Shown: one piece after another, positions 1-64,000 of the stretch | Layout of the letters: each line of letters begins with the position of its first letter | How positions within the stretch are numbered: the first letter of the stretch is position 1 | Source of the DNA: Tissierellales bacterium | Lineage (GTDB): Bacteria > Bacillota > Clostridia > Tissierellales > Sedimentibacteraceae | Length of the DNA: 64,000 bases | Assembly: GCA_018433765.1 (NCBI GenBank) | Contig: JAHDQO010000006.1 | Span: forward strand, 62,001-126,000 | Direction of reading: 5' to 3' | Notes under the pieces: generated by a model | What the model was told of the DNA's origin: nothing | Seen by the model: only the letters and a program-made list of their open reading frames with translations | The model's database searches: none | Program-made: the position numbers and the translations under genes

Positions 1-1
1 T

Positions 2-244
2 GGAAGAAAAGATGGTGCTGTAAGCAAAGATGGACTAGTCATTGGAACTTATCTACACGGGATTTTTGACAATGACAGCTTTAGAAATAATTTATTAAAT
101 TATTTAGGTTCTAAGAAGAATATTGACATAAAAGAAACTTCTTTTAGCTATGCAGAACTTAAAGAAAAAGAATACGACAAACTTGCTAAAACATTTAGAG
201 AAAATGTTGATATAGAAGCAATAAAAAAAATTGTAGGAGTATAA
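2..244 (+). CDS. cbiP: Cobyric acid synthase, C-terminal end (partial)
   Basis: Only the last 80 codons are in the window; the gene starts upstream. The protein amidates side chains of adenosylcobyrinic acid a,c-diamide to give cobyric acid, in the cytoplasm. The visible segment holds GTYLHGIFDND, which matches the region of the glutamine amidotransferase domain that carries the catalytic His. The stop TAA ends one base before the ATG of cbiB, and the cbiB ribosome binding site lies inside the last codons, so the two are translationally coupled. The reading frame is open from base 2. The family is inferred from this tail plus the cbiB/cobD neighbours. Confidence 0.82.
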   Translation, partial: GRKDGAVSKDGLVIGTYLHGIFDNDSFRNNLLNYLGSKKNIDIKETSFSYAELKEKEYDKLAKTFRENVDIEAIKKIVGV

Positions 245-245
245 A

Positions 246-1190
246 ATGTACAAATTGTTAGCTGCAGCAGCAATTGATTTTGTGATTGGTGACCCTCATA
301 ATTTTCCGCATCCTGTTCGCTTTATAGGTAAAATTATATATTTTTATGAAAAGAAAATAAGAGAAATTTTTACAAATAATTTGAAACTTGGAGGACTTTT
401 TTTATGGTTGCTTTCCATCTTAACAACTGTCTTTATTACTAGTACTGTAATAGATATTTTACATATATTTCACCCTTTAGTAGCTTATATTTTTGAAATA
501 TATATCATTTATACTTGTATTGCAGCTAGGTGTCTGCACAAAGAAGCTTATAGAATTAAAAAATATTTACAGGAAAATGACATCATAACAGCTCGAAAAC
601 AGCTGTCCTATATAGTTGGAAGAGATACAGAAAACTTAAGCAGCAGCAGTATATCAAAAGCTGTAATAGAAACTGTCGCTGAGAATACTATCGACGGAGT
701 TATAGCACCATTATTTTTCATTATAATAGGTATATATTTTAAAATACCCGCGCAGATGGGGATTCTATATAAAACTGTAAATACACTTGATTCAATTGTA
801 GGTTATAATCAAGAACCATATAAAGATATAGGATATTTTTCAGCTAAAATTGATGATATATTTAACTTCATTCCAGCACGTCTTGGAAGCATTATTATGT
901 TAATTTCAGGTATTATATTGGATAAAGATATAAAAAACGGTTTTAGAATATTTAAAAGAGATAGATATAATCATAAAAGCCCTAATAGCGGACACTCAGA
1001 ATCTGTAATAGCAGGATTATTAAATATACAGCTAGGCGGTACAAACTATTATTTTGGAAAGAAAGTTGAAAAGCCTTATATCGGAGATAATTCAAGAGAT
1101 GTAACATTTAAGGATATTAATAATACAGTACATATAATGTATATCTCAGAAATAATTATATTGATAATAAGTTATTTAGTATTGATATAG
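246..1190 (+). CDS. cbiB: Adenosylcobinamide-phosphate synthase CbiB
   Basis: Integral membrane enzyme that attaches (R)-1-amino-2-propanol O-phosphate to adenosylcobyric acid, giving adenosylcobinamide phosphate. 314 residues, the normal family length. Family hallmarks are GDPHNFPHPVRFIG at residues 15-28 and ETVAENTIDGVIAPLF at 142-157. Hydrophobic segments lie near residues 50-90, 150-170, 210-225 and at the C-terminus. The start ATG follows GGAGTATAAA, with the Shine-Dalgarno inside the end of cbiP. Together with cobD downstream it forms the aminopropanol arm of cobalamin assembly. Confidence 0.93.
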   Translation: MYKLLAAAAIDFVIGDPHNFPHPVRFIGKIIYFYEKKIREIFTNNLKLGGLFLWLLSILTTVFITSTVIDILHIFHPLVAYIFEIYIIYTCIAARCLHKEAYRIKKYLQENDIITARKQLSYIVGRDTENLSSSSISKAVIETVAENTIDGVIAPLFFIIIGIYFKIPAQMGILYKTVNTLDSIVGYNQEPYKDIGYFSAKIDDIFNFIPARLGSIIMLISGIILDKDIKNGFRIFKRDRYNHKSPNSGHSESVIAGLLNIQLGGTNYYFGKKVEKPYIGDNSRDVTFKDINNTVHIMYISEIIILIISYLVLI

Positions 1191-1242
1191 TATTTTTAAT
1201 TTTTGTGCAAATATAATAAAGTAAAGAAAGGATAATGACATT

Positions 1243-2301
1243 ATGAATAAACACGGTGGATATTACGGTAAGAAAGAAGGAATGATTGACTTCAGTGTTA
1301 ATATAAATCCTTTAGGAACAAGTCCTTTTATCAAGGATAAGATAATAAACAGTATTGATAGATTAGATAAATATCCTGAAATTGACGGTATTTCAGCAAA
1401 AACTAGTATAGCTAAACATCTGGGTATATCTAAAGATAATATTATATTAGGTAATGGAGCTATTGAATTAATTTATTTATTTGCATCAACTCATAGTAAT
1501 AAAAAAGTATTAATTATACAGCCTACTTTTAATGAGTACGAAAGAGCCTTTAAAATGTCATCATCTAAAATATATTATTTTATAAATACTATAGAAAATA
1601 ATTTTAAGATATCAATTGAATCATTAGAGAAATATATATCAAAAATTTCACCTGATATTATTGTTTTATGCAATCCTAATAATCCTACAGGTGTATATAC
1701 CAATTACAGTACCATTGAGTACCTTTGCAGAAAGTTCAGCAATATAACATGGTTTATTGATGAATCTTTTATTGATTTTTCAAGAAAGCCTGATGGTTTA
1801 CATTTAATTAATAGATATAATATTTTCCTTCTAAGGTCAGTAACAAAGTTCCATGCACTTCCGGGACTTAGAGCAGGTTATGCAATTTCTAGCAAAAAAA
1901 TTATTGACTCAATGGCATCTTTCAAACAGCCTTGGTCAATAAACTTGCTAGCACTTAATGCTTTAAAAAATATTTTTTATGATAATGATTATAAACAAAA
2001 TACTTTTAACTGGTTAGAGAAAGAAAAAAGCTTTATATTTAATAATATTAGTAAAATGGATAATATTAAAATTCTTAATAGTGATACTAATTTCTTTTTA
2101 TGCATGCACAATAATATTACATCAGAGTATCTAAATAAAATATTAATAGATGATAATATTTATATTAGAACATGCAATGATTTTGTAGGACTAAATGAAA
2201 ACTATTTTAGAATAGCTGTAAAGCTTCACAACAGCAATGAGAAACTTATTGAAAAACTAGCTGACATCACATCAGATGCTTATCATAGTCTAAATAAATA
2301 A
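1243..2301 (+). CDS. cobD: Threonine-phosphate decarboxylase (CobD-type, PLP-dependent)
   Basis: Class I/II aminotransferase-fold protein of 352 residues. It decarboxylates L-threonine O-3-phosphate to the aminopropanol phosphate used by CbiB. Seen: N-terminal HGGYYGK, NPNNPTG at 144-150, the PLP-pocket Asp in FIDESF (near 173) and the Schiff-base Lys in SVTKFHALPGLRAGYA (K202). Distinguishing it from histidinol-phosphate aminotransferase rests on the cbiP-cbiB context and the HGG start, which are typical of CobD. Its last 35 bases overlap the 3' end of the convergent phosphatase gene. Confidence 0.88.
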   Translation: MNKHGGYYGKKEGMIDFSVNINPLGTSPFIKDKIINSIDRLDKYPEIDGISAKTSIAKHLGISKDNIILGNGAIELIYLFASTHSNKKVLIIQPTFNEYERAFKMSSSKIYYFINTIENNFKISIESLEKYISKISPDIIVLCNPNNPTGVYTNYSTIEYLCRKFSNITWFIDESFIDFSRKPDGLHLINRYNIFLLRSVTKFHALPGLRAGYAISSKKIIDSMASFKQPWSINLLALNALKNIFYDNDYKQNTFNWLEKEKSFIFNNISKMDNIKILNSDTNFFLCMHNNITSEYLNKILIDDNIYIRTCNDFVGLNENYFRIAVKLHNSNEKLIEKLADITSDAYHSLNK

Positions 2302-2872
2302 TTTTTTTATTTTGTCCATTTACTTCTATTTTTGATATAGAACCATTTTTTGTTACTTTCTTTTCCATCACTATTTTTTTAATATCTGTATTCATTAAAT
2401 AGTGTATATATAGCTCTATTACTGTTCCATGAGTTACTATTACTGTATTAGAATTATTATTTTTTATTATTTCATTTACTGTTTTAACTATCCTATTCAT
2501 TCCTTCTGTTAAACATTCACCATTAGGTATGTTGGACTTAAAACTTCTGTTAGTCCAATTTTCCCATTGTAAAGGAAATTTAGTCCTTATATCTTCATAC
2601 TTCATCCCTTCCCAATCGCCAAAACTAAATTCTTTTAGTTTACTGCATCTATCAATATTTAAGTTTAACATATTACCAACTATTTTAGCTGTATTATAAG
2701 CCCTATCAAGAGGACTAGAATATATTTTAGATATATTTTCATTGGCCAATTTTTTACCTAGGAGAAAAGCTTGCCTTTTACCTTCATCAGTTAATTTTGT
2801 GTTTATTGACCCCTGCATTCTATTTTCTAAATTCCAAAATGTTTGTCCATGTCTAGCAAAATATATATACAT
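2267..2872 (-). CDS. cobC: Histidine phosphatase family protein, probable alpha-ribazole phosphatase
   Basis: 201 residues, phosphoglycerate-mutase-like phosphatase. The N-terminus MYIYFARHGQTFWN carries the RHG phospho-acceptor motif (H8); the second catalytic His lies in VIVTHGTVIELY near residue 148. Members next to cobalamin genes usually dephosphorylate alpha-ribazole-5'-phosphate or cobalamin phosphate, which would complete the nucleotide loop; that assignment is inferred from location. It is convergent with cobD, with overlapping 3' ends, and sits 14 bases downstream of the alarmone synthetase gene on the same strand, so it may be co-transcribed with that gene. Confidence 0.72.
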   Translation of the reverse strand: MYIYFARHGQTFWNLENRMQGSINTKLTDEGKRQAFLLGKKLANENISKIYSSPLDRAYNTAKIVGNMLNLNIDRCSKLKEFSFGDWEGMKYEDIRTKFPLQWENWTNRSFKSNIPNGECLTEGMNRIVKTVNEIIKNNNSNTVIVTHGTVIELYIHYLMNTDIKKIVMEKKVTKNGSISKIEVNGQNKKIIYLDYDKHLM

Positions 2873-2886
2873 ATTATAATCCTCAT

Positions 2887-3687
2887 TTATTGTTCTTCCA
2901 GATAGTATTTCTGCATTAACTGCTCTAATTTTCTGTTCATATTTCTTAATTCCTCAACACTGCCCTTTTCCCTTATGTCTTGAAACTCTTTTTGTATTTT
3001 ATCTATATTATCAAAATTACCACTAAAATATAACAATTGTACCTTTTTTAATATTTTCGCTATTAAAGAAGATTTAATGATAAACAATTCTTGTGCATCT
3101 ACAATTTCATCCCTAATTTTTGACATCTCTTTATCAAGCATAAATGCAGCCTCAGCAGCGTTTTTAAGTCTCATTTTTATATCATCAGGAATATTTTTAT
3201 CAAATTTATAATTCAATGAATGTTCTATAGTAGCCCAAAAATTCATTGCTAATGTTCTTATTTGAATTTCTGCAAATATTTCTTTTTCACCGAAAGCTGT
3301 ATGTACAAAGTATTTTATTATTATATGATAACTTCTATAGCCACTTTCTTTTATATTATTAATATAGTCTCTTTCTTCTACTATTTTTAAATCCTTTCCA
3401 TTTCTGTTTCTTATTAATTTAACAACTTTGTCTATATCCTCAACCATCTGACAGATTATTCTTATGCCAGCTATGTCTTCAAGTTCTTCTAGATTATCAA
3501 ATGGTATTTCTCTTATTCTTGCTTTTTCAATAATACTAGATATTTTCTTTACCCTTCCTGTTACAAATTCTATAGGCGAATATTCGTCAGTATCTCTAAA
3601 TTCTTTCCTTATGCTTCTAAATTTTATTTTTAATTCTTGAACAGCTTGCTCGTAAGGTAATAAAAATTTATCCCAGTTCTTAATCAT
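2887..3687 (-). CDS. GTP pyrophosphokinase family, small alarmone synthetase (RelQ/YjbM-like)
   Basis: 266 residues with only the RelA/SpoT-type synthetase domain and no HD hydrolase or TGS/ACT regions, so it should make (p)ppGpp from GTP/GDP and ATP. Seen: GRVKKISSIIEKA from residue 44, LEDIAGIRI at 69-77, RDYINNIKESGYRSYH at 106-121 (G-loop/substrate region) and EIQIRTLAMNFWATIEH at 140-156. It is longer than classic RelQ (about 210), with an extra helical C-terminal tail after about 200 that probably mediates oligomerisation. The start follows GAGGTGA at good spacing. Confidence 0.85.
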   Translation of the reverse strand: MIKNWDKFLLPYEQAVQELKIKFRSIRKEFRDTDEYSPIEFVTGRVKKISSIIEKARIREIPFDNLEELEDIAGIRIICQMVEDIDKVVKLIRNRNGKDLKIVEERDYINNIKESGYRSYHIIIKYFVHTAFGEKEIFAEIQIRTLAMNFWATIEHSLNYKFDKNIPDDIKMRLKNAAEAAFMLDKEMSKIRDEIVDAQELFIIKSSLIAKILKKVQLLYFSGNFDNIDKIQKEFQDIREKGSVEELRNMNRKLEQLMQKYYLEEQ

Positions 3688-3829
3688 AAAAATTCACCTC
3701 TATTATTATTTCCCTCGCTTATATTATATTCAAAAGCTTGTAAAAATTAAAGTATTATTGTAATATATTTTATATATAATCAAAATAATTTACTTAACAC
3801 TAATTTAATAAAATAAAAAGGAGAAATTT

Positions 3830-4726
3830 ATGTACCTATTAACATACACTTATAGAAACAATCAAAATGTAGGTTTTTTATCTAAAAATAAAAATCATAT
3901 TATCCCTGTAGAAAATATTTTTAAGAAGTTAAATATATCAATACCTACAGATATGAACAGCATAATTGAGTTTTCAAATGATAAGTTAATTAAGGACATA
4001 AAAAATATTTTGCAAACTTATAACGAAGAGCTTTTTGATATGTCAGATGTTAAGATTAATGCTCCAATTCCTTATCCTAAAAGAAATTTGTTTTGTCTAG
4101 GAAAAAACTATTTAGATCATATAAATGAAGTAAAACATATGACTAATGTAGGAGTAGACATACCAAAACAGCCTATTTATTTTAGCAAAACTGCATTTCC
4201 AGCAGTAGGAATTAATGATAATATTTTAAGTCATAAAAATATTACAGAAAGTATTGATTATGAAGTAGAACTAGCTATTATAATAGGAAAAGCTGGTAAG
4301 AATATAGACGTAAATAAAGCTGAAGAATACATTTTTGGTTATACTATTGCCAATGATGTTTCAGCAAGAGATTTACAAATGAGTCATATACAATGGCATA
4401 AAGGAAAATGTTTAGATACATTTTGTCCTATGGGACCTTTTATAGTTCATAAATCTGAACTACCACTTCCACTTGATTTAGAAATTAAATGTTCTATCAA
4501 TGGTGAAATAAGACAATCTTCTAAAACTTCTAATATGATATTTGACATTCCTTATATCATAAGCAATCTCTCAAAAGGTATTACACTTTACCCCGGAGAC
4601 ATAATTTTAACAGGTACACCTTCAGGAGTAGGAATGGGATTTAAACCTCCTAAATTTTTGAAAGCAGGCGATATAATAGATTGTTATATTGAAAAAATCG
4701 GAACTCTAACTAATATAGTAAAATAA
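3830..4726 (+). CDS. Fumarylacetoacetate hydrolase (FAH) family protein
   Basis: 298 residues, FAH fold. Members hydrolyse or decarboxylate C-C bonds of acylpyruvates and related diketo acids using a divalent metal. The metal-binding acidic residues appear as SIDYEVELA (E145, E147) and TIANDVSARDLQ (D176); LTGTPSGVGMG lies near the C-terminus and is also conserved. An N-terminal extension of about 80 residues precedes the core. It stands alone, divergent from the alarmone synthetase, with AAAGGAG upstream of the ATG. Substrate cannot be told; acylpyruvase or oxaloacetate decarboxylase-like activity is typical of this subgroup. Confidence 0.85.
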   Translation: MYLLTYTYRNNQNVGFLSKNKNHIIPVENIFKKLNISIPTDMNSIIEFSNDKLIKDIKNILQTYNEELFDMSDVKINAPIPYPKRNLFCLGKNYLDHINEVKHMTNVGVDIPKQPIYFSKTAFPAVGINDNILSHKNITESIDYEVELAIIIGKAGKNIDVNKAEEYIFGYTIANDVSARDLQMSHIQWHKGKCLDTFCPMGPFIVHKSELPLPLDLEIKCSINGEIRQSSKTSNMIFDIPYIISNLSKGITLYPGDIILTGTPSGVGMGFKPPKFLKAGDIIDCYIEKIGTLTNIVK

Positions 4727-4738
4727 TAATTAACATTA

Positions 4739-5122
4739 TTAGAAGATGTTTTCTAATGTCAAGCATTCACCTTCTTTTACTATTTTAAATCTGTACTTCA
4801 ATTCCTCTATTTGTGCAAGAGATAGAGGAGTCTCTTTTTCTTTTATATATTTGTTTAATCTGTTTATTGTAATATCAATCTCATTTACATGATGTTGATT
4901 TAAAAAATATATCCATAATTTTCTAGTGCTTTCCCATTTATCCATATATGAACTCATTTTTAAATTAGCCTCATCCCAATTTTGCTCATTAACTATTTGT
5001 GTTAATCCCTCTAACTCATTCCAATAATATAAATAAGTATCTTCTATAGAATAATAATAGAATCCAAACCATATTAATATTATTACTATTACGCTTACTA
5101 AACAAATTATAACAGATCTCAT
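4739..5122 (-). CDS. DUF4363 family membrane-anchored protein
   Basis: 127 residues. One N-terminal transmembrane helix (about 4-25) is followed by an extracytoplasmic helical region rich in Trp and charged residues. No catalytic motif is visible. It starts inside the stop of the DUF421 gene (4-base overlap), and this DUF421-DUF4363 pairing is a familiar arrangement in spore-forming Firmicutes. The two are therefore probably co-translated and may act together at the membrane. The function is unknown; the call rests on size, topology and pairing. Confidence 0.62.
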   Translation of the reverse strand: MRSVIICLVSVIVIILIWFGFYYYSIEDTYLYYWNELEGLTQIVNEQNWDEANLKMSSYMDKWESTRKLWIYFLNQHHVNEIDITINRLNKYIKEKETPLSLAQIEELKYRFKIVKEGECLTLENIF

Positions 5123-5769
5123 TTTTGTTCCTCTCTTTTATAAAATGTGAATGCATCATCTTCATCAATAAATCCATATATAACATCTCTTACAGACAAA
5201 CTTTTTTTCATTAATTCAGAATATATTAAATCTTTTGATATTTTATATTTATTAACATTTTCATCTAGCAGTTTTCCATCTAGAATAACAGAGATTGGGA
5301 TTCTTTTACATGTTTGAGCAGGTACCTCTTGAGGAGCAATAACACTCATTTGCCCATTTGTTTCTATTAGCACATAATCTACATCATCTACGCTTTTATA
5401 CCCTTTTACTCTTAACTGTTCTAATATGTCATTTATATTAATTCGCAACCTCTTCATCTCTTTAACATTGAATCTTCCGTGGTCTATGAGTATTATTGGT
5501 TTTCCACATATTACACCTCTTAATTTGTTACTTTTTTGAGTAATTGAAGAAATAATAACTTGAAGAGTCATTAATGTGATTATAGCTATAGGACCATGGA
5601 TTAAAGGAGCATCTAAATCTTCCATAGGCAGTACTGCTAGTTCAGCCATCATTAATGTTACAACCACATCAAATGGCTGCAACTCTCCTAATTCTCCTTT
5701 ACCCATTATTCTCATTGATATTAGTACAACTAAATATAAAATAATTGCTCTTATTAAAACTATAATCAT
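5119..5769 (-). CDS. DUF421 domain membrane protein (YetF-like)
   Basis: About 216 residues. Three transmembrane helices in the first ~90 residues are followed by the soluble DUF421 domain, with RGVICGKPIILIDHGRF and LRVKGYKSVDDVDYVLIETNGQMSV typical of the YetF/YkjA/YrbG family. In bacilli several such proteins are associated with spores or the envelope, but no activity is known. A GTG five codons upstream gives a longer frame, but ATG at 5769 follows GAGGGG at ideal spacing, so I prefer it. Overlaps the DUF4363 gene by 4 bases. Confidence 0.82.
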   Translation of the reverse strand: MIIVLIRAIILYLVVLISMRIMGKGELGELQPFDVVVTLMMAELAVLPMEDLDAPLIHGPIAIITLMTLQVIISSITQKSNKLRGVICGKPIILIDHGRFNVKEMKRLRININDILEQLRVKGYKSVDDVDYVLIETNGQMSVIAPQEVPAQTCKRIPISVILDGKLLDENVNKYKISKDLIYSELMKKSLSVRDVIYGFIDEDDAFTFYKREEQK

Positions 5770-5796
5770 AAATAAACCCCTCACAACATAATTGAT

Positions 5797-5880
5797 AATG
5801 TTTTACGTAAGTAAAACTTCCATGTTTCTCGTTACTATTTACTCGTTTTTCGTTCATAAAGCTTTATACCTAGTTACTTA
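5797..5880. repeat. Copy of GTAAA/TTTAC mini-hairpin intergenic repeat
   Basis: A 7-bp stem GTTTTAC / GTAAAAC with a 4-base loop lies at 5800-5817 and is followed by GTTACT.. ACTCG.. CGTT runs. In reverse complement the module reads like the repeats at 51,060-51,260 and 61,960-62,025 (ACGAGTAAC followed by a TTTAC-N4-GTAAA hairpin). It is non-coding and lies upstream of the DUF421 gene. Confidence 0.55.
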
Positions 5881-5895
5881 GTATGCCCAAAAAAC

Positions 5896-5932
5896 AAAAA
5901 AGAAATTTGGAATAACCAAATTTCTTTTTATT
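5896..5932 (-). terminator. Intrinsic terminator (bidirectional) after asd
   Basis: Perfect 10-bp stem AGAAATTTGG / CCAAATTTCT (5901-5910, 5916-5925) with a 5-base loop, flanked by A-run and T-run on the two sides. It lies 90 bases beyond the asd stop on the minus strand, so it most likely ends the lysC-asd transcript. Confidence 0.75.
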
Positions 5933-6012
5933 TTTTATTTTTTAATTTATAATTTTAAATTCTACATTTTGCATTTTGCATTTGTATTAAATTTTGCATT
6001 TTAAATTTTAAA
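5933..6012. repeat. Low-complexity CATTTTGCATTTT-type tail
   Basis: The 80 bases between the terminator and the asd stop consist of reiterated TTTTGCATTTT / TTTTAAATTTTAAATT units. A very similar run occurs at 62,085-62,120, next to another mini-hairpin repeat. No gene is seen. Confidence 0.45.
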
Positions 6013-6015
6013 TTC

Positions 6016-7017
6016 TTAATTTATTAAGAGTTCAGCTATTTGAACTGCATTTGTTGCAGCTCCTTTTCTTATCTGGTCACCACAGCACCAGAGAACTAAC
6101 GAATTATCTGCACTTATATCTTTTCTTACTCTTCCAACATATATTAAATCTTGATTTGAAGAATCTAATGGCATTGGATATTCTTTATTGTTAGGATTAT
6201 CTATTAATTTAACACCTTCAGCTTTTGCTAATAATTCTCTTGCTTTTTCTGGTGTTATTTCTTTATCAGTTTCAATAGTAATAGACTCTGAATGGCTTCT
6301 ATACACAGGAACTCGTATACAAGTACAATTAACCTTTAGATCCTTATTTCCAAGGATTTTTCTTCCCTCATTTTGCATTTTCATTTCTTCTTGAGAATAT
6401 CCCACTTCATCAAAATCGCCTATATGAGGTATTAAATTAAATGCTATTTGATGTTGAAAAGTTTTAATATCAATTTCTTTATTATTGCTTATAGCTTCAA
6501 CTTGATTTTTTAACTCATTTAAGCCACTTATTCCAGCTCCTGATACAGCTTGATAAGTTGAAACTATCATTCTATTAATTTTTGAATATTTATTTAGTTC
6601 ATTTATAGCAGTCACTGCTATTATTGTCGAACAATTAGGATTTGATATGATTCCATTGTGTTTATTGATATCTTGTGGATTAACTTCTGGAACTATTAAA
6701 GGTACATCATCACATAATCTAAAAGCACTGCTATTGTCTATTACGACAGCTCCACTTTTTACAGCTGCTGGTGAAAGTTTTTTACTAATGCCATTACCCA
6801 CAGCAGATAATACAATATCTATATCTTTAAAAGAGTCTTCTTTTGCTTCTTCAACTATTACATCATTACCCTTAAAATTTATTGTACCTCCTACACTCCT
6901 TTTACTAGCAAGAAGTTTAATATTCTTTACAGGAAAATTTCTCTCCTCAAGTATTTTTAACATTTCTCTTCCAACTACACCTGTTGCACCAAGTATAGCT
7001 ACATTGAATTTAGTCAT
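6016..7017 (-). CDS. asd: Aspartate-semialdehyde dehydrogenase
   Basis: 333 residues. NADPH-dependent reduction of aspartyl phosphate to aspartate semialdehyde, the branch point to lysine/DAP, threonine and methionine. Seen: Rossmann motif GATGVVGRE at 10-18, active-site Cys in SNPNCSTI (C129), and a catalytic-region His in VYRSHSESITIE near 240. Length is normal. It lies 92 bases downstream of the aspartokinase gene, and both are read from the SAM-riboswitch leader at 8.3-8.4 kb, so the pair is probably tuned to methionine supply. Confidence 0.95.
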   Translation of the reverse strand: MTKFNVAILGATGVVGREMLKILEERNFPVKNIKLLASKRSVGGTINFKGNDVIVEEAKEDSFKDIDIVLSAVGNGISKKLSPAAVKSGAVVIDNSSAFRLCDDVPLIVPEVNPQDINKHNGIISNPNCSTIIAVTAINELNKYSKINRMIVSTYQAVSGAGISGLNELKNQVEAISNNKEIDIKTFQHQIAFNLIPHIGDFDEVGYSQEEMKMQNEGRKILGNKDLKVNCTCIRVPVYRSHSESITIETDKEITPEKARELLAKAEGVKLIDNPNNKEYPMPLDSSNQDLIYVGRVRKDISADNSLVLWCCGDQIRKGAATNAVQIAELLIN

Positions 7018-7109
7018 TTCTTTCCCTCCATAAATTAATTGTTTTGTAGGCGGTTATAGAATGTGTAACCTTTTTTACACTTTCATTTAATAATCACCTA
7101 TTAATTATT

Positions 7110-8117
7110 TTAAGCTAAGTTTCTTAAAGCTTTGGTTTTACTTATAATGATAAACTCATGCAAATTATTTATTATTTTATCTGCTTCCTTGCTGTCTACA
7201 ATAAAACTGATGCATTGCTCTTTAAATTTATAATTTATATATTCAAATTTTTTCCCTTTTAGATATTTTACAATATCTTGATTGTTTTCATAAGACATAT
7301 TTTGGCCTATTATACTTACAACAGATTTGTCTGCAATATCAGAATTATTTTTAGTTATTGATTGAATGCCTTTTTCATCTTTAACATTAGTAATAAAAGT
7401 GCCTATACAATTACTAAAAGTAGATTTTACATAAAGTTTCGTTCTTTTCACCTTCTGTGCAATTTTAACAGCCCTAGGATGAACAACTTTTGCTCCTTTT
7501 TCAGCTAGTTTACAGCAGCTTTCATAGCTTATTTGTTCTATTAACTTTGCATCCTTGACTTTACAAGGATCAGCTGTCATTACTCCATCAACATCTGTAT
7601 AAATAAGAGTTTTTTCTGCTTCTAGTTCTGCACCAAGTACTACAGCCGATATATCACTTCCTCCTCTACCAAGAGTTGTCACATCACCGCTTTTTGATAC
7701 TCCTTGTGAACCTGCAATAATAGGAATTTTTCCCTCATTTAGATACTTTTTTATTCTATTAGTATCTATATATTCTATTTTAGCGTCAAAATAATTACAA
7801 TTTGTTACTATGCCAGCTTGCTGACCTGTTAAGCTAACAGCTTTATAACCTCTGCTTGTTAAGGTTGACGCTATAATAGATGCTGATATTATCTCTCCAC
7901 AAGAATAAATCATATCCATTTCTCTTTTATTCTCTTTATTAACTAAATTTAATAATGTATCTGTAGCATATGGTTCACCACATCTTCCCATAGCTGACAC
8001 AATGACTACTACTTGATATCCCTCTTCTTTTGCTTTAATTATCTTTTCATAAACAAATTCTCTAGCTTCTTTTGTTGCTACTGATGTGCCCCCAAATTTC
8101 TGTACGACAATCTCCAT
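7110..8117 (-). CDS. Aspartate kinase, short form
   Basis: 335 residues. Phosphorylates aspartate, the first step of the aspartate family pathway. The N-terminal amino-acid-kinase domain shows KFGGTSV (7-13), TLGRGGSDISAVVLGA and TDVDGVMTADP. After the kinase domain only about 85 residues remain (one reduced ACT-like unit), whereas lysine-sensitive LysC enzymes carry two ACT domains and exceed 400 residues. Feedback control may thus be weakened and replaced by the SAM riboswitch in its leader; that link is inference. GGAGGC precedes the ATG. It could be called lysC- or dapG-like. Confidence 0.88.
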   Translation of the reverse strand: MEIVVQKFGGTSVATKEAREFVYEKIIKAKEEGYQVVVIVSAMGRCGEPYATDTLLNLVNKENKREMDMIYSCGEIISASIIASTLTSRGYKAVSLTGQQAGIVTNCNYFDAKIEYIDTNRIKKYLNEGKIPIIAGSQGVSKSGDVTTLGRGGSDISAVVLGAELEAEKTLIYTDVDGVMTADPCKVKDAKLIEQISYESCCKLAEKGAKVVHPRAVKIAQKVKRTKLYVKSTFSNCIGTFITNVKDEKGIQSITKNNSDIADKSVVSIIGQNMSYENNQDIVKYLKGKKFEYINYKFKEQCISFIVDSKEADKIINNLHEFIIISKTKALRNLA

Positions 8118-8274
8118 TTATTATGCCTCCGTTATTCATTAAATTATAACAGGTTTTTAATATTTTTCAAGGATTTTTTGTTTTAATTTTTTCAACAACT
8201 GTATTTGCTATAAATACAGTTTATTTATTTTTTTCAAAATAAATAATACGATATGCATTATTCTCCTTTTATAA

Positions 8275-8425
8275 TATAAAAAACCTTCTCAAAGAGAAGG
8301 CATTTTTCTTGCCTTCTCATCTTCCAAAGCTCTGCTTTGCTGGAATTGGCACCTTTCATAACATATTGTCTGTAGGTTGCCGAGATATCAACGGGCCAGT
8401 CCCTCCATCTCTCTTGATAAGAAGT
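8275..8425 (-). ncRNA. SAM-I (S-box) riboswitch with terminator, leader of aspartokinase-asd
   Basis: Read on the minus strand, the leader has the S-box order: CTTATCAAGAGAG (8421 downward), GGAGGGACTGGCCC, CTCGGCAACC, AAGGTGCCAATTCC and a closing GATGAGAAG that pairs with CTTCTTATC to form P1 (8313-8425). It is followed by competing hairpins: an antiterminator-like GAGAAGGC / GCCTTCTC and a terminator CCTTCTC-TTT-GAGAAGG with a T-run (8275-8300). When SAM is high the terminator should form and shut off aspartokinase and asd. A further 10-bp hairpin (8197-8221) lies between this leader and the aspartokinase gene. Confidence 0.93.
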
Positions 8426-8447
8426 GTTTCTTATTTTATTTATGATA

Positions 8448-8476
8448 ATTTTAAACCGTTTATTATTCGCTGTCAA
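8448..8476 (-). promoter_or_regulatory. Sigma-A promoter of the riboswitch-aspartokinase-asd unit
   Basis: On the minus strand TTGACA (8476-8471), a 17-base spacer and TAAAAT (8453-8448) form a near-consensus promoter. The -35 hexamer is inside the last codons (Leu-Asp-Ser) of the upstream DUF4015 gene. Transcription would begin about 15 bases before the S-box P1 helix. Confidence 0.78.
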
Positions 8477-10292
8477 GAACTTTTCTTATTTTCCAAACAT
8501 TATTTTCTAATATTGCTTCCCATTTAGCATGATCTTTTTCAATAATTTCGTTCCCATTTTCATTTACAACTTCATATTTATAATATAAATCTATCAACGC
8601 AGTACTTGAATTATTATCATTATATTCCCAACCATAAATTTGGTAACTAGAAAGTTTATAATTATTTTCTTTTACCATTGTTACAAACTCGTCAAAGTCT
8701 TCTGGTCTGTCATTTATAGGAGTTAATAAATACATTATCTTATATTTAAACTTTTTGGTTGGATCATAGTTTTTCTCAGCATATAAATATTTTTCTAATG
8801 CTTCTACAGGTGTTCTATCCATATAGTCTTTATCTTCCCTGTCTAAAGGATATGTAGTATTTTTTTCTTCTTCAGTTTGTATAAAATTCTTTGGATTATA
8901 ATCATTACTTGGATTCCAAACTAAATATCCATTAACATCAAGTTCTTTACATGCTACTATTTGATCTCTAACTTGTTTTGGTCCATAAACTATATAACCG
9001 TCAACCCACTTAGCAGTGAAATCTTGAATCCACGGTCTTATTTCAGGAGAATCTTCTAAAGATGCATTTCTTTCAACTGATTCTTGAACTGCTGCACTCA
9101 TTACTCCATATGGATGTGCATCTGGATATTTAAAGTTATACCAACCAGTCCCATAATGACTAGGATATATCATAGGACACATGACATCAGAGTGTTTTCC
9201 TATTAGTCTCCATGTTTGACCTATATCTTCAGGAGAGTCATCCCAGTTGTGAGTTACTAAACCAAATACATCTGCTGCTATTCTAACATTATATGGTTTT
9301 AATTCTTGTTTAGCATATTCTACAAAATCTGCAATTCCTTCATCTTTATCTCTTCCATCTCTACCTGGAAAATTAGTTATAGGATTATATGCTTTTGCAT
9401 TGTCAGGGAATCTAACGTAATCAAATTGTATCTCATCAAAACCGTTTAAGGCAGCCTCTTTTGCAATCGCAACATTATAATCCCATACATACTTATCAAA
9501 TGGATTTACCCATGGTGTTCCACTATAATCATGCCATACTCCACCAGATTTTAGCTGAATAGAATGTTCAGATTTTTTGTAAGCTAGGTTTCTATCTTTA
9601 AATGTAACTATTCTAGCAATAGTATAAATATCATATTCATCTAATAACTCTATTAAAGCTTTAACATCTTTAATGCTTACTCTAGCATTAGCTTCTGCAT
9701 TTTTTACTGCTTCTACATTACTTGCGTATGTCATTATTCCATCATCGTTTTTAACATTAATTACTACTGCATTTATTTCTGTACTTAAAGCTATACCTAT
9801 AATACGTTCAAATTTATTAAATGAATTCGCTTTTGACTTCAACTCATTTATTTTAGCTGTGTCATTTGATTGTAGAGCTTTTACATATTCACTGTAAATT
9901 TCAACATTTTCTTTATTTACAGATAAAGATGCAGTATACCCTGTTAAATATAAACCTTTAGCTTCAAGAGTCTTTTTATCTTCTTCACTTCCTAATGAAA
10001 TTAATGGAACATAAAAATCTCCTTGTTCTTGCTTTCTTTGTTCTTCTAGTTGTTGTCTTTCAGCTAATTTTTTTTCAAGCTCAATTTGTGCTTTTTCCTC
10101 TTCTGTTAATTCATTTTCTGGAGAAATATCTCCCTCTTTTCCTGTAGTAATATCTGATTCATTAGTTATTGCTCCTTGTGAAGTTGTTGAATCATTGTTT
10201 CCACCTAAATCATTGTTAGCTGCTGAGTTACAAGATGTCAACATAAGTATTACTATCAATACTAAAATTAAAAGTTTAAACTTTTTTGTCAT
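8463..10292 (-). CDS. Putative glycoside hydrolase lipoprotein (DUF4015)
   Basis: 609 residues. Type II signal peptide with lipobox LTSC around residue 21, then an acidic/low-complexity linker to about 90. Next comes a TIM-barrel-like DUF4015 domain (about 110-450) with GLYLTGYTAS, NAVVINVKNDDG, FDEIQFDYVRFPDN and CPMIYPSHYG, as in families annotated as putative glycoside hydrolases. A C-terminal domain of about 120 residues (from 490) looks like a small substrate- or wall-binding module. It should sit on the outer face of the membrane and act on cell wall or exopolysaccharide; the substrate is unknown. Confidence 0.85.
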   Translation of the reverse strand: MTKKFKLLILVLIVILMLTSCNSAANNDLGGNNDSTTSQGAITNESDITTGKEGDISPENELTEEEKAQIELEKKLAERQQLEEQRKQEQGDFYVPLISLGSEEDKKTLEAKGLYLTGYTASLSVNKENVEIYSEYVKALQSNDTAKINELKSKANSFNKFERIIGIALSTEINAVVINVKNDDGIMTYASNVEAVKNAEANARVSIKDVKALIELLDEYDIYTIARIVTFKDRNLAYKKSEHSIQLKSGGVWHDYSGTPWVNPFDKYVWDYNVAIAKEAALNGFDEIQFDYVRFPDNAKAYNPITNFPGRDGRDKDEGIADFVEYAKQELKPYNVRIAADVFGLVTHNWDDSPEDIGQTWRLIGKHSDVMCPMIYPSHYGTGWYNFKYPDAHPYGVMSAAVQESVERNASLEDSPEIRPWIQDFTAKWVDGYIVYGPKQVRDQIVACKELDVNGYLVWNPSNDYNPKNFIQTEEEKNTTYPLDREDKDYMDRTPVEALEKYLYAEKNYDPTKKFKYKIMYLLTPINDRPEDFDEFVTMVKENNYKLSSYQIYGWEYNDNNSSTALIDLYYKYEVVNENGNEIIEKDHAKWEAILENNVWKIRKVLDSE

Positions 10293-10461
10293 TATTTTTT
10301 ATCTCTCCTCGTCAGATTCAATATTAATATTAATATTCTCAATACCCATAAATACTATAACATAATTCCTAATAATTGTATAAGGAATTTTTTGCTTCTT
10401 ATATAAGACGTTTTACTCGAGAAAAAGTTTTATATTTTTTATAATTTTTTTTATTAATATA

Positions 10462-10499
10462 AAAAAATGTCCCCAAGCTGAATATGGAAGACATTTTTT
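10462..10499. terminator. Bidirectional hairpin between proS and the DUF4015 gene
   Basis: AAAAAATGTC (10462-10471) pairs with GACATTTTTT (10490-10499), with a smaller CCA/TGG inner stem. The A-rich and T-rich arms give a U-run in either direction. It lies just after the proS stop. Confidence 0.7.
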
Positions 10500-10505
10500 A
10501 TTTTT

Positions 10506-11951
10506 TTAATATGCTCTTGCTATATAAACCATATGTTTAGCTTCTTTTCCACAAAAATGACATTTATCAGATAACTGTTCTTGTTCAAATGGTATACACC
10601 TAATAGTAGCTCCTGTTTCTTCTTTCAATTTTTCTTCACACTCTTTGCATCCGCACCACATAGCTTTAGCAAAACCGGGTTTTGAAGGAAGATCCTTTTT
10701 ATATTGTTCATAAGAATCCATAATATAGGTATTTTCCTCACGGTGTTGTTTAGCCTTTTCAAACATGTCATTTTGCATAGTTTCAAGCATTTCACCAATT
10801 GTTGTATCTATATTGTCAAGAGATATTATTTCTTTTTCTAACTTATCTCTTCTTACAGCTACCGCTTGATTATTCTCTATGTCTCTTGGTCCAATTTCTA
10901 TTCTTATAGGATAGCCTTTCATTTCATATTGATTAAATTTCCAACCAGGTGAATAACTTGGATTATCATCAATTTCTACACGTATACCTTTTGCTTTTAT
11001 TTTTTCATACAATTCTTTTGCTTTTTCCAATACTCCTTCTTTCTTCTGAGCAATTGGAATAATAACAACTTGAGTTGGAGCAGCTTTTGGAGGAAGTACC
11101 AATCCTCTATTGTCGCTGTGAACCATTATTAATCCACCAATAAGTCTTGTAGAAATACCCCATGAAGTATGATATGGAAATTCTTCTTTACCTTCTCTTC
11201 CTAAATATTTTATTTCAAAAGCTTTAGTAAAATGCTGCCCTAAGTTATGTGAAGTTCCTGCTTGAAGTGCTTGCCCATCATGCATTAAAGCTTCCATAGT
11301 ATAAGTTGCGTAAGCTCCTGCAAATTTTTCTTTGTCACTTTTTCTACCAACAACTACAGGAATTGCTAATAAATCTTCTGCAACTTGCCTGTATATATCA
11401 AGCATTTGTAATGTTTCTTCTTGTGCTTCTTCAAAAGTTTCATGTAAAGTATGACCTTCCTGCCATAAAAATTCAGAAGTTCTTAAAAATGGTCTTGTAG
11501 CTTTTTCCCATCTAACAACACTACACCATTGATTGTATAAAAATGGTAAATCTCTATAAGAATTAAGCCATTTTTTATACATATGACATATTATTGTTTC
11601 TGAAGTAGGTCTAACACAAAGTCTTTCACCTAGTTCTTCCTTTCCTCCATGAGTTACCCATGCTACTTCAGGAGCAAACCCTTCAACATGCTCTTTTTCT
11701 TTATTTAGAAGGCTTTCAGGTATTAATAAAGGAAAGTAACAGTTTTTATGACCAGTTTCTTTAAACTCTGCATCAGCGAATTCTTGAATTCTCTCCCATA
11801 TAGCATATCCATATGGCCTGATAACCATAAATCCTTTAACAGGTGAATAATCAACTAATTCATTTTTCATAATAACATCTGTATACCATCTACTAAAGTC
11901 TTCTTCCATAGGAGTAATTTCTTTTACAAAATCTTTATTTTTTTTACCCAT
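10506..11951 (-). CDS. proS: Prolyl-tRNA synthetase, type 3 (archaeal/eukaryal-like)
   Basis: 481 residues. Charges tRNA-Pro. Class II synthetase core with [15 protein letters not shown] and [11 protein letters not shown], an anticodon-binding domain (about 285-390), and the C-terminal zinc-binding-like tail typical of type 3 Pro[12 protein letters not shown], then [20 protein letters not shown] with the terminal Tyr. It lacks the editing insertion of the long bacterial type. Its leader is a T-box that senses uncharged tRNA (next entry). Confidence 0.95.
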
Positions 11952-12004
11952 TTCATTCTCCTTTCAACTCTATCAATATTAAATATTTTATATTTTTATT
12001 TAAC

Positions 12005-12228
12005 AAAAAAATAACCGTCTCATTAAGAGACGGGTTTCCGCGGTACCACTCTATTTACTGTACTATAATACAGTCACTCTTCTTTATAACGATATTATCT
12101 ACCGTTCAGGTTTCTACCCCTGAATGCTCAAAGACGGGTTCAGTAACGCAGGGGGCTAAAAACCTTTCACCATATGGTTTTCTCTCTATAAGTCTTGCAT
12201 ACTTACTTTTTCTTTTCACAGCATTTAA
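12005..12228 (-). ncRNA. T-box leader of proS
   Basis: Minus-strand leader of about 220 bases containing the T-box core AGTGGTACCGCGG (12050-12038). It is preceded by a stem III-like ACTGTA/TACAGT hairpin and a long stem I region, and followed by the intrinsic terminator CCGTCTC-TTAAT-GAGACGG (12015-12033) and a T-run. Uncharged tRNA should stabilise the antiterminator and allow proS expression. A proline CCU triplet is present in stem I (GAAACCTGAA), but I could not place it securely in the specifier loop. Confidence 0.92.
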
Positions 12229-12332
12229 TTCTAATTTATTAATAGTTTATATTAGCATTAAAGTTTTGTCAATATTTTAAATTTAAATAAAATATCTTTT
12301 TAACTAAATATTATTTTACTGTTTATAAGTAT

Positions 12333-13199
12333 TTATCTTTGTTCTAATAAGTTATTTTCTTCTTTGATAATTTTTCTTTTTTGTTGATATAATCCTCTTA
12401 TAATTATAGCACTAATAACAATTGTACCTCCACACAACCCATAAGCTCCTATAGATTCTCCAGTAATTAAAAATACCCAAACTGGATTAAGAAGAGGTTC
12501 TAAAATAGGTATTAAAATAGCTTCAATTGGCGATACGTATTTAACAGCTATTGTATATAGAATATAAGATATTCCTAGCTGAAATACACCTAATATTAAT
12601 AGTGCTAAAACACTCTTTAAGTCTGGAACTGATAAGAAGAAAAATGGAAACCCAATAATAAACGTAATTACATTACCAATTAAAGTCATTTCAACTGGTG
12701 AACCTTTATCTTGTAGTTTTAAGAATATAACAACACCTGCCATAGAAATTCCACTTAGAACTGCTATAAAGTTACCTAAAATATTACCACTTCCTAGATC
12801 TCCAATAAAAAATAATGTCATTCCAAACATAACTGCAATAATTGAAAGCCAATCAGATTTCTTAGTCTCCTTATTCAAAAACCACTTTGAAAATAATGCT
12901 ACCCATACTGGAGCAGTAAACTGTAACAATATTGCATTCGCTGAAGTCGTAAGTTTATTAGCAATAACAAAAAATATTAGTAATGATGCATAGGTACATG
13001 CACCTAATAATTTAATTTTTCCTAAAGATATGCTCCTTAATGGTTTCTTTATATAAAATATCATAACAATTACTGCAATACCACTACGTGCACCAGCAAT
13101 AGCCATCGGATTCCAGTCAACTAGTTTAATAAATAAACCTCCAATACTCCATAAAATTGATGCTATTATAAGATATATAATTGATTTTTTTCTATTCAT
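12333..13199 (-). CDS. EamA-family (DMT) transporter
   Basis: 288 residues, about ten transmembrane helices in two EamA repeats (roughly 5-135 and 150-275). Seen: SILWSIGGLFIKLV near the N-terminus and PIEAILIPILEPLLNPVWVFL in the second repeat, both typical of drug/metabolite exporters. The substrate is unknown (amino acid or small metabolite efflux is common). Its -35 hexamer TTGTAC overlaps a GGTACAAT box that recurs as full palindromes at 13,331 and 13,501, pointing to control by a DNA-binding regulator not encoded here. Confidence 0.85.
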   Translation of the reverse strand: MNRKKSIIYLIIASILWSIGGLFIKLVDWNPMAIAGARSGIAVIVMIFYIKKPLRSISLGKIKLLGACTYASLLIFFVIANKLTTSANAILLQFTAPVWVALFSKWFLNKETKKSDWLSIIAVMFGMTLFFIGDLGSGNILGNFIAVLSGISMAGVVIFLKLQDKGSPVEMTLIGNVITFIIGFPFFFLSVPDLKSVLALLILGVFQLGISYILYTIAVKYVSPIEAILIPILEPLLNPVWVFLITGESIGAYGLCGGTIVISAIIIRGLYQQKRKIIKEENNLLEQR

Positions 13200-13278
13200 G
13201 TTAACCCTCTCCTATCGTATAATTCAGTTCATCTTAAATTAATTTATTTTGTTAAAGTTTTGTTTCTTTATTAATTTA

Positions 13279-13308
13279 ATTATATATATTTGGAAGATAA
13301 GGTACAAT
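13279..13308 (-). promoter_or_regulatory. Promoter of the EamA gene with overlapping GGTACAAT box
   Basis: Minus strand: TTGTAC (13307-13302), 17-base spacer, perfect TATAAT (13284-13279). The -35 element is half of the GTACAAT/ATTGTAC motif found as full palindromes 23 and 193 bases further upstream, so a repressor or activator could act here. Confidence 0.65.
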
Positions 13309-13329
13309 ATAAAAAAAGCGATTTGTATC

Positions 13330-13348
13330 GGTACAATTATATTGTACT
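13330..13348. promoter_or_regulatory. Palindrome GTACAATTATATTGTAC, copy 1
   Basis: A 17-base palindrome (7-bp arms GTACAAT/ATTGTAC) in a 19-base segment that is repeated exactly at 13500-13518. Looks like an operator; see the bracketed element entry. Confidence 0.6.
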
Positions 13349-13499
13349 CAGATTGTTGACAAAGTCAACAATATGACAGGCTTTTGAGAAACTTGAAATT
13401 CGAGGCGTGCCGAAAACGAGTAAGCAAAGCGTATATAGTAATACGTGAGCATTCTCGATTGAGGCAACAACGATGAAATTCGGGTTTGTCAATAGCCTA
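13349..13499. repeat. ~151-bp non-coding element bracketed by 19-bp exact repeats
   Basis: The segment begins with a perfect hairpin ATTGTTGAC-AAA-GTCAACAAT (13352-13372) and ends in TTTGTCAATAG, so TTGACAAA/TTTGTCAA form short inverted ends. Its interior has more G+C than the surroundings. Both sides carry the identical 19 bases GGTACAATTATATTGTACT, spaced 170 apart. This looks like a small inserted repeat (MITE- or REP-like) that duplicated or landed between operator copies. A 64-codon open frame crosses it but reads through the repeats and has no ribosome binding site. Confidence 0.62.
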
Positions 13500-13518
13500 G
13501 GTACAATTATATTGTACT
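13500..13518. promoter_or_regulatory. Palindrome GTACAATTATATTGTAC, copy 2
   Basis: Exact second copy of the 19-base segment at 13330-13348. It lies on the side nearer the ATP-grasp-like gene, about 90 bases upstream of that gene's promoter. Confidence 0.6.
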
Positions 13519-13603
13519 TAAGTATTAACACTTTTCTCTACTTAAATTTCCGTATTCTGCATATAAAACTATGCTTATGCAAAAACTCTAATTCTGTTAT
13601 AGT

Positions 13604-13633
13604 TTGACATTTAATTTTAAATTGTGATAATAT
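13604..13633 (+). promoter_or_regulatory. Sigma-A promoter of the ATP-grasp-like gene
   Basis: TTGACA (13604-13609), 18-base spacer, TAATAT (13628-13633). Transcription should begin near 13,640, about 30 bases before the start codon. Confidence 0.72.
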
Positions 13634-13671
13634 TAGAATTAATCAAGCTATAAATAGAAAGGATTATGGAC

Positions 13672-15204
13672 ATGACAGAATTGAAAAAAATGGGAAAAGT
13701 TTTAGTAAATAATACTAAAGTAGATATGCAAAATAAAAATATTCAACTAAAAAAGGGAACACTTTCTGATGGCTTAAATGATGTTGCTATATATTTAGGC
13801 TTGGAACCATCTAATACTTTATTCATGAATTCAACTGTAGTTAATGATAATGTTCTTCAGCGACGAATACCTAGAAAACCGCTTTTTTCTCATTCACTAC
13901 TATTAGCTTATTTATCTAGAAGTATTGGAAACAGTGCGAAAGGCATATGTTTGCATGTATATGATGAACTGCTTGAGTACTTAGATACTACTGGAATAGC
14001 ACCAAAAGAAAATTTAATACATATTTCACAAATTCCCCAAGAACTAGATTATCCTTATATATCTGTAGCTCCTCAATTTAAAAAATTATTAATTAATAAT
14101 ATAGATTTAAGAAATGAACTTAAAAATTATACAATTATTTCATCATATTTAAGTGAAGATGAAGTTGAAATTGCAAATTTAATTGATGGAAATCTCATTA
14201 TGAGCCCTGAAAATCAGATTAAATTTAATTCAAAATATTACTTTAGAAAAAATTCATTAGATAGCAATTATTCAATACCTTTAGGAATATGCTTTATGGG
14301 ATTAAAAGAAATTGACGAATCTTTATCAGAATTTAAAAAAAGTTTATTTTCCAATAAAATTGATTATACTAAAGCAAAATTTTGGTGTAAATTTGATTCT
14401 CAAAGTAACGGAGAAGGCAGTTTTGTTTTAGAAGGACTTACTGATACTAATATACAAAAACTAAAAGAACATATAACATGTTTTTCTAGAAAACTTGAGT
14501 ATTCACAAGATAAAATACAAAACGGTATACCTTTAATTGTTGAAATAGACGTAAACAGTTTACCATATGAAAGTGAAATTGCTAATATAGGGGTAGAAGC
14601 AGTTATCGCAGAAAATGAAATAACACTAGTTGGCAGTGTGATACAGCATACTAGAAATGGTAGATATATAGGCTGCACTATAAATAACCAATTATCATAT
14701 TTTTCAGATTATGCAGAGCAAACAGCTATTCCAGCTTTTATAAATATGCAAAAGAATGGATATAGAGGATTTATGACAATGGATGTATTATTAACTTGTC
14801 ATTCAATCACACATGAAATAAAGGGATATAATATTGATCCAAATGCACGTTTTACAGATGGTACAACTTTATTATCTCTGCTACAATATTCAGAATATCA
14901 AACAAATAGAAAGATGGTTGGAGTTTCATTTTCTAATTCTATAAAAGATGAGGTAGATTTATTTGATAATATAAGGAACTATGCAGGAGAATATTTGTAT
15001 CAAGGTAAAGATTCTGATTATGAAGGAATTATTCCTATTATAGTAAATGATCTAACAACACTAGATGATGGTAAGAGATTTATTAAAACTGTAGTCATAG
15101 GCGATAATATGGATAAAGTAGAAAACATGTACTCATCCTTCAAGAAGAATATCATTAATCATCTCAAATATTCTTATCAACCTATGAATAAATGTCATGT
15201 TTAA
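13672..15204 (+). CDS. Large conserved protein with ATP-grasp-like C-terminal half, function unknown
   Basis: About 510 residues, no signal peptide or membrane segment. I recognise no named gene. The first ~170 residues could be a pre-ATP-grasp domain. The C-terminal half has features that fit an ATP-grasp ligase: FWCKFDSQSNGEGSFVLEGL (lid/glycine-rich region), IVEIDVNSLPYESEIANIG, GFMTMDVLLT, and KGYNIDPNARFTDGTT in place of the usual E-x-N-P-R metal-binding strand. Such proteins form peptide or amide bonds; that is inference. ATG at 13672 is better spaced from AAAGGA than ATG 13666. A decayed copy of its 3' part lies at 18.07-18.17 kb. Confidence 0.6.
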   Translation: MTELKKMGKVLVNNTKVDMQNKNIQLKKGTLSDGLNDVAIYLGLEPSNTLFMNSTVVNDNVLQRRIPRKPLFSHSLLLAYLSRSIGNSAKGICLHVYDELLEYLDTTGIAPKENLIHISQIPQELDYPYISVAPQFKKLLINNIDLRNELKNYTIISSYLSEDEVEIANLIDGNLIMSPENQIKFNSKYYFRKNSLDSNYSIPLGICFMGLKEIDESLSEFKKSLFSNKIDYTKAKFWCKFDSQSNGEGSFVLEGLTDTNIQKLKEHITCFSRKLEYSQDKIQNGIPLIVEIDVNSLPYESEIANIGVEAVIAENEITLVGSVIQHTRNGRYIGCTINNQLSYFSDYAEQTAIPAFINMQKNGYRGFMTMDVLLTCHSITHEIKGYNIDPNARFTDGTTLLSLLQYSEYQTNRKMVGVSFSNSIKDEVDLFDNIRNYAGEYLYQGKDSDYEGIIPIIVNDLTTLDDGKRFIKTVVIGDNMDKVENMYSSFKKNIINHLKYSYQPMNKCHV

Positions 15205-15220
15205 ATATTAATTATACTAA

Positions 15221-15250
15221 AAACTCTCATATCATATTGAGAGTTTTTTT
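15221..15250 (+). terminator. Intrinsic terminator after the ATP-grasp-like gene
   Basis: AAACTCTCA / TGAGAGTTT stem (15221-15229, 15238-15246), loop of eight, followed by seven T residues. It lies 17 bases past the stop codon. Confidence 0.85.
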
Positions 15251-15343
15251 ATATTTTATTATTTTAAAAATTTTTAGTGCCTAAATATGAATTTTGATAA
15301 TTTATATTTAACCAAAAATAGTATTTATCTCAAATAAAAACGT

Positions 15344-16594
15344 TTAGTCTATAATAGAGTTAAGCTTAACTCTATAAAACTTATCACCAGTATTTTCTAA
15401 AACGCAATCAATTTCTTTTCTAATTTGAACATACAGATAATTATCATCCATATACCAAATAAAGCTTGAAGGTACCTCAATTTTATTTTTTATTTCGGAG
15501 ATATTTACAAGATAATTAACCTGTTTCTCTTTATCTATAATCCCTATTTTATCACTGAGTGTTTGATAAAGTACATATCTGTCTTTATATGTTTTTATAA
15601 TTTTAGTATTTTCAAAATTCTGATTTATTTTATATACTTCTTCCTTTTTACCAGGTTGCCAAAAGCCTAAAGTAGCATTATCATTATATAAAAAAACAAT
15701 AATTTTTCCTAAATTGTAGACATTATTTGATCCAATATAATCAATCTCTTCATGCTCACGAGTCTTTATATCATAACAACACAATAAATACATATCTTCA
15801 TCTTTTTTTATAATATAGTAAATATAATTACCAATTTTATTAATTAGTTTAAATGCATCTTCTATCAGTATCTGCTGTTCACCTAATTTATCTAATTTTA
15901 TAAGATTTTGCAAATTATCTAACTTATTTGAAAATATATAAGTTACTTCATCATCAATAAAAAATTTATAACTGTTATTACTAAACTCATATAAAATTTC
16001 TTCTGTATCAGTACTTAAATCTCTCCTACATAATTTGTCATAATCTAATATATAATATAACTCGTTATTATTAACATAAAAACACTTTGGAGTACATCCC
16101 GAAACAGAAAATAAATGTTCATCACACATATTATTATAGTCTAGTTTCATAAACATTGAATTATCAGAAGTTTCTTGTATATAATAACAGTTGTTATTTA
16201 CAAATTGATAAGTATTAAAATTGTCGTCTATATAATATTCTTCTTCAATTTTTTCACTAATATTACCGTCAAAATCAAACTTATATATAGACTTAAATTT
16301 AATACCATCCCCAGAAGGTTTATGTGCTAGCCCATATAAAATTCCATCCTCAACCTTAATAATATTAAGCCAATCTTCTTTAAGTATTTTACTATCATAT
16401 ATGCCAAGTTCATCAATGTCTTCAGCTTTTACTTTATATTCGTTATATGAAACAATGTTAAATTCATCATTGTTTCCATCATGTTTTTCACTTAATTTAT
16501 CCGAATATTTATTTGTTTTATAAGCTACTTCACATCCCGCTAATAATAAAATTATTACTACTAAAAAAAATATACTTTTTTTTATTGATTTCAT
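15344..16594 (-). CDS. Lipoprotein of unknown function, probable beta-propeller
   Basis: About 416 residues. Lipoprotein signal peptide KSIFFLVVIILLLAGC, with the acylated Cys near residue 21. The rest is beta-rich with repeated units of the form 'YYI..ged..L...D' (for example NNELYYILDYDKLCRRDLST and NYIYYIIKKDEDMYLLCCYD). This resembles DUF5050-type or WD-like propellers that sit outside the membrane. ATG at 16594 has AGGATGG at good spacing and gives a cleaner signal peptide than the ATG four codons upstream. No enzymatic motif seen. Confidence 0.65.
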   Translation of the reverse strand: MKSIKKSIFFLVVIILLLAGCEVAYKTNKYSDKLSEKHDGNNDEFNIVSYNEYKVKAEDIDELGIYDSKILKEDWLNIIKVEDGILYGLAHKPSGDGIKFKSIYKFDFDGNISEKIEEEYYIDDNFNTYQFVNNNCYYIQETSDNSMFMKLDYNNMCDEHLFSVSGCTPKCFYVNNNELYYILDYDKLCRRDLSTDTEEILYEFSNNSYKFFIDDEVTYIFSNKLDNLQNLIKLDKLGEQQILIEDAFKLINKIGNYIYYIIKKDEDMYLLCCYDIKTREHEEIDYIGSNNVYNLGKIIVFLYNDNATLGFWQPGKKEEVYKINQNFENTKIIKTYKDRYVLYQTLSDKIGIIDKEKQVNYLVNISEIKNKIEVPSSFIWYMDDNYLYVQIRKEIDCVLENTGDKFYRVKLNSIID

Positions 16595-16620
16595 AATACC
16601 AACCATCCTAAATTTTTATA

Positions 16621-16653
16621 TATAAGGTGTATTATAAAAAAATACACCTTATA
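16621..16653. terminator. Perfect 13-bp hairpin between the amidase and lipoprotein genes
   Basis: TATAAGGTGTATT pairs exactly with AATACACCTTATA, 7-base loop. It follows the amidase stop on the minus strand and could attenuate read-through into the lipoprotein gene. It lacks a strong U-run, so the terminator role is tentative. Confidence 0.5.
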
Positions 16654-16698
16654 TATTATTATACTTATTCACTTTGTATGTACATTATATAAAAGAAT

Positions 16699-17820
16699 TT
16701 ATCTAGTCCATTCGCCTGAATAAGAATCCCACTCAGGAATATAAAATTTTACATTACTCATATTCTTAAAAGATTGAGATAATCTATCATTTGTATGAGC
16801 ACAATAAGTCATAGTTACTGTATCATTCTGATCAACAAGTCCAACATGTGAGAAAGTGGTCCAAGATATAATGCTGCCTGCAAATGCATTATATTTATTA
16901 GTATCTTCAAAGAAGAAGCCTTGATCTACCATATAATCAGTGATACCATATTTATCGGAATAATAACCTGTTCTTATCCAAACCATACTATCTTTATACC
17001 AATCATTTTCAGAATCATTGTTATTATATTGTTGAATACCTCCAGCATGTATGCACTGAGAAACAAAATTCGCACAATCACTTGAATATTTTGAGTAACT
17101 ACTGTTATAATTTTTAGCATATTTTCTTGCATATTTTCTTGCTTCAATCCTATCATAATCATCTGCACTACTTGGGTTAGTACTTCTTGCTTTGCTATAT
17201 AGTGCTTTTTGTTTAGACATTTTAGCTAATTGAATTATATCTTTTTCGCCATTACTAGTAAGTTGACTTCTAGAAGAAGGAGAAAACTCTTTCATATCTA
17301 AAGTTTCAAATTCACCCATAAATTGCATTTTAGAATCTGAAAAGTTACATGATTTATCAATTAATGGAATACAAATTATAAAATTAGCATTTTCATTTTG
17401 TTTAACTCCGATGTAGTTTTCATTTATATCTTTTTTCCTAGATTTAATATATTTTTCTGCATATTCTTTTTCTACATTATTTGTAATTTCACCGGCTTGT
17501 TTTTCAAGACCTTGTATATAAGGAAGCTCTGAAGCAGATTTTGCAAGAAGTACTTTAGTAAAACTAATATTTATTTCTGCTCTAATCATATTATCTTTAA
17601 ATGTTAAATTGTTAATCTTACCTGAAATTTGGGGAATATTATAGTATTCTGAATAACTCTCTTTTACTTGCTCAGATATATAATTAATAATTGTATCGTT
17701 TAGTCTATATATTTCTAAATCATCTACTATAATATTAGTATCTTCCATTCCACACACTGAATACAACCCAACTAATGACAATATTATGGTAAATACAACT
17801 ATATTTTTTAATCTTTTCAC
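16699..17820 (-). CDS. Exported protein with C-terminal amidase domain (Amidase_6 type)
   Basis: 373 residues. N-terminal signal peptide (1-24), a middle region of about 180 residues without a clear family, then an Amidase_6/CHAP-like papain-fold domain from about 220. That domain holds a repeated Arg/Lys-Tyr stretch, SSDCANFVSQCIHAGG (catalytic C249) and SHVGLVD with the partner His. It probably cleaves peptide or amide bonds in cell-wall material outside the cell. Translation starts at GTG after AGGAGG. The upstream region holds an inverted repeat shared with sequence near the LytTR gene, so it may be a target of that regulator. Confidence 0.75.
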   Translation of the reverse strand: MKRLKNIVVFTIILSLVGLYSVCGMEDTNIIVDDLEIYRLNDTIINYISEQVKESYSEYYNIPQISGKINNLTFKDNMIRAEINISFTKVLLAKSASELPYIQGLEKQAGEITNNVEKEYAEKYIKSRKKDINENYIGVKQNENANFIICIPLIDKSCNFSDSKMQFMGEFETLDMKEFSPSSRSQLTSNGEKDIIQLAKMSKQKALYSKARSTNPSSADDYDRIEARKYARKYAKNYNSSYSKYSSDCANFVSQCIHAGGIQQYNNNDSENDWYKDSMVWIRTGYYSDKYGITDYMVDQGFFFEDTNKYNAFAGSIISWTTFSHVGLVDQNDTVTMTYCAHTNDRLSQSFKNMSNVKFYIPEWDSYSGEWTR

Positions 17821-17945
17821 TAACGTTTACCTCCTAATTTCAAAACTTATCTTTTCGTTTTATATATATAACTATTTATTTAAAACACGTGTTTTATTAT
17901 TTAAATTATATCACATTAATGTAATTTTGTGTAATATACACCTTA

Positions 17946-18002
17946 TCTTGTCATATATAGACCTTGAATTGTTGTTTTTACCATTTCAAGGTCAGTTTCA
18001 GA
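17946..18002 (-). promoter_or_regulatory. Upstream module of the amidase gene (candidate LytTR operator)
   Basis: Minus strand: GACCTTGAA, about 15 bases, TTCAAGGTC, then ATATATGACAAGA. The inverted repeat has 9-bp arms. A related module (TGACCT, CAAGGT, ATATGACAAGA) occurs at 18290-18345. It lies about 130 bases upstream of the amidase start, with a TGTGATATAAT extended -10 between them. Confidence 0.45.
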
Positions 18003-18070
18003 ATTTAGTAGTAAAGTATTTTTTAATTTTTAATAATCTTATATTAATATATAACCAATAGATTTTATAA

Positions 18071-18172
18071 AATTTTATTTGATAATATAAAGAACTATTC
18101 AGGAGATATTTGTATCAATGTATGAAGCAATTATTCTTATTATAGTAAATGATCTAACAACACTAGATAATG
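18071..18172 (+). pseudogene. Decayed fragment of the 3' part of the ATP-grasp-like gene
   Basis: About 100 bases closely match 14961-15069 inside the ATP-grasp-like gene. Shared runs include TTTATTTGATAATATAA, GGAGA.ATATTTGTATCAA and ATTATAGTAAATGATCTAAC. A gap of about 14 bases and several substitutions destroy the frame. No start or ribosome binding site. A remnant of a second, lost gene copy. Confidence 0.75.
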
Positions 18173-18260
18173 TTCTTTCTGTCACATTATAACTTGCTAT
18201 TGATTCTTGAAGCCAACCTTTCATTTCTTTTTCAACAAATTTTATATTTTTATCCATCAT
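18099..18260 (-). CDS. Possible small ORF or gene remnant, 53 codons
   Basis: Starts with ATGATGGATAAA and encodes MDKNIKFVEKEMKGWLQES, an amphipathic charged stretch, then runs antisense through the decayed ATP-grasp fragment to a stop. The first ~34 codons look like real coding sequence; the rest is probably chance. There is no good ribosome binding site. It may be the N-terminal stub of a gene broken when the fragment was joined here. I do not recognise it. Confidence 0.3.
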   Translation of the reverse strand: MMDKNIKFVEKEMKGWLQESIASYNVTERTLSSVVRSFTIIRIIASYIDTNIS

Positions 18261-18289
18261 CAAGCTCTATTTTTTTTAATATATATTCG

Positions 18290-18345
18290 TCTTGTCATAT
18301 GCTAACCTTGATTTGTAATTTTTGTACATTTTTGTCATCTTGAGG
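18290..18345 (-). promoter_or_regulatory. Second copy of the TGACCT...CAAGGT...ATATGACAAGA module
   Basis: It shares CTTGTCATAT and ACCTTGA blocks with 17946-18002, in the same orientation and 344 bases away. It lies directly after the LytTR gene and upstream of the small minus-strand ORF. Candidate binding site for the LytTR regulator, by location only. Confidence 0.4.
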
Positions 18346-19119
18346 TCAATTTTTACTTTTTGGTGGTTGAGAAGTAATACTATTTTTTAATTCACTTAAT
18401 TCTTTAATTTTTTGTCTAGATAATGGGCATCTACCTCCATCAATCATTATTATTTCTTCTTCGCTTCTTTTTTTATTAATTTCTCTTATAAAATTTACAT
18501 TTACAATACATGACTTATGAACTCTTATAAAATTTGCATTCAGTTTTTTTTTTATATTTCTAAGAGTTTCTTTTATTACTATTTTATTTTGTTTAGTTTG
18601 AATACTTATCTTTTTTGTTCCTTTTATTTTACTAATATACATAATATCATTTAAAGTAATAAAATATTCTTTATTATTTTCTTTAATATTAATTTTTTTA
18701 GGTATATTAACTGAATTTAATAAAAGATTAATAGCTTCTTTTATGGCTTTTTCTAGTCTTACATTACAATATTTACTATTTGTTAAAATATAATCAACAG
18801 GTTTTATTTTATAATCATATGTTTGTAAAACACTATTAGCTGAATTTGTATAAAAAATTATTTCTTTATTTTTATTACATTTTTCGCGAACATATTTAGC
18901 TATTTCAATACCATATTCTCCATACTTTAAATTAACATCTAAAATATATACAACTTTCTCCTTGTTTTTTTCTATTATAAATTTTTCAAGTTGCTCGTCA
19001 AATAAATCATAATCTAAAATCTCATAAGTTTCATTGTAAAAACTCATAGTTTTTATTACTGTATCACTAATCTTCTTTATAATATTCTCATATTGATTAC
19101 ATATAACAAAAAAAATCAT
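18346..19119 (-). CDS. LytTR-family response regulator (AgrA/VirR type)
   Basis: 257 residues from ATG 19119, which has AAAGGAG at ideal spacing; an upstream in-frame ATG would add nine residues but lacks a ribosome binding site. Divergent receiver domain (about 1-125) with VVYILDVNL (phospho-Asp), EIIFYTNS and KPVDYI, then a LytTR DNA-binding domain (about 140-245) with YFITLNDIMYISK and FIRVHKSCIVNVNFI. No cognate histidine kinase is adjacent. Such regulators commonly control peptidase, bacteriocin or envelope genes, here plausibly the amidase downstream. Confidence 0.85.
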   Translation of the reverse strand: MIFFVICNQYENIIKKISDTVIKTMSFYNETYEILDYDLFDEQLEKFIIEKNKEKVVYILDVNLKYGEYGIEIAKYVREKCNKNKEIIFYTNSANSVLQTYDYKIKPVDYILTNSKYCNVRLEKAIKEAINLLLNSVNIPKKINIKENNKEYFITLNDIMYISKIKGTKKISIQTKQNKIVIKETLRNIKKKLNANFIRVHKSCIVNVNFIREINKKRSEEEIIMIDGGRCPLSRQKIKELSELKNSITSQPPKSKN

Positions 19120-19295
19120 AGTTCTCCTTTCTAATAAAAAAAACAAATAATTAAAGACTCTATATATATAAACAAAAAGAATGTTATTTTATCAACCATA
19201 TTTGCAAAATTTTTTTATTATTTTATTTTGTTAAATAAATCTCACTACTATAAAAATATTTATAGGAATAATATATATAAACTAAAAAACATGTT

Positions 19296-19334
19296 AAAAA
19301 AAGTTCTGTATTTTAATGTACAGAACTTTTTATT
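19296..19334. terminator. Bidirectional terminator
   Basis: AAGTTCTGTA / TACAGAACTT stem (19301-19310, 19319-19328) with A-run and T-run flanks. It lies about 40 bases beyond the small lipoprotein gene on the minus strand. Confidence 0.8.
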
Positions 19335-19372
19335 TTTCTTTATTGTAAAAAATTGTTTAACTAGCTTTCTAT

Positions 19373-19666
19373 CTATTTATCTTTTTTCTTTTTTCGAAAT
19401 AAAGAAATTCCTCCAAATCCGCTAATAATAGCAATATAAAAACCAAAATCATACAACCAGCCACTGTTAAACACTTCATATATTCTAATATTTTTCTTAA
19501 ATAATCCTATTATAAGCGAAAATGGTGCTATCCATCCATGCCAAACACCCCAAAAGAATCCTGCTGGTTTTGATGCTGTGTTCGCTCCATCTCCTGGTAT
19601 ACAGCTTGTCAGTGTAAATAAAATTATTGTAGTTAAAATAATCAACAGTAATATTTTCTTTTTCAT
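19373..19666 (-). CDS. Small conserved membrane lipoprotein
   Basis: 97 residues from ATG 19666 (AGGAG at 9 bases; a TTG two codons upstream is less likely). Lipobox LTSC near residue 20, then PAGFFWGVWHGWIAPFSLIIGLF, a Trp/Gly-rich segment that seems characteristic of an uncharacterised short family found in anaerobes. A second hydrophobic helix (about 68-88) and a Lys-rich tail (FRKKKKDK) follow. No function known to me. Confidence 0.65.
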   Translation of the reverse strand: MKKKILLLIILTTIILFTLTSCIPGDGANTASKPAGFFWGVWHGWIAPFSLIIGLFKKNIRIYEVFNSGWLYDFGFYIAIISGFGGISLFRKKKKDK

Positions 19667-19756
19667 TATCAAATTCTCCTATTTTTAATATTTTGTTTAA
19701 ATAAATCCATATTATATATTATAACATTTAATTCATATATTTATATAACTGACAAG

Positions 19757-19828
19757 AAAAAAAACTGCCTATCATATTTTATATTTTTTAACGGGTTCTT
19801 TACCTTTAAAAAACTTATAAATAGGCAA
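19757..19828 (-). terminator. Long-loop terminator of the beta-oxidation operon
   Basis: Minus strand: TTGCCTAT ... ATAGGCAG followed by eight T. The ~48-base interior contains a second stem, TTTTTTA / TAAAAAA. It lies about 40 bases after the thiolase stop. Confidence 0.7.
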
Positions 19829-19864
19829 TTTTATACTTAAATAAATTTATTATTATGTTTTAAT

Positions 19865-21043
19865 TTAAACACATTCAATAACAGCTGCTGCACCCATTCC
19901 TCCACCAATACACATACTTACAAGTCCATACTTACCATTTCTGCGTTTTAATTCAGATATAAGTTTTATTGTAAGATAAGTTCCTGTACATCCTAATGGG
20001 TGACCTAATGCTATTGCTCCTCCGTTAACATTTACTATTTCTTTATTTAAGTCTAATTCTTTTATACATTCTATAGATTGAGAAGCAAAAGCTTCATTCA
20101 ATTCTATCAAATCTATATCTTCCTTTGTCTTGCCTGCAAGTTTTAATGCTTTAGGTACTGCCTGAATAGGTCCAAGTCCCATAACATCTGCTGGAACACC
20201 AGCTACAGCAAATGATCTAAAAATAGCTAAAGGTTTTACTCCTAGACTGTCAGCTTTTTGTTTTGACATAACTAATACCATTGCCGCTCCATCACTTGTT
20301 TGAGATGAATTTGCTGCTGTTACAGTACCGTCTTTTTTAAAAGCAGGTCTCAATTTAGATATTTTCTCTATATTACTATTTGGTCTAATTCCTTCATCTT
20401 GGTCAAATATAAAAGTTTCTGTAGTAACCATACCATTTTCGTCTGTAATTTTTCTTTCAGCATGAACTGGTATTATTTCTTCTTTAAATTTTCCTTCTTC
20501 CTGTGCTTTAGCAGCTTTTAACTGACTTTCAAGACCGAAAGCATCTTGTTCTTCTCTTGTTATACCATATCTATCAGCTACATTTTCTGCTGTAATTCCC
20601 ATAGATGTACTTGATTCTGGTTTAGTATCCATCAAATATGGAGTAGGGCTTAATCGTCCTCCACCCATAGGAACTAAACTCATAGATTCAATTCCTCCTG
20701 CTATTATAACCTCTGCATGACCAACCATTATACAATTTGCAGCATGAGCTATTGTTTGAAGTCCTGATGCACAAAATCTATTCACTGTTTGACCTGGAAC
20801 ACAATCAGGTAGCCCAGCTCTTTGTGCAACTACTCTACCTATATTTAATCCCTGCTCTCCTTCTGGCATTGAACATCCTATTATTACATCATCTATTTCT
20901 TTATGATCTAATTGTGGTACTTTTGCCAGCACTGCATTAAGAACTTCAGCGCCGTAATCTTCTGGTCTAGTATATCTTAATTTTCCCTTAGGTGCTTTTC
21001 CTATTGCTGTACGTCCCATTGCTACTATAACCGCTTCTCTCAT
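19865..21043 (-). CDS. Acetyl-CoA C-acyltransferase (thiolase)
   Basis: 392 residues. Thiolytic cleavage of 3-ketoacyl-CoA to acetyl-CoA plus a shortened acyl-CoA, or the reverse condensation. Catalytic residues seen: C91 in NRFCASGLQ, H348 in ALGHPLGCTG and C378 in CIGGGMGAA. Last gene of the crotonase/CoA-transferase/FadN-like operon, 13 bases after the fusion protein gene. FadA-like rather than a pure biosynthetic ThlA, judged by its partner; direction of flux is inferred. Confidence 0.93.
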   Translation of the reverse strand: MREAVIVAMGRTAIGKAPKGKLRYTRPEDYGAEVLNAVLAKVPQLDHKEIDDVIIGCSMPEGEQGLNIGRVVAQRAGLPDCVPGQTVNRFCASGLQTIAHAANCIMVGHAEVIIAGGIESMSLVPMGGGRLSPTPYLMDTKPESSTSMGITAENVADRYGITREEQDAFGLESQLKAAKAQEEGKFKEEIIPVHAERKITDENGMVTTETFIFDQDEGIRPNSNIEKISKLRPAFKKDGTVTAANSSQTSDGAAMVLVMSKQKADSLGVKPLAIFRSFAVAGVPADVMGLGPIQAVPKALKLAGKTKEDIDLIELNEAFASQSIECIKELDLNKEIVNVNGGAIALGHPLGCTGTYLTIKLISELKRRNGKYGLVSMCIGGGMGAAAVIECV

Positions 21044-21056
21044 AATTACACCTCCA

Positions 21057-23417
21057 TTAATTTCTAAGTGGTTTTCCTGTTCTAAGCATATATCCTATTC
21101 TATCCAAAGTTTTATCTTCTCCACAAAGGCTGAGGAATGCTTCTTTTTCTAATTCTAGGATTTGTTCTTCAGTAACGTAAGTGTTTCTTGGAACATTTCC
21201 ACCAGTAATAATAGTTGCAATCTTATTACCTATGTGCGCATCATATTCAGATATATAATTTCCATAAACCATTTGCTGCAGCGCAAATGACAAGAATGCT
21301 TTTCCTGTGGTACCAATAACTTTAATATTTTCTTTCACTAATGGTCTAAATCCAGCTTTATCCATTGATAATACTAAATCTTTAGCTTCATCAATTAAAG
21401 CATCTTTATTCATAACAATTCTATCAGATTTTTTCAAATAGCTCTTGCTTACACCTTCAAATCCACTTGTTGATACTTCTGCCATTGCGATTTTTTTAAA
21501 CATATCAGCTACAAATGGAGCTAAATCTACATCATTAACTTTAGCAGCTTCTGCAGTACCTCTTATTAGAAATTCTTTTACTCCACCACCTGATGGAACT
21601 AGGCCTACACCAACTTCAACTAAGCCCATATAAGTTTCAGCACTAGCAGCTACTTTATGAGCATGCATTGTTATTTCTGCTCCCCCTCCTAAAGTCATAC
21701 CAAAAGGAGCAGCAACTATAGGTTTAGGAAAATATTTTAATTTCATATTTGTATTTTGTAGGTTTGAAATTTGCTTATCTAGGTTTTTCCAGTCTCTGCT
21801 CATTGCTAAACCAACAATAAGAGATAAGTTTGCTCCTGCACAGAAATTCTTACCTTGGTTTCCTATAACTAGGCCTTTATAATTTTTATCAACTTCTTCT
21901 AGTGCCTCTCCAATCATATCACCTATAAAATTAGTTAAGGTATTTCCTTTTGATTTAAATTGAAGACAGGCTACTCCATCACCAATGTCTACTAATGCAG
22001 CATCAGGATTATGCATAATTATGTTATTTTTAGCTGATGATAATAAGATATAAGGTGACGCTGTTCTTTCATCAATATCATCATAGAAATTTTCTTTTCC
22101 TGAAGCAAGCATTTTCTCAACCCACTTAGGTATTACTTCTCCTTCTGATTTCATTTTTTTAACAGATTTTTTAACACCTATAGTATCCCATAATGCAAAT
22201 GGACCTAAATCCCAGTTAAATCCCCACATTACAGCTTTATCCATTTCTTTGAAATCATCAGATATTTCAGGAATTTTTGATGCACTATATAAAAGTGCTT
22301 TTTTCAATAATTCCCAAGCAAATTTTCCTTCTTCTTCTTCTGAATAAATAAGAGTATTTATTCTGTTTTCTAATCCTTTTTGAGCAAATGCCTTATCTAG
22401 AATATCTATTTTAACTGATTCTTTTTCAACATATTCTTCTTTTTTATGATCCCACATGAATATTTGTTTTTTATTATCTGTCTTTACCTTTTTATAGAAC
22501 CCTTGTTTAGTTTTATCTCCTAAATAACCTTTATTTATGAGTTTTTTCACATATTCAGGCATTTCAAACATTTTCTTTTCTTCTTCGTCATCAATATTAT
22601 TGATAACATTATTTACAACATGGTAAAAAACATCAATTCCAACCATATCTATAGTTCTAAAGCTACCACTCTTAGGTCTCCCCATTGCTCTACCTGTAAT
22701 TTTATCTACCTTTGCAACACTATATCCATACTCATCCATTAATTTTAATGTGCATACAGAAGCAAATGTTCCAATTCTATTTCCTATAAAGTTTGGTGTA
22801 TCTTTTGCCATAACTACACCTTTGCCTAATCTTTCAGTTGCAAATACTTTCATAAAATCTAAAACTTCTGGCAGAGTTTCTTTACATGGAATTATTTCAA
22901 ATAATTTCATATAACGAGGTGGATTGAAAAAATGAGTTCCTAAAAAATGCTGTTTAAAATCTAAAGGAAGTCCTTCAGCACATTTATTAATTGATATACC
23001 TGATGTATTAGAACTTACAATACATTCTGGTTTTCGATATTCACTTATTTTTTTGAACAAATCTTTTTTTATATTTAATTTTTCTATTATTACTTCAATA
23101 ATCCAATCTGCTTCTTTTAATACATCTAGATCATCAACTAAATTTCCTACTTCTATCATTTGTCCAAAGCTTTTGTCATAGATTGGACTTGGTTTTGTTT
23201 TTGGACTTAATACTCTCTTTTTACCGTTTTCTGCAAATTTGTTTCTCACTTCTTTGCTATTTAGAGTAAGTCCTTTTTTCTTTTCATCATCAGTTAAGCT
23301 ATTAGGAACAATATCTAATAAACAAACTTGTATTCCTGCACCTGCTATATGAGCTGCGATACTTGCTCCCATAACACCTGCGCCAATAACTACTGCTTTT
23401 TTTACATTATAGCTCAT
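21057..23417 (-). CDS. 3-hydroxyacyl-CoA dehydrogenase / enoyl-CoA hydratase fusion (FadN-like)
   Basis: 786 residues. The dehydrogenase comes first: NAD-binding VIGAGVMGASIAAHIAGAG (about 11-29), SSNTSGISI and HFFNPPRYMKLFEIIP, with C-terminal dehydrogenase units to about 420. A crotonase-fold domain follows from about 480 (LVIGNQGKNFCAGANLSL, PFGMTLGGGAEITMHA), and then a tail. This order matches B. subtilis FadN, the reverse of FadB/FadJ. It hydrates enoyl-CoA and oxidises 3-hydroxyacyl-CoA in the cytoplasm, feeding the thiolase encoded directly downstream. Confidence 0.92.
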   Translation of the reverse strand: MSYNVKKAVVIGAGVMGASIAAHIAGAGIQVCLLDIVPNSLTDDEKKKGLTLNSKEVRNKFAENGKKRVLSPKTKPSPIYDKSFGQMIEVGNLVDDLDVLKEADWIIEVIIEKLNIKKDLFKKISEYRKPECIVSSNTSGISINKCAEGLPLDFKQHFLGTHFFNPPRYMKLFEIIPCKETLPEVLDFMKVFATERLGKGVVMAKDTPNFIGNRIGTFASVCTLKLMDEYGYSVAKVDKITGRAMGRPKSGSFRTIDMVGIDVFYHVVNNVINNIDDEEEKKMFEMPEYVKKLINKGYLGDKTKQGFYKKVKTDNKKQIFMWDHKKEEYVEKESVKIDILDKAFAQKGLENRINTLIYSEEEEGKFAWELLKKALLYSASKIPEISDDFKEMDKAVMWGFNWDLGPFALWDTIGVKKSVKKMKSEGEVIPKWVEKMLASGKENFYDDIDERTASPYILLSSAKNNIIMHNPDAALVDIGDGVACLQFKSKGNTLTNFIGDMIGEALEEVDKNYKGLVIGNQGKNFCAGANLSLIVGLAMSRDWKNLDKQISNLQNTNMKLKYFPKPIVAAPFGMTLGGGAEITMHAHKVAASAETYMGLVEVGVGLVPSGGGVKEFLIRGTAEAAKVNDVDLAPFVADMFKKIAMAEVSTSGFEGVSKSYLKKSDRIVMNKDALIDEAKDLVLSMDKAGFRPLVKENIKVIGTTGKAFLSFALQQMVYGNYISEYDAHIGNKIATIITGGNVPRNTYVTEEQILELEKEAFLSLCGEDKTLDRIGYMLRTGKPLRN

Positions 23418-23441
23418 AAATTTATACCTCCTTATTCAACT

Positions 23442-24749
23442 CTATATCAATTTCGCCTCTTTTGCTTGTTGTAATAATTCTTCTCTGAAATCAGGATGTG
23501 CAATATCTATTAATGCTCTTACACGTGTTTCTATACTCTTATTATTTAAATCTGCAATACCATACTCTGTAACAATGTACTGAACATTTGCTCTAGGTAT
23601 TGTAACAGCTGTTCCCGGAAGAAGTGAAACATTGATTCTTGACTTAATTTCTCCTTTTGACTTAACAGTTGAAGATAGGCAAATAAATGATTTACCATTA
23701 TTAGCCATGCTTGCACCTTCAACAAAGTCCAACGCACCACCTGTACAGCTAAACTGTTTATATCCTAATGCTTCTGCACCCACTTGACCAGTTAAATCAA
23801 CCATTAAGGCAGTATTTATTGATATAAAGTTATCATTCTTAGCTACTTCTAATGGATTATTAACTTTAAATATTGGTGCAACATGAATTAAAGGATTTTT
23901 ATTCATAAAATCATATAATTCTTTACTTCCTATACCAAACCCGCATACAAGTTTGTTTGTGTTATGATTCTTTTTAGAACAGTTAATAACACCTTTTTTA
24001 GCTAGATAAACCATTGAATCTGTAAGCATCTCAGTATGTATACCTAAATCTTTCTTTTCTTCTAATCCATAACCTACAGCATTTGCTATTCCTCCAAGAC
24101 CTATCTGTATAGTTGCTCCATCAGGAATATGAGGAAGAATAAGTTCTGCAATCTTCTTATCCACATCTGTAACTTTTGGCTGAGGTAATTCAGGTAGCGG
24201 ATGATCTTTTTCACATATAAAGCTGACATCTTTTACATTTACTGAATTACTTTCACCTAGACAAACTGGCAGACATTTATTAACTTGAACAATAACTAAT
24301 TTAGCATGTTTTAGAACTATTTCATTAAGAGCAGCACCTGTAGGTCCAAAATTCATATTACCTTTCTCGTCTGGTGGTGTAGCTTCTATCAATGCTACAT
24401 TTGGTTTAACAACATTATCTACCATCCAGTTTGCTTTTGAAAAATGCACTGAAGAGATATCTACATTACCAAAACCTATCATTCTTCTTTCTATAGGTCC
24501 CAGAAAGAAGGTATGATAATTTATATGTCCTTTAAATCCTAAATTTAAAAACTCATGTGGATACATTAAAAGTGCTGAATATATATCTACATTTTCAAGT
24601 TCATTAACTCTTTCACATAATGCTGATATTAAATGTATAGGTGCACAGTTGTTAGGACCCATATAAACTTGATCCCCTGAATTTATCTTTTTAGCTGCTT
24701 CCTTAAATGTAATAATTTTTTCAGAATATATTTTTTTATAATCCATCAT
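23442..24749 (-). CDS. Acetyl-CoA hydrolase/CoA-transferase family (4-hydroxybutyrate CoA-transferase-like)
   Basis: 435 residues, the usual length of AbfT/Cat-type CoA-transferases. It moves CoA from acetyl- or another acyl-CoA to a free acid, activating it for the pathway. Seen: GDQVYMGPNNCAPIHL near the N-terminus, catalytic Glu in GIHTEMLTDS (E240), QIGLGGIANAVG (215-225), and the C-terminal YIVTEYGIADL block. Encoded between crotonase and the FadN-like fusion. It is the probable entry (or exit) step for the operon's substrate; which acid is unknown. Confidence 0.88.
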   Translation of the reverse strand: MMDYKKIYSEKIITFKEAAKKINSGDQVYMGPNNCAPIHLISALCERVNELENVDIYSALLMYPHEFLNLGFKGHINYHTFFLGPIERRMIGFGNVDISSVHFSKANWMVDNVVKPNVALIEATPPDEKGNMNFGPTGAALNEIVLKHAKLVIVQVNKCLPVCLGESNSVNVKDVSFICEKDHPLPELPQPKVTDVDKKIAELILPHIPDGATIQIGLGGIANAVGYGLEEKKDLGIHTEMLTDSMVYLAKKGVINCSKKNHNTNKLVCGFGIGSKELYDFMNKNPLIHVAPIFKVNNPLEVAKNDNFISINTALMVDLTGQVGAEALGYKQFSCTGGALDFVEGASMANNGKSFICLSSTVKSKGEIKSRINVSLLPGTAVTIPRANVQYIVTEYGIADLNNKSIETRVRALIDIAHPDFREELLQQAKEAKLI

Positions 24750-24767
24750 AGTCCTCCTTATTTTTTC

Positions 24768-25559
24768 TTATCTTCCTTGGAATTCTGGTTTTCTTTTTTG
24801 AACAAAAGCAGTTATTCCTTCTTTAAAATCTAAAGTCATTGCAGATTGGATTTGATATTGTGATACAGCTGTAAGATGTTCTTCAAGCTCTTTAAAAGTA
24901 ATTTTATTAATTAAGTCTTTCATTTTTACATATGATGCAGTAGGTCCTGTCGCAAGTTTCTTAGCAAATTGAATAGTTTCTTCTTCTAAATCTTTATCAG
25001 GTACTACTTTGTTTACTAATCCAAGTTTAAATGCCTCTTCAGCTAATACTTCTCTACCAGTCATACATAATTCCGTAGCTCTTGCATATCCAATTAATTT
25101 AGATAGAAAATAAATTCCTCCCATATCAGGAACCAAACCTACTTGTACAAAAGATTGAATAAACTTAGAGTTAGCTGCAGCTATACGGAAATCACAGGCT
25201 AAAGCTAAATTAAATCCTGCACCTGCTGCTGCACCATGAACTGAAGCTATAACAGGTTTATCTATGCTTCTAATTTTTGATGTTACTTCTCCTGATTCGT
25301 CCATAGATGTTCTGAATTTTACCAATTCACCTTTTTCTAGACCTTTAACCATTTCAACTATATCTCCGCCTGAACAGAAAGCCTTTCCTTCACCGGAAAT
25401 AACAATTACTCTAATATTCCAATTAGAAGCACATGCATCAAGAACAGAATTTAGTTCAGATATCATAGTGGTGTTCATAGCATTATAGTTTTTAGGTCCA
25501 TTTAAAACAATGTTTGCAATGCCTTCACAGATTGATAGTTTAATTTTTGAGTATTCCAT
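24768..25559 (-). CDS. Enoyl-CoA hydratase/isomerase (crotonase family)
   Basis: 263 residues, single crotonase domain. Oxyanion-hole segments GKAFCSGGDIVEM (about 60-72) and VHGAAAGAGFNLALACDFR (about 105-123), and VGLVPDMGGIYFLSKLIG (about 142-159), where the catalytic Glu of classical hydratases is replaced by Asp. It may therefore be an isomerase or a hydratase for an unusual acyl-CoA. First gene of the operon behind the sigma-54 promoter at 25.6 kb; AAGGAG precedes its ATG. Confidence 0.9.
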   Translation of the reverse strand: MEYSKIKLSICEGIANIVLNGPKNYNAMNTTMISELNSVLDACASNWNIRVIVISGEGKAFCSGGDIVEMVKGLEKGELVKFRTSMDESGEVTSKIRSIDKPVIASVHGAAAGAGFNLALACDFRIAAANSKFIQSFVQVGLVPDMGGIYFLSKLIGYARATELCMTGREVLAEEAFKLGLVNKVVPDKDLEEETIQFAKKLATGPTASYVKMKDLINKITFKELEEHLTAVSQYQIQSAMTLDFKEGITAFVQKRKPEFQGR

Positions 25560-25600
25560 AACAACAACTCCTTAAATATTATTTATTTTGTACTTATGTA

Positions 25601-25620
25601 TATAGCATTTTTTATGCCAA
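25601..25620 (-). promoter_or_regulatory. Sigma-54 (-24/-12) promoter of the crotonase-thiolase operon
   Basis: Minus strand TTGGCATAAAAAATGCTA: invariant GG and GC separated by exactly 10 bases, as sigma-54 requires. It lies 42 bases upstream of the crotonase ATG. A matching promoter lies at 31141-31158. Confidence 0.88.
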
Positions 25621-25690
25621 TTTTCCAAAATTTGTTTAAGCCGTAAAATAAGCAATTGAGAGAATATATACATTTGAATAAGGTATTAAT

Positions 25691-25736
25691 TTGTGCAAAT
25701 TAACTGCATGTGAATAAACTTGCACATGTGCAAAAA
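25691..25736 (-). promoter_or_regulatory. Upstream activator site, copy A (46-bp block with TTGCACATGTGCAA palindrome)
   Basis: 43 of 46 bases are identical to 31365-31410. It includes a perfect 14-base palindrome (25720-25733) and a TTGTGCAAAT half-site. It lies about 70-130 bases upstream of the sigma-54 promoter, the normal position for an NtrC-family enhancer, and is presumably bound by the regulator encoded at 31.4-32.8 kb. Confidence 0.82.
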
Positions 25737-25746
25737 CCGTAAATTT

Positions 25747-25781
25747 AAAAAACTGCAATTAAATTTTCAAATTTAATGCAG
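25747..25781 (-). terminator. Terminator of the dehydratase operon
   Basis: Stem CTGCAATTAAATTT / AAATTTAATGCAG with a T-run on the minus-strand exit side (TTTTTTAAATTT). It separates the CooC-like gene from the enhancer and promoter of the next operon. Confidence 0.75.
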
Positions 25782-25837
25782 CCTTTTTTAATTAAGTACA
25801 ACTCATAATTCTTATTGTTATAGAATATATCTGACAA

Positions 25838-26599
25838 TCATATGTTAAAATTAGAAAGAGCTTTTCTTACAGATTTAACCATTTCACCTTCTGGCAATTC
25901 CAAAATGCTTCTACCTTCAATGTCAAAGTCTCTAAGCTCATCATTGTCAATTATATAACCCATTAATCGAATGTCATCTGGTAAATTAATTTTGTTTATC
26001 TCTTCTTTTGCTCTCAATCTATTCAGTATAAGACCTACCTCATCATATTCCATCATCTTTTGTGCTACCTTATTTATTGTATTAATTACATTGATTCCTT
26101 TAGCTGAAGCATCAGATACTAAAACTAAATGCGAAACTTTTTCCATAACTCTTCTATTTACTTGTTCTATACCTGCTTCTCCATCTATAATAACATAGTC
26201 AAAATTAGAAGCTAATGAACCAATAATATCTTTTAATAAACTATTTACTTTACAAAAGCATCCATCATCTTCTGGACGTCCAATTGCTAAAAATGCTAAA
26301 TTATCTTTTTCAACTAATGCATCAAATATCTCATATTCTAAATTTGAAATTATTGTTTGTTTATCTTGTTTTTCTTTTGTTTTAGATTTTTCTATTATTT
26401 CCTTTCTTACATCATCAACGGTCTTTTTCACTTCAATACCCAATGCTGTAGAAAGTCCAATAGCTGGATCAGCATCTATTGCTAATATTGTGGCTTCCTT
26501 ATGTTCTATTAAAATTTTAGTTATTACTGCTGATACTGAAGTTTTACCAACTCCACCTTTACCACAAACTGCAAAAATAATAGTTTTTTCATTTACCAT
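25838..26599 (-). CDS. CooC-type nickel-insertion ATPase (MinD/SIMIBI family)
   Basis: 253 residues. Deviant Walker A KGGVGKT (14-20), IDADPAIGLSTALG switch region, and DDGCFCKVN carrying a CxC pair at C114/C116, the position of the CooC1 dimer-interface cysteines that bind nickel. CooC proteins load Ni into CO dehydrogenase, and AcsF does so for acetyl-CoA synthase. No CO dehydrogenase gene is in the window; the partner here is the ACS-like protein encoded 14 bases upstream. Its role in this dehydratase operon is inferred: maturation or insertion of a metal centre. Confidence 0.85.
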   Translation of the reverse strand: MVNEKTIIFAVCGKGGVGKTSVSAVITKILIEHKEATILAIDADPAIGLSTALGIEVKKTVDDVRKEIIEKSKTKEKQDKQTIISNLEYEIFDALVEKDNLAFLAIGRPEDDGCFCKVNSLLKDIIGSLASNFDYVIIDGEAGIEQVNRRVMEKVSHLVLVSDASAKGINVINTINKVAQKMMEYDEVGLILNRLRAKEEINKINLPDDIRLMGYIIDNDELRDFDIEGRSILELPEGEMVKSVRKALSNFNI

Positions 26600-26613
26600 T
26601 TCATTTCCTCCAT

Positions 26614-27330
26614 TTATTTATGCAATTTTTTTCTTAACTTTCTTAATTCATTCATTTCATTACATACATCTTGGTAATCACAGACTTCACAATCATACTC
26701 TAAATTTTCAAACATCTTATTCATAGCTTGTATTGATTTTGTTACTTTTTCTCCAATAGGTTTTAAATTTTTCAACTCTTCTTCTCCAGAAGTAATAAAA
26801 ATAACTTCTACCCCATCTACATATTCTAGCTCTTTATATTTTTTAATTATTTCATTACCTAGTATTTCAAAGGAAAAACCCTTGTTTACTGCTTCTTTAC
26901 TAATTCGACTCCATTCTCTCATTCTTTGAGGTACAGCTCTAATCATATAGCCTTTTAGATTGAGCTTACGCTTTAATATATCCATTTCCAAATATCTATC
27001 AAAGAAATTTTCTTCATTAAATTCGTGACCGCATATCAATATAATTTCTCCAAAAGAGCACTTTCCTTTTTTTATCTTTTTTATGTCTTTACCTATTAGT
27101 GTGATTTTTCCATCGCTTATTCTTTCTTTATCATCTGTCCAAGCTAAAAAATATAATGACTCTTTTGACGGATGTCCTAGTTCTATAGCTGTATCGCTTC
27201 CCATTATTATATTGGTTTTTTTATCTTTTTCCCAATTATAACTATCATTATAATTAAAGAAATTAACTTTATTAGATTTAGTAGGTATAAAATCTCTTAA
27301 TTGGTCTAAGATATTTTCAAACAATTCCAT
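26614..27330 (-). CDS. Stand-alone acetyl-CoA synthase (CdhC/AcsB)-like domain protein with CxxCx5C tail
   Basis: 238 residues. The centre resembles the non-catalytic part of the acetyl-CoA synthase beta subunit: IIMGSDTAIELG (41-52), DGKITLIGKDI (73-83), and REWSRISKEAVNKGFSFEILG (138-158), comparable to the ACS segment with 'W.RISK.AVEKGF'. It lacks the A-cluster domain. A short helical C-terminus carries C214, C217 and C223 (CxxCx5C), a plausible metal or Fe-S site. It is encoded between the dehydratase activator and the CooC-type ATPase, suggesting a scaffold or redox partner. ACS homology is from memory of the family, not a search. Confidence 0.68.
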   Translation of the reverse strand: MELFENILDQLRDFIPTKSNKVNFFNYNDSYNWEKDKKTNIIMGSDTAIELGHPSKESLYFLAWTDDKERISDGKITLIGKDIKKIKKGKCSFGEIILICGHEFNEENFFDRYLEMDILKRKLNLKGYMIRAVPQRMREWSRISKEAVNKGFSFEILGNEIIKKYKELEYVDGVEVIFITSGEEELKNLKPIGEKVTKSIQAMNKMFENLEYDCEVCDYQDVCNEMNELRKLRKKLHK

Positions 27331-27366
27331 AATTTAAAACCCTCTCTATTAGTTGTCAAAATAGTT

Positions 27367-27546
27367 TTATTTATTTCTTAATTTTGACTTTTCTACTTTT
27401 CTTCTATATTTGGGTTCAAACCAGCGTATAAATTTTTGATCTAGTCTCAAATTACAAACAATATATCCAATTACATCAAGAATAACTAATATTATAATTA
27501 TTATTTTTAAGGCTTTCATTATTAAATCCCATTGCTTAAAAACAAT
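27367..27546 (-). CDS. Small single-pass membrane peptide in the dehydratase operon
   Basis: From ATG 27519 it encodes 50 residues: one hydrophobic helix (ALKIIIIILVILDVIGYIV) then a basic tail ending RKVEKSKLRNK. A very strong GGGAGGTG (27552-27559) lies 7 bases before an in-frame ATT at 27546, which would give 60 residues (adding VFKQWDLI before the ATG). No ribosome binding site precedes the ATG itself, so initiation at ATT is likely or else regulated. The frame begins 16 bases after the activator stop and ends 36 bases before the ACS-like gene. Function unknown; perhaps anchors a complex. Confidence 0.6.
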   Translation of the reverse strand: MVFKQWDLIMKALKIIIIILVILDVIGYIVCNLRLDQKFIRWFEPKYRRKVEKSKLRNK

Positions 27547-27562
27547 GGATTCACCTCCCTTT

Positions 27563-28372
27563 CTATTTTTGTGAACATTTAACTAAGTTTTTCCGATATG
27601 CAAAAACTGCTGCTCCTAATGCTCCCATCAATTGTGGGTCTACATCAAGTCTTACAATTTTAACTTTTAAACATTTCTCTAATGCAAGTATTAAACCTTC
27701 ATTTCTAGCACATCCACCTGTTACAGTTACTTCTTCTTCTAACCCTACTCTTTTTATCATAACAAAACATCGTTTAGCTACAGACATTTGTATACCAGCA
27801 GCTATATCAGCAGCAGGTTTTTTTTGTGCTAAGAGACTAATAACTTCGGTTTCTGCAAAAACGCTGCATTGGGATGTTATAGGTACAACTTTCTTTGCTT
27901 GAAGAGACAAATCTGAAAACTCCTGTAAGGTCATCTCAAAACAACTTGCCATTATCTCAAAGAAACGGCCTGTTCCTGCTGCACATTTGTCATTCATTCC
28001 AAAATCTATAACTGAACCATCTTCACCAACATTAATACCTTTTACATCCTGTCCTCCAATGTCTATTATAGTTCTTATGTTTGGGTTAACTGTATGAACA
28101 CCCATGGCGTGACAGCTAATTTCCGAAATATTTTCATTCGCTAGCTCTACTTGCGTTCTACCATATCCTGTCCCTACTATGTATGCAAAATCTTTAGGGT
28201 CATCTATTCCATCAGCATTTTTTACAGCTTCTAAAAGAACCAATCTAGCTGATTCGCATGGATCCATTTTGCTTCTTATAGTTGCATTTGAAACAATCTT
28301 TTCTTCATCATCTAATATTACACATTTAGTATAAGTTGATCCTACATCACATCCACAAAAAAACTTTTTCAT
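27563..28372 (-). CDS. 2-hydroxyacyl-CoA dehydratase activator (HgdC/BadF family ATPase)
   Basis: 269 residues, the size of HgdC-type homodimeric 'archerase' proteins. ASKHA-fold ATPase: DVGSTYTKCVI (9-19), DIGGQDVKGI (104-113), VTGGCARNEG near 220. The cysteines that bridge one [4Fe-4S] cluster between subunits are C130 (DKCAAGTGRF) and C169 (ITSQCSVF). It couples ATP hydrolysis to a one-electron shot into the dehydratase or reductase. Only one activator gene is present, unlike the two (BcrA/BcrD) of class I benzoyl-CoA reductase. Confidence 0.93.
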   Translation of the reverse strand: MKKFFCGCDVGSTYTKCVILDDEEKIVSNATIRSKMDPCESARLVLLEAVKNADGIDDPKDFAYIVGTGYGRTQVELANENISEISCHAMGVHTVNPNIRTIIDIGGQDVKGINVGEDGSVIDFGMNDKCAAGTGRFFEIMASCFEMTLQEFSDLSLQAKKVVPITSQCSVFAETEVISLLAQKKPAADIAAGIQMSVAKRCFVMIKRVGLEEEVTVTGGCARNEGLILALEKCLKVKIVRLDVDPQLMGALGAAVFAYRKNLVKCSQK

Positions 28373-28399
28373 TTTAACCTTCTCCTTATTAAATTATAT

Positions 28400-29893
28400 T
28401 TACCAATGACCTTCACCTGTATCATCAATTGTAAGCAAGCTTGAATCCAACGGTTCTGCTTTCATTACATCTATCATAAATTTATTAATTTGTTCTCTCA
28501 TTTGCTGTCTAGTTGTTACTCTACTATCAACTAAATCGTATCTAAATACACAGAATGGTACTTTTCGTTTCTTACATTCTTCTTTCATCAATGCTTCTAG
28601 TGACATACTATTTTTGCACCCCATATGAGCTGGGTATATAACAAAATCTGGCTTATATTCTTCTACTGCTCTTAAAAGATCTCCAATCATATTCTCAGCT
28701 GGTCCTCTAGTATGTTTTGACATTGTTGCCCACATATATGCTCTTCCTAGTCCTTTCAACATTGTATCCGGTGTTGATGTATCTACATATTCCATAACTC
28801 CATAAGTTTCTAAGTCCATTACTGATCCTACTCCCCAACATCTTTCAAGCCAATTCCAAATATGACCATAAACTGATGGTGGTGGATTCCACATAACTGT
28901 ACGATATCTCATTCCTTCAAAACAAATCTTACCTTTTTTATAAGCTTTTTTATCCATTTTTAATAATTTACTGTGATGCTTCACTAATCTTTTATTGGCT
29001 ACTGCAACATTAAAAGCAAAGTAGTGTGGAAACCATAATGCATCATTAGATACTGGAGGTACTTCAGCCTTAGCCAATTCCCACCTCTCTAATTCAATTT
29101 CTACCATCTTATTATAATTGCGACATACTTCACGCAGCTTATCCCAATTCATCTTTCCATCTGTATTTTTTTCTAAAAATTCTATCATTCCTTTTAAATC
29201 TTCTACGTATGTATCTATACTCTCATCATTTCTAAAATCATATGGAACATTTAATCTATAAATTGGTATATTACCTATACTTTCTTGTATGACCTCATAT
29301 GATGCTAACCCACCATCGCAAGGTAAGTTAGATGATATTATACAACTTCCTATTGGTACTTCTTTTTTTAATGCTATTCCAGCTGTAAGCCTTGGTAATC
29401 CACAAGTATCGCCTGGTAAACCTTTACTCTCAGCAGCATCAAGATATCTAACTCCAGCAAATTGATCAATTTTAGGTAAAACTACTGCGGCTACTTCTGG
29501 TACTACACTTGTTAAGCCCATAGCATGAAGTATCTGAGGCGGCACCATATTTTGAATAATTACAACCTTATCAGGATTTTTAAGGGCATTTTTATACATA
29601 TCACTAAAACTTTTAATGGTAAATGATAAATGCATATGAACTTTATCATAGTTAGGACCACTACGCTTGTTAGTATACAAATCTACCATTATATTACTCT
29701 TAAGCAAATCATATAACCAAGTATACTTAAACATTCCCTTGAATATTGTTTTAGGAGCTGTTAAAGCCATCATATTCATACAAAACCAATTTTTACGCCA
29801 ATACCTATAATTAACATAATTGTTTCTAATAATCCTAAACACACTAGTCTTTTTATTTATATTTAATTCTTTTGAAACCTCCATAATATCCAC
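28400..29893 (-). CDS. 2-hydroxyacyl-CoA dehydratase / BcrB-HgdA family, large subunit
   Basis: 497 residues, close in size to HgdA (about 477). Conserved cysteines that may bind Fe-S: C164 (GDTCGLPR), C184/C192 (GSCIISSNLPCDGG) and C426 (HMGCKNSMS). The pair with the 393-residue subunit forms a heterodimer, each subunit normally carrying a cluster. The activator gene follows 27 bases downstream. Substrate unknown: 2-hydroxyacyl-CoA (HgdAB, HadBC or LcdAB-like) is likely, but reductive dearomatisation or a double-cubane reductase role cannot be excluded. Confidence 0.85.
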   Translation of the reverse strand: MDIMEVSKELNINKKTSVFRIIRNNYVNYRYWRKNWFCMNMMALTAPKTIFKGMFKYTWLYDLLKSNIMVDLYTNKRSGPNYDKVHMHLSFTIKSFSDMYKNALKNPDKVVIIQNMVPPQILHAMGLTSVVPEVAAVVLPKIDQFAGVRYLDAAESKGLPGDTCGLPRLTAGIALKKEVPIGSCIISSNLPCDGGLASYEVIQESIGNIPIYRLNVPYDFRNDESIDTYVEDLKGMIEFLEKNTDGKMNWDKLREVCRNYNKMVEIELERWELAKAEVPPVSNDALWFPHYFAFNVAVANKRLVKHHSKLLKMDKKAYKKGKICFEGMRYRTVMWNPPPSVYGHIWNWLERCWGVGSVMDLETYGVMEYVDTSTPDTMLKGLGRAYMWATMSKHTRGPAENMIGDLLRAVEEYKPDFVIYPAHMGCKNSMSLEALMKEECKKRKVPFCVFRYDLVDSRVTTRQQMREQINKFMIDVMKAEPLDSSLLTIDDTGEGHW

Positions 29894-29895
29894 CT

Positions 29896-31077
29896 TTATA
29901 TTTTATTTAATACACTTAATTCTTTTTTATTCTTTATACTTTCAACAAACGCCTGTATACGTGTTCTAAACTGTCCTTCTCCTGTCAGTGAATACTCTCT
30001 CTCAATTCGTACAATAGGTATGTTATGTGCTTTTATACCATCTACATAAGTTAACCCTTCATATCCCCATAAATCGCAGAACTTCATTGTTTCAAATACA
30101 ATTCCTTCTGCATTGTATTCTTTTGCAATATTGCTGCAGTATTCTATTCTTTCTTTTCCCTTCTCCATCATTCTTGAACACTGACATGTTTCTAAATAAT
30201 GTTTCACAATGTTATAATATGGATCTCCTTCTTCATCAATGAGTTCCATACCGGGAAGTGAACCAAAACAAAATCTATCTGCTACAACTATTGCATTTTG
30301 ATTTTCTATCAATTGTATAAATTCTGGGTTATCAATATTAGGTCCTACTACCATGAGTCTAGTTTCATCTGTTATATCTGATTCTCTAGCTTCTAATTCA
30401 GCTCTTAATCTTTTAAGTGGTTCTATCAGCATATCTTTTGGTGCTACTTTACTAGCTCCATACACTTTATGAAATTCAGTTCCAGTTATCTTAGGTCTAT
30501 CCCCTTTTCTCATATCTCCTATAGACTTCATCAACCTATTAAATTTATTTAACTCTTTAATAGATTCTCTAAGAGTATCTTCATTAATATTTGCATTATA
30601 ATTTTCATTCAATTTATCAACTGCTTTTTTCATATCATTTATGAGCCAATGTATACCTGCTTCGTTGACTTTATGCGGAGTATCCAAAACATATGTGAAA
30701 AATTTATCATCGTCATCATTTAAGTTCAATAAATGAAAATGCTGTCCACTTCTACGAATGTGGTCACAGCTTGCAGCAAAAATCAATGCTCCTATGAAGT
30801 CATACTCTCCGTCTAGTCCATATTCTAATATAGATTTAGCATATGAACATATTACACTTGATAAATAGTAATCTGCTTGAGGTGTACTAGTAATACCTGG
30901 TGCTCTCATCCATACAGGAAATACTTTCCCCGCAGATATAAGCGGTTCAGGTACTACATAGCAGTTATATCCTATAGCTATTCTACCTTGTTCAATTGCC
31001 TTTTCTACCAAATGGTTTTTGGGATCCTCTAATAGGCTTTCAAAAAAACTTAATTCTTTTAATTTTTTCATCACCAT
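29896..31077 (-). CDS. 2-hydroxyacyl-CoA dehydratase / BcrC-HgdB family, small subunit
   Basis: 393 residues (HgdB is about 379). First gene of the operon. The three family cysteines are C77 (SSVICSYAKS), C104 (AASCDHIRRS) and C334 (MKFCDLWGYEG), the classical [4Fe-4S] or double-cubane ligand set. VVADRFCFGS (near 270) marks the second subdomain. It ends two bases before the large-subunit start, so the two are co-translated. Transcribed from the sigma-54 promoter at 31.15 kb. Confidence 0.87.
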   Translation of the reverse strand: MVMKKLKELSFFESLLEDPKNHLVEKAIEQGRIAIGYNCYVVPEPLISAGKVFPVWMRAPGITSTPQADYYLSSVICSYAKSILEYGLDGEYDFIGALIFAASCDHIRRSGQHFHLLNLNDDDDKFFTYVLDTPHKVNEAGIHWLINDMKKAVDKLNENYNANINEDTLRESIKELNKFNRLMKSIGDMRKGDRPKITGTEFHKVYGASKVAPKDMLIEPLKRLRAELEARESDITDETRLMVVGPNIDNPEFIQLIENQNAIVVADRFCFGSLPGMELIDEEGDPYYNIVKHYLETCQCSRMMEKGKERIEYCSNIAKEYNAEGIVFETMKFCDLWGYEGLTYVDGIKAHNIPIVRIEREYSLTGEGQFRTRIQAFVESIKNKKELSVLNKI

Positions 31078-31140
31078 ATCCGCCTCTTTTCAAATTTTTA
31101 GAATAGTTTGATTTATCTCAACACTACTATTTATAATTGA

Positions 31141-31158
31141 AAGCATTTTTCATGCCAA
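31141..31158 (-). promoter_or_regulatory. Sigma-54 (-24/-12) promoter of the dehydratase operon
   Basis: Minus strand TTGGCATGAAAAATGCTT: GG and GC with 10 bases between them. It lies 64 bases upstream of the small-subunit start. Nearly the same 18-mer as the promoter at 25601-25620. Confidence 0.88.
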
Positions 31159-31212
31159 TTATTGTTAAATTATTTTTTAACTGCTCAAATACTGTTATAA
31201 AGAACAAAAAAT

Positions 31213-31322
31213 AAACTAGTTGTATTTTTTTAAATAATTTTGATTATTTTCTATACACTTATAAGCAAACCTTTTTACTATTTGCTTAAAATAATCAAAA
31301 GAAAATAAAATATAACTAGTTT
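31213..31322. repeat. Imperfect 110-bp inverted repeat between enhancer and promoter
   Basis: Nested arms: AAACTAGTTGTATTTT (31213-31228) with AAAATATAACTAGTTT (31307-31322); TTTGATTATTTT (31239-31250) with AAAATAATCAAA (31288-31299); AAGCAAA with TTTGCTT around an 11-base loop (31270-31280). Very A+T-rich. It could be a bent or cruciform spacer that helps looping between the upstream site and the sigma-54 promoter, or a small mobile repeat. Confidence 0.55.
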
Positions 31323-31364
31323 AATTTTTATATGTGTTACAATATTTTTAAGTTTCATTTATAA

Positions 31365-31410
31365 TTGTGCAAATAAACTGCATGTGAACAAATTTGCACA
31401 TGTGCAAAAA
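31365..31410 (-). promoter_or_regulatory. Upstream activator site, copy B (46-bp block with TTGCACATGTGCAA palindrome)
   Basis: Matches 25691-25736 at 43 of 46 positions with no gaps; the palindrome is at 31394-31407. It lies about 210-270 bases upstream of the -24/-12 promoter and only 11 bases past the stop of the response-regulator gene. Confidence 0.82.
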
Positions 31411-31420
31411 TGGTTTTAGT

Positions 31421-32773
31421 TTAGAGTCCATATTTTTTTAGTTTATATTGTAAAGTTCTTCTTGATATGCAAAGATCGTCGGCAGATTTTTTCCGATGTC
31501 CATTATTTTTTTCCAATACATTTTTTATTGTTATAATTTCCTGCATTTCTAAAGGAGTAAATCTTTCACTTGTTGTAACTGCTTCTTCTCTTTTATCTAA
31601 CAATTTACTGCTTTGTTTTTTTATTTTAGATGGTAAATCACTAATGTTTAAAACACTGCTTTCTGATAGTGCAATAGCACTTTCTATAGTGTTTTCTAGC
31701 TCTCTTACATTACCAGGCCATTCATATGATGAAAGTAATTCCATTACATCTTCTGATATGCTTGTTACACTTTTATTAAATTCTTTGTTATATTTTTTAA
31801 CAAAAAAGTCTGTTAAATTACTTAAATCTTTTTTTCTATATTTTAAAGGAGGACATTCTATATTAATTACATTTAACCTATAATACAAATCTTCTCTGAA
31901 TTCTTTATTTTTTACAGCATATTCAAGATTCTTATTCGTAGCAGCAATGACTCTTGCTTCTATAGGTATATTTTTGCTGCTACCCACTCTTTGTATTTCT
32001 CTATCTTGCAGTACTGTTAATAGTTTAGCTTGAAGATTTAAAGGTAAAGTACCTATCTCATCCAAAAATATAGTACCATCTTTCGCTAACTCAAATTTAC
32101 CTTTTTGAGTTTCATATGCTCCAGTAAATGAACCTTTTTTATGACCAAAAAGTTCGCTTTCAATTAAATTTTCAGGTAAAACCGCACAGTTAACATTAAT
32201 AAATGGAAGTTTTCTACGATTACTGCTGTAGTGAATTAATCTAGCTAGAACACCTTTTCCAGTACCACTCTCTCCAGTTATAAGAACAGTTGTATTTAAA
32301 TTTCTTATTTTTCTAACTTTGTTTCTTATATGTTGCATATCTTTGCTGCTTCCTATAAATGTAGAATTATTATTTGAAATTTCCTTATTTATAAGCTTTC
32401 TACTATCTTTAATTTTAAATACTTCTTCTATTTTATTTGTCAATTCACTGTTTTCAAAAGGTTTAGTTAAATAATCGTAAGCTCCTATTCTCATAGCTTC
32501 AACAGCATTATTAATACTTCCATAAGCAGTCATCATAATTACAAATGTATCAGGAGTTATTTCCTTTATCTTCTTTAACACTGTAATACCATTCATTTTA
32601 GGAAGATTAACATCCAAAACTACCAAATCATATTTTTCATTTGAGATTTTTGTAAAAGCATCTTCTCCATCGCTAGACAAATCAACTGTACATCCCATTT
32701 CTTCTAATTCAGCAGCAATAATTTTTAAAATTACTTTTTCATCATCTACTACTAAGACTTTTTTACAATTCAT
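31421..32773 (-). CDS. Sigma-54-dependent response regulator (NtrC family)
   Basis: 450 residues. Receiver domain (1-120) with phospho-acceptor D54 in VVLDVNLPKMNG; AAA+ activator domain (about 138-365) with Walker A GESGTGKG (167-174), the sigma-54 contact loop as GSFTGA (214-219, a known variant of GAFTGA), and Walker B in GTIFLDEIGTLPL; Fis-type helix-turn-helix at the C-terminus (HRKKSADDLCISRRTLQYKL). It should bind the two 46-bp upstream sites and open the two sigma-54 promoters. Lies three bases after the kinase gene. Confidence 0.94.
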   Translation of the reverse strand: MNCKKVLVVDDEKVILKIIAAELEEMGCTVDLSSDGEDAFTKISNEKYDLVVLDVNLPKMNGITVLKKIKEITPDTFVIMMTAYGSINNAVEAMRIGAYDYLTKPFENSELTNKIEEVFKIKDSRKLINKEISNNNSTFIGSSKDMQHIRNKVRKIRNLNTTVLITGESGTGKGVLARLIHYSSNRRKLPFINVNCAVLPENLIESELFGHKKGSFTGAYETQKGKFELAKDGTIFLDEIGTLPLNLQAKLLTVLQDREIQRVGSSKNIPIEARVIAATNKNLEYAVKNKEFREDLYYRLNVINIECPPLKYRKKDLSNLTDFFVKKYNKEFNKSVTSISEDVMELLSSYEWPGNVRELENTIESAIALSESSVLNISDLPSKIKKQSSKLLDKREEAVTTSERFTPLEMQEIITIKNVLEKNNGHRKKSADDLCISRRTLQYKLKKYGL

Positions 32774-32776
32774 TAA

Positions 32777-34252
32777 TTAAATCATCTCCTTATATTGAAA
32801 AATTATCTTAAATTTGGTTCCCCAATTTTTATTTGAACTAACAAATATCTCGCCTCCATTTTTTTTAACTATTTTTTTTGTTATTGAAAGTCCTAAGCCT
32901 GTACCATCTTTTTTAGTAGTAAAATATGGATCAAATATCTCTTTAATATTATCTTTAGGTATACCACTTCCATTATCCGATATTTCTACAATAACTTCCT
33001 CTTTATCTTCTATATAATTTGTACTTATTGTTATAGATCCCTCATTCTCTATTGCTTGTACAGAATTAATGAAAATATTGATAAATGCTTGCTGCAACCT
33101 AACTACATTACCTTTTATGCGTGGTAAATTTTTTGATAACTTTTTCTCAACATTAATGTATTTATTGCCTTTATAAAAGAAAATTAGGTCGGAGGATTTT
33201 TCTAATACCTCATTTAAATCTATTAAAGTTAATGTATCTTCTTTATTCATACGTGAATAAGAAAGATATCTCTCAATAGTTTCATTTGCACGGTCTACTT
33301 CTGTTACTATAGATTCAATAAACTTATATTGTTTTGAATTTTTATCAATCCCTTTTTGGAGAATTCTTGCACATCCTCTTATTCCCATAAGAGGATTTCT
33401 TATCTCATGTGCAATATCTGCTGAAACATTTCCTAAAAGAGCTGTCTTTTTTACCTGTTCTAGTTCTTTTTCAAGTATTCTTGTTTTTGTTAAATCTGTA
33501 AAAACAATTACAACTCCATATACATAGTTTTGTCCATCTATTAAAGGAGATATAGTTACATCTAAAATGAGTTTTTCATGTGTTTTATTTTCATAAGTAA
33601 TATCTTTATAAGTTTTTCTTTTGTTGTTAAATATTACATAGTTTATATCTTTAATTAATACTCTTCTTTGACTTTCGTTCACATAATCATAAAAACTTTT
33701 ACCTATAATTTCTTCTCGTACTCCTAACTCATTATATATTCTTTTATTTACTTTTATAATTTCGCCTTGTAAATTTATACTTATAAAGGCTAAATCAGTA
33801 CTATCAAATATATTTTGCAAGCAATTTCTTTCCTTTACAATTTCATTGTTTAATATAACATTTTCATAACTTACTTTTTTAAGTAAATTAAATGCAATCA
33901 AATCATTTTCATTATATTTTTCATTTAAGCTACAGCTTATTAAAACTGTTTTACTTGAATCATATTCACAAACTACACCTAAAATCAAATTGTAATTTAC
34001 ACCATTTTCTTCAACGCTCAAAATGGTACCTTTTTCAAAACTAATTATGTCTATTTCTTTAGATGATAATAAATTGAGAATTTTCAAATCATCAATGTTT
34101 TTATAGTCATTTACATTATTTGCTAGTATTCTTCCTTCTTCAGTTACTGTTATTAAACCTAACCAATCTGAATGTAAAATTTTATCTAGCCCAATTTTCT
34201 GCAATTTATTTAGAGTATTTTTTACATCATAAGTAAGATTAAAATGATACAT
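32777..34252 (-). CDS. PAS-domain sensor histidine kinase
   Basis: About 491 residues from ATG 34252 (GGGAGTGA just upstream; a GTG five codons earlier overlaps that site). No membrane segment is evident, so it is probably a cytoplasmic sensor. An N-terminal domain of about 125 residues of unknown type is followed by a PAS domain (about 135-250), HisKA with SADIAHEIRNPLMGIRG (phospho-His) and a HATPase_c domain with DNGSGIPKDN and GTGLGLSITKKIV. Co-transcribed with the sigma-54 regulator; the likely signal is a pathway metabolite or redox state. Confidence 0.9.
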   Translation of the reverse strand: MYHFNLTYDVKNTLNKLQKIGLDKILHSDWLGLITVTEEGRILANNVNDYKNIDDLKILNLLSSKEIDIISFEKGTILSVEENGVNYNLILGVVCEYDSSKTVLISCSLNEKYNENDLIAFNLLKKVSYENVILNNEIVKERNCLQNIFDSTDLAFISINLQGEIIKVNKRIYNELGVREEIIGKSFYDYVNESQRRVLIKDINYVIFNNKRKTYKDITYENKTHEKLILDVTISPLIDGQNYVYGVVIVFTDLTKTRILEKELEQVKKTALLGNVSADIAHEIRNPLMGIRGCARILQKGIDKNSKQYKFIESIVTEVDRANETIERYLSYSRMNKEDTLTLIDLNEVLEKSSDLIFFYKGNKYINVEKKLSKNLPRIKGNVVRLQQAFINIFINSVQAIENEGSITISTNYIEDKEEVIVEISDNGSGIPKDNIKEIFDPYFTTKKDGTGLGLSITKKIVKKNGGEIFVSSNKNWGTKFKIIFQYKEMI

Positions 34253-34267
34253 AAATATCACTCCCAC

Positions 34268-34750
34268 TAAAATTTTATATTAAATATGCAATTACTTAAT
34301 CTATATTAAAATATAATATTTTGATTATATAGTATTAGTCTAAATAATAACTCTATGAAATTTTTAGGAATTTTGATTAGTTTTTATATTTATGAAAGGT
34401 ATGTACATTTTTTCGTGATGCTAATATTTCATTTTAAATATATTTTAAGATGATTAAATATATATCTAATTTCAAAAGTAGTATTACACTTATAATTTAT
34501 GTAAACAATGTTAGAATTAATTAAATATCTTTCTATTAATATTATATTTTTGACTATTATTAATATCCCATAAATTATTTTTATATTTTAATTTTTCCCT
34601 ATAATACCCACTATTTTTATTGAAATATTGCTTAAGAAAACAATAGTTTTTAAGGAAAATTTTACTATGTACCATTATATGATATCACATATTTTACATT
34701 TAAAAAATAATTTTCCACAAAAAAATAATAAATTAGACAAAATTTTTTTG
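34268..34750. other. 483-bp gap without a recognisable gene
   Basis: Extremely A+T-rich sequence between the methyltransferase stop and the kinase start. I see no open frame with a ribosome binding site and no RNA element. A weak GACAAAA/TTTTGTC hairpin at its right edge (about 34736-34754) may terminate the methyltransferase transcript. The kinase promoter must lie here but no convincing hexamer pair stands out. Confidence 0.5.
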
Positions 34751-35560
34751 TCAATCAACTTTCCATAACATCCATGCAATTTTTGCTTTTATTATTTCTT
34801 CTACTTTTCCATGACAGCTTATGTTATCTATATAAGCTTTAATTTCTTCTTTTAATGAAGAATTATCTTTGTCTGCATTTTGAAGAATTATTGTAAACAT
34901 CTCTACTGCTGTTTTATTACTCATTTTATTAGTCCACATCACATCATTGTATGTTATTTCTGGATAAATACCCATATTCCATAAAATATTAAATGTATCG
35001 TAGCAGATGTTTTTTTTATCTTTTTTATTGTACTTATCACCAATTAAATTTCTAAAAAGTTCATCTCTTATCTTATCTTCTCTATAAACAGCATTACTCA
35101 TAAAACAATATTTTCTTGATACTTCATTCATTTTTAGTACATCTTCTTCATTTTTAATTGCTGGACTCATATTAGAAAAAACAAGATCAAATTTTTTATT
35201 CCAATTCATCTTTTTAACATCTAGTTCCTGCCAAGGCACAATTTTAAAGTTCACATTGTTTAATTTTTTATTCTCAGCATTTTTCTTAGCATAACTAATC
35301 ATATTAGGTGATATATCAATTCCTGTTACATATTTTGAATTTTTAGCAAACTCTATTAGATGTTTACCTGTTCCACATCCAACATCTAAAACATTGTATT
35401 CATTATCTAAAACACTTTTTGAAATCAGATAATTTATTAATTTAAACTTTTCTTTCGAACTGCTTTTATTATAATCTTCTGCCCTTACATCCCAAAATTT
35501 CTTTATCTCTAATAAATCTAGTTGATTACATTTAAAACTATTTTCTTTAGTATTATTCAT
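34751..35560 (-). CDS. Class I SAM-dependent methyltransferase
   Basis: About 269 residues. Rossmann-like methyltransferase with motif I VLDVGCGTGKHLIEFA, motif II VTGIDISPNMISYAKK and the later FDLVFSNMSPA. The C-terminal half, with NLIGDKYNKKDKKN and a helical end, has no specific signature, so the substrate is open (small molecule more likely than RNA). The start is uncertain: ATG 35560 lies 12 bases after AAGGAG, and an upstream in-frame ATG would add 17 residues. Monocistronic. Confidence 0.8.
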   Translation of the reverse strand: MNNTKENSFKCNQLDLLEIKKFWDVRAEDYNKSSSKEKFKLINYLISKSVLDNEYNVLDVGCGTGKHLIEFAKNSKYVTGIDISPNMISYAKKNAENKKLNNVNFKIVPWQELDVKKMNWNKKFDLVFSNMSPAIKNEEDVLKMNEVSRKYCFMSNAVYREDKIRDELFRNLIGDKYNKKDKKNICYDTFNILWNMGIYPEITYNDVMWTNKMSNKTAVEMFTIILQNADKDNSSLKEEIKAYIDNISCHGKVEEIIKAKIAWMLWKVD

Positions 35561-35756
35561 TATAGTATCATTCTCCTTATGTAAATTCATATACAATAAT
35601 ATACACCACAATTTTTATACTAATTTAAAAGAAGTATTATTTACCATATATTGTAACACAATTTAGGTGCTTTCTATACATAAAAATAACTTCAAAGAAA
35701 CTATACTATCTCTTTGAAGTAACTTATCATTTTTTATAGAAATCAATAATCAATCA

Positions 35757-37016
35757 TTAAAACTGAGTAAACATCAACTTAAATTTATCTATATAGTTTA
35801 CATCTTTATTAATAGAATAGTATTTAATATCATAAAGCTTATCATCATCAAAAATATACTTTATTTTAAATGCTGAGCTTTCAACATCTACAATTCCTTC
35901 TATGAAATATCCATAATCATAGAAATTTGTGCTGATGCTTTTATCAGTTTCATTAATATATTTAATTTTATCAACAACTTGGTTTCTTGTTATATCCATA
36001 GATTTGTTTGAGCCTGTAGCTAAAATTATAAATAATAATACTAAGGTCAATATGCTCATTACTTTAATTTTCTTGTTGCTTTTCTTATTAACTAATAATG
36101 CATTTATTCTTGTATAGAGTAATTTCTTATTTTGAAGCAATGCAAGCGATGGTTCAAAACTACTGGTTTTACTCAATCTTGCTGCATTAACTAATAATTT
36201 TCCGTATTCTTTTTTTTCATCATTATCTAATTTTCTTACCACTTCACTGTCACACATAATTTCTGCATCATCTTTCATTTTATAGAACATTACCCATACA
36301 GCTGGATTAAACCAAAATATAACAGCACTTATCAGCACAATACTTTGTATAAAATTATGTTTGAATTTTAAGTGTGTCAATTCATGAGCAAACATAAGAA
36401 CTATTTCTTTTTGACTAAATCTCTCAAATATCTCTGTAGGACAAAGTATTGTAGGTTTAATTATGCCAAAAACAACTGGAGATTTAATATTGTCATTAGT
36501 ATACAGCTTTATAGTTTTGTAATATTTAGTAATATGCATAGACTGATTAAGAAATTTTTCAGTTTTAATTCTTTTAACCTCATTCAAATCTTTTTTATTA
36601 ATAGTTCTTTTAGTTATAATAAACCATAAACTTATAGATAAAATTCCTATTAGCCAAATATTAAATAGTAAAAATTTGATATTATCTTTTTCTTTGCTTA
36701 GAATATTTTTACTTTCTTTTTCATTATGTATATCATCATTATAATACTCATCACTATCATAACATACTATTTCATATTTATCTTGAGTATTTTGTACAAG
36801 ATTATATATATTTATATTCGTATCAAATGATATGTTTAAAGGTACTAGTATTTGCAATAAAATTATTAGCCATATATAATAATTCCACTTAGGTGACATA
36901 TGTTTACCTATTATTTTTTTAATAAAAATAACAGAAATAACACCTATTATAGTAATAATAGTTATATTCTTAAAATAAGAATACCATAACTCTAACAATC
37001 TATTCACCACTTTCAA
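35757..37016 (-). CDS. BlaR1-type M56 family membrane metallopeptidase
   Basis: 419 residues. Four N-terminal transmembrane segments with a cytoplasmic zinc-protease domain; HELTH at 211-215 is the HExxH motif, and DAEIMCDSEVVRKL holds the third ligand region. A further helix near 320-340 and a short external tail of about 80 residues follow. It lacks the penicillin-binding sensor domain of BlaR1/MecR1, so it senses something else. Together with the BlaI-type repressor encoded two genes upstream, it should trigger proteolytic derepression. Confidence 0.85.
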   Translation of the reverse strand: MKVVNRLLELWYSYFKNITIITIIGVISVIFIKKIIGKHMSPKWNYYIWLIILLQILVPLNISFDTNINIYNLVQNTQDKYEIVCYDSDEYYNDDIHNEKESKNILSKEKDNIKFLLFNIWLIGILSISLWFIITKRTINKKDLNEVKRIKTEKFLNQSMHITKYYKTIKLYTNDNIKSPVVFGIIKPTILCPTEIFERFSQKEIVLMFAHELTHLKFKHNFIQSIVLISAVIFWFNPAVWVMFYKMKDDAEIMCDSEVVRKLDNDEKKEYGKLLVNAARLSKTSSFEPSLALLQNKKLLYTRINALLVNKKSNKKIKVMSILTLVLLFIILATGSNKSMDITRNQVVDKIKYINETDKSISTNFYDYGYFIEGIVDVESSAFKIKYIFDDDKLYDIKYYSINKDVNYIDKFKLMFTQF

Positions 37017-37054
37017 AACTAGTTAATTTACTTATATAATTTAAAGTTATGCAA

Positions 37055-37882
37055 CTAGTTAACTAATTCAAGTAATTCCTTATATGCTTTTCCATCTTTT
37101 TTGTATTTAATTTCAATATAATACTTATCATCTACTAAAACCGTATCAATAGATGTAGCATCATAATAAAAATCGCTTTCGATCACTTTAATGAACCCAA
37201 AACTAAGCCAACTGTAAAGTGATACTGTATATCTTCCTTCTTCGTCTTTTTCTAATACCGCAGTTTCATATCCATTTTTATCTAGCAAATCAATAAAAGT
37301 AACATCTATTAATTCTTTATCACTAAAAAATGAACCTGTCCATTTTTTATATAACTTTTCCCCATCCCATGAATAATAAAAAGGTCTGTTTCTAACTTTC
37401 TCGTAAAAAATTGTCCTTTTATTTACTCCAACAAAAACTTCCGTATGATTATCGCCATCAATATTTGCTGCATCAATCATCCATGGTTTAATGTCAGAAA
37501 AATCTTGTCTATAAATTTCTGTTGCAGTTATTTTATCTTCTATTACCTTTAACTTATATATAATTACATCATCGCCAAGTTTATTTTCATCTATATTAAC
37601 ACCATTCTCATTCAGCCCAATAACTAAAAGCTCATCATTCTGAGTATTATCAATATTGTATATTTTCATGTCTAGTATTTTTTCTTCAACAAGTTTGTAT
37701 ATATTCTTATCAATATCAATAAACATCTCGTTATCTTTCAAAATAATATTGTACGATATATTATCTATTTTAGCAATTTCAACTTTTGAATTACTATATA
37801 TATCACTCAAATTTTTATCGCTGCAACCAGAAAATAGAATTAATATGATAGATAATATTAAAAAACTCTTTTTCTTATTCAT
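37055..37882 (-). CDS. Lipoprotein of unknown function between blaI-like and M56 genes
   Basis: 275 residues. Signal peptide with lipobox LFSGC near residue 20, then a beta-rich extracytoplasmic domain. Repeats of the form 'D.dgd...V.V' (NIDGDNHTEVFVGVNKR, LLDKNGYETAVLEKDEEGRY) recall FG-GAP/integrin-like propeller blades. Encoded between repressor and protease of a Bla-type system, so it may be the external sensor arm or the regulated product. Confidence 0.65.
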   Translation of the reverse strand: MNKKKSFLILSIILILFSGCSDKNLSDIYSNSKVEIAKIDNISYNIILKDNEMFIDIDKNIYKLVEEKILDMKIYNIDNTQNDELLVIGLNENGVNIDENKLGDDVIIYKLKVIEDKITATEIYRQDFSDIKPWMIDAANIDGDNHTEVFVGVNKRTIFYEKVRNRPFYYSWDGEKLYKKWTGSFFSDKELIDVTFIDLLDKNGYETAVLEKDEEGRYTVSLYSWLSFGFIKVIESDFYYDATSIDTVLVDDKYYIEIKYKKDGKAYKELLELVN

Positions 37883-37937
37883 GGTAAATTCCCCTTGTGA
37901 TAAATTTAATAATATTACTTCCTCTTATATTTTAACA

Positions 37938-38321
37938 TTATTTTCTATCTGTTTTTTTATTATCTAACAATTCATATAACTTATCTAGTTCTTCTTCACT
38001 AATATCTTCATCTTCAATGAAATTTGTCATAAGCATGCTTAAAGAACCATTATATATCTTCTTTAGGAAAGATTTAGATTCTTTTTTTTGATACTCTGCT
38101 TTACTTATATTAGGTGTATATATATAAATATTTCCCTGTTTTTTTGTATTAACAGCACCTTTTTCAACTAATCTTTTCAAAAGAGTATGTATTGTTTTTC
38201 TATTCCATGTTTCTTTTTTTTGTACTTCATCAGCTATTCTTTTTGAATTTGCAGATTTCTCTTTCCAAATAACATCCAGTACTTTAAGCTCTGCATCTGA
38301 TATTTTTATATCTTTTGTCAT
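37938..38321 (-). CDS. BlaI/MecI/CopY-family transcriptional repressor
   Basis: 127 residues. Winged helix-turn-helix N-terminal domain with ISDAELKVLDVIWKE and WNRKTIHTLLKRLVEKGAV, then a C-terminal dimerisation region that is cleaved in this family when the M56 partner is activated. First gene of the blaI-lipoprotein-M56 unit. Its own promoter region contains a CACTAA/TTAGTG inverted repeat (next entry), consistent with autoregulation. Confidence 0.9.
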   Translation of the reverse strand: MTKDIKISDAELKVLDVIWKEKSANSKRIADEVQKKETWNRKTIHTLLKRLVEKGAVNTKKQGNIYIYTPNISKAEYQKKESKSFLKKIYNGSLSMLMTNFIEDEDISEEELDKLYELLDNKKTDRK

Positions 38322-38331
38322 TTTGATTCCT

Positions 38332-38365
38332 CACTAACAAATTTTTTATTATATACAGTTTAGTG
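38332..38365 (-). promoter_or_regulatory. Candidate promoter and BlaI-type operator
   Basis: CACTAA (38332-38337) and TTAGTG (38360-38365) flank a minus-strand TATAAT (38353-38348), upstream of the repressor start. The right arm overlaps the stop codon of the DUF3160 gene. Operator assignment is by position and symmetry only. Confidence 0.4.
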
Positions 38366-40789
38366 TTTCCAATCAATTTCAACATCTCTATTTATTTTAA
38401 CATTGTTTTCTTCATCTGAAATAAAACTTTTCGTCCACTCTGGCATATCGGGTAAAGTATCTAAAGGTTCTTCTAAAGTAACATTATAAAAATCATAATC
38501 TTCAAAATCTTCATTTCTTTCTCTTTTTAATCCTAACATTTCATGCCACTTCTCATCTGTTAATCTTTCTCCAAACATAAATTCATAATAGCTGTAAACT
38601 GCACCTTTTGCAATGTAAGGTACACCATTAAAATTACATAAAACATATATTTCACATGGAAATCCTGTTCCTAATTCAAGATATCCTCCACCAAAAACAG
38701 TTGCTACATCTGATACCAAAGCTGTTGTATATGATTTTTCACAATCAATACCTGCATCTTGCATCATATATTCTAAACTTACAGTTATACTATCAATCAA
38801 TCCACCATAATATCCCAATTTATCATATTCTTCTTCAGTAAGTAACTCATTATTTAATTCTTTTATTGAGCACGTAATTAAAATTTCTTCCATTTCTATC
38901 ATATCATCTAATATTTCTGCTATTTTTCCATTTAACAGCCCTTTTACTCTTAAGTTTTCTTTTGTGCTTTTTGCCTGCCACAAAAGTTTTGAATATACAT
39001 CAACATTTGGTTCAACATAATGATATGGAGCTAGTGGTGGTTCATATCCCCCCATTTCTGCACAAGGCTGTTTTGAATAAAGCACTGTATCATGTTTCAA
39101 TTCTGCATAACTTCCTAACATTGAATTTATGTTTTTATCTGTCCACATTTGAGACCTCATGAATTGAGGCATTCCTTCTGTATTTTCAAATGAAACACCA
39201 GTTGATTTTAATGTACACAGCCACCCGCTGTATAGATTTGATTTCCATGCATCTTCACTGGTATTAATAATTTGATCTTTTAACTTATTTAGTTCTGTTT
39301 CATATTCACACCATAATTCTTTAGGTTTATAATATTGATCAAGAATTTTTTCTGCTCTTTCATTTCCAAAAGCAGCAGCAACATCAAGTCCAGATGGTAC
39401 AGGTCTTTTAAATGGCTTCATCAAATTCTGCATAATATCACCATCCATAGTATACCTCTGCCCCATCATTCTGAACTGCCTATTTGAAGGCATATTATAA
39501 GATACTGCTTTATTAACTATTTGCGGTTCAGATAATTTTTTAGCTTCTTCAAGAAGTTTACTATAGTAAGTTTCATCCTTATATATTAGTATATCAGGAT
39601 TTTTTCCATACACATTTGTTATCATTTCTCTATAATCTAAAACATTTAAATCGTCAGAATTTCCTGCATAAAGTGCTGTAATATAATAAACATCTTCCCA
39701 GCTCTTTAAATCACTTTGTTCTTCTATATCTTCAAGTATTAAGCTAGACATTATTAGTGCCTTAACAGTGCTGTCAACCTTCAAAACTTCTTCATCTTTT
39801 TTAACCTCCGTCAAAGGAAATGCGGTATTGCCATACCACATCATTGCTCTAAAATAACTCTCCAGCTTTTCATTACCTGTATAATGACCTCGAACAGTAT
39901 ATTGAGTATAATCTAAATCATATTGTAGTAATGGTGATTTAATTAATTGTTTCGCTTCGTTAATTAAAGCCAACTCTTTGTCCGCTAAACTTTGTACTTC
40001 ATTAGGCACGATAGTTTCTTGACCTAATAGAGTATTTGATACTGCAAAATAAACTGTTATAGTTTCTAATTCTTCTTTTAATCCATTATATTTTTCATCA
40101 TTATAATATCTTAAGCTTTTGCTGAGCATATTTTTTGTGAACTTGCAAAGTTCATCATATAAACTATTAGCTTCTATATACTTTAAACTGTCATTAAAGA
40201 AAAGATGATACATATTTAATGCCGAATCAACGGTAATAAACATAGGTATATAATCATACTCTGAACTTTCATATAAATGATGCATCTTAATATCTGGATA
40301 TTTGCCCGGTTTTAATACAACAAAACCATTTTCATATAGACTTTTCTTTTGATTCTCTGTAAAACCTTCAAACTGTGCTAAATTATAAACATTTGATAAA
40401 TCAGGCTCAACTGTATACTCTGACACATTCGGTGTATATTCAGGTACTTCATATTTAACTACTGCTCTTAAGTCTTCACTGTTAATATCCCATGAATTAA
40501 TGTAATTTATATTTTCTAGATCTTCTTCATCTAGATTAGTTTCTTGCTCAGCCTCTAGTAATTCATGCTGGTTTTCAATATTTGGTTCATTTTGATCTTC
40601 AATCTCTTTATCTTCTTTAAATTCATTATTATTTTCATTCTTGGTATTTGACTGTTCCAATTCATTTTGTGGTTGTACTACTTCTTTTACTCTATAGGTA
40701 TCTTGATTTTGACATGAAGTATAAATAAATATCTGAACAACCAGTAAAACTAATATTAATTTTTTACATTTGCTTTTTCTATTATTCAT
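38360..40789 (-). CDS. DUF3160 domain lipoprotein, copy 1
   Basis: 809 residues. Lipobox YTSC near residue 26, an acidic Glu/Asn-rich linker to about 95, then one very long DUF3160 domain (about 110-790) with YNLAQFEGFTENQKKSLYEN, FMGQRYTMDG-like RMMGQRYTMDG, and FGERLTDEKWHEMLG near the end. Extracytoplasmic and membrane-anchored; the family has no known activity. It follows a paralogue in the same orientation, 91 bases downstream of that copy, and shares an almost identical 3' end with it. Confidence 0.8.
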   Translation of the reverse strand: MNNRKSKCKKLILVLLVVQIFIYTSCQNQDTYRVKEVVQPQNELEQSNTKNENNNEFKEDKEIEDQNEPNIENQHELLEAEQETNLDEEDLENINYINSWDINSEDLRAVVKYEVPEYTPNVSEYTVEPDLSNVYNLAQFEGFTENQKKSLYENGFVVLKPGKYPDIKMHHLYESSEYDYIPMFITVDSALNMYHLFFNDSLKYIEANSLYDELCKFTKNMLSKSLRYYNDEKYNGLKEELETITVYFAVSNTLLGQETIVPNEVQSLADKELALINEAKQLIKSPLLQYDLDYTQYTVRGHYTGNEKLESYFRAMMWYGNTAFPLTEVKKDEEVLKVDSTVKALIMSSLILEDIEEQSDLKSWEDVYYITALYAGNSDDLNVLDYREMITNVYGKNPDILIYKDETYYSKLLEEAKKLSEPQIVNKAVSYNMPSNRQFRMMGQRYTMDGDIMQNLMKPFKRPVPSGLDVAAAFGNERAEKILDQYYKPKELWCEYETELNKLKDQIINTSEDAWKSNLYSGWLCTLKSTGVSFENTEGMPQFMRSQMWTDKNINSMLGSYAELKHDTVLYSKQPCAEMGGYEPPLAPYHYVEPNVDVYSKLLWQAKSTKENLRVKGLLNGKIAEILDDMIEMEEILITCSIKELNNELLTEEEYDKLGYYGGLIDSITVSLEYMMQDAGIDCEKSYTTALVSDVATVFGGGYLELGTGFPCEIYVLCNFNGVPYIAKGAVYSYYEFMFGERLTDEKWHEMLGLKRERNEDFEDYDFYNVTLEEPLDTLPDMPEWTKSFISDEENNVKINRDVEIDWKH

Positions 40790-40880
40790 ACTTTAATCTC
40801 CTTAAATTATTGTAGTTCTATATATTATACTTATAAAATTTTCTCACTCATTAAATCTTTGTATATTGAAATTTTTATTT

Positions 40881-43244
40881 TTAGTATTTCCAATCAATTT
40901 CAACATCTCTATTTATTTTAACATTGTTTTCTTCATCTGAAATAAAACTTTTCGTCCACTCTGGCATATCGGGTAAAGTATCAAGTGGTTCTTCTAAAGT
41001 AACATTATAAAAATCATAATCTTCAAAATCTTCATTTCTTTCTCTTTTCAATCCTAACATTTCATGCCATTTTTCATCTGTTAATCTTTCCTCAGACTCA
41101 AATTCATAGTAACTGTAAACTGCACCTTGTGCTATGTAAGGCACACCCTTACAATTACATATTACATATATTTCACATGGAAATCCTGTTCCTAATTCAA
41201 GACAACCACCCGGCATTAAGGCTGGGAAAAAAGTTGCTACATCAGATATTAAAGCTGTTGTATAAGATGCATTGCTATAAACCCCTATATCTTGCAGTCT
41301 ATATATCATATTAGTATTAATCCTATCAATTAACCCTCCAAAACACGCTAGTTTATCATATTCATCTTCAGTAAGCATTTCATTGTTTAATTCTTTTACC
41401 GAACAAGTTATTAAGAGCTCTTCCATTTCTATCATATCATCTAATATTTGTTTTATTTCTTCATTTAACAATCCTTTTATTTTTAAATTTTCTTTTGTGT
41501 TTTTTGCCTGCCATAACAGTTTTGAATACACCTCAACATTTGGTTCAACATAATGATATGGTTGTGGTGGTGTTTCTCCTCCACCCTTTTCTGCACAAGG
41601 CTGTTTAGAATAAAGTACTGTATCATGTTTTAATTCTGCATAACTTCCTAACATTGAATTAATGTTTTTATCAGTCCACTTTTGTGATTTCATAAACTGG
41701 GGCATTCCTTCTGAGTCTTCAAAAGATACAGCAGTCGATTTCAATGTCCAAAGCCATCCGCTGTATAGATTTGATTTCCAAGTATCATCGTTAGTATTAT
41801 TGATTTGATCTTTAAGCTTATGTAGTTCTGTTTCATATCCATCCCAAAACAACTTGGGTTTATAATATTGGTCAAGAATTTCCTCTGCTCTTTCACTTCC
41901 AAATACAGCAGCAACATCTAATCCTGAAGGTACCGCTCTTTTTAATGGTTCTACCAAGTTCTGCATAATATCTCCATCTATAGTATATCTCTGCCCCATC
42001 AGTCTAAACTGCTTACCCGTTGGTATATTATAAAATATTGTTTTTGTTTGTATTTGAGGATTAGTTAATTTTTTAGCCTCCTCAAGAAGTTTACTATAGT
42101 AAGTTTCATCCTTATATATTAGTATATCAGGATTCTTACCATATACATTTTTAATCATTTCTCTATAATCTAATACATTTAAATCGTCAGAATTTCCTGC
42201 ATAAAGTGCTGTAATATAATAAACATCTTCCCATCTTTCTAAATCACTTTTATTTCCTTCATCTTCAAGTATTAAGCTAGACATAATTAATGCTTTAACA
42301 GTACTGTCAACTGACAAAACTTCTTCTTTATTTTCTATTTTAGTTAATGGAAATGCTGTATTACCATACCACATCATAGTTTTAAAATAGTTTTCCAACT
42401 TTTCATTACATGTATAATGTCCTCTTACTATGTATTGAGAATAATCTAAATCATATTTAAATAAAGGTGATTTAGTTAACCCCTGAGCTTCATTAATTAA
42501 TAATAATTCCTCGTCTGCTAAACTTTGTACTTCATCAGGTACATTAGTTTTTTCTCCTAACAAAGTGTTTGCTACTGTAAAATATGAAGTTATAGTTTTT
42601 AATTCTTCTTTTAATTCACTATATTTATCATCATTGTAATATTTTAAACTTTTACTGAGCATATTTTTTGTAAAGTTATTAAGTTCATCACAAAGACTAT
42701 CAGCTTCCACATATTTTAAGCTATCATCAAAAAAAAGATGATACATATGTAATGCCGTATCCACTGTAATAAACATAGGTATATGATTATATTCTAAGCT
42801 TTCATATAAATGGTGCATTTTTACATATTTATCTTCGCCGGGTTTTAATACAACAAAACCATTTTCATATAAACTTTTCTTTTGATTATCTGTAAACCCT
42901 TCAAACTGTGCTAAATTATAAACATTAGATAAATCAGGCTCTACTGTATAATCTAACACATTCGGTGTATATTCGGGTACTTTATATTTAACTTTTGCTC
43001 TTAAATCTTCACTTTTTATATTCCACGAATTATTGTAGTTTATATCGTCTTGATTTTCATCATTTGATTTATTCTGCTCACTTTTATTATCTTTATTTTC
43101 TTGTAATTCACTGTTCTCTTTTTGCTGTTTTCCTACTTCTTTTACTTGATTGTTATCTTGTTTCTGGCATGAAGTAAAAGCAAATATTTGAACTAACAGC
43201 AAAACTATTATTAATATTTTGCATGTTCCTTTTCTATTATACAT
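40881..43244 (-). CDS. DUF3160 domain lipoprotein, copy 2
   Basis: 787 residues. Paralogue of the next gene with the same plan: lipobox FTSC, a shorter charged linker (to about 70), then the DUF3160 domain. Most of the domain is similar but clearly diverged, while the last 35 residues (EMLGLKRERNEDFEDYDFYN onward) are identical and the coding DNA there is nearly identical. A segment GGCLELGTGFPCEIYVICN is shared with copy 1. Upstream gene of the tandem pair; function unknown. Confidence 0.8.
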   Translation of the reverse strand: MYNRKGTCKILIIVLLLVQIFAFTSCQKQDNNQVKEVGKQQKENSELQENKDNKSEQNKSNDENQDDINYNNSWNIKSEDLRAKVKYKVPEYTPNVLDYTVEPDLSNVYNLAQFEGFTDNQKKSLYENGFVVLKPGEDKYVKMHHLYESLEYNHIPMFITVDTALHMYHLFFDDSLKYVEADSLCDELNNFTKNMLSKSLKYYNDDKYSELKEELKTITSYFTVANTLLGEKTNVPDEVQSLADEELLLINEAQGLTKSPLFKYDLDYSQYIVRGHYTCNEKLENYFKTMMWYGNTAFPLTKIENKEEVLSVDSTVKALIMSSLILEDEGNKSDLERWEDVYYITALYAGNSDDLNVLDYREMIKNVYGKNPDILIYKDETYYSKLLEEAKKLTNPQIQTKTIFYNIPTGKQFRLMGQRYTIDGDIMQNLVEPLKRAVPSGLDVAAVFGSERAEEILDQYYKPKLFWDGYETELHKLKDQINNTNDDTWKSNLYSGWLWTLKSTAVSFEDSEGMPQFMKSQKWTDKNINSMLGSYAELKHDTVLYSKQPCAEKGGGETPPQPYHYVEPNVEVYSKLLWQAKNTKENLKIKGLLNEEIKQILDDMIEMEELLITCSVKELNNEMLTEDEYDKLACFGGLIDRINTNMIYRLQDIGVYSNASYTTALISDVATFFPALMPGGCLELGTGFPCEIYVICNCKGVPYIAQGAVYSYYEFESEERLTDEKWHEMLGLKRERNEDFEDYDFYNVTLEEPLDTLPDMPEWTKSFISDEENNVKINRDVEIDWKY

Positions 43245-43324
43245 ACTTAAATCCTCCTAAAATTATATATCAAATATATATTACATTTGTAGTACGAAAA
43301 AGTCAATACATATTTTACAAATTA

Positions 43325-43359
43325 AAAAATCAGACAATTTTGAAATCTGTCTGATTTTT
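43325..43359. terminator. Bidirectional terminator after the ABC operon
   Basis: AAAAATCAGACA / TGTCTGATTTTT stem (43325-43336, 43348-43359) with T-rich exits. It lies about 40 bases beyond the last permease gene on the minus strand. Confidence 0.8.
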
Positions 43360-43400
43360 ACATTAGCAAAATTTTCATTAAATATGTGAAATTTAAAATT

Positions 43401-44588
43401 TTAATTATTTCTTTGAGCCAGTTTAAGACCTGCAAGCAAGTATATTATTCCCATGAATATTAGTACTCCTGTTGCCGTTAATACTTGCTTAACATCAAGC
43501 CCAAAGGCAGCAGTCCTTTTGATAGTCTGTAGTGCCCATTTATGAGGTGTAAGATTTGCTAAAAATAATAAGGGTTTAGAAGTTATTATTTCTAATGGCC
43601 ACATACATCCTCCAAGCATTGCCGAACTTACTAGTATTATAGGAACTATAGAACTAAGCTGTTCATGTGTTTTTACAATTCCAGCTATAGTAAAACCCAT
43701 ACATGTTACTGCAAAAACAAAAGCTGCAAATAATATTAGTACAACCATTATGTCCGGTCCCCAATCTACTCCAAACATATAGTTTCCTATTAGTACTATA
43801 ATAAGAGTCTGAGCAAACCCTGCAATAAATGTTGCGATAATGAAACTCATCATTATGGAAACTTTTGAAACTGGTGAAATAAGCTTTCGCTGCCAAGTAT
43901 TCTGTTTTTTTTCTTGCAAGATATCTCCACCTACAAACACTATTGTAAATGTAGAAAAAAACAATGTGAATCCAATTAAATTATGGATTATCTCGTCATA
44001 TGACCCTTCATTTGTTACATCTATAACTTGAGAGCTAATCTTCATAGGATTCTTATATTTCCAATAATCAGCTGACAATTCATAAACATCTTTAATTTCT
44101 TGTTCTCTGTTTATACTTATACCTCTATCTTCAATAAAATCAGCAGTCATTTTAGCTGTATTATAGCTAGTAGAAAATTTATATAATATTCCTTTTAAAA
44201 TATTTTCAAGTTGGTATATCTCCATAGAGTCTTTAACTTTGAATATACTAATATTCATATCTTCTTTATTTTCAATACTTTCTGAAAAACCTTTCTTTAT
44301 TAAAACTCCACCTATAACCTTTCCTTCTTCTATAAGGGATTTTGCATCATCGTAAGATTCAACACTGCTAGAAAATAGATTGTTATTTTTCATTTCTTTT
44401 ATTAAAACCTCAGATAATTCTGTATTGTCATTGTCTACGATTACGACAGAAGGTTTATACGTTCCACCCATTGAAGAGCTGAAAACAAAGGTTAAAACTA
44501 AAGCCATTACAGTCATAATAATTATCATTATTTTATCATCTTTTAATAATTTTAATTTTAATATTAACATGTTAAGCATCTTTTGCAC
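43401..44588 (-). CDS. ABC-2 type transporter permease (LnrN-like)
   Basis: 395 residues. One N-terminal transmembrane helix, a large extracytoplasmic domain (about 45-195), then five to six C-terminal helices, with the ABC-2 signature region around STFTIVFVGGDILQEKKQNTW and GGCMWPLEI. Its start overlaps the previous permease's stop by 17 bases. With the second permease and the ATPase it resembles the LnrLMN (YfiLMN) exporter that protects bacilli from linear polyene antibiotics. Confidence 0.85.
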   Translation of the reverse strand: MQKMLNMLILKLKLLKDDKIMIIIMTVMALVLTFVFSSSMGGTYKPSVVIVDNDNTELSEVLIKEMKNNNLFSSSVESYDDAKSLIEEGKVIGGVLIKKGFSESIENKEDMNISIFKVKDSMEIYQLENILKGILYKFSTSYNTAKMTADFIEDRGISINREQEIKDVYELSADYWKYKNPMKISSQVIDVTNEGSYDEIIHNLIGFTLFFSTFTIVFVGGDILQEKKQNTWQRKLISPVSKVSIMMSFIIATFIAGFAQTLIIVLIGNYMFGVDWGPDIMVVLILFAAFVFAVTCMGFTIAGIVKTHEQLSSIVPIILVSSAMLGGCMWPLEIITSKPLLFLANLTPHKWALQTIKRTAAFGLDVKQVLTATGVLIFMGIIYLLAGLKLAQRNN

Positions 44589-45906
44589 CCCCTCGAAATA
44601 CTAATGCAGAGATAACTGTAAAAACTAAAATATCTACTATAAGAATCATGTAATACGGAAGTATTTCACTGATTCCGTATCCTTCAATAATTTTTATATA
44701 TGAGTTCAAGACTGCACCATTGGGAGTATATTTACCTATTGTTCCAATAATTTTAGGCATCTGCTCTACAGGTAAATAGCTTCCTCCAAATAATGCTAGA
44801 AGCGGTATTACTGCTGTTGAAACAGCATCTGCTGACTTATAATTATTTGTTTTTATTGTAAAAGCCGCTATAATCATTCCTAAAGATGCTACTGCAAGTG
44901 ATGATAACACAATAGTTAAAATTATTAATTTAATACTAACCCAGTTAATGTCAAACAGTAATTTAGAAAATAATATCATTACTACAGATTGAATTATTAC
45001 AATTACAAACATCATAATAAATTTACCTGCAAGTATTTGAGATTTTTTTCTGCCAGCAGATAAAATTCTACTATAGGTTTTATTATCTTTTTCTTCTAAT
45101 AGAAACTTTCCTCCAAATCCTGATGAATAAAGTATAAACATTGCAAGCATTGCTGCTGTATAGTATGCAAAACTGCTTACATAATTTTTCCCTTTTAAGT
45201 TTTCACTAGTTATATTTATATCATTCCCATTAGTTTCAAATCCAGAAACAACTGTCTCAATCCCATTCATTACTTCATCTAAATTAATATATTTTGATGC
45301 CGATTCCATGAATACATTCTTAGAGATTACAATTGATGATATTATATTGTTATAACTTTTAATTAATTCTTGTGTTATTCTATAGCTGTATGACATATAC
45401 ATATCAGGATGTCCTAGTACTTGTATTTCTATATTATTTCTAAAGGGAGTAAACATATTAATATATGAATCATAAACAAAATTCTTAGGTAAAATTATTG
45501 CTGCATTAATCTCTTTATTTTCTAATAACTTATGAGCTTCTTCCAAATTACAAATATCATATTCAACTATTTGTTTTAATTTTTCATTCCCTAAAAAATC
45601 TTGTAAGAAAATCTTTTCTGGATTAAATTTTCCTATATTTTCTGTAATTGCTGACATATCTGTCTTTACAGTAAACTCTTTTGAGTAACTTTTTATAGTT
45701 TTTACAAATTCATCTATATCATCTTCAGCTTCATATTGTTTTACTACTGCAATTTTCATTTTCCACGTACTTCCAGCGTCTTGGAATGAACCAGAAAGAG
45801 CAAAGCTTAAAATAGTTGTTAGTATAATAGGCATAAGTATTATTAATGCTAATGCTTTTTTATCGGACAGCATCAGTTTTATATCTTTTAAAATGATATT
45901 TTTCAT
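44572..45906 (-). CDS. ABC-2 type transporter permease (LnrM-like)
   Basis: 444 residues. Same topology as its partner: a helix at about 15-35, an extracytoplasmic domain to about 235, then helices from about 240 with LLEEKDNKTYSRILSAGRKKSQILAGKF and PLLALFGGSYLPVEQMPKI. The encoded C-terminus ends within the start of the other permease. It begins 11 bases after the ATPase gene. The two permeases are probably a heterodimer. Confidence 0.85.
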   Translation of the reverse strand: MKNIILKDIKLMLSDKKALALIILMPIILTTILSFALSGSFQDAGSTWKMKIAVVKQYEAEDDIDEFVKTIKSYSKEFTVKTDMSAITENIGKFNPEKIFLQDFLGNEKLKQIVEYDICNLEEAHKLLENKEINAAIILPKNFVYDSYINMFTPFRNNIEIQVLGHPDMYMSYSYRITQELIKSYNNIISSIVISKNVFMESASKYINLDEVMNGIETVVSGFETNGNDINITSENLKGKNYVSSFAYYTAAMLAMFILYSSGFGGKFLLEEKDNKTYSRILSAGRKKSQILAGKFIMMFVIVIIQSVVMILFSKLLFDINWVSIKLIILTIVLSSLAVASLGMIIAAFTIKTNNYKSADAVSTAVIPLLALFGGSYLPVEQMPKIIGTIGKYTPNGAVLNSYIKIIEGYGISEILPYYMILIVDILVFTVISALVFRGGAKDA

Positions 45907-45917
45907 TATAGCACCTC

Positions 45918-46850
45918 CTAATCTCTTAATGCTCTGCCAGTAAGACTTAAGAACACATATTCAAGATCAGGCTTTTTAACATCCATGGATAATAACTTGT
46001 TTTTTTCTTGAGCTAATACGTTCATCAGTTTACTATAATTTCCGTTTTTACCTTCCCACTCAATCACAATATTATTATCTTTTGTTTTAACATTAGATAC
46101 AAAATCTAATTTTTCTATTTCTTGTATTAAGCTATTATTTATTTTTTCAACTTTTAATTCAATTCTATCATTTGCATTTATTAAATCTAATAATTCATCT
46201 TTCGTTCCTGAAGCTATCATTTTACCTCTATCCATTATACATATTCTATTGCATAACGTTTCTGCTTCTTCCATATAGTGAGTTGTATATATAACAGTGC
46301 TTCCTTTTTTATTAATCTCTTTTACAGAATTCAATATATGATTTCTTGATTGGGGGTCTATTCCTACTGTAGGTTCATCAAGAATTATTATCTTAGGTTC
46401 ATGAAGCAGTGCTGCACCAATATTGAGTCTTCGTTTCATTCCACCAGAGTATTTTTCTACTTTATGCTTTAGTCTATCTGTTATTCCTATAATTTCAGAT
46501 ATTTCTTCTATTTTTTGATTTAATTTATTTCCTTTTAATCCATATATCTTACCCCAAAATTTTAGATTTTCTAATCCTGATAGTGTAGGATATAAAGCAA
46601 CTTCTTGTGGTACAAAGCCAAGGTCTTGTTGAATTGCTTTTGGTTTTTTAATTATATCTTCACCATTATAGTATATAGATCCGCTATTAGGCTTAATTAA
46701 GGTTGATATCATAGATATTGTTGTAGATTTGCCGGCACCATTTGGTCCAAGAAGACCAATTATCTCTCCCTCTTTTACATTGAAATCTATACCGTCTACT
46801 GCTTTCACATCTTTAAAATATTTCTTTAACCCTTTAATCTCTAAAAACAT
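45918..46850 (-). CDS. ABC transporter ATP-binding protein (LnrL-like)
   Basis: 310 residues. Walker A GLLGPNGAGKST (32-43), Q-loop in LGFVPQEVALYP, signature YSGGMKRRL, Walker B IIILDEPTVGIDP and an H-loop in IYTTHYMEEAE. The C-terminal extension of about 90 residues is usual for drug-export DrrA/LnrL-type ATPases. It starts three bases after the lipoprotein stop and drives the two permeases encoded downstream. Confidence 0.93.
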   Translation of the reverse strand: MFLEIKGLKKYFKDVKAVDGIDFNVKEGEIIGLLGPNGAGKSTTISMISTLIKPNSGSIYYNGEDIIKKPKAIQQDLGFVPQEVALYPTLSGLENLKFWGKIYGLKGNKLNQKIEEISEIIGITDRLKHKVEKYSGGMKRRLNIGAALLHEPKIIILDEPTVGIDPQSRNHILNSVKEINKKGSTVIYTTHYMEEAETLCNRICIMDRGKMIASGTKDELLDLINANDRIELKVEKINNSLIQEIEKLDFVSNVKTKDNNIVIEWEGKNGNYSKLMNVLAQEKNKLLSMDVKKPDLEYVFLSLTGRALRD

Positions 46851-46853
46851 TTT

Positions 46854-47819
46854 TTACTCCTCCTCCAAAAAGAACATAAAACTGCCTTTTGAATCTTCGA
46901 CATCAATTACATCTTTTGATTTTATTGTTGGGAAAACTATAAGTTGCTCCATTTCATTATTCCAGTTTTTAGTTTCTAATACTATTTTTCTATATCTTGC
47001 CTCACCCTGTTCTGGATTATTAATGTAAAGTTCAAAATTTACTGTATCTTTTGTTATATATCCATCGATATCAATATATACAACCTGCTCTAGAGTTATT
47101 GTTTCTATTTTCTTTAATTCTTCACCTAGCTTACTAATAAATGTCTCTATATCAGTCTCATTATCTGAACCTATTAGTGTTAATTCATCTTTCAATACTT
47201 CTTTATTCTCTGCAACAGTTTTGAAACAAAAAGTTATTAGTTCTTTCATTTGCTCTTCTGAAGGTGTTATTGTATATTTTATAACTTTTACATCTCCATC
47301 TTCTGTACTTAATATAGATTTTTTCCCTTTTACAACATTTTCTCTTAAAAGAATTTCAGTCCACTTGTCTTTTATAGGCTTTAGTATCTTTTCATTAATA
47401 TTATTGTATAATTCATTATCTTTATTTTGTTCTTGTTCATTTTCAATCTTGATGTATTTATTTATTATTGGTATTCTAACAGTAGTTTCATTTCCCTTTA
47501 CAAAGACTTCGCTGTCATATCCAAGACCTCCAAAATTAAAATACATCATTAAATACATTTCTTCTTTAGTGTCGTCAAAAGTAATATTGCTATCAATTTC
47601 TATCTTGTTGAAATAATTACTTAGTTTTTCAGCCTCTTTCTTATCTAGCCCTTCATAATTATAACTACTATTAATAGTAAGATTAATAGATGTTTTTCCT
47701 TTTGAGATGTTATCAGTTTTCTTAATAGAATCTTTATACTGAATCAAGGAATTTGAGCTACATCCAAATAAAGTTATAACTAATAATACTATAACAATTA
47801 ATCCAGCTTTTATTTTCAT
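46854..47819 (-). CDS. Lipoprotein of unknown function, first gene of the ABC operon
   Basis: About 321 residues from ATG 47819 (GAGGTGA five bases before; a GTG inside that site gives a longer frame). Lipobox TLFGC near residue 20. The mature part is beta-rich, with alternating short repeats and sequence such as TSINLTINSSYNYEG and EQVVYIDIDGYITKDTVNFEL, which may be a LolA/LppX-like lipid-binding fold (as in DUF6612-type lipoproteins); not certain. It may capture the exporter's substrate or guard the envelope. Confidence 0.65.
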   Translation of the reverse strand: MKIKAGLIVIVLLVITLFGCSSNSLIQYKDSIKKTDNISKGKTSINLTINSSYNYEGLDKKEAEKLSNYFNKIEIDSNITFDDTKEEMYLMMYFNFGGLGYDSEVFVKGNETTVRIPIINKYIKIENEQEQNKDNELYNNINEKILKPIKDKWTEILLRENVVKGKKSILSTEDGDVKVIKYTITPSEEQMKELITFCFKTVAENKEVLKDELTLIGSDNETDIETFISKLGEELKKIETITLEQVVYIDIDGYITKDTVNFELYINNPEQGEARYRKIVLETKNWNNEMEQLIVFPTIKSKDVIDVEDSKGSFMFFLEEE

Positions 47820-47925
47820 TATCTTCACCTCTTACAATTATAAATCTTTTCTTTTATATTACTATACTTCATTTTTCCATAAAATACATGTATCATGAGT
47901 CATAATTAGCCTATGACTTTTTGCA

Positions 47926-47950
47926 TAAAAAAAGTTGCTAACGCAACTTT
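47926..47950 (-). terminator. Terminator of the two-component operon
   Basis: AAAGTTGC-TAAC-GCAACTTT stem (47931-47950) followed on the minus strand by a run of T. It lies about 40 bases after the response-regulator stop and separates it from the lipoprotein-ABC operon. Confidence 0.8.
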
Positions 47951-47991
47951 CCGCTAGGAGGACCTATGTCCCCATTCGTCGTAAAAATTAG

Positions 47992-48642
47992 TTAACCGAT
48001 TTGATTGTTCAATGTGTATATAGCTAATTGAGTTCTATCTCTTAATTCTAACTTATTTAGTATAACAGTTATATGATTTTTTACAGTACCTTCACTTAAA
48101 TATAGTTGTTCAGATATTTCTTTATTATTCTTTCCTTGAGCAACTGATTTACATATATCCTTTTCTCTTTTAGTCAATTGGTTGATTTTTTTATCGGTAT
48201 CTTTTTTTAAACTTTTATTTGAAACTTGGTTCAATTTATTTATAAGTTTAACAGCCGTATCAGGTTTTATAAGTGCTCCACCGTTATAAACTGTCTTTAT
48301 TCCTTCTGCTATTTCATCAGGTGTAGCATCTTTTAATAAATATCCCGAAGCTCCATATCTTAATGAATCAAAAAGGTATTCATCTTCATTAAAAGTAGTA
48401 AGTATGATTATTTTTATATTTTGTAACTCTGATTTAATAATTTTAACAGCTTCTACACCATTCATTTTTGGCATTTTTATATCCATTAGTACAACATCTG
48501 GTTTATATATTCTGCACTTTTTTACACCTTCTTCTCCATTAGCTGCAGTAAAAACTACTTTTAAACCTTCTTTATTGCTTAATAAAAGTTCCATTCCCTG
48601 CCTAAGTACCTCATGGTCATCTACTATACCTACTTTTATCAT
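47992..48642 (-). CDS. NarL/FixJ-family response regulator (LnrK-like)
   Basis: 216 residues. Receiver domain with DDHEVLRQG and phospho-acceptor D54 in VVLMDIKMPKMNG; LuxR-type helix-turn-helix (about 150-212) with LTKREKDICKSVAQGKNNKEIS and LYLSEGTVKNHITVILNKL. One base after the kinase gene, so translationally coupled. Presumed target: the lipoprotein/ABC operon immediately downstream. Confidence 0.93.
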   Translation of the reverse strand: MIKVGIVDDHEVLRQGMELLLSNKEGLKVVFTAANGEEGVKKCRIYKPDVVLMDIKMPKMNGVEAVKIIKSELQNIKIIILTTFNEDEYLFDSLRYGASGYLLKDATPDEIAEGIKTVYNGGALIKPDTAVKLINKLNQVSNKSLKKDTDKKINQLTKREKDICKSVAQGKNNKEISEQLYLSEGTVKNHITVILNKLELRDRTQLAIYTLNNQIG

Positions 48643-48643
48643 T

Positions 48644-49780
48644 CTATCCCTCCACTCTTAATTGCACTTTTATTTCAAAGCCATCATTTCCTTTAAAAGA
48701 TACTTCTCCTCCAATAGTTTCTACTCTATCCTTTATTCCTTTTAAACCATTGCCCGTAACAATTTTTTTACATCCACTACCGTTGTCTTTAATAATAATT
48801 TGCATATTGTTTTTGTTATATTTTATATTTATATCAATAATATCTGAATTACTATGTTTAGCCGAATTAGTCAATCCTTCTTGTATTATTCTATATAGTG
48901 CAATTTTAATATCTTGTGATAATTTGACTTCTTTACCCTTACTAATAATATTTACTTTAATATTTGTCATCTGCATATAGTCTTTTGAAAGTTTTTTTAC
49001 TGCAGATATAAAACTACCCTGTAAAATAGGTTCTTTTAAAGCGTCTACTACTTCTCTAAGCTGTTTCAAACTTTCTCTAGAAGTATGCTTTGACTGTACA
49101 ATAAGTTTTTTAGATTCATCTATATTATTACTTAAATAATATTCTGCCATTTCAAGCTGCATTATTAAACCTGTAAGCTTATGTCCAATAGAATCATGTA
49201 GTTCTGAAGCTATTCTATTTCTTTCTTTTATTACTGCTAATTCTTCTACCTTTTCAGAAGTTTTAACTAGCTTGTTATATAATTGATCTGTTTTTTCTTT
49301 TTCTTCTTTATAAGACTTAAAGATAGTTATTATAACAATTGTAAAGATATTTAAGAAAGCAAAAAACATAGCTTCAGTAATTTTAGAATAGTTACTAACT
49401 AAAAGAAGTAAATTAATATATTTTATTAAAGACACAGCTAATGTTGTAATACCAACAATAATTGTCATTTTCTTATTTAATAAAAGAGAAGTCTCAAACA
49501 ATACTATTATATAAAAAACATGAAAAGCATAATTTATTACGTATTTTGTTTGTAATTCAAGCAAAAAAATCACTACAATGTCAAATATAAAAGTAATTAC
49601 TTTTATATTTTTATTCTTCAGAAAATAATTTCTTACTATTCCCAATGCAATATACATTATAATCAATACTACAATCCTAATAAACCTAAAACCAACTGCA
49701 GTCTCATGCTGTATCGCTATATAAGAAATCAATAAAACTAATATTATTTTTAATATATTTAAATAATTTCTTTTTTTCAT
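48644..49780 (-). CDS. DesK/LnrJ-type sensor histidine kinase
   Basis: 378 residues. Five or six closely packed transmembrane helices in the first 155 residues with almost no external loop, a HisKA_3 domain with ASELHDSIGHKLTGLIMQLE (H195) and a HATPase domain with DNGSGCKKIVTGNGLKGIKDRVE. This intramembrane-sensing architecture, next to a NarL regulator and an LnrLMN-like exporter, fits detection of membrane damage or membrane-active drugs; the signal is inferred. Confidence 0.92.
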   Translation of the reverse strand: MKKRNYLNILKIILVLLISYIAIQHETAVGFRFIRIVVLIIMYIALGIVRNYFLKNKNIKVITFIFDIVVIFLLELQTKYVINYAFHVFYIIVLFETSLLLNKKMTIIVGITTLAVSLIKYINLLLLVSNYSKITEAMFFAFLNIFTIVIITIFKSYKEEKEKTDQLYNKLVKTSEKVEELAVIKERNRIASELHDSIGHKLTGLIMQLEMAEYYLSNNIDESKKLIVQSKHTSRESLKQLREVVDALKEPILQGSFISAVKKLSKDYMQMTNIKVNIISKGKEVKLSQDIKIALYRIIQEGLTNSAKHSNSDIIDINIKYNKNNMQIIIKDNGSGCKKIVTGNGLKGIKDRVETIGGEVSFKGNDGFEIKVQLRVEG

Positions 49781-49862
49781 TTATTTCACCATTTTCATTA
49801 TATAATACTTTTATATATAAATACAATAATCTTTGATTGGTACAATTTTTTATCAAAAACTG

Positions 49863-49891
49863 TTGACAAAGTTAGGTTGATAATGTATTCT
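49863..49891 (+). promoter_or_regulatory. Sigma-A promoter of the metF leader
   Basis: Consensus TTGACA (49863-49868), 17-base spacer, TATTCT (49886-49891). Transcription would begin about ten bases before the S-box aptamer. Confidence 0.8.
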
Positions 49892-49907
49892 TATTAAAAA
49901 CATATGT

Positions 49908-50066
49908 ATTTCTTATCAAGAGAGGCGGAGGGACTGGCCCTTTGAAACCTCGGCAACCTGCAGTATTATGCAAGGTGCTAATTCCAGCAAAGTAAACTTT
50001 GAGAGATAAGAGGAGAACAATAAGAAAATATAATCTTCTCTTAAATAGAGAAGATTTTTTATTTAA
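49908..50066 (+). ncRNA. SAM-I (S-box) riboswitch with terminator, leader of metF-metH
   Basis: TCTTATCAAGAGAGG, GGAGGGACTGGCCC, CTCGGCAACC, AAGGTGCTAATTCC and closing GATAAGA define the aptamer (49911-50011). An intrinsic terminator AATCTTCTC / GAGAAGATT plus T-run follows at 50032-50062, about 130 bases before metF. High SAM should stop transcription of methylenetetrahydrofolate reductase. Second S-box in the window; the other controls the aspartokinase-asd pair. Confidence 0.94.
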
Positions 50067-50189
50067 AATAAAATTAAATAAAAAAGAAATTTTATAGAAA
50101 ATTTCCACAAAAACTCTTATCTTTACACTTTTATCTTTTATCTTAGTCAGCATAGACTAGACAGTATAACAAAAAAGGAGAGGACAGTT

Positions 50190-51056
50190 ATGTTTATAAA
50201 AGATTTATTAATTAAAAAAGAAAGACTAGTATCATTTGAAATATTTCCACCAAATAAAAATTTCTCAATAGAAAAACTATATAATGTGATTAATAAATTA
50301 TCTGACTACAACCCTGATTTTATAAGTGTTACATACGGAGCAGCAGGCAACAGAAATTATAATTATACTTTGGAAATTGCTTCTTATATAAAAGAAAACT
50401 TAGGAATAGAATCTATGCCTCACTTAACTTGTATTACTTCAACAAAAGATAAAATAAATGACACTGTAAAAGAAGCTGTAGATAAAAACTTAAAAAATAT
50501 ACTCGCACTAAGAGGAGATTTACCAGACGATCCTGATTTTGATTTTCCTAATCCTCTACAATTTGAATATGCGTCCGATCTAGTTGGACATATTAAGAAG
50601 GATAATAATATATGTGTAGCAGGAGCTTGTTATCCTGAAGGACATATAAACTCATCTAGTTTTAAAGAAGATATGAATAATTTAAAATATAAAGTTGATA
50701 TGGGTACAGATTTTCTAATTACTCAATTATTCTTTGATAACAATTATTTTTATAATATGCTTGAAGAATTTGACAAGTTAAATATTAACGTACCTGTTAT
50801 GGCAGGTATAATGCCAGTTACTAACTCAAAGCAAATTAATCGTATAGCTAATTTATGTGGAGCAAAAATACCTAATAAATTAATTAAATTAATTAATAAA
50901 TATGAAAATGATAAAAAGTCAATGTTTTTAGCAGGTACAAACTATGCATGTGAGCAGATTAATGATATCATTGATAATAGTTCATCTAGTATACATTTAT
51001 ACATCATGAATAATCCACAAATAGCTAAAGGAATATTGAATAACATTAGTATATAA
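50190..51056 (+). CDS. metF: 5,10-methylenetetrahydrofolate reductase
   Basis: 288 residues. FAD-dependent reduction of methylene-THF to methyl-THF, the methyl donor for MetH. Seen: SFEIFPPNK (catalytic Glu region), FISVTYGAAG, NILALRGDLPDD and LITQLFFDN, all in the usual order of the TIM barrel. AAGGAGAGGAC precedes the ATG. Located between the SAM riboswitch and metH; the 321-base gap to metH is filled with repeats, but the same-strand order indicates one methionine unit. Confidence 0.95.
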   Translation: MFIKDLLIKKERLVSFEIFPPNKNFSIEKLYNVINKLSDYNPDFISVTYGAAGNRNYNYTLEIASYIKENLGIESMPHLTCITSTKDKINDTVKEAVDKNLKNILALRGDLPDDPDFDFPNPLQFEYASDLVGHIKKDNNICVAGACYPEGHINSSSFKEDMNNLKYKVDMGTDFLITQLFFDNNYFYNMLEEFDKLNINVPVMAGIMPVTNSKQINRIANLCGAKIPNKLIKLINKYENDKKSMFLAGTNYACEQINDIIDNSSSSIHLYIMNNPQIAKGILNNISI

Positions 51057-51360
51057 AACGAGCAACGAGGAACTAGTAACGAGTAACAAGGTGGCTTTAC
51101 TACCGTAAAGCATAAAAACCGAAAGACGAAAAACAAAAATAGATAAAAGTTAAGAGTGAAAAGTGTATAGTTAAGGTAGCTTTACTAACGTAAAATAAAA
51201 TAAGATAAAAGTTAAAAGTGTAAAGATAAAAGTTATGGTAGTTTTACTAACGTAAAACAAAATGTATTTAAAATGAGAATTGAGAATTATTTAAATAAAT
51301 TTTCGGTTAGAAAATTTACACCATTAACTATCAAATATCAACTATTAATTATCAACTATA
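51057..51360. repeat. Cluster of three GTAAA/TTTAC mini-hairpin repeats plus low-complexity tail
   Basis: Three units, each a TTTAC-N4-GTAAA hairpin preceded by a GG-T-G/A-G context: GCTTTAC-TACC-GTAAAGC (51094-51111), CTTTAC-TAAC-GTAAA (51180-51194) and GTTTTAC-TAAC-GTAAAAC (51241-51258). They are separated by AAGATAAAAGTTAAAAGTG-like runs. The tail (51260-51360) repeats AATTGAGAATT and TATCAACTAT. No gene in this gap; it may contain processing or attenuation signals between metF and metH. Confidence 0.65.
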
Positions 51361-51377
51361 TATGAGGGAGTGGTTTT

Positions 51378-53744
51378 ATGAGTTTTGATGATTTATTAGG
51401 AAAAAGAATAATATATTTTGATGGAGCTATGGGGACTCAAATACAGAATTTATCAGTTGCTGCCCCTACTATACCTGAAACATTAAATATTACACATCCA
51501 GAACTTATAACTGAAATACATAAAGATTATATATCAGCAGGCTCAGATATTATTTCTGCTAATACATTTGGTGCAAACAGATATAAACTTTCTAACAGTA
51601 GTTATACTGTGAAAGAAATAATATCTGCTGGAATAAGTTGTGCAAAAAAAGCAGGTAGTAAATTTACAGCTCTAGACATAGGACCAATAGGAACATTAAT
51701 TGGCCCTTTAGGTGACTTAACCTTTGAAGAAGCTTATAACATTTTCGCAGAACAAGTTTCTGCTGGTTCCAATGCAGGTTGTGACCTGATATTAATAGAA
51801 ACAATGACAGACATCTATGAAGCAAAAGCAGCTATTCTAGCAGCAAAAGAATTATGTAATCTTCCCATTATTTGTTCTATGACATTTGAAGAAAACGGAA
51901 GAACACTGACTGGAACAGATCCTCAAACAATGGTTACTATACTAGAAGGACTAGATGTAGACATAATAGGTATAAACTGCTCATTCGGTCCTGATAAAAT
52001 GCTGCCTTTAGTTAAGCAAATATGCAAATATTCTTCTACTCCTGTTTTAGTTCAGCCAAATGCTGGTCTACCTATAGTAAAAAATAATAAAACTATTTAT
52101 AATACATCACCAAAACAATTTTCAAAATATATGAAAGAAATAGCTGATAGCGGAGCTTGGTTATTAGGAGGATGCTGTGGAACATCTCCTGAATATGTAA
52201 AAGATTTAGTTAAAGAGACTCAAAATACTATTTTAAAAAGTATAGAAGGAAAAAATTTTACCGCAGTTTGTTCATCTACTAAAACTGTTATTATAGGTAG
52301 CGAAGTTAAGATAATTGGTGAAAGAATAAATCCTACAGGAAAAAAGAAATTGAAAGAAGCTTTGCGAAATAATAATATTCAATATATTACTGACCTTGCA
52401 ATTTCTCAAAGCAATGAAGGAGCACATATTTTAGATGTTAATGTAGGTCTTCCAGAAATAAACGAAATAGAGATGATGTCAAAATGTATAGAAAAGATAC
52501 AGCAAGTAGTTGATCTTCCTATTCAAATTGACAGCACTAAACCAGATGTAATAGAATCAGCTTTAAGAATATATAATGGTAAAGCACTTATAAATTCAGT
52601 TAATGGTGATGAAGAATCAATGAATAAAATTTTTCCTTTAGCTAAAAAATATGGTGCATGTGTTCTTGGATTAACAATGGATCATAATGGAATACCTTCA
52701 AAAGCAGAAGATAGAGTTAAAATAGCTGAAAAGATTATAAATAAAGCTTCCGAATACGGTATACAAAAAAAATATATATTGATAGACTGCTTAACACTAA
52801 CAGCTTCTGCACAACAAAATGAAGTTTATGAAACAGTTAAGGCTGTTAAAATGGTAAAGGAAAAATTAAAAGTAAAAACAGTCCTAGGAGTAAGCAATGT
52901 TTCTTTTGGACTTCCAAACAGAGACTTGCTAAATAGAACTTTTTTAGCTTTTACACTATATGCAGGTTTAGATGCACCTATAATGAATCCATCAAGTAAT
53001 TATATGATGGATACTATAAGAGCATTTAAAGTTTTATCATCACAAGACAAAGATAGTTTTAATTATATTAATAAATATAAAAAAAATAAAACTAATGATA
53101 TTAATGATTTTAAGATTTTATCAAACTTTGATTTAAAACAAATTATCATTGATGGACAAAAAGAAAAAGCTGCTGAAGCAGCACTTGAACTTTTAGAAAA
53201 AATTAATGGTTTGCAAATAGTTAATGAATATATCATACCAGCTCTTGATGAAGTTGGGGAAAATTATGAAAAGGGAATAATTTTTCTTCCTCAGTTAATT
53301 TACTCTGCTAAAACAGTTCAAAATGCATTTGAAGCAATTAAAAAGAAAATGCAGCTTGCAGGACAGAAAAGTATAAGCAGAGGAAAAATTATTTTGGCTA
53401 CTGTTAAAGGCGATGTTCATGATATAGGTAAAAATATTGTGAAAGTGATTTTAGAAAATTACGGATTTGAAGTAATTGATTTAGGTAAAGATACGCCTGC
53501 TGAGTTGATACTTGATACAGCTGTAAAAGAAGAAGTACAGTTAATTGGATTAAGTGCGCTCATGACTACAACAGTTGCTAATATGGAGAAGACTATACAA
53601 CTTTTAAAAACCAATTTGCCAAACTGCAAAATTATGGTTGGTGGAGCTGTACTAACTCCTAGTTATGCAAAAATGATAAATGCTGATTTTTATGGTAAAG
53701 ATGCTAAAGAAGCAGCTGATATAGCTAAAAATTTTTTTTCATAA
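51378..53744 (+). CDS. metH: B12-dependent homocysteine methyltransferase (MetH), short form
   Basis: 788 residues. Homocysteine-binding barrel (about 1-290) with zinc ligands C201 and C266/C267 in GGCCG; pterin (methyl-THF) domain (about 310-570) with GERINPTGKKKLKEAL; cobalamin cap and Rossmann domain (about 590-788) with DVHDIG, where H681 is the lower cobalt ligand. It transfers the methyl made by MetF to homocysteine. The C-terminal SAM-dependent reactivation domain of E. coli MetH (about 1,220 residues) is absent, so a separate reactivation protein must exist. Depends on cobalamin, whose synthesis genes lie at the window start. Confidence 0.95.
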   Translation: MSFDDLLGKRIIYFDGAMGTQIQNLSVAAPTIPETLNITHPELITEIHKDYISAGSDIISANTFGANRYKLSNSSYTVKEIISAGISCAKKAGSKFTALDIGPIGTLIGPLGDLTFEEAYNIFAEQVSAGSNAGCDLILIETMTDIYEAKAAILAAKELCNLPIICSMTFEENGRTLTGTDPQTMVTILEGLDVDIIGINCSFGPDKMLPLVKQICKYSSTPVLVQPNAGLPIVKNNKTIYNTSPKQFSKYMKEIADSGAWLLGGCCGTSPEYVKDLVKETQNTILKSIEGKNFTAVCSSTKTVIIGSEVKIIGERINPTGKKKLKEALRNNNIQYITDLAISQSNEGAHILDVNVGLPEINEIEMMSKCIEKIQQVVDLPIQIDSTKPDVIESALRIYNGKALINSVNGDEESMNKIFPLAKKYGACVLGLTMDHNGIPSKAEDRVKIAEKIINKASEYGIQKKYILIDCLTLTASAQQNEVYETVKAVKMVKEKLKVKTVLGVSNVSFGLPNRDLLNRTFLAFTLYAGLDAPIMNPSSNYMMDTIRAFKVLSSQDKDSFNYINKYKKNKTNDINDFKILSNFDLKQIIIDGQKEKAAEAALELLEKINGLQIVNEYIIPALDEVGENYEKGIIFLPQLIYSAKTVQNAFEAIKKKMQLAGQKSISRGKIILATVKGDVHDIGKNIVKVILENYGFEVIDLGKDTPAELILDTAVKEEVQLIGLSALMTTTVANMEKTIQLLKTNLPNCKIMVGGAVLTPSYAKMINADFYGKDAKEAADIAKNFFS

Positions 53745-53754
53745 TAATGATAAA

Positions 53755-53792
53755 AGACTTATGAGAATTTAATATAATTTTCTCATAAGTCT
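53755..53792. terminator. 13-bp hairpin after metH
   Basis: AGACTTATGAGAA pairs exactly with TTCTCATAAGTCT across a 12-base loop, 10 bases past the metH stop and before the convergent small gene. The U-run is short, but the stem is long and could serve both directions. Confidence 0.65.
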
Positions 53793-53816
53793 AGTTTAGA
53801 AGATTAAGCTTTTTTC

Positions 53817-54068
53817 TTATTTAACGGAATCAATAATTTTCCTTAACTTTTCTTTTTGTTCTCTATTTAAAAATGGCTCTATTTTCTTTAGATCTTTGAG
53901 TTTATTTTGGAATTCTTTTTCTCCAAACTGATCTTTTAACTGCTTGCCAATTTTAGTAGCTTCCCTTAATATTTCATCATCAGATTTACCTTTAAATCTT
54001 TCTTTATACTGATTCAAATCTTTATTATTTTTTGCTTCTTCTTCAAATCTTCTAAATATATTATCCAT
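53817..54068 (-). CDS. Small charged helical protein, unknown
   Basis: 83 residues, about 40% charged, predicted all-helical, with no signal or membrane segment: begins MDNIFRRFEEEAKNNKDL and holds GKSDDEILREATKIGKQLKDQF. GGGAGG precedes the ATG. Divergent from the next gene across a 135-base gap with TTATTCAT repeats, so the two may share control. I do not recognise it. Confidence 0.6.
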   Translation of the reverse strand: MDNIFRRFEEEAKNNKDLNQYKERFKGKSDDEILREATKIGKQLKDQFGEKEFQNKLKDLKKIEPFLNREQKEKLRKIIDSVK

Positions 54069-54203
54069 AAATTATAACCTCCCACTTGTTAAACATTTTA
54101 TGAATGAATAACTTTTTTATTACCTTTACCAGTAACATTTTATTCATCTTATTCATAGAATAACTATAATGTGTAGGTTATTTTTTTAATAATACAAAAG
54201 GAT

Positions 54204-54854
54204 GTGATCTTTATCTCTGTACAAATTTTATTATACATAGCAATGGCTAAATTTCTTTTTGGTAATAACAGCACAAGCAAAATTACTAGTTTAGTGTCAA
54301 ATCCAAGCAACATTGAAAACATGGTAAGTGTAATACGTTCATCAGCTCCATATACATCTAAGCAAATGGTAAATCACGTAAATTTATTATTACCTATATT
54401 AGAACAATTTAGCAGCTTTCTAAGTCTATATTCATTTATAGGCAAAGCTCAAAATTATACTCCTGTTAGATATTCAAATATTGATAATCCATCAGAAAAA
54501 CTGTCAAAAATAATGACTAATAATTCGGCTGACATAGCTAAACTCTTATCACCATTACTTGGAGGCAATTTAAACAATATTATCGGAAATCTAGCACAAA
54601 ACGCATTATTAAGCGGCAATAATGCACCTAGTAATACCATACATAATAACGCTAACGATAATAGTAATAATATGGGTGATATTTTAGGTTCACTTGCTAA
54701 AAGTTTTTTAGGAAACAATAACGGAAATATGAACTTAGAAAATATGGCGAAAAAATTGGTTAAGGACAATAATATAGATATAGGACAATTAGCAAAAACC
54801 ATAATGCCCTTATTAACTGATGGTTCATCAAATGATAATTTTAATAATAATTAG
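54204..54854 (+). CDS. Asn/Ser-rich protein of unknown function
   Basis: About 213-216 residues. A short hydrophobic N-terminus (VQILLYIAMAKFLFG), then a helical region (about 25-110) and an Asn-rich half with GNNNGNMNLENMAKKLVKD and repeated LLxPLLGG/LAKTIMPLL-type segments. The start is unusual: AAAGGATGTGATC (54197-54209) is almost the full anti-rRNA sequence, so GTG 54204 lies inside it; the codon at proper distance is ATC 54213, and the first ATG is 54243. No terminal anchor or enzymatic motif. Not recognised. Confidence 0.55.
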   Translation: MIFISVQILLYIAMAKFLFGNNSTSKITSLVSNPSNIENMVSVIRSSAPYTSKQMVNHVNLLLPILEQFSSFLSLYSFIGKAQNYTPVRYSNIDNPSEKLSKIMTNNSADIAKLLSPLLGGNLNNIIGNLAQNALLSGNNAPSNTIHNNANDNSNNMGDILGSLAKSFLGNNNGNMNLENMAKKLVKDNNIDIGQLAKTIMPLLTDGSSNDNFNNN

Positions 54855-54960
54855 CATTAGCTAGTCCATCTAACAAATGAAAATCATAATATTTTTTTAC
54901 TTATTAAACTATTTTAAATTATATACAACTGTTCATGGGACAAGATTAGAAGCACTCTCA

Positions 54961-57900
54961 TTATATAGAAAGTGCTTTTGATATATCAAATAAATACAAA
55001 TAGCTTTCTTTAACTTTGTTACCTGTTATTTTTTCTAAAGCCTCTTTATAAGATAAGATTTGAGGTGTATATTGATTTATAATCATATCTATATTATTAT
55101 CATTTACTGTATCTGTTTTATAATCTATAAGTACTATTTCATTCTCTTCATAAAAATAACAGTCTACAATTCCCTGTAAAAGAACAATATCATTACCATC
55201 AAAATTTTCTATTATTTTATTAGCTTCTTTTCTTATTACAAATGGTGTCTCCCTTTTGACATCATGTGATTTTAGCATTCTTTTACCTATTTCTGTTTTG
55301 AAAAATTCTGCTATTTTGTTAATATTTACAACTTCTTTTTCTTTCTCAGTTAATAACTTTTTATCACTCATTTTATTAACTTGTTGTTTTATATTATTTT
55401 CAGTTAAGCATTGCTTTAGATCTATATGCTGCATTACAAAGTGAGTTATTGTTCCTATTTCCTGCTTAGTAAACTTAATCTTTTCTTCCTTAAAATAAGG
55501 TATATCTTTTAATGAAGGTATTTTATATTTTACATAATCAATATTCTTATACTTTAATTTTTTCAAATCAGTAACAGTTAGTTTTGAAGGTATATCTACT
55601 GACTTATTATATTTATATTTCCAATTCAGTCTTTTTTCTATCTCATCATGGTATAAACTATTTGCTTGGTTTTTGTAACTTCTTAACTCATCAAGTATTT
55701 TAACTTTTTCAATGTCATACTTATTTTTTGATAATTCTATATCTTTTACATTCGTAATTTTTATATTCCATTTAGAATCATTATAATCAATATTACAATT
55801 ATCATCTTCAGATATGTTTCTCAAAATTAGTGCATCTTTATGATTATATATAGCTCCACATGCCCAATCTAAATAAGAAGAAGCATTATAAATGCTGTAA
55901 TAACTTATACCTCTTTTCCATTTCTTTGCTTTGGTTTCTATGTTAGCTACTGTTCCTATAAGTATCAATTTATCAACCGCTCTTGTTAAAGCTACATATA
56001 AAACACGCATCTCTTCCGATAAATTTTCAATTTTTATTGCATTTTTTAGTGCGATACGTGGAAGAGTTTCCTTATATAATCTATTGTCTAAATCTATATA
56101 CTTTGGAGCTAGTCCATATTTCTTATGTTTTAATATGCTTTTAGAAGTATCTTTCATATTAAATTTCTTGTTTAGACCGCATAAAATTACAACAGGGAAC
56201 TCTAATCCTTTGCTTTTATGGATAGTCATTAATCTTGTTACATTATCATTTTCACTTAATATTTTTGCTGTACTAACTTCACCTGATGATAAGTTTAATT
56301 TCTCAATATATTTTAAAAAGTTGAACAAACCTCTCATAGATGTTTTTTCATATTCGAAGGCTTTATCAGTTAATATTCTTAAATTAGCCTGACGCATTTT
56401 TCCGTTAGGAAGTACACCCGCAAAGTAATAATATCCTGTATCAATTATTATCTGCCATATTAATTCGTTTAACTTTGTATATCTACTTCTTCTTTTCCAT
56501 TTATCAATATTAGTAAAGAAAGTATGTAGTTTTTTTGAAAGATTATCTTTATATTCTATTTTATAAGCATAACATGCATCTATATAAGACATATTAGGAA
56601 ATGAAGCTCGTATCTGTATCATATCTTCTGTTTTAAACCCACCTATTGGTGATCTTAAAATACTCATTAATGGTATATCTTGCCTTATATTGTCTATTAG
56701 CTTTAATAAATTAATTACAATTTGTATCTCTATAGTCTCAAAATATCCTGCTCCTGCATCAGAATAAAATGGAATATTTTCTTCAAAAAATACTTCTTCG
56801 AATATCTGAGACCAGCTCGATACTGCTCTCATCAAGATAACTATATCTTTATACTCTATCTGCCTGTACTTTTTATCAGCAGGTAAATAAGTATTTTTAC
56901 CTATCAGCTCTTTTATCTTTTTTGCTGCAAATCTTGCTTCAATTTCAGCTGTTTTCATTGATTTTATTTCTTCGTCTATCTCTTCTTCATTTGTATTTTT
57001 ATCTATAATATTAAGTTCAATATAATTATCTTCTGTACTCTCAAATTTCATGCCATTGTACAAAAAAGCTTCCTCGTTATAGTCAATCTCACCAATCTTT
57101 TCTGACATTATTTTATTGAATACATAGTTTATACCATTGAGTATCTCTATTCTGCTTCTAAAGTTCTTCATCAAATCTACTCTTACATTTGAACTTGTTC
57201 CATCTTTACTGTAGGTTTTATATTTTTCAATGAATAAGCCGGGATCAGCAAGCCTAAATCTATATATACTTTGTTTTACATCTCCAACCATAAATAAATT
57301 ATTATGTCCTTTTATTTTGTTCATTATGGTTTCCTGTACTTGATTACTATCTTGATACTCATCTATAAATATAAATTTGAATTTATTTTTATAAAAATTA
57401 CTCACTTCTTCATCCGCCAGAAGTTTAAGAGTATAGTGTTCAACATCACTAAAATCTAATATAGAATTTTCTAATTTCTTCGAACTAAAAACCTGAAATA
57501 AATCATATATAAGAATATATAGTGCATTCATAACAGGATACATAGCAGTAAGTTCGTTAGCATAGTCATCCATCTTTTTATTAGGCAGTATTTTTTTAAT
57601 ATTATCTATAATCCCTTTATATTCTTTTCTTAAATCTTTTACTTCAGTTATTATATTTTCATCATATCTTTCTTTTTCTCTTCCTCTTATTGTCTTAAGT
57701 CTAGCATGATTTAAGTTATATAACCTTTCAGTAAAAGTATCAAAACTAATTTCTAGTCCAGCAACTAGAAAATTTATATTCTGTATATCATCTTTAATTG
57801 TATCTAAATATGGTATATTGCTAAACTTACATATATTTTTAGCTTCTAATAATATAGCTAAAGCTCCTTCTAATAAAATGCATATGTTTTCCATTACAGC

Positions 57901-58533
57901 TTTCATCCAATCTGATGAAATTATTTCTTCTTGTGAAACATTAAGCATATTAACTGCATTTTCAAGCCATTTTAGAGGCTCTGGAAAACTCAAAACAAAT
58001 TTATACGTATCTTTTATTATTTCTTGTAATTCTATATCATTCCTGCTTCCAGTAAAACTTTCTACTAACTTTATAAAGTATTGATCACTATTTGAGTAAG
58101 CATTTTCCAGCACTTCATCTACTGCTTCATTAAGCATAATACCTATTTCATTAGGATCACCTATCCTAAAATTCGGGTCAATATCCAAGTTGTGAAAGTT
58201 CTTTCTAACTACATCTATACAGAAGGAATGAATTGTAGATATTTGTGCCTTACTGAGTAAATGCAGCTGTTTTCTAAGATGTCTTACATCTCCTTTTCCG
58301 CACTCTATTTCTTTAGTAAGAGCTTTTTGGATTTTCTGCTTCATTCCATTAGCCGCAGCATTAGTGAAAGTTACAATAAGTAATTTATCTATATCAATTT
58401 TATCATCTTTTACAATATTAATTATTCGTTCAACTAAAACAGCTGTTTTACCTGAACCAGCTGCTGCTGAAACTAATAAGTTTGAATTTCTTAAATCAAT
58501 AGCTTTCTTTTGATCTTCTGTCCATGTAATCAT
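54961..58533 (-). CDS. addA: ATP-dependent helicase/nuclease subunit A
   Basis: 1190 residues. Motor and one nuclease of the AddAB complex that resects double-strand breaks for RecA. UvrD-type helicase with Walker A LLVSAAAGSGKTAVLVERI near the N-terminus, IFIDEYQDSNQVQE (Walker B), and VTRLMTIHKSKGLEFPVVI. C-terminal PD-(D/E)xK nuclease: DGNDIVLLQGIVDCYFY and EIVLIDYKTDTV. Its ATG overlaps the addB stop by four bases, giving coupled translation in the order addB-addA. Confidence 0.97.
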   Translation of the reverse strand: MITWTEDQKKAIDLRNSNLLVSAAAGSGKTAVLVERIINIVKDDKIDIDKLLIVTFTNAAANGMKQKIQKALTKEIECGKGDVRHLRKQLHLLSKAQISTIHSFCIDVVRKNFHNLDIDPNFRIGDPNEIGIMLNEAVDEVLENAYSNSDQYFIKLVESFTGSRNDIELQEIIKDTYKFVLSFPEPLKWLENAVNMLNVSQEEIISSDWMKAVMENICILLEGALAILLEAKNICKFSNIPYLDTIKDDIQNINFLVAGLEISFDTFTERLYNLNHARLKTIRGREKERYDENIITEVKDLRKEYKGIIDNIKKILPNKKMDDYANELTAMYPVMNALYILIYDLFQVFSSKKLENSILDFSDVEHYTLKLLADEEVSNFYKNKFKFIFIDEYQDSNQVQETIMNKIKGHNNLFMVGDVKQSIYRFRLADPGLFIEKYKTYSKDGTSSNVRVDLMKNFRSRIEILNGINYVFNKIMSEKIGEIDYNEEAFLYNGMKFESTEDNYIELNIIDKNTNEEEIDEEIKSMKTAEIEARFAAKKIKELIGKNTYLPADKKYRQIEYKDIVILMRAVSSWSQIFEEVFFEENIPFYSDAGAGYFETIEIQIVINLLKLIDNIRQDIPLMSILRSPIGGFKTEDMIQIRASFPNMSYIDACYAYKIEYKDNLSKKLHTFFTNIDKWKRRSRYTKLNELIWQIIIDTGYYYFAGVLPNGKMRQANLRILTDKAFEYEKTSMRGLFNFLKYIEKLNLSSGEVSTAKILSENDNVTRLMTIHKSKGLEFPVVILCGLNKKFNMKDTSKSILKHKKYGLAPKYIDLDNRLYKETLPRIALKNAIKIENLSEEMRVLYVALTRAVDKLILIGTVANIETKAKKWKRGISYYSIYNASSYLDWACGAIYNHKDALILRNISEDDNCNIDYNDSKWNIKITNVKDIELSKNKYDIEKVKILDELRSYKNQANSLYHDEIEKRLNWKYKYNKSVDIPSKLTVTDLKKLKYKNIDYVKYKIPSLKDIPYFKEEKIKFTKQEIGTITHFVMQHIDLKQCLTENNIKQQVNKMSDKKLLTEKEKEVVNINKIAEFFKTEIGKRMLKSHDVKRETPFVIRKEANKIIENFDGNDIVLLQGIVDCYFYEENEIVLIDYKTDTVNDNNIDMIINQYTPQILSYKEALEKITGNKVKESYLYLFDISKALSI

Positions 58534-61500
58534 TTATTCTCACCTTCCTTTAAAATAGTGAGTTGATTTACTATTTCATCTTTTGAAAATTTATTAATTT
58601 TTCTATACTTATTACCGTCAACCGATATATCATACTGGCATATTGATTTATACTCACAATACACGCATGGAGTAAAGTCATTCTTTTTATACGGTCTAAT
58701 ATCAATAATACCATTTAGTATATCTTCTGATATTTTAAATACTATATTCTCAACTTTTTCTAACATTTTTTCATATATTTCTTTTTCTAAAGTTTTTGAT
58801 GTTTTGCTTATACTGTCATTCCTGTTAAGTTTAACAGGTATTATGTCCGATGCTCTATTATCTAAAATTTCTTCATCTATCGCTTTTAAAATTTCTATAT
58901 TTTCTACCGAATATCCTTTTAACGATAATTTTCTGAATATTTCTTCTTCAACATTATCTGGACTTGTACAATCACCATCAAGCATAGGATCATCTATATT
59001 GAAATAAAATACCCCTCCTATTTCAGGCTTGTTTTTAAATAATTTTTCTCCATTTTTTAGAACTGCGTCAAGATAAATAAATAGTTGAAGCTGTAATCCA
59101 TTAATTACATCTGATATGTCAAGGTCTTTGCTTCCTGATTTATAGTCTATAATATTTACATATGTATTTTTCTCTTTTTTTAAAACATCTACCCTATCAA
59201 CTCTTCCTATAAGATAAATAATACTACCATTCTTTAGTTTTATTTCAATTGGATTTAATAAATTTTCCTCTTTTGCTTCTGAAAACTTTAGCTCATTATA
59301 TTCTGGTCTAAAGCTTCCTTTTCTTACTTGTTTAACTATTGTCCATGCAGCTCTATTTCCAAGTCTTTTTATTTTATTTTTCATATACCTGTTTCTGGCA
59401 TTTGCCTCTAAAGCATTGTTTTCTGATTTTTTCTCTTGTAAGATTTTATCCACTGATTGGCTCATGATTTCATAAACTTCATTTTTATCTAATTGAGAAA
59501 AATCAAGTTTTTCCTCTGTAATTTTATTAGTAAATTCTTCAACTGATTTATGAAAAATGTCACCAATATCATAGTATTCAACTTTATTTTCTTTTCTAGG
59601 CTTTGGCTTAAGTCCTGCTTGAACAAAAAACTTAAAAGGACATTCTACATAACTTTCAAGTTTAGATGCTGATAAAGTTAAAGGAATTTTGTAAATTTTA
59701 AAAACATTATCTTCTGAAATTTTTTCGTTCTTATTATTATATTGTATACCATTCTCTACAATTTGCTTTATTTGAGGAGTATTTCTATCAAACCATCCAT
59801 ATACATCTTTCCAAATGTTATTTATTTGCTGTCCTTCTGCATTTTCTCTTATTCTTTCGACTGCATAGTTTAAAGTTCCATTAACAGTTGAAACATAATT
59901 AATATCATTTACATCTGATATTTCACTTTCTACTTTGATATTTGGAAATATAGTTTTTAGTCTATCAATATATATTGAAGGCTGTAATGCTCTCCCTTCT
60001 ACTGTGCTTAAAGAGTAGCTAAAATATATCTTATCATCAGGTTTAGAAAAAGCTTTGTATATAGTGTGTTTCTCTTTATATGTACTATAAGAACTACCAC
60101 TTAAAAAATTTACTCCTAGCTTTGAAAGCACATCCTTTTCTTCATCTAGTAAAATGCCTTTATCACTTCCTAACGCTGGAAGCATTCCTTCATTAGTTCC
60201 CATAACAAATAAAATTTTTGATTTTTTTGTACTAGCTCTGTCTATTCCTCCTATACCTACTTTATCTATTGTTGGAGGTATAATACCTATTTCTATTTCT
60301 TTAAATCCTGCTTCTAATATTTTTTTGTATTGATCAGGTGTTATTTCGACTTCTGAAGCAGAAGCAATTATTTGATCAAACAGTTCCATAACTATGTTCC
60401 ATATTTGAGTATTTATATAAGCTGTTTCATAAAGACCTTTACTTTTTAAATCGTCTACCCAATTCTCCATTTTATCCTGAACATTATGAGTTTTTAGTAT
60501 ATTAAATAAAAAAGCAGTTATATCTTCTACATTTCTTAATGTACTAAACTCTTTTCTTAAATTTTTAAATTTTCCAGAAAACTTTTCTCTTAAATTTTCA
60601 TAGTATTCTATGTCATCTGCTCTAAATTCAAATTTGTCAAACCACTGTGTTCTTTCTATGCCATATTGTATAGCAAAGTTCTCAAGCTTATCTATATCGT
60701 TTTTATCAAAATCAACAAATCCTGATTTTAGGTATTCAAATACATTTTCATATTTAAAATTCCATATAAACATATCTAATATAGATAAAACAAACTTTGG
60801 AAGAACATTATCTATAATATTCCTTTTTATATCCAGATAGTAAGGAATTCCATATTGTGAAAACACTTTTTTAATATTAATAGAGTATTTATCCATATCA
60901 CTTACTGCAATAGTTATATCTTTCCACCTATAATTATTCTCTCTTACTAGATGAATTATTTTTCTTGCAGTTATCTCAGATTCAGTATAAGGATTCATAG
61001 CTGAATAAATAAATATATTTTCATTTTTTTCACTAAACTGCTCTAAGTTAATTGTAAACATATTTCTTTCTAAAAAATTTAATTCTTTATTTGAGTTATG
61101 TCTGTTGTTTAAAGGAGTTATTATTAATTCCGCTCCTGTATTTTCTGATATTTCCTTAAGCTTTTTATATGTATCATGTGTAGTTTTAAAGCTTTCCCAA
61201 TCATCTATTAATTCAAGATTTTTCAATGAATTACAATCAAGGTTAAGTACTATTGTAACTTTGCTTGAAATTTTAATTAGTTTTTCTATTATTTTATATC
61301 TCTGGCCTGTGAAGCTGTCAAAATTATCTATCCAAAAACTTGAATTTTTTAAATAATATGAATTATCCATCAACTCTATAAATAATCCAGCTTTATCTTC
61401 AGTATCAAAATATTTACCATTTATTTTGTTTTCTATATTTTCATAAATACATGTTATATCAAATATTTTTCTTTTTAAAACTTCATCGTTTATGCTGTAT

Positions 61501-61931
61501 TCTGTTATTTTTTTTAAAAATTCAGGATTTACATTGTTCTCTTTTAATTCTTTTATTAAATTATTAAACTCTTTTAAAAATCCCTCTTTTTTTGATGCCT
61601 TTTTATATACCTGTAACTCATTTATATGTTTATCAAATATCTGCTTCAAAAGCATTATTTTACCATAATCATTTATTTCTTGAATCTTTAAACTTCCTAC
61701 TTCTTCAAATATTTTATAAGCTAATCTTTTAAAGCTTAATATTTCCACTTCCATTATTCCTGAATAATTTAATCTTTCTATAACGTCATATTCAGATGAA
61801 TATGTAGTTTGTTCAGGCACAACAAGAACAAGGTTTTCTGAATTATCATTTTCTAACCTTGCTCTTATTTGATCATAAATATATGTTGATTTACCAGTCT
61901 TAGATCGACCAATAATTAACTCCAATTTCAT
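58530..61931 (-). CDS. addB: ATP-dependent nuclease subunit B
   Basis: 1133 residues. Partner of AddA, with an inactivated helicase that scans for Chi and a C-terminal nuclease. Walker A-like GRSKTGKSTYIYDQI at 8-22, nuclease motif VNIIDYKSGSKDLDISD, and the four cysteines of the structural [4Fe-4S] cluster: one in ESYVECPFKFFVQAGLKP and three in FTPCVYCEYKSICQYD. Begins about 1.2 kb after the YhaM-like gene's start, with repeats between them. Confidence 0.97.
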   Translation of the reverse strand: MKLELIIGRSKTGKSTYIYDQIRARLENDNSENLVLVVPEQTTYSSEYDVIERLNYSGIMEVEILSFKRLAYKIFEEVGSLKIQEINDYGKIMLLKQIFDKHINELQVYKKASKKEGFLKEFNNLIKELKENNVNPEFLKKITEYSINDEVLKRKIFDITCIYENIENKINGKYFDTEDKAGLFIELMDNSYYLKNSSFWIDNFDSFTGQRYKIIEKLIKISSKVTIVLNLDCNSLKNLELIDDWESFKTTHDTYKKLKEISENTGAELIITPLNNRHNSNKELNFLERNMFTINLEQFSEKNENIFIYSAMNPYTESEITARKIIHLVRENNYRWKDITIAVSDMDKYSINIKKVFSQYGIPYYLDIKRNIIDNVLPKFVLSILDMFIWNFKYENVFEYLKSGFVDFDKNDIDKLENFAIQYGIERTQWFDKFEFRADDIEYYENLREKFSGKFKNLRKEFSTLRNVEDITAFLFNILKTHNVQDKMENWVDDLKSKGLYETAYINTQIWNIVMELFDQIIASASEVEITPDQYKKILEAGFKEIEIGIIPPTIDKVGIGGIDRASTKKSKILFVMGTNEGMLPALGSDKGILLDEEKDVLSKLGVNFLSGSSYSTYKEKHTIYKAFSKPDDKIYFSYSLSTVEGRALQPSIYIDRLKTIFPNIKVESEISDVNDINYVSTVNGTLNYAVERIRENAEGQQINNIWKDVYGWFDRNTPQIKQIVENGIQYNNKNEKISEDNVFKIYKIPLTLSASKLESYVECPFKFFVQAGLKPKPRKENKVEYYDIGDIFHKSVEEFTNKITEEKLDFSQLDKNEVYEIMSQSVDKILQEKKSENNALEANARNRYMKNKIKRLGNRAAWTIVKQVRKGSFRPEYNELKFSEAKEENLLNPIEIKLKNGSIIYLIGRVDRVDVLKKEKNTYVNIIDYKSGSKDLDISDVINGLQLQLFIYLDAVLKNGEKLFKNKPEIGGVFYFNIDDPMLDGDCTSPDNVEEEIFRKLSLKGYSVENIEILKAIDEEILDNRASDIIPVKLNRNDSISKTSKTLEKEIYEKMLEKVENIVFKISEDILNGIIDIRPYKKNDFTPCVYCEYKSICQYDISVDGNKYRKINKFSKDEIVNQLTILKEGENK

Positions 61932-61949
61932 ATAAACCCTCTATAATAT

Positions 61950-62120
61950 ATTCTTATCCTTAAAACGAATAATTAGTAATGAGAAACGAGTAACAATGTT
62001 GATTTACTCATTACTTCGTAAATCTTTTCTTTATTAACACGGAAAAACACGGAATTTATTTTTCCAACTTTCCAACTTCTTACTTTCCATTTTGAATTTT
62101 GTATTTTTCATTTTGCATTT
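61950..62120. repeat. Mini-hairpin repeat with CATTTTGCATTTT tail
   Basis: GATTTAC ... GTAAATC stem (61,999-62,022), preceded by AGTAATGAGAAACGAGTAAC, the same lead-in seen near 51,070 and, inverted, 5,840. It is followed by AACACGGAAAAACACGGA and a run of CATTTTGAATTTT / CATTTTGCATTTT units to the end of the YhaM-like gene. Confidence 0.55.
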
Positions 62121-63098
62121 TCAATTTTCCATTTTATAAACGTTTCTGTTATCAAGTATCCAAATCCTATCAGAAAATTCACCTGGATTTACACTTTTCA
62201 AAGCATTTTCAAAATCAAACATTCTTGCGTCAATTATATCCAAATAATGAAGAAGTTCAGCTTCAGGTGTCATAGGTTTTTTTGGACTTCCATATTCTGG
62301 TTGATAGTGATGTGATAGTATCATATGCTGTAGTATAAGGCTTTTTTCTTTATCAAGACCAATTAACTCTGCCTGTACTTCTATTTCTTTTATTCCTTGT
62401 ATAATATGACCTAACAATTTCCCCTCAGTTGTATAATCTGAAACTATTCCAAGTTCATTTGAATCCATCTCACTTGTTTTGCATATATCATGCAATATAA
62501 CACCTGCATATACATAATCCATTTTAAGATAATCATATACTTGTCCAATTTTTTCTCCTGTTTGAAGCATTCTTAGTATATGATATAATAAACCACCTTT
62601 ATATGAATGATGGTTTTTCTTAGCAGCAGGATAGTATTTTAGCTTATTTTCATATTTTTTTATTATATTTGATACTAAAGTTTTTATTTCAACATCTTGA
62701 ATTTTTTCTATATATTTATTTATTTCGGCATACATTTTGTCTGAACTTATTGGAGCAGCAGGTACAAAATCATCTATATTGATATTGTCATTTTCTATTA
62801 TTCCTCTTATTTTACTTATTTTAAACTGCTTTTTACCCTGCCATTCTATTACTTCTCCTCTTGCTTTGACGATATTGTTTTCTTGAAATATTTGCAAATA
62901 TTTTTCGTTGTATTCCCATAGTTTAGCATTAATTTCCCCTGTTTTGTCTGCAAAAGTTATATCTATATATTTTTTTTTGTTATTTGATGTTTTTATATCG
63001 TATGATTTCACTAGAAAATATCCATCTGATTTATCTGAAACTTTTAAATTTTCTATTGTTTTATTTTCAATTAATTTATCTATAGCTATTTGTTCCAT
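62121..63098 (-). CDS. 3'-5' exoribonuclease YhaM family (OB-fold plus HD domain)
   Basis: 325 residues. N-terminal OB-fold nucleic-acid-binding domain (about 15-110) with KKYIDITFADKTGEINAKLWEY, then an HD hydrolase domain with HHSYKGGLLYHILRM (H163/H164), YAGVILHDICKT (H203-D204) and LQHMILSHHYQPEYGSPKKP, as in YhaM/CbfI nucleases that trim RNA and DNA 3' ends with a divalent metal. It lies upstream of addB on the same strand, separated by repeats. Confidence 0.92.
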   Translation of the reverse strand: MEQIAIDKLIENKTIENLKVSDKSDGYFLVKSYDIKTSNNKKKYIDITFADKTGEINAKLWEYNEKYLQIFQENNIVKARGEVIEWQGKKQFKISKIRGIIENDNINIDDFVPAAPISSDKMYAEINKYIEKIQDVEIKTLVSNIIKKYENKLKYYPAAKKNHHSYKGGLLYHILRMLQTGEKIGQVYDYLKMDYVYAGVILHDICKTSEMDSNELGIVSDYTTEGKLLGHIIQGIKEIEVQAELIGLDKEKSLILQHMILSHHYQPEYGSPKKPMTPEAELLHYLDIIDARMFDFENALKSVNPGEFSDRIWILDNRNVYKMEN

Positions 63099-63274
63099 CT
63101 CACTACCTCCTATTATACTTTTATCTTTTAATTATTTATATTTAGCTGTTAATGAATTATAACATAATGAAGCAAGTTCGAACAAGTACAGCATTTTTTT
63201 TTACTTTTTTATCACGCTATTTTCTATAATACATATAATAAATCAAGAAAAAGTATTTTTAAGGAGGTCTAGAT

Positions 63275-63376
63275 ATGGGTAACTTATTTGGCTGTGGAGA
63301 TAATGGTTGTAGCTTATTACTTTTCTTCTTGCTGTTAGTAGTTCTTTTCTGTAATTGCGACGGCTGCGGTTGCTAG
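63275..63376 (+). CDS. Tiny Cys-rich hydrophobic peptide, 33 residues
   Basis: MGNLFGCGDNGCS, then a hydrophobic core LLLFFLLLVVLF, then CNCDGCGC. Six Cys in 33 residues. Strong AAGGAGG six to seven bases before the ATG. Resembles the short hydrophobic spore- or coat-associated peptides (YjcZ-like) of Firmicutes in size and layout, but the Cys-rich ends are distinctive. Followed 25 bases later by a similar peptide gene. Confidence 0.65.
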   Translation: MGNLFGCGDNGCSLLLFFLLLVVLFCNCDGCGC

Positions 63377-63401
63377 TACAACTTAGATTGGAGGAATAAT
63401 T

Positions 63402-63482
63402 ATGTCACGTAGAGGTAGTTGCACAAGTTTACTATTCTTTTTCCTTATACTAGTATGCTTGTATTGTGGATACTGTGACTAA
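63402..63482 (+). CDS. Tiny Cys-containing hydrophobic peptide, 26 residues
   Basis: MSRRGSCTS, hydrophobic core LLFFFLILVCLY, then CGYCD. Four Cys. GGAGG seven to eight bases upstream of the ATG. Shares the plan of the preceding peptide (polar/Cys head, one helix, Cys tail), so the two look like tandem paralogues. Transcription probably ends at the hairpin at 63.5 kb. Confidence 0.6.
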   Translation: MSRRGSCTSLLFFFLILVCLYCGYCD

Positions 63483-63501
63483 GAAACATTTAATATATTA
63501 T

Positions 63502-63528
63502 AGAAAGTCAGGTTTCACCTGACTTTCT
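63502..63528. terminator. Hairpin between the peptide genes and the LysR gene
   Basis: AGAAAGTCAGG-TTTCA-CCTGACTTTCT: 11-bp perfect stem, 5-base loop, between convergent transcription units. U-runs are weak on both sides but the stem is strong. Confidence 0.65.
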
Positions 63529-63532
63529 AGCT

Positions 63533-64000
63533 TTATATACATTTATAATTATATCTATTAAATATAAACTCTTTGAATACTTTATCAATTTTAGAAAAAT
63601 ATCTGTTTTTATGATACACATAAAATAACTTTCTTTTTAAATCTATATCTTTAATTTTAATTGAAACTAAACTACCTTCTTCTATTTCTTTTTTTACTGC
63701 AAGATTAGATATTATAGATACACCCATTCCTTTTTTAACCATGTACTTTATTATCTCTGCATCTTCAACTACTGCTTTTATTTTAAAATCATTCAATGTA
63801 CAATTTAGTTCATTTAAGGCTTGATTAAATGTTTGTAATGTAGCTGAACCTTTTTCTCTAATTATAATATTCTGCTCTAATAAAAATTTAATATCTATAT
63901 CTTTATTATTATATTTTTCATATTCGTTAGGAGGAGCTATTACAACTAGTTCATCATTAAAAATACATAAACTTTCAATACCTTTTTTATTATATGAAGT
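63533..64000 (-). CDS. LysR-family transcriptional regulator, C-terminal part (partial)
   Basis: 155 codons visible; the N-terminal helix-turn-helix lies beyond the window. This is the LysR effector-binding domain: FNDELVVIAPPNEYEKY, LLEQNIIIREKGSATLQTF (the common 'REKGSGTR' turn), KAVVEDAEIIKYMVKKGMGVSII and a final FKEFIFN helix. The frame is open to the last base of the window. A TTG at 63796 could be read as a start, but the upstream codons clearly continue the family. Confidence 0.82.
   Translation of the reverse strand, partial: TSYNKKGIESLCIFNDELVVIAPPNEYEKYNNKDIDIKFLLEQNIIIREKGSATLQTFNQALNELNCTLNDFKIKAVVEDAEIIKYMVKKGMGVSIISNLAVKKEIEEGSLVSIKIKDIDLKRKLFYVYHKNRYFSKIDKVFKEFIFNRYNYKCI

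Follow-up and report, generated by a model that had tools for sequence, protein, structure and literature searches.

Why should an operon for a 2-hydroxyacyl-CoA dehydratase-like enzyme carry a CooC-family ATPase together with a short relative of acetyl-CoA synthase (ACS)? The general view of ATP-dependent dehydratases and benzoyl-CoA reductases is that catalytic subunits and an ASKHA activator are all they require. The two additional genes, of which the ACS-like one is called A2 here, lie in a 64,000-nt stretch of DNA from a Tissierellales bacterium (Sedimentibacteraceae; GCA_018433765.1, contig JAHDQO010000006.1, positions 62,001–126,000 of the forward strand), the whole of which is referred to as the window. 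Their presence may point to a further step, driven by ATP, in the maturation, metal supply or electron supply of the dehydratase cluster.

Gene layout and the dehydratase subunits

The preliminary description of the locus placed CooC and a 238-residue ACS-like protein within 25838–27330; in agreement with this, CooC lies at 25838–26599 (253 aa) and the ACS-like ORF at 26614–27330 (238 aa), both on the minus strand (Table 1).

Table 1. Genes and sequence elements around the dehydratase genes (window coordinates)
Feature	Position	Strand	Evidence
PAS sensor histidine kinase	32777..34267	-	
NtrC-type response regulator: receiver, sigma-54 activator, Fis-type HTH	31421..32773	-	
43-nt element with palindrome TTGCACATGTGCAA, putative upstream activating site	31365..31407	-	Repeat comparison; palindrome kept in L075
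Sigma-54-like site TGGCATGAAAAATGCT, upstream of hgdB	31142..31157	-	Two mismatches against the consensus
HgdB-type subunit (HGD-D), 393 aa	29896..31077	-	Six double-cubane cysteines C39, C77, C104, C270, C300, C334
HgdA-type subunit (HGD-D), 497 aa	28400..29893	-	Best PDB profile match BzdO; C164, C192, C426, E133
ASKHA activator, HgdC type	27563..28372	-	TIGR00241 acyl-CoA dehydratase activase, over cut-off
Small 50-aa ORF, one hydrophobic N-terminal stretch (by eye)	27367..27519	-	Pfam: no match; 52-aa homologue in the same place in L075
A2, stand-alone ACS middle-domain homologue, 238 aa, A-cluster cysteine loop C214xxC217x5C223	26614..27330	-	HMM, profile, AF2 model
CooC-family ATPase, 253 aa, Walker A GKGGVGKT, C114-x-C116	25838..26599	-	PDB sequence search, alignments, tree
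A+T-rich hairpin and U run directly after cooC, terminator-like	25742..25800	-	z -3.83
43-nt element, copy 2, with palindrome, upstream of enoyl-CoA hydratase gene	25691..25733	-	
Sigma-54-like site, copy 2, TGGCATAAAAAATGCT	25604..25619	-	
Enoyl-CoA hydratase/isomerase family, putative unit 2	24768..25559	-	
CoA-transferase	23442..24749	-	Best profile butyryl-CoA:acetate type, below its cut-off
3-hydroxyacyl-CoA dehydrogenase/crotonase fusion	21057..23417	-	
Acetyl-CoA C-acyltransferase (thiolase)	19865..21043	-	

When up to one mismatch is allowed, the 4.19 Mb genome contains two sites for the 14-nt palindrome TTGCACATGTGCAA, one upstream of hgdB and the other upstream of the enoyl-CoA hydratase gene; the reversed pattern, which served as a control, has one site. 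The palindrome sits within a 43-nt repeat, and each copy is followed by a near-identical sigma-54-like site; a scan with the general sigma-54 consensus is unspecific and gives 13 two-mismatch sites in the window, the TGGCATGAAAAATGCT and TGGCATAAAAAATGCT sites among them. The neighbouring regulator is a sigma-54 activator accompanied by a PAS histidine kinase. In a related Clostridium MAG (L075), whose A2 is 78% identical, the palindrome is kept, the sigma-54-like site TGGCACGAAAAATGCT fits the promoter consensus more closely, and hgdC and A2 are likewise separated by a small ORF (52 aa). The hairpin after cooC, which is unlisted by a terminator scan that requires three G-C pairs, suggests that hgdB to cooC form one unit, and A2 and CooC are probably transcribed together with hgdBAC. 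CooC thus appears to end the first unit, as had been described, whereas the extent of the operon needs qualification in that the genes from enoyl-CoA hydratase to thiolase would be served by a separate copy of the promoter region. Elsewhere in the window (38360–43244), two adjoining large ORFs of 809 and 787 aa, closely alike and resembling lipoproteins by eye, are apparently a tandem duplication.

The operon had been described as one for a 2-hydroxyacyl-CoA dehydratase; it encodes an HGD-D pair accompanied by HgdC, but the six cysteines of the beta subunit indicate a double-cubane type rather than the classical HgdABC. These cysteines are invariant in 28/28 window-type sequences (window included) and align with those of BzdN and DCCP, whereas two of the six are missing from HadC, in which window C39 and C270 are Pro and Ala, and, in the same comparison, from MbdN of 3-methylbenzoyl-CoA reductase; the set is therefore not universal among class I reductases. 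In HgdA, C164, C192, C426 and E133 are invariant in 23 aligned sequences, and E133 aligns (counted by hand) with residue 55 of HadB, which we take to be catalytic. The position of BzdO His131 corresponds to Gly195 in HgdA (C192+3; conserved in over 90% of the 23), an equivalence placed by spacing, the HMMER alignment being gapped there. The accessible part of the work on BzdNO (PMC11971306) describes an [8Fe-9S] cluster on six cysteines in BzdN, a [4Fe-4S] cluster with water on three in BzdO, the active-site residue His131 in BzdO, and formation of the clusters in E. coli with no A2- or CooC-type genes among those it names as supplied. The window enzyme resembles BzdNO class I benzoyl-CoA reductase and DCCP in having the same six [8Fe-9S] ligand cysteines in HgdB, and BzdO in having three in HgdA; it differs from BzdNO in Gly195 for His131 (by spacing), in the single HgdC of the window, and in the extra A2 and CooC. 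By its sequence, the window HgdAB is assigned to the double-cubane type of dehydratase/reductase.

The ACS-like protein A2 and its CooC partner

A2 matches Pfam PF03598 (CdhC) over residues 42–183 (E = 4.5e-18) and four NCBIfam ACS/CdhC models from residue 41–42 to 217–218, all far below their cut-offs (NF040764: E = 9.7e-19 but 67 of 800 bits, far below the equivalog cut-off). Searched against the PDB, the A2 sequence retrieves 15 distinct sequences below 1e-6, all ACS or the archaeal beta subunit of ACS, and a profile from 60 A2 relatives retrieves ACS-type chains only (15 sequences within E = 0.01, the best of them at 1.7e-16); 58 of these 60 relatives match CdhC individually, which marks them as homologues of the ACS middle domain. 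The AF2 model (pLDDT 88.1, pTM 0.86, with less certain tail blocks at pLDDT 67–77) gives 23 Foldseek matches below 0.001, all of them ACS. In VIA-align, it reaches Z 18.6 to both 1oao_C (rmsd 4.2 Å over 184 residues) and 3git_A (2.1 Å over 172), with Z 3.4 for the first non-ACS row of a list in which the absence of other families excludes nothing. As the HMM, profile, Foldseek and VIA-align matches all point to ACS, A2 is identified, from sequence and predicted structure, as the ACS middle (CoA-binding) domain in the form of a separate protein; the likeness to ACS noticed at the outset is thereby confirmed at both levels.

Alignments with relatives and 33 ACS indicate that A2 keeps the ACS-shared residues E50, G52, W140 and R142. 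Invariant in 60/60 relatives, and also in the 7 sequences of set A3, are E50, L51, G52, R131, R142 and three tail cysteines. Arg131 stands in place of a Trp that is present in 28/33 ACS and is, by our own count, presumably Trp418, and the CoA site of A2 may therefore be altered. Cys-Gly-Cys is the distal-Ni motif of ACS; A2, which stops 15 residues past C223, has no CGC. It thus resembles ACS (AcsB/CdhC) in the predicted middle-domain fold, in the four shared residues and in three cysteines that align with those of the A-cluster loop, and differs from it in the absence of the N-terminal domain and the C-terminal Ni-site domain as well as in its place in a dehydratase operon. An interaction of CoA with the ACS middle domain has been observed for C. 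autoethanogenum, according to the accessible part of that study (PMC12289521).

The CxxCx5C tail of A2 had been regarded as an addition to the ACS-like part, a view that we revise: by hmmsearch, hhalign and MAFFT, C214, C217 and C223 align instead with A-cluster cysteines. In hmmsearch of the A2 family against PDB ACS, the alignment to Moorella ACS reaches position 509 of 1oao_C, ending at the second Cys (the tail alignment being printed for 3git and 3i04). Cys506 and Cys509 of 1oao_C are, we assume, A-cluster cysteines. By hhalign, C214/C217 pair with the C-x-x-C of 33 Bacillota ACS, and in a MAFFT merge, which is the sole basis for the pairing of C223, all three fall in columns that are Cys in 33/33 ACS. 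The tail cysteines thus align with the A-cluster loop that opens the ACS C-terminal domain, although the loop is three residues shorter in A2 (CxxCx5C against CxxCx8C). No fourth conserved Cys is present in A2 of the window's group, in which three cysteines align by sequence with the ACS A-cluster set; a distant sub-group of nine loci (L135–L141, L143, L144) has one additional upstream tail cysteine, which is in keeping with a cluster site. The same three alignments to ACS speak against the tail being a zinc or Fe-S finger of unrelated origin, and we reject that reading. An 82-aa ORF of another genome of the same order (G117; L008:1468-1716) is like the cysteine tail of A2 alone, and is perhaps a remnant of A2.

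The CooC ORF finds CooC1 (3kje) as its best PDB match (E = 1.4e-15), followed by McdA and MinD chains at 2.2e-7 or weaker; NifH/BchL relatives of the same P-loop family are weak matches. The CxC motif is kept in 64/64 aligned sequences (window and some near-duplicates included), and Walker A is invariant except at one position in 20. The proposed CooC-type ATPase with C114/C116 is in agreement with these results. By search scores, a grouping with generic MinD proteins without a metal motif seems less likely, since CooC1 scores above MinD-type chains and the CxC is kept; the tree (44 rows) had no MinD outgroup. In that tree, a branch with support 91/90, which is less than the star level of the tool, sets the A2-linked CooCs apart from CooCs beside CODH/ACS-like genes and also from those between acsV-like and acsD-like genes in L182 and L183 (ORFs judged by eye), with long branches flagged on the CODH side. 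No CooC-like genes were found within short ACS loci; they were located further off. CooC relatives are metal-insertion ATPases, and the window CooC is like CooC/AcsF in Walker A, CxC and its best PDB match; it differs in its own tree group and in the lack of a known Ni client in the genome.

The family relationship with NifH and BchL, the invariant CxC and the three conserved cysteines of A2 would also suit a CooC that acts in the manner of NifH or HgdC, with a cluster held between two CxC motifs and ATP-driven electrons passed via the Fe-S centre of A2 to the double-cubane subunit. We consider such electron delivery improbable, as HgdC activators are encoded in the same operon and are sufficient in known systems, and as CooC1 from C. 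hydrogenoformans is a Ni- or Zn-binding protein and not the carrier of a redox cluster.

The genome to which the window belongs was found to contain no full ACS. For CODH, no match exceeds the family cut-off, although two weaker ones exist, the better at 8.4e-8. There is a single A2 and a single CooC. The earlier remark that no CO dehydrogenase or full ACS lies nearby thus extends, for CODH at the family cut-off, to the entire genome, which differs in this respect from those with a CODH/ACS complex. With no ACS and no CODH above the cut-off, we reject a role of CooC as maturase of either enzyme in the Tissierellales host, and we count the same absence in favour of A2 as the CooC client.

Distribution and linkage of the A2–CooC pair

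A scan of one genome per species (84,980 species) gave 70 A2 loci, all from entries titled MAG, in which some loci are near-copies or stem from one and the same genome, and some contigs may be misbinned. They belong mostly to Desulfobacterota/Deltaproteobacteria, and also to Spirochaetota, Bacillota, Actinomycetota, Myxococcota, Lokiarchaeota (Asgard) and others. CooC is present in 62/70, within 300 nt of A2 in 60 of those 62, and HGD-D in 60/70; of the ten loci without HGD-D, eight have their start less than 3 kb from a contig end, and one of these eight, L125, has 2.9 kb upstream without an HgdC match. The association of A2, CooC and the dehydratase thus recurs in other genomes of several phyla, and the A2–CooC pair is not due to chance because it recurs in 62 of 70 related, partly non-independent loci. 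Pairwise distances of A2 and CooC are correlated (r = 0.92, n = 57; r = 0.85, n = 50 without the distant group), values that are inflated by shared ancestry. Homology, motif conservation, conserved linkage and common upstream elements make a two-gene A2–CooC module linked to the double-cubane dehydratase/reductase well supported at the sequence level, whereas its mechanism is one that we infer.

The usual gene order is X, HgdB, HgdA, HgdC, HgdC', A2 and CooC, often followed by a second HgdB-HgdA-HgdC set, which is the one most like the window's. In L071 (7332-16406), for example, A2-CooC stands between two successive sets, the first of which has two activators, as BcrABCD has. Gene X (400–540 aa, helical; L128:2811-4094 and relatives, 39 loci) immediately precedes HgdB in many operons of Desulfobacterota and in several of Bacillota, with acyl-CoA dehydrogenases or a GMC oxidoreductase near; the copy tested has no Pfam family, one copy gives a sub-cut-off match, and its AF2 model (pLDDT 74, almost all helical) gave nothing below 0.001 in Foldseek. 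A 434-aa ferredoxin-domain protein (L095:16732-18036) lies between HgdA2 and a third HgdC, as in several other loci. In L142 (4215-6020), an A2-like match falls inside a 601-aa open frame whose end is HGD-D-like by eye, perhaps an A2/HGD-D fusion.

Among the eight loci without CooC, L075 alone lacks room for it (contig end). L092, L093, L110, L135 and L136 have HGD-D with no CooC match, L110 with an HgdB match directly after A2; L138 has A2-CooC and no HGD-D within 10 kb. In L089 (10001-10723) and L102 (235-957), A2 has neither CooC nor HGD-D nearby and stands directly before recC/recB-like genes (recCBD-like; by eye). Copies of this last kind, beside unrelated genes, would be natural if A2-CooC were a sensor of CoA or acyl-CoA, or a passenger without catalytic role. 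Such a role is very unlikely in view of the linkage across several phyla, the invariant cysteines of both proteins, and the transcription unit that they probably share with hgdBAC.

In the order of the Tissierellales genome, stand-alone A2 was found only in that genome among 249 searched (the second match, G117, being the tail alone), and in a phylum sample it was found in 2/398 genomes, its own included; in the order of genome G407 it occurs in 6/71. Stand-alone A2 is rare in Bacillota. A survey with the HgdA profile found window-type HgdA (785.8 bits) in one of the 71 genomes of the G407 order, G681, which has A2; the next score, 131.6 bits, comes from a genome without stand-alone A2, and the other five A2 genomes give at most 97.6 bits or nothing. 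In the 398 phylum genomes, the own genome (666.8 bits) is followed by G330 (235.8) and G531 (142.3), both without stand-alone A2.

The linkage of A2, CooC and HGD-D in the 70 loci, the six double-cubane cysteines of HgdB and the kinship of CooC with metal-insertion ATPases could each be explained if A2, as a scaffold, and CooC, as the ATPase, were maturation factors only, which insert or repair the HgdAB clusters, be it the HgdB double cubane or the site-differentiated [4Fe-4S] in HgdA, and then leave. Three observations make this rather unlikely. BzdNO obtains both clusters when made in E. coli, as given in the accessible part of PMC11971306; the own genome also has an HgdB-HgdC fusion with all six cysteines and no A2/CooC neighbours; and G330 and G531 have related HgdBAC operons without A2/CooC on the visible DNA, although the contig ends soon after hgdC in both. 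The first two also weaken double-cubane assembly as the sole need for A2 and CooC.

A proposed role for A2 and CooC

The explanation that we prefer, at somewhat less than an even chance, is that A2 is a mini-ACS which binds CoA, carries an Fe-S centre, possibly with Ni, that CooC loads, and works for the HgdAB dehydratase/reductase. The ACS-type middle domain of the mini-ACS would bind a CoA thioester or CoA moiety, and C214, C217 and C223 would hold a [4Fe-4S] cluster whose open site may carry a further metal, for instance Ni. CooC would load this centre using ATP, by analogy with the action of AcsF on ACS, which AcsF reportedly loads. Once loaded, the mini-ACS would join HgdAB as its third subunit and handle substrate or electrons, beside the ASKHA activator HgdC. 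The acid would first be CoA-activated by CoA transfer, and the HgdAB product would pass through enoyl-CoA hydration, 3-hydroxyacyl-CoA oxidation and thiolysis; as the unit-2 genes begin at the enoyl-CoA level, a 2-hydroxy acid would be the simplest substrate. In its favour we count the ACS homology of A2, its aligned tail cysteines and ACS-shared residues, the CoA interaction of the ACS middle domain, the kept CxC of CooC, the linkage and correlated distances, the lack of an ACS or over-cut-off CODH client in the genome, and the paired upstream elements with their counterpart in L075. Against this explanation we count the missing Ni-site domain, the shorter loop, the less certain modelled tail and the Arg131 change of A2, the exceptional loci (L089, L102, L138, L092, L093, L110, L135, L136), and the BzdNO clusters made in E. 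coli.

A bolder version, which we hold to be quite improbable, makes the mini-ACS the seat of a new metal centre, in which a CooC-loaded [4Fe-4S] cluster capped by Ni or another metal would lie beside the CoA-binding domain and act with the double-cubane enzyme on a CoA thioester; if true, ACS chemistry would be re-used outside the Wood-Ljungdahl pathway. More generally, an ACS-derived protein with its own CooC, conserved in many anaerobes, suggests that this enzyme class has a third functional component, which may be a new metal site. Outside CO2 fixation, too, the ACS middle domain and the A-cluster loop occur, and Pfam CdhC or CooC matches by themselves are no proof of a Wood-Ljungdahl pathway. 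No description of an A2-CooC-dehydratase module was found in the literature by title or abstract start, in a coverage that leaves out most subscription journals; the module is a clear, small gene set amenable to testing.

With HadIBC, the window operon shares the HGD-D pair, an HgdC-type activator and the alignment of E133 with HadB residue 55, whereas HadC lacks two of the six cysteines. The own genome also has an HadIBC-like operon without the two extra cysteines and without A2/CooC. It lies on contig C13 (L191:4227-13367), where the HadI-HadB-HadC-like genes are followed by AMP-binding-, acyl-CoA dehydrogenase-, EtfBA- and CoA-transferase-like ORFs (the latter by eye).
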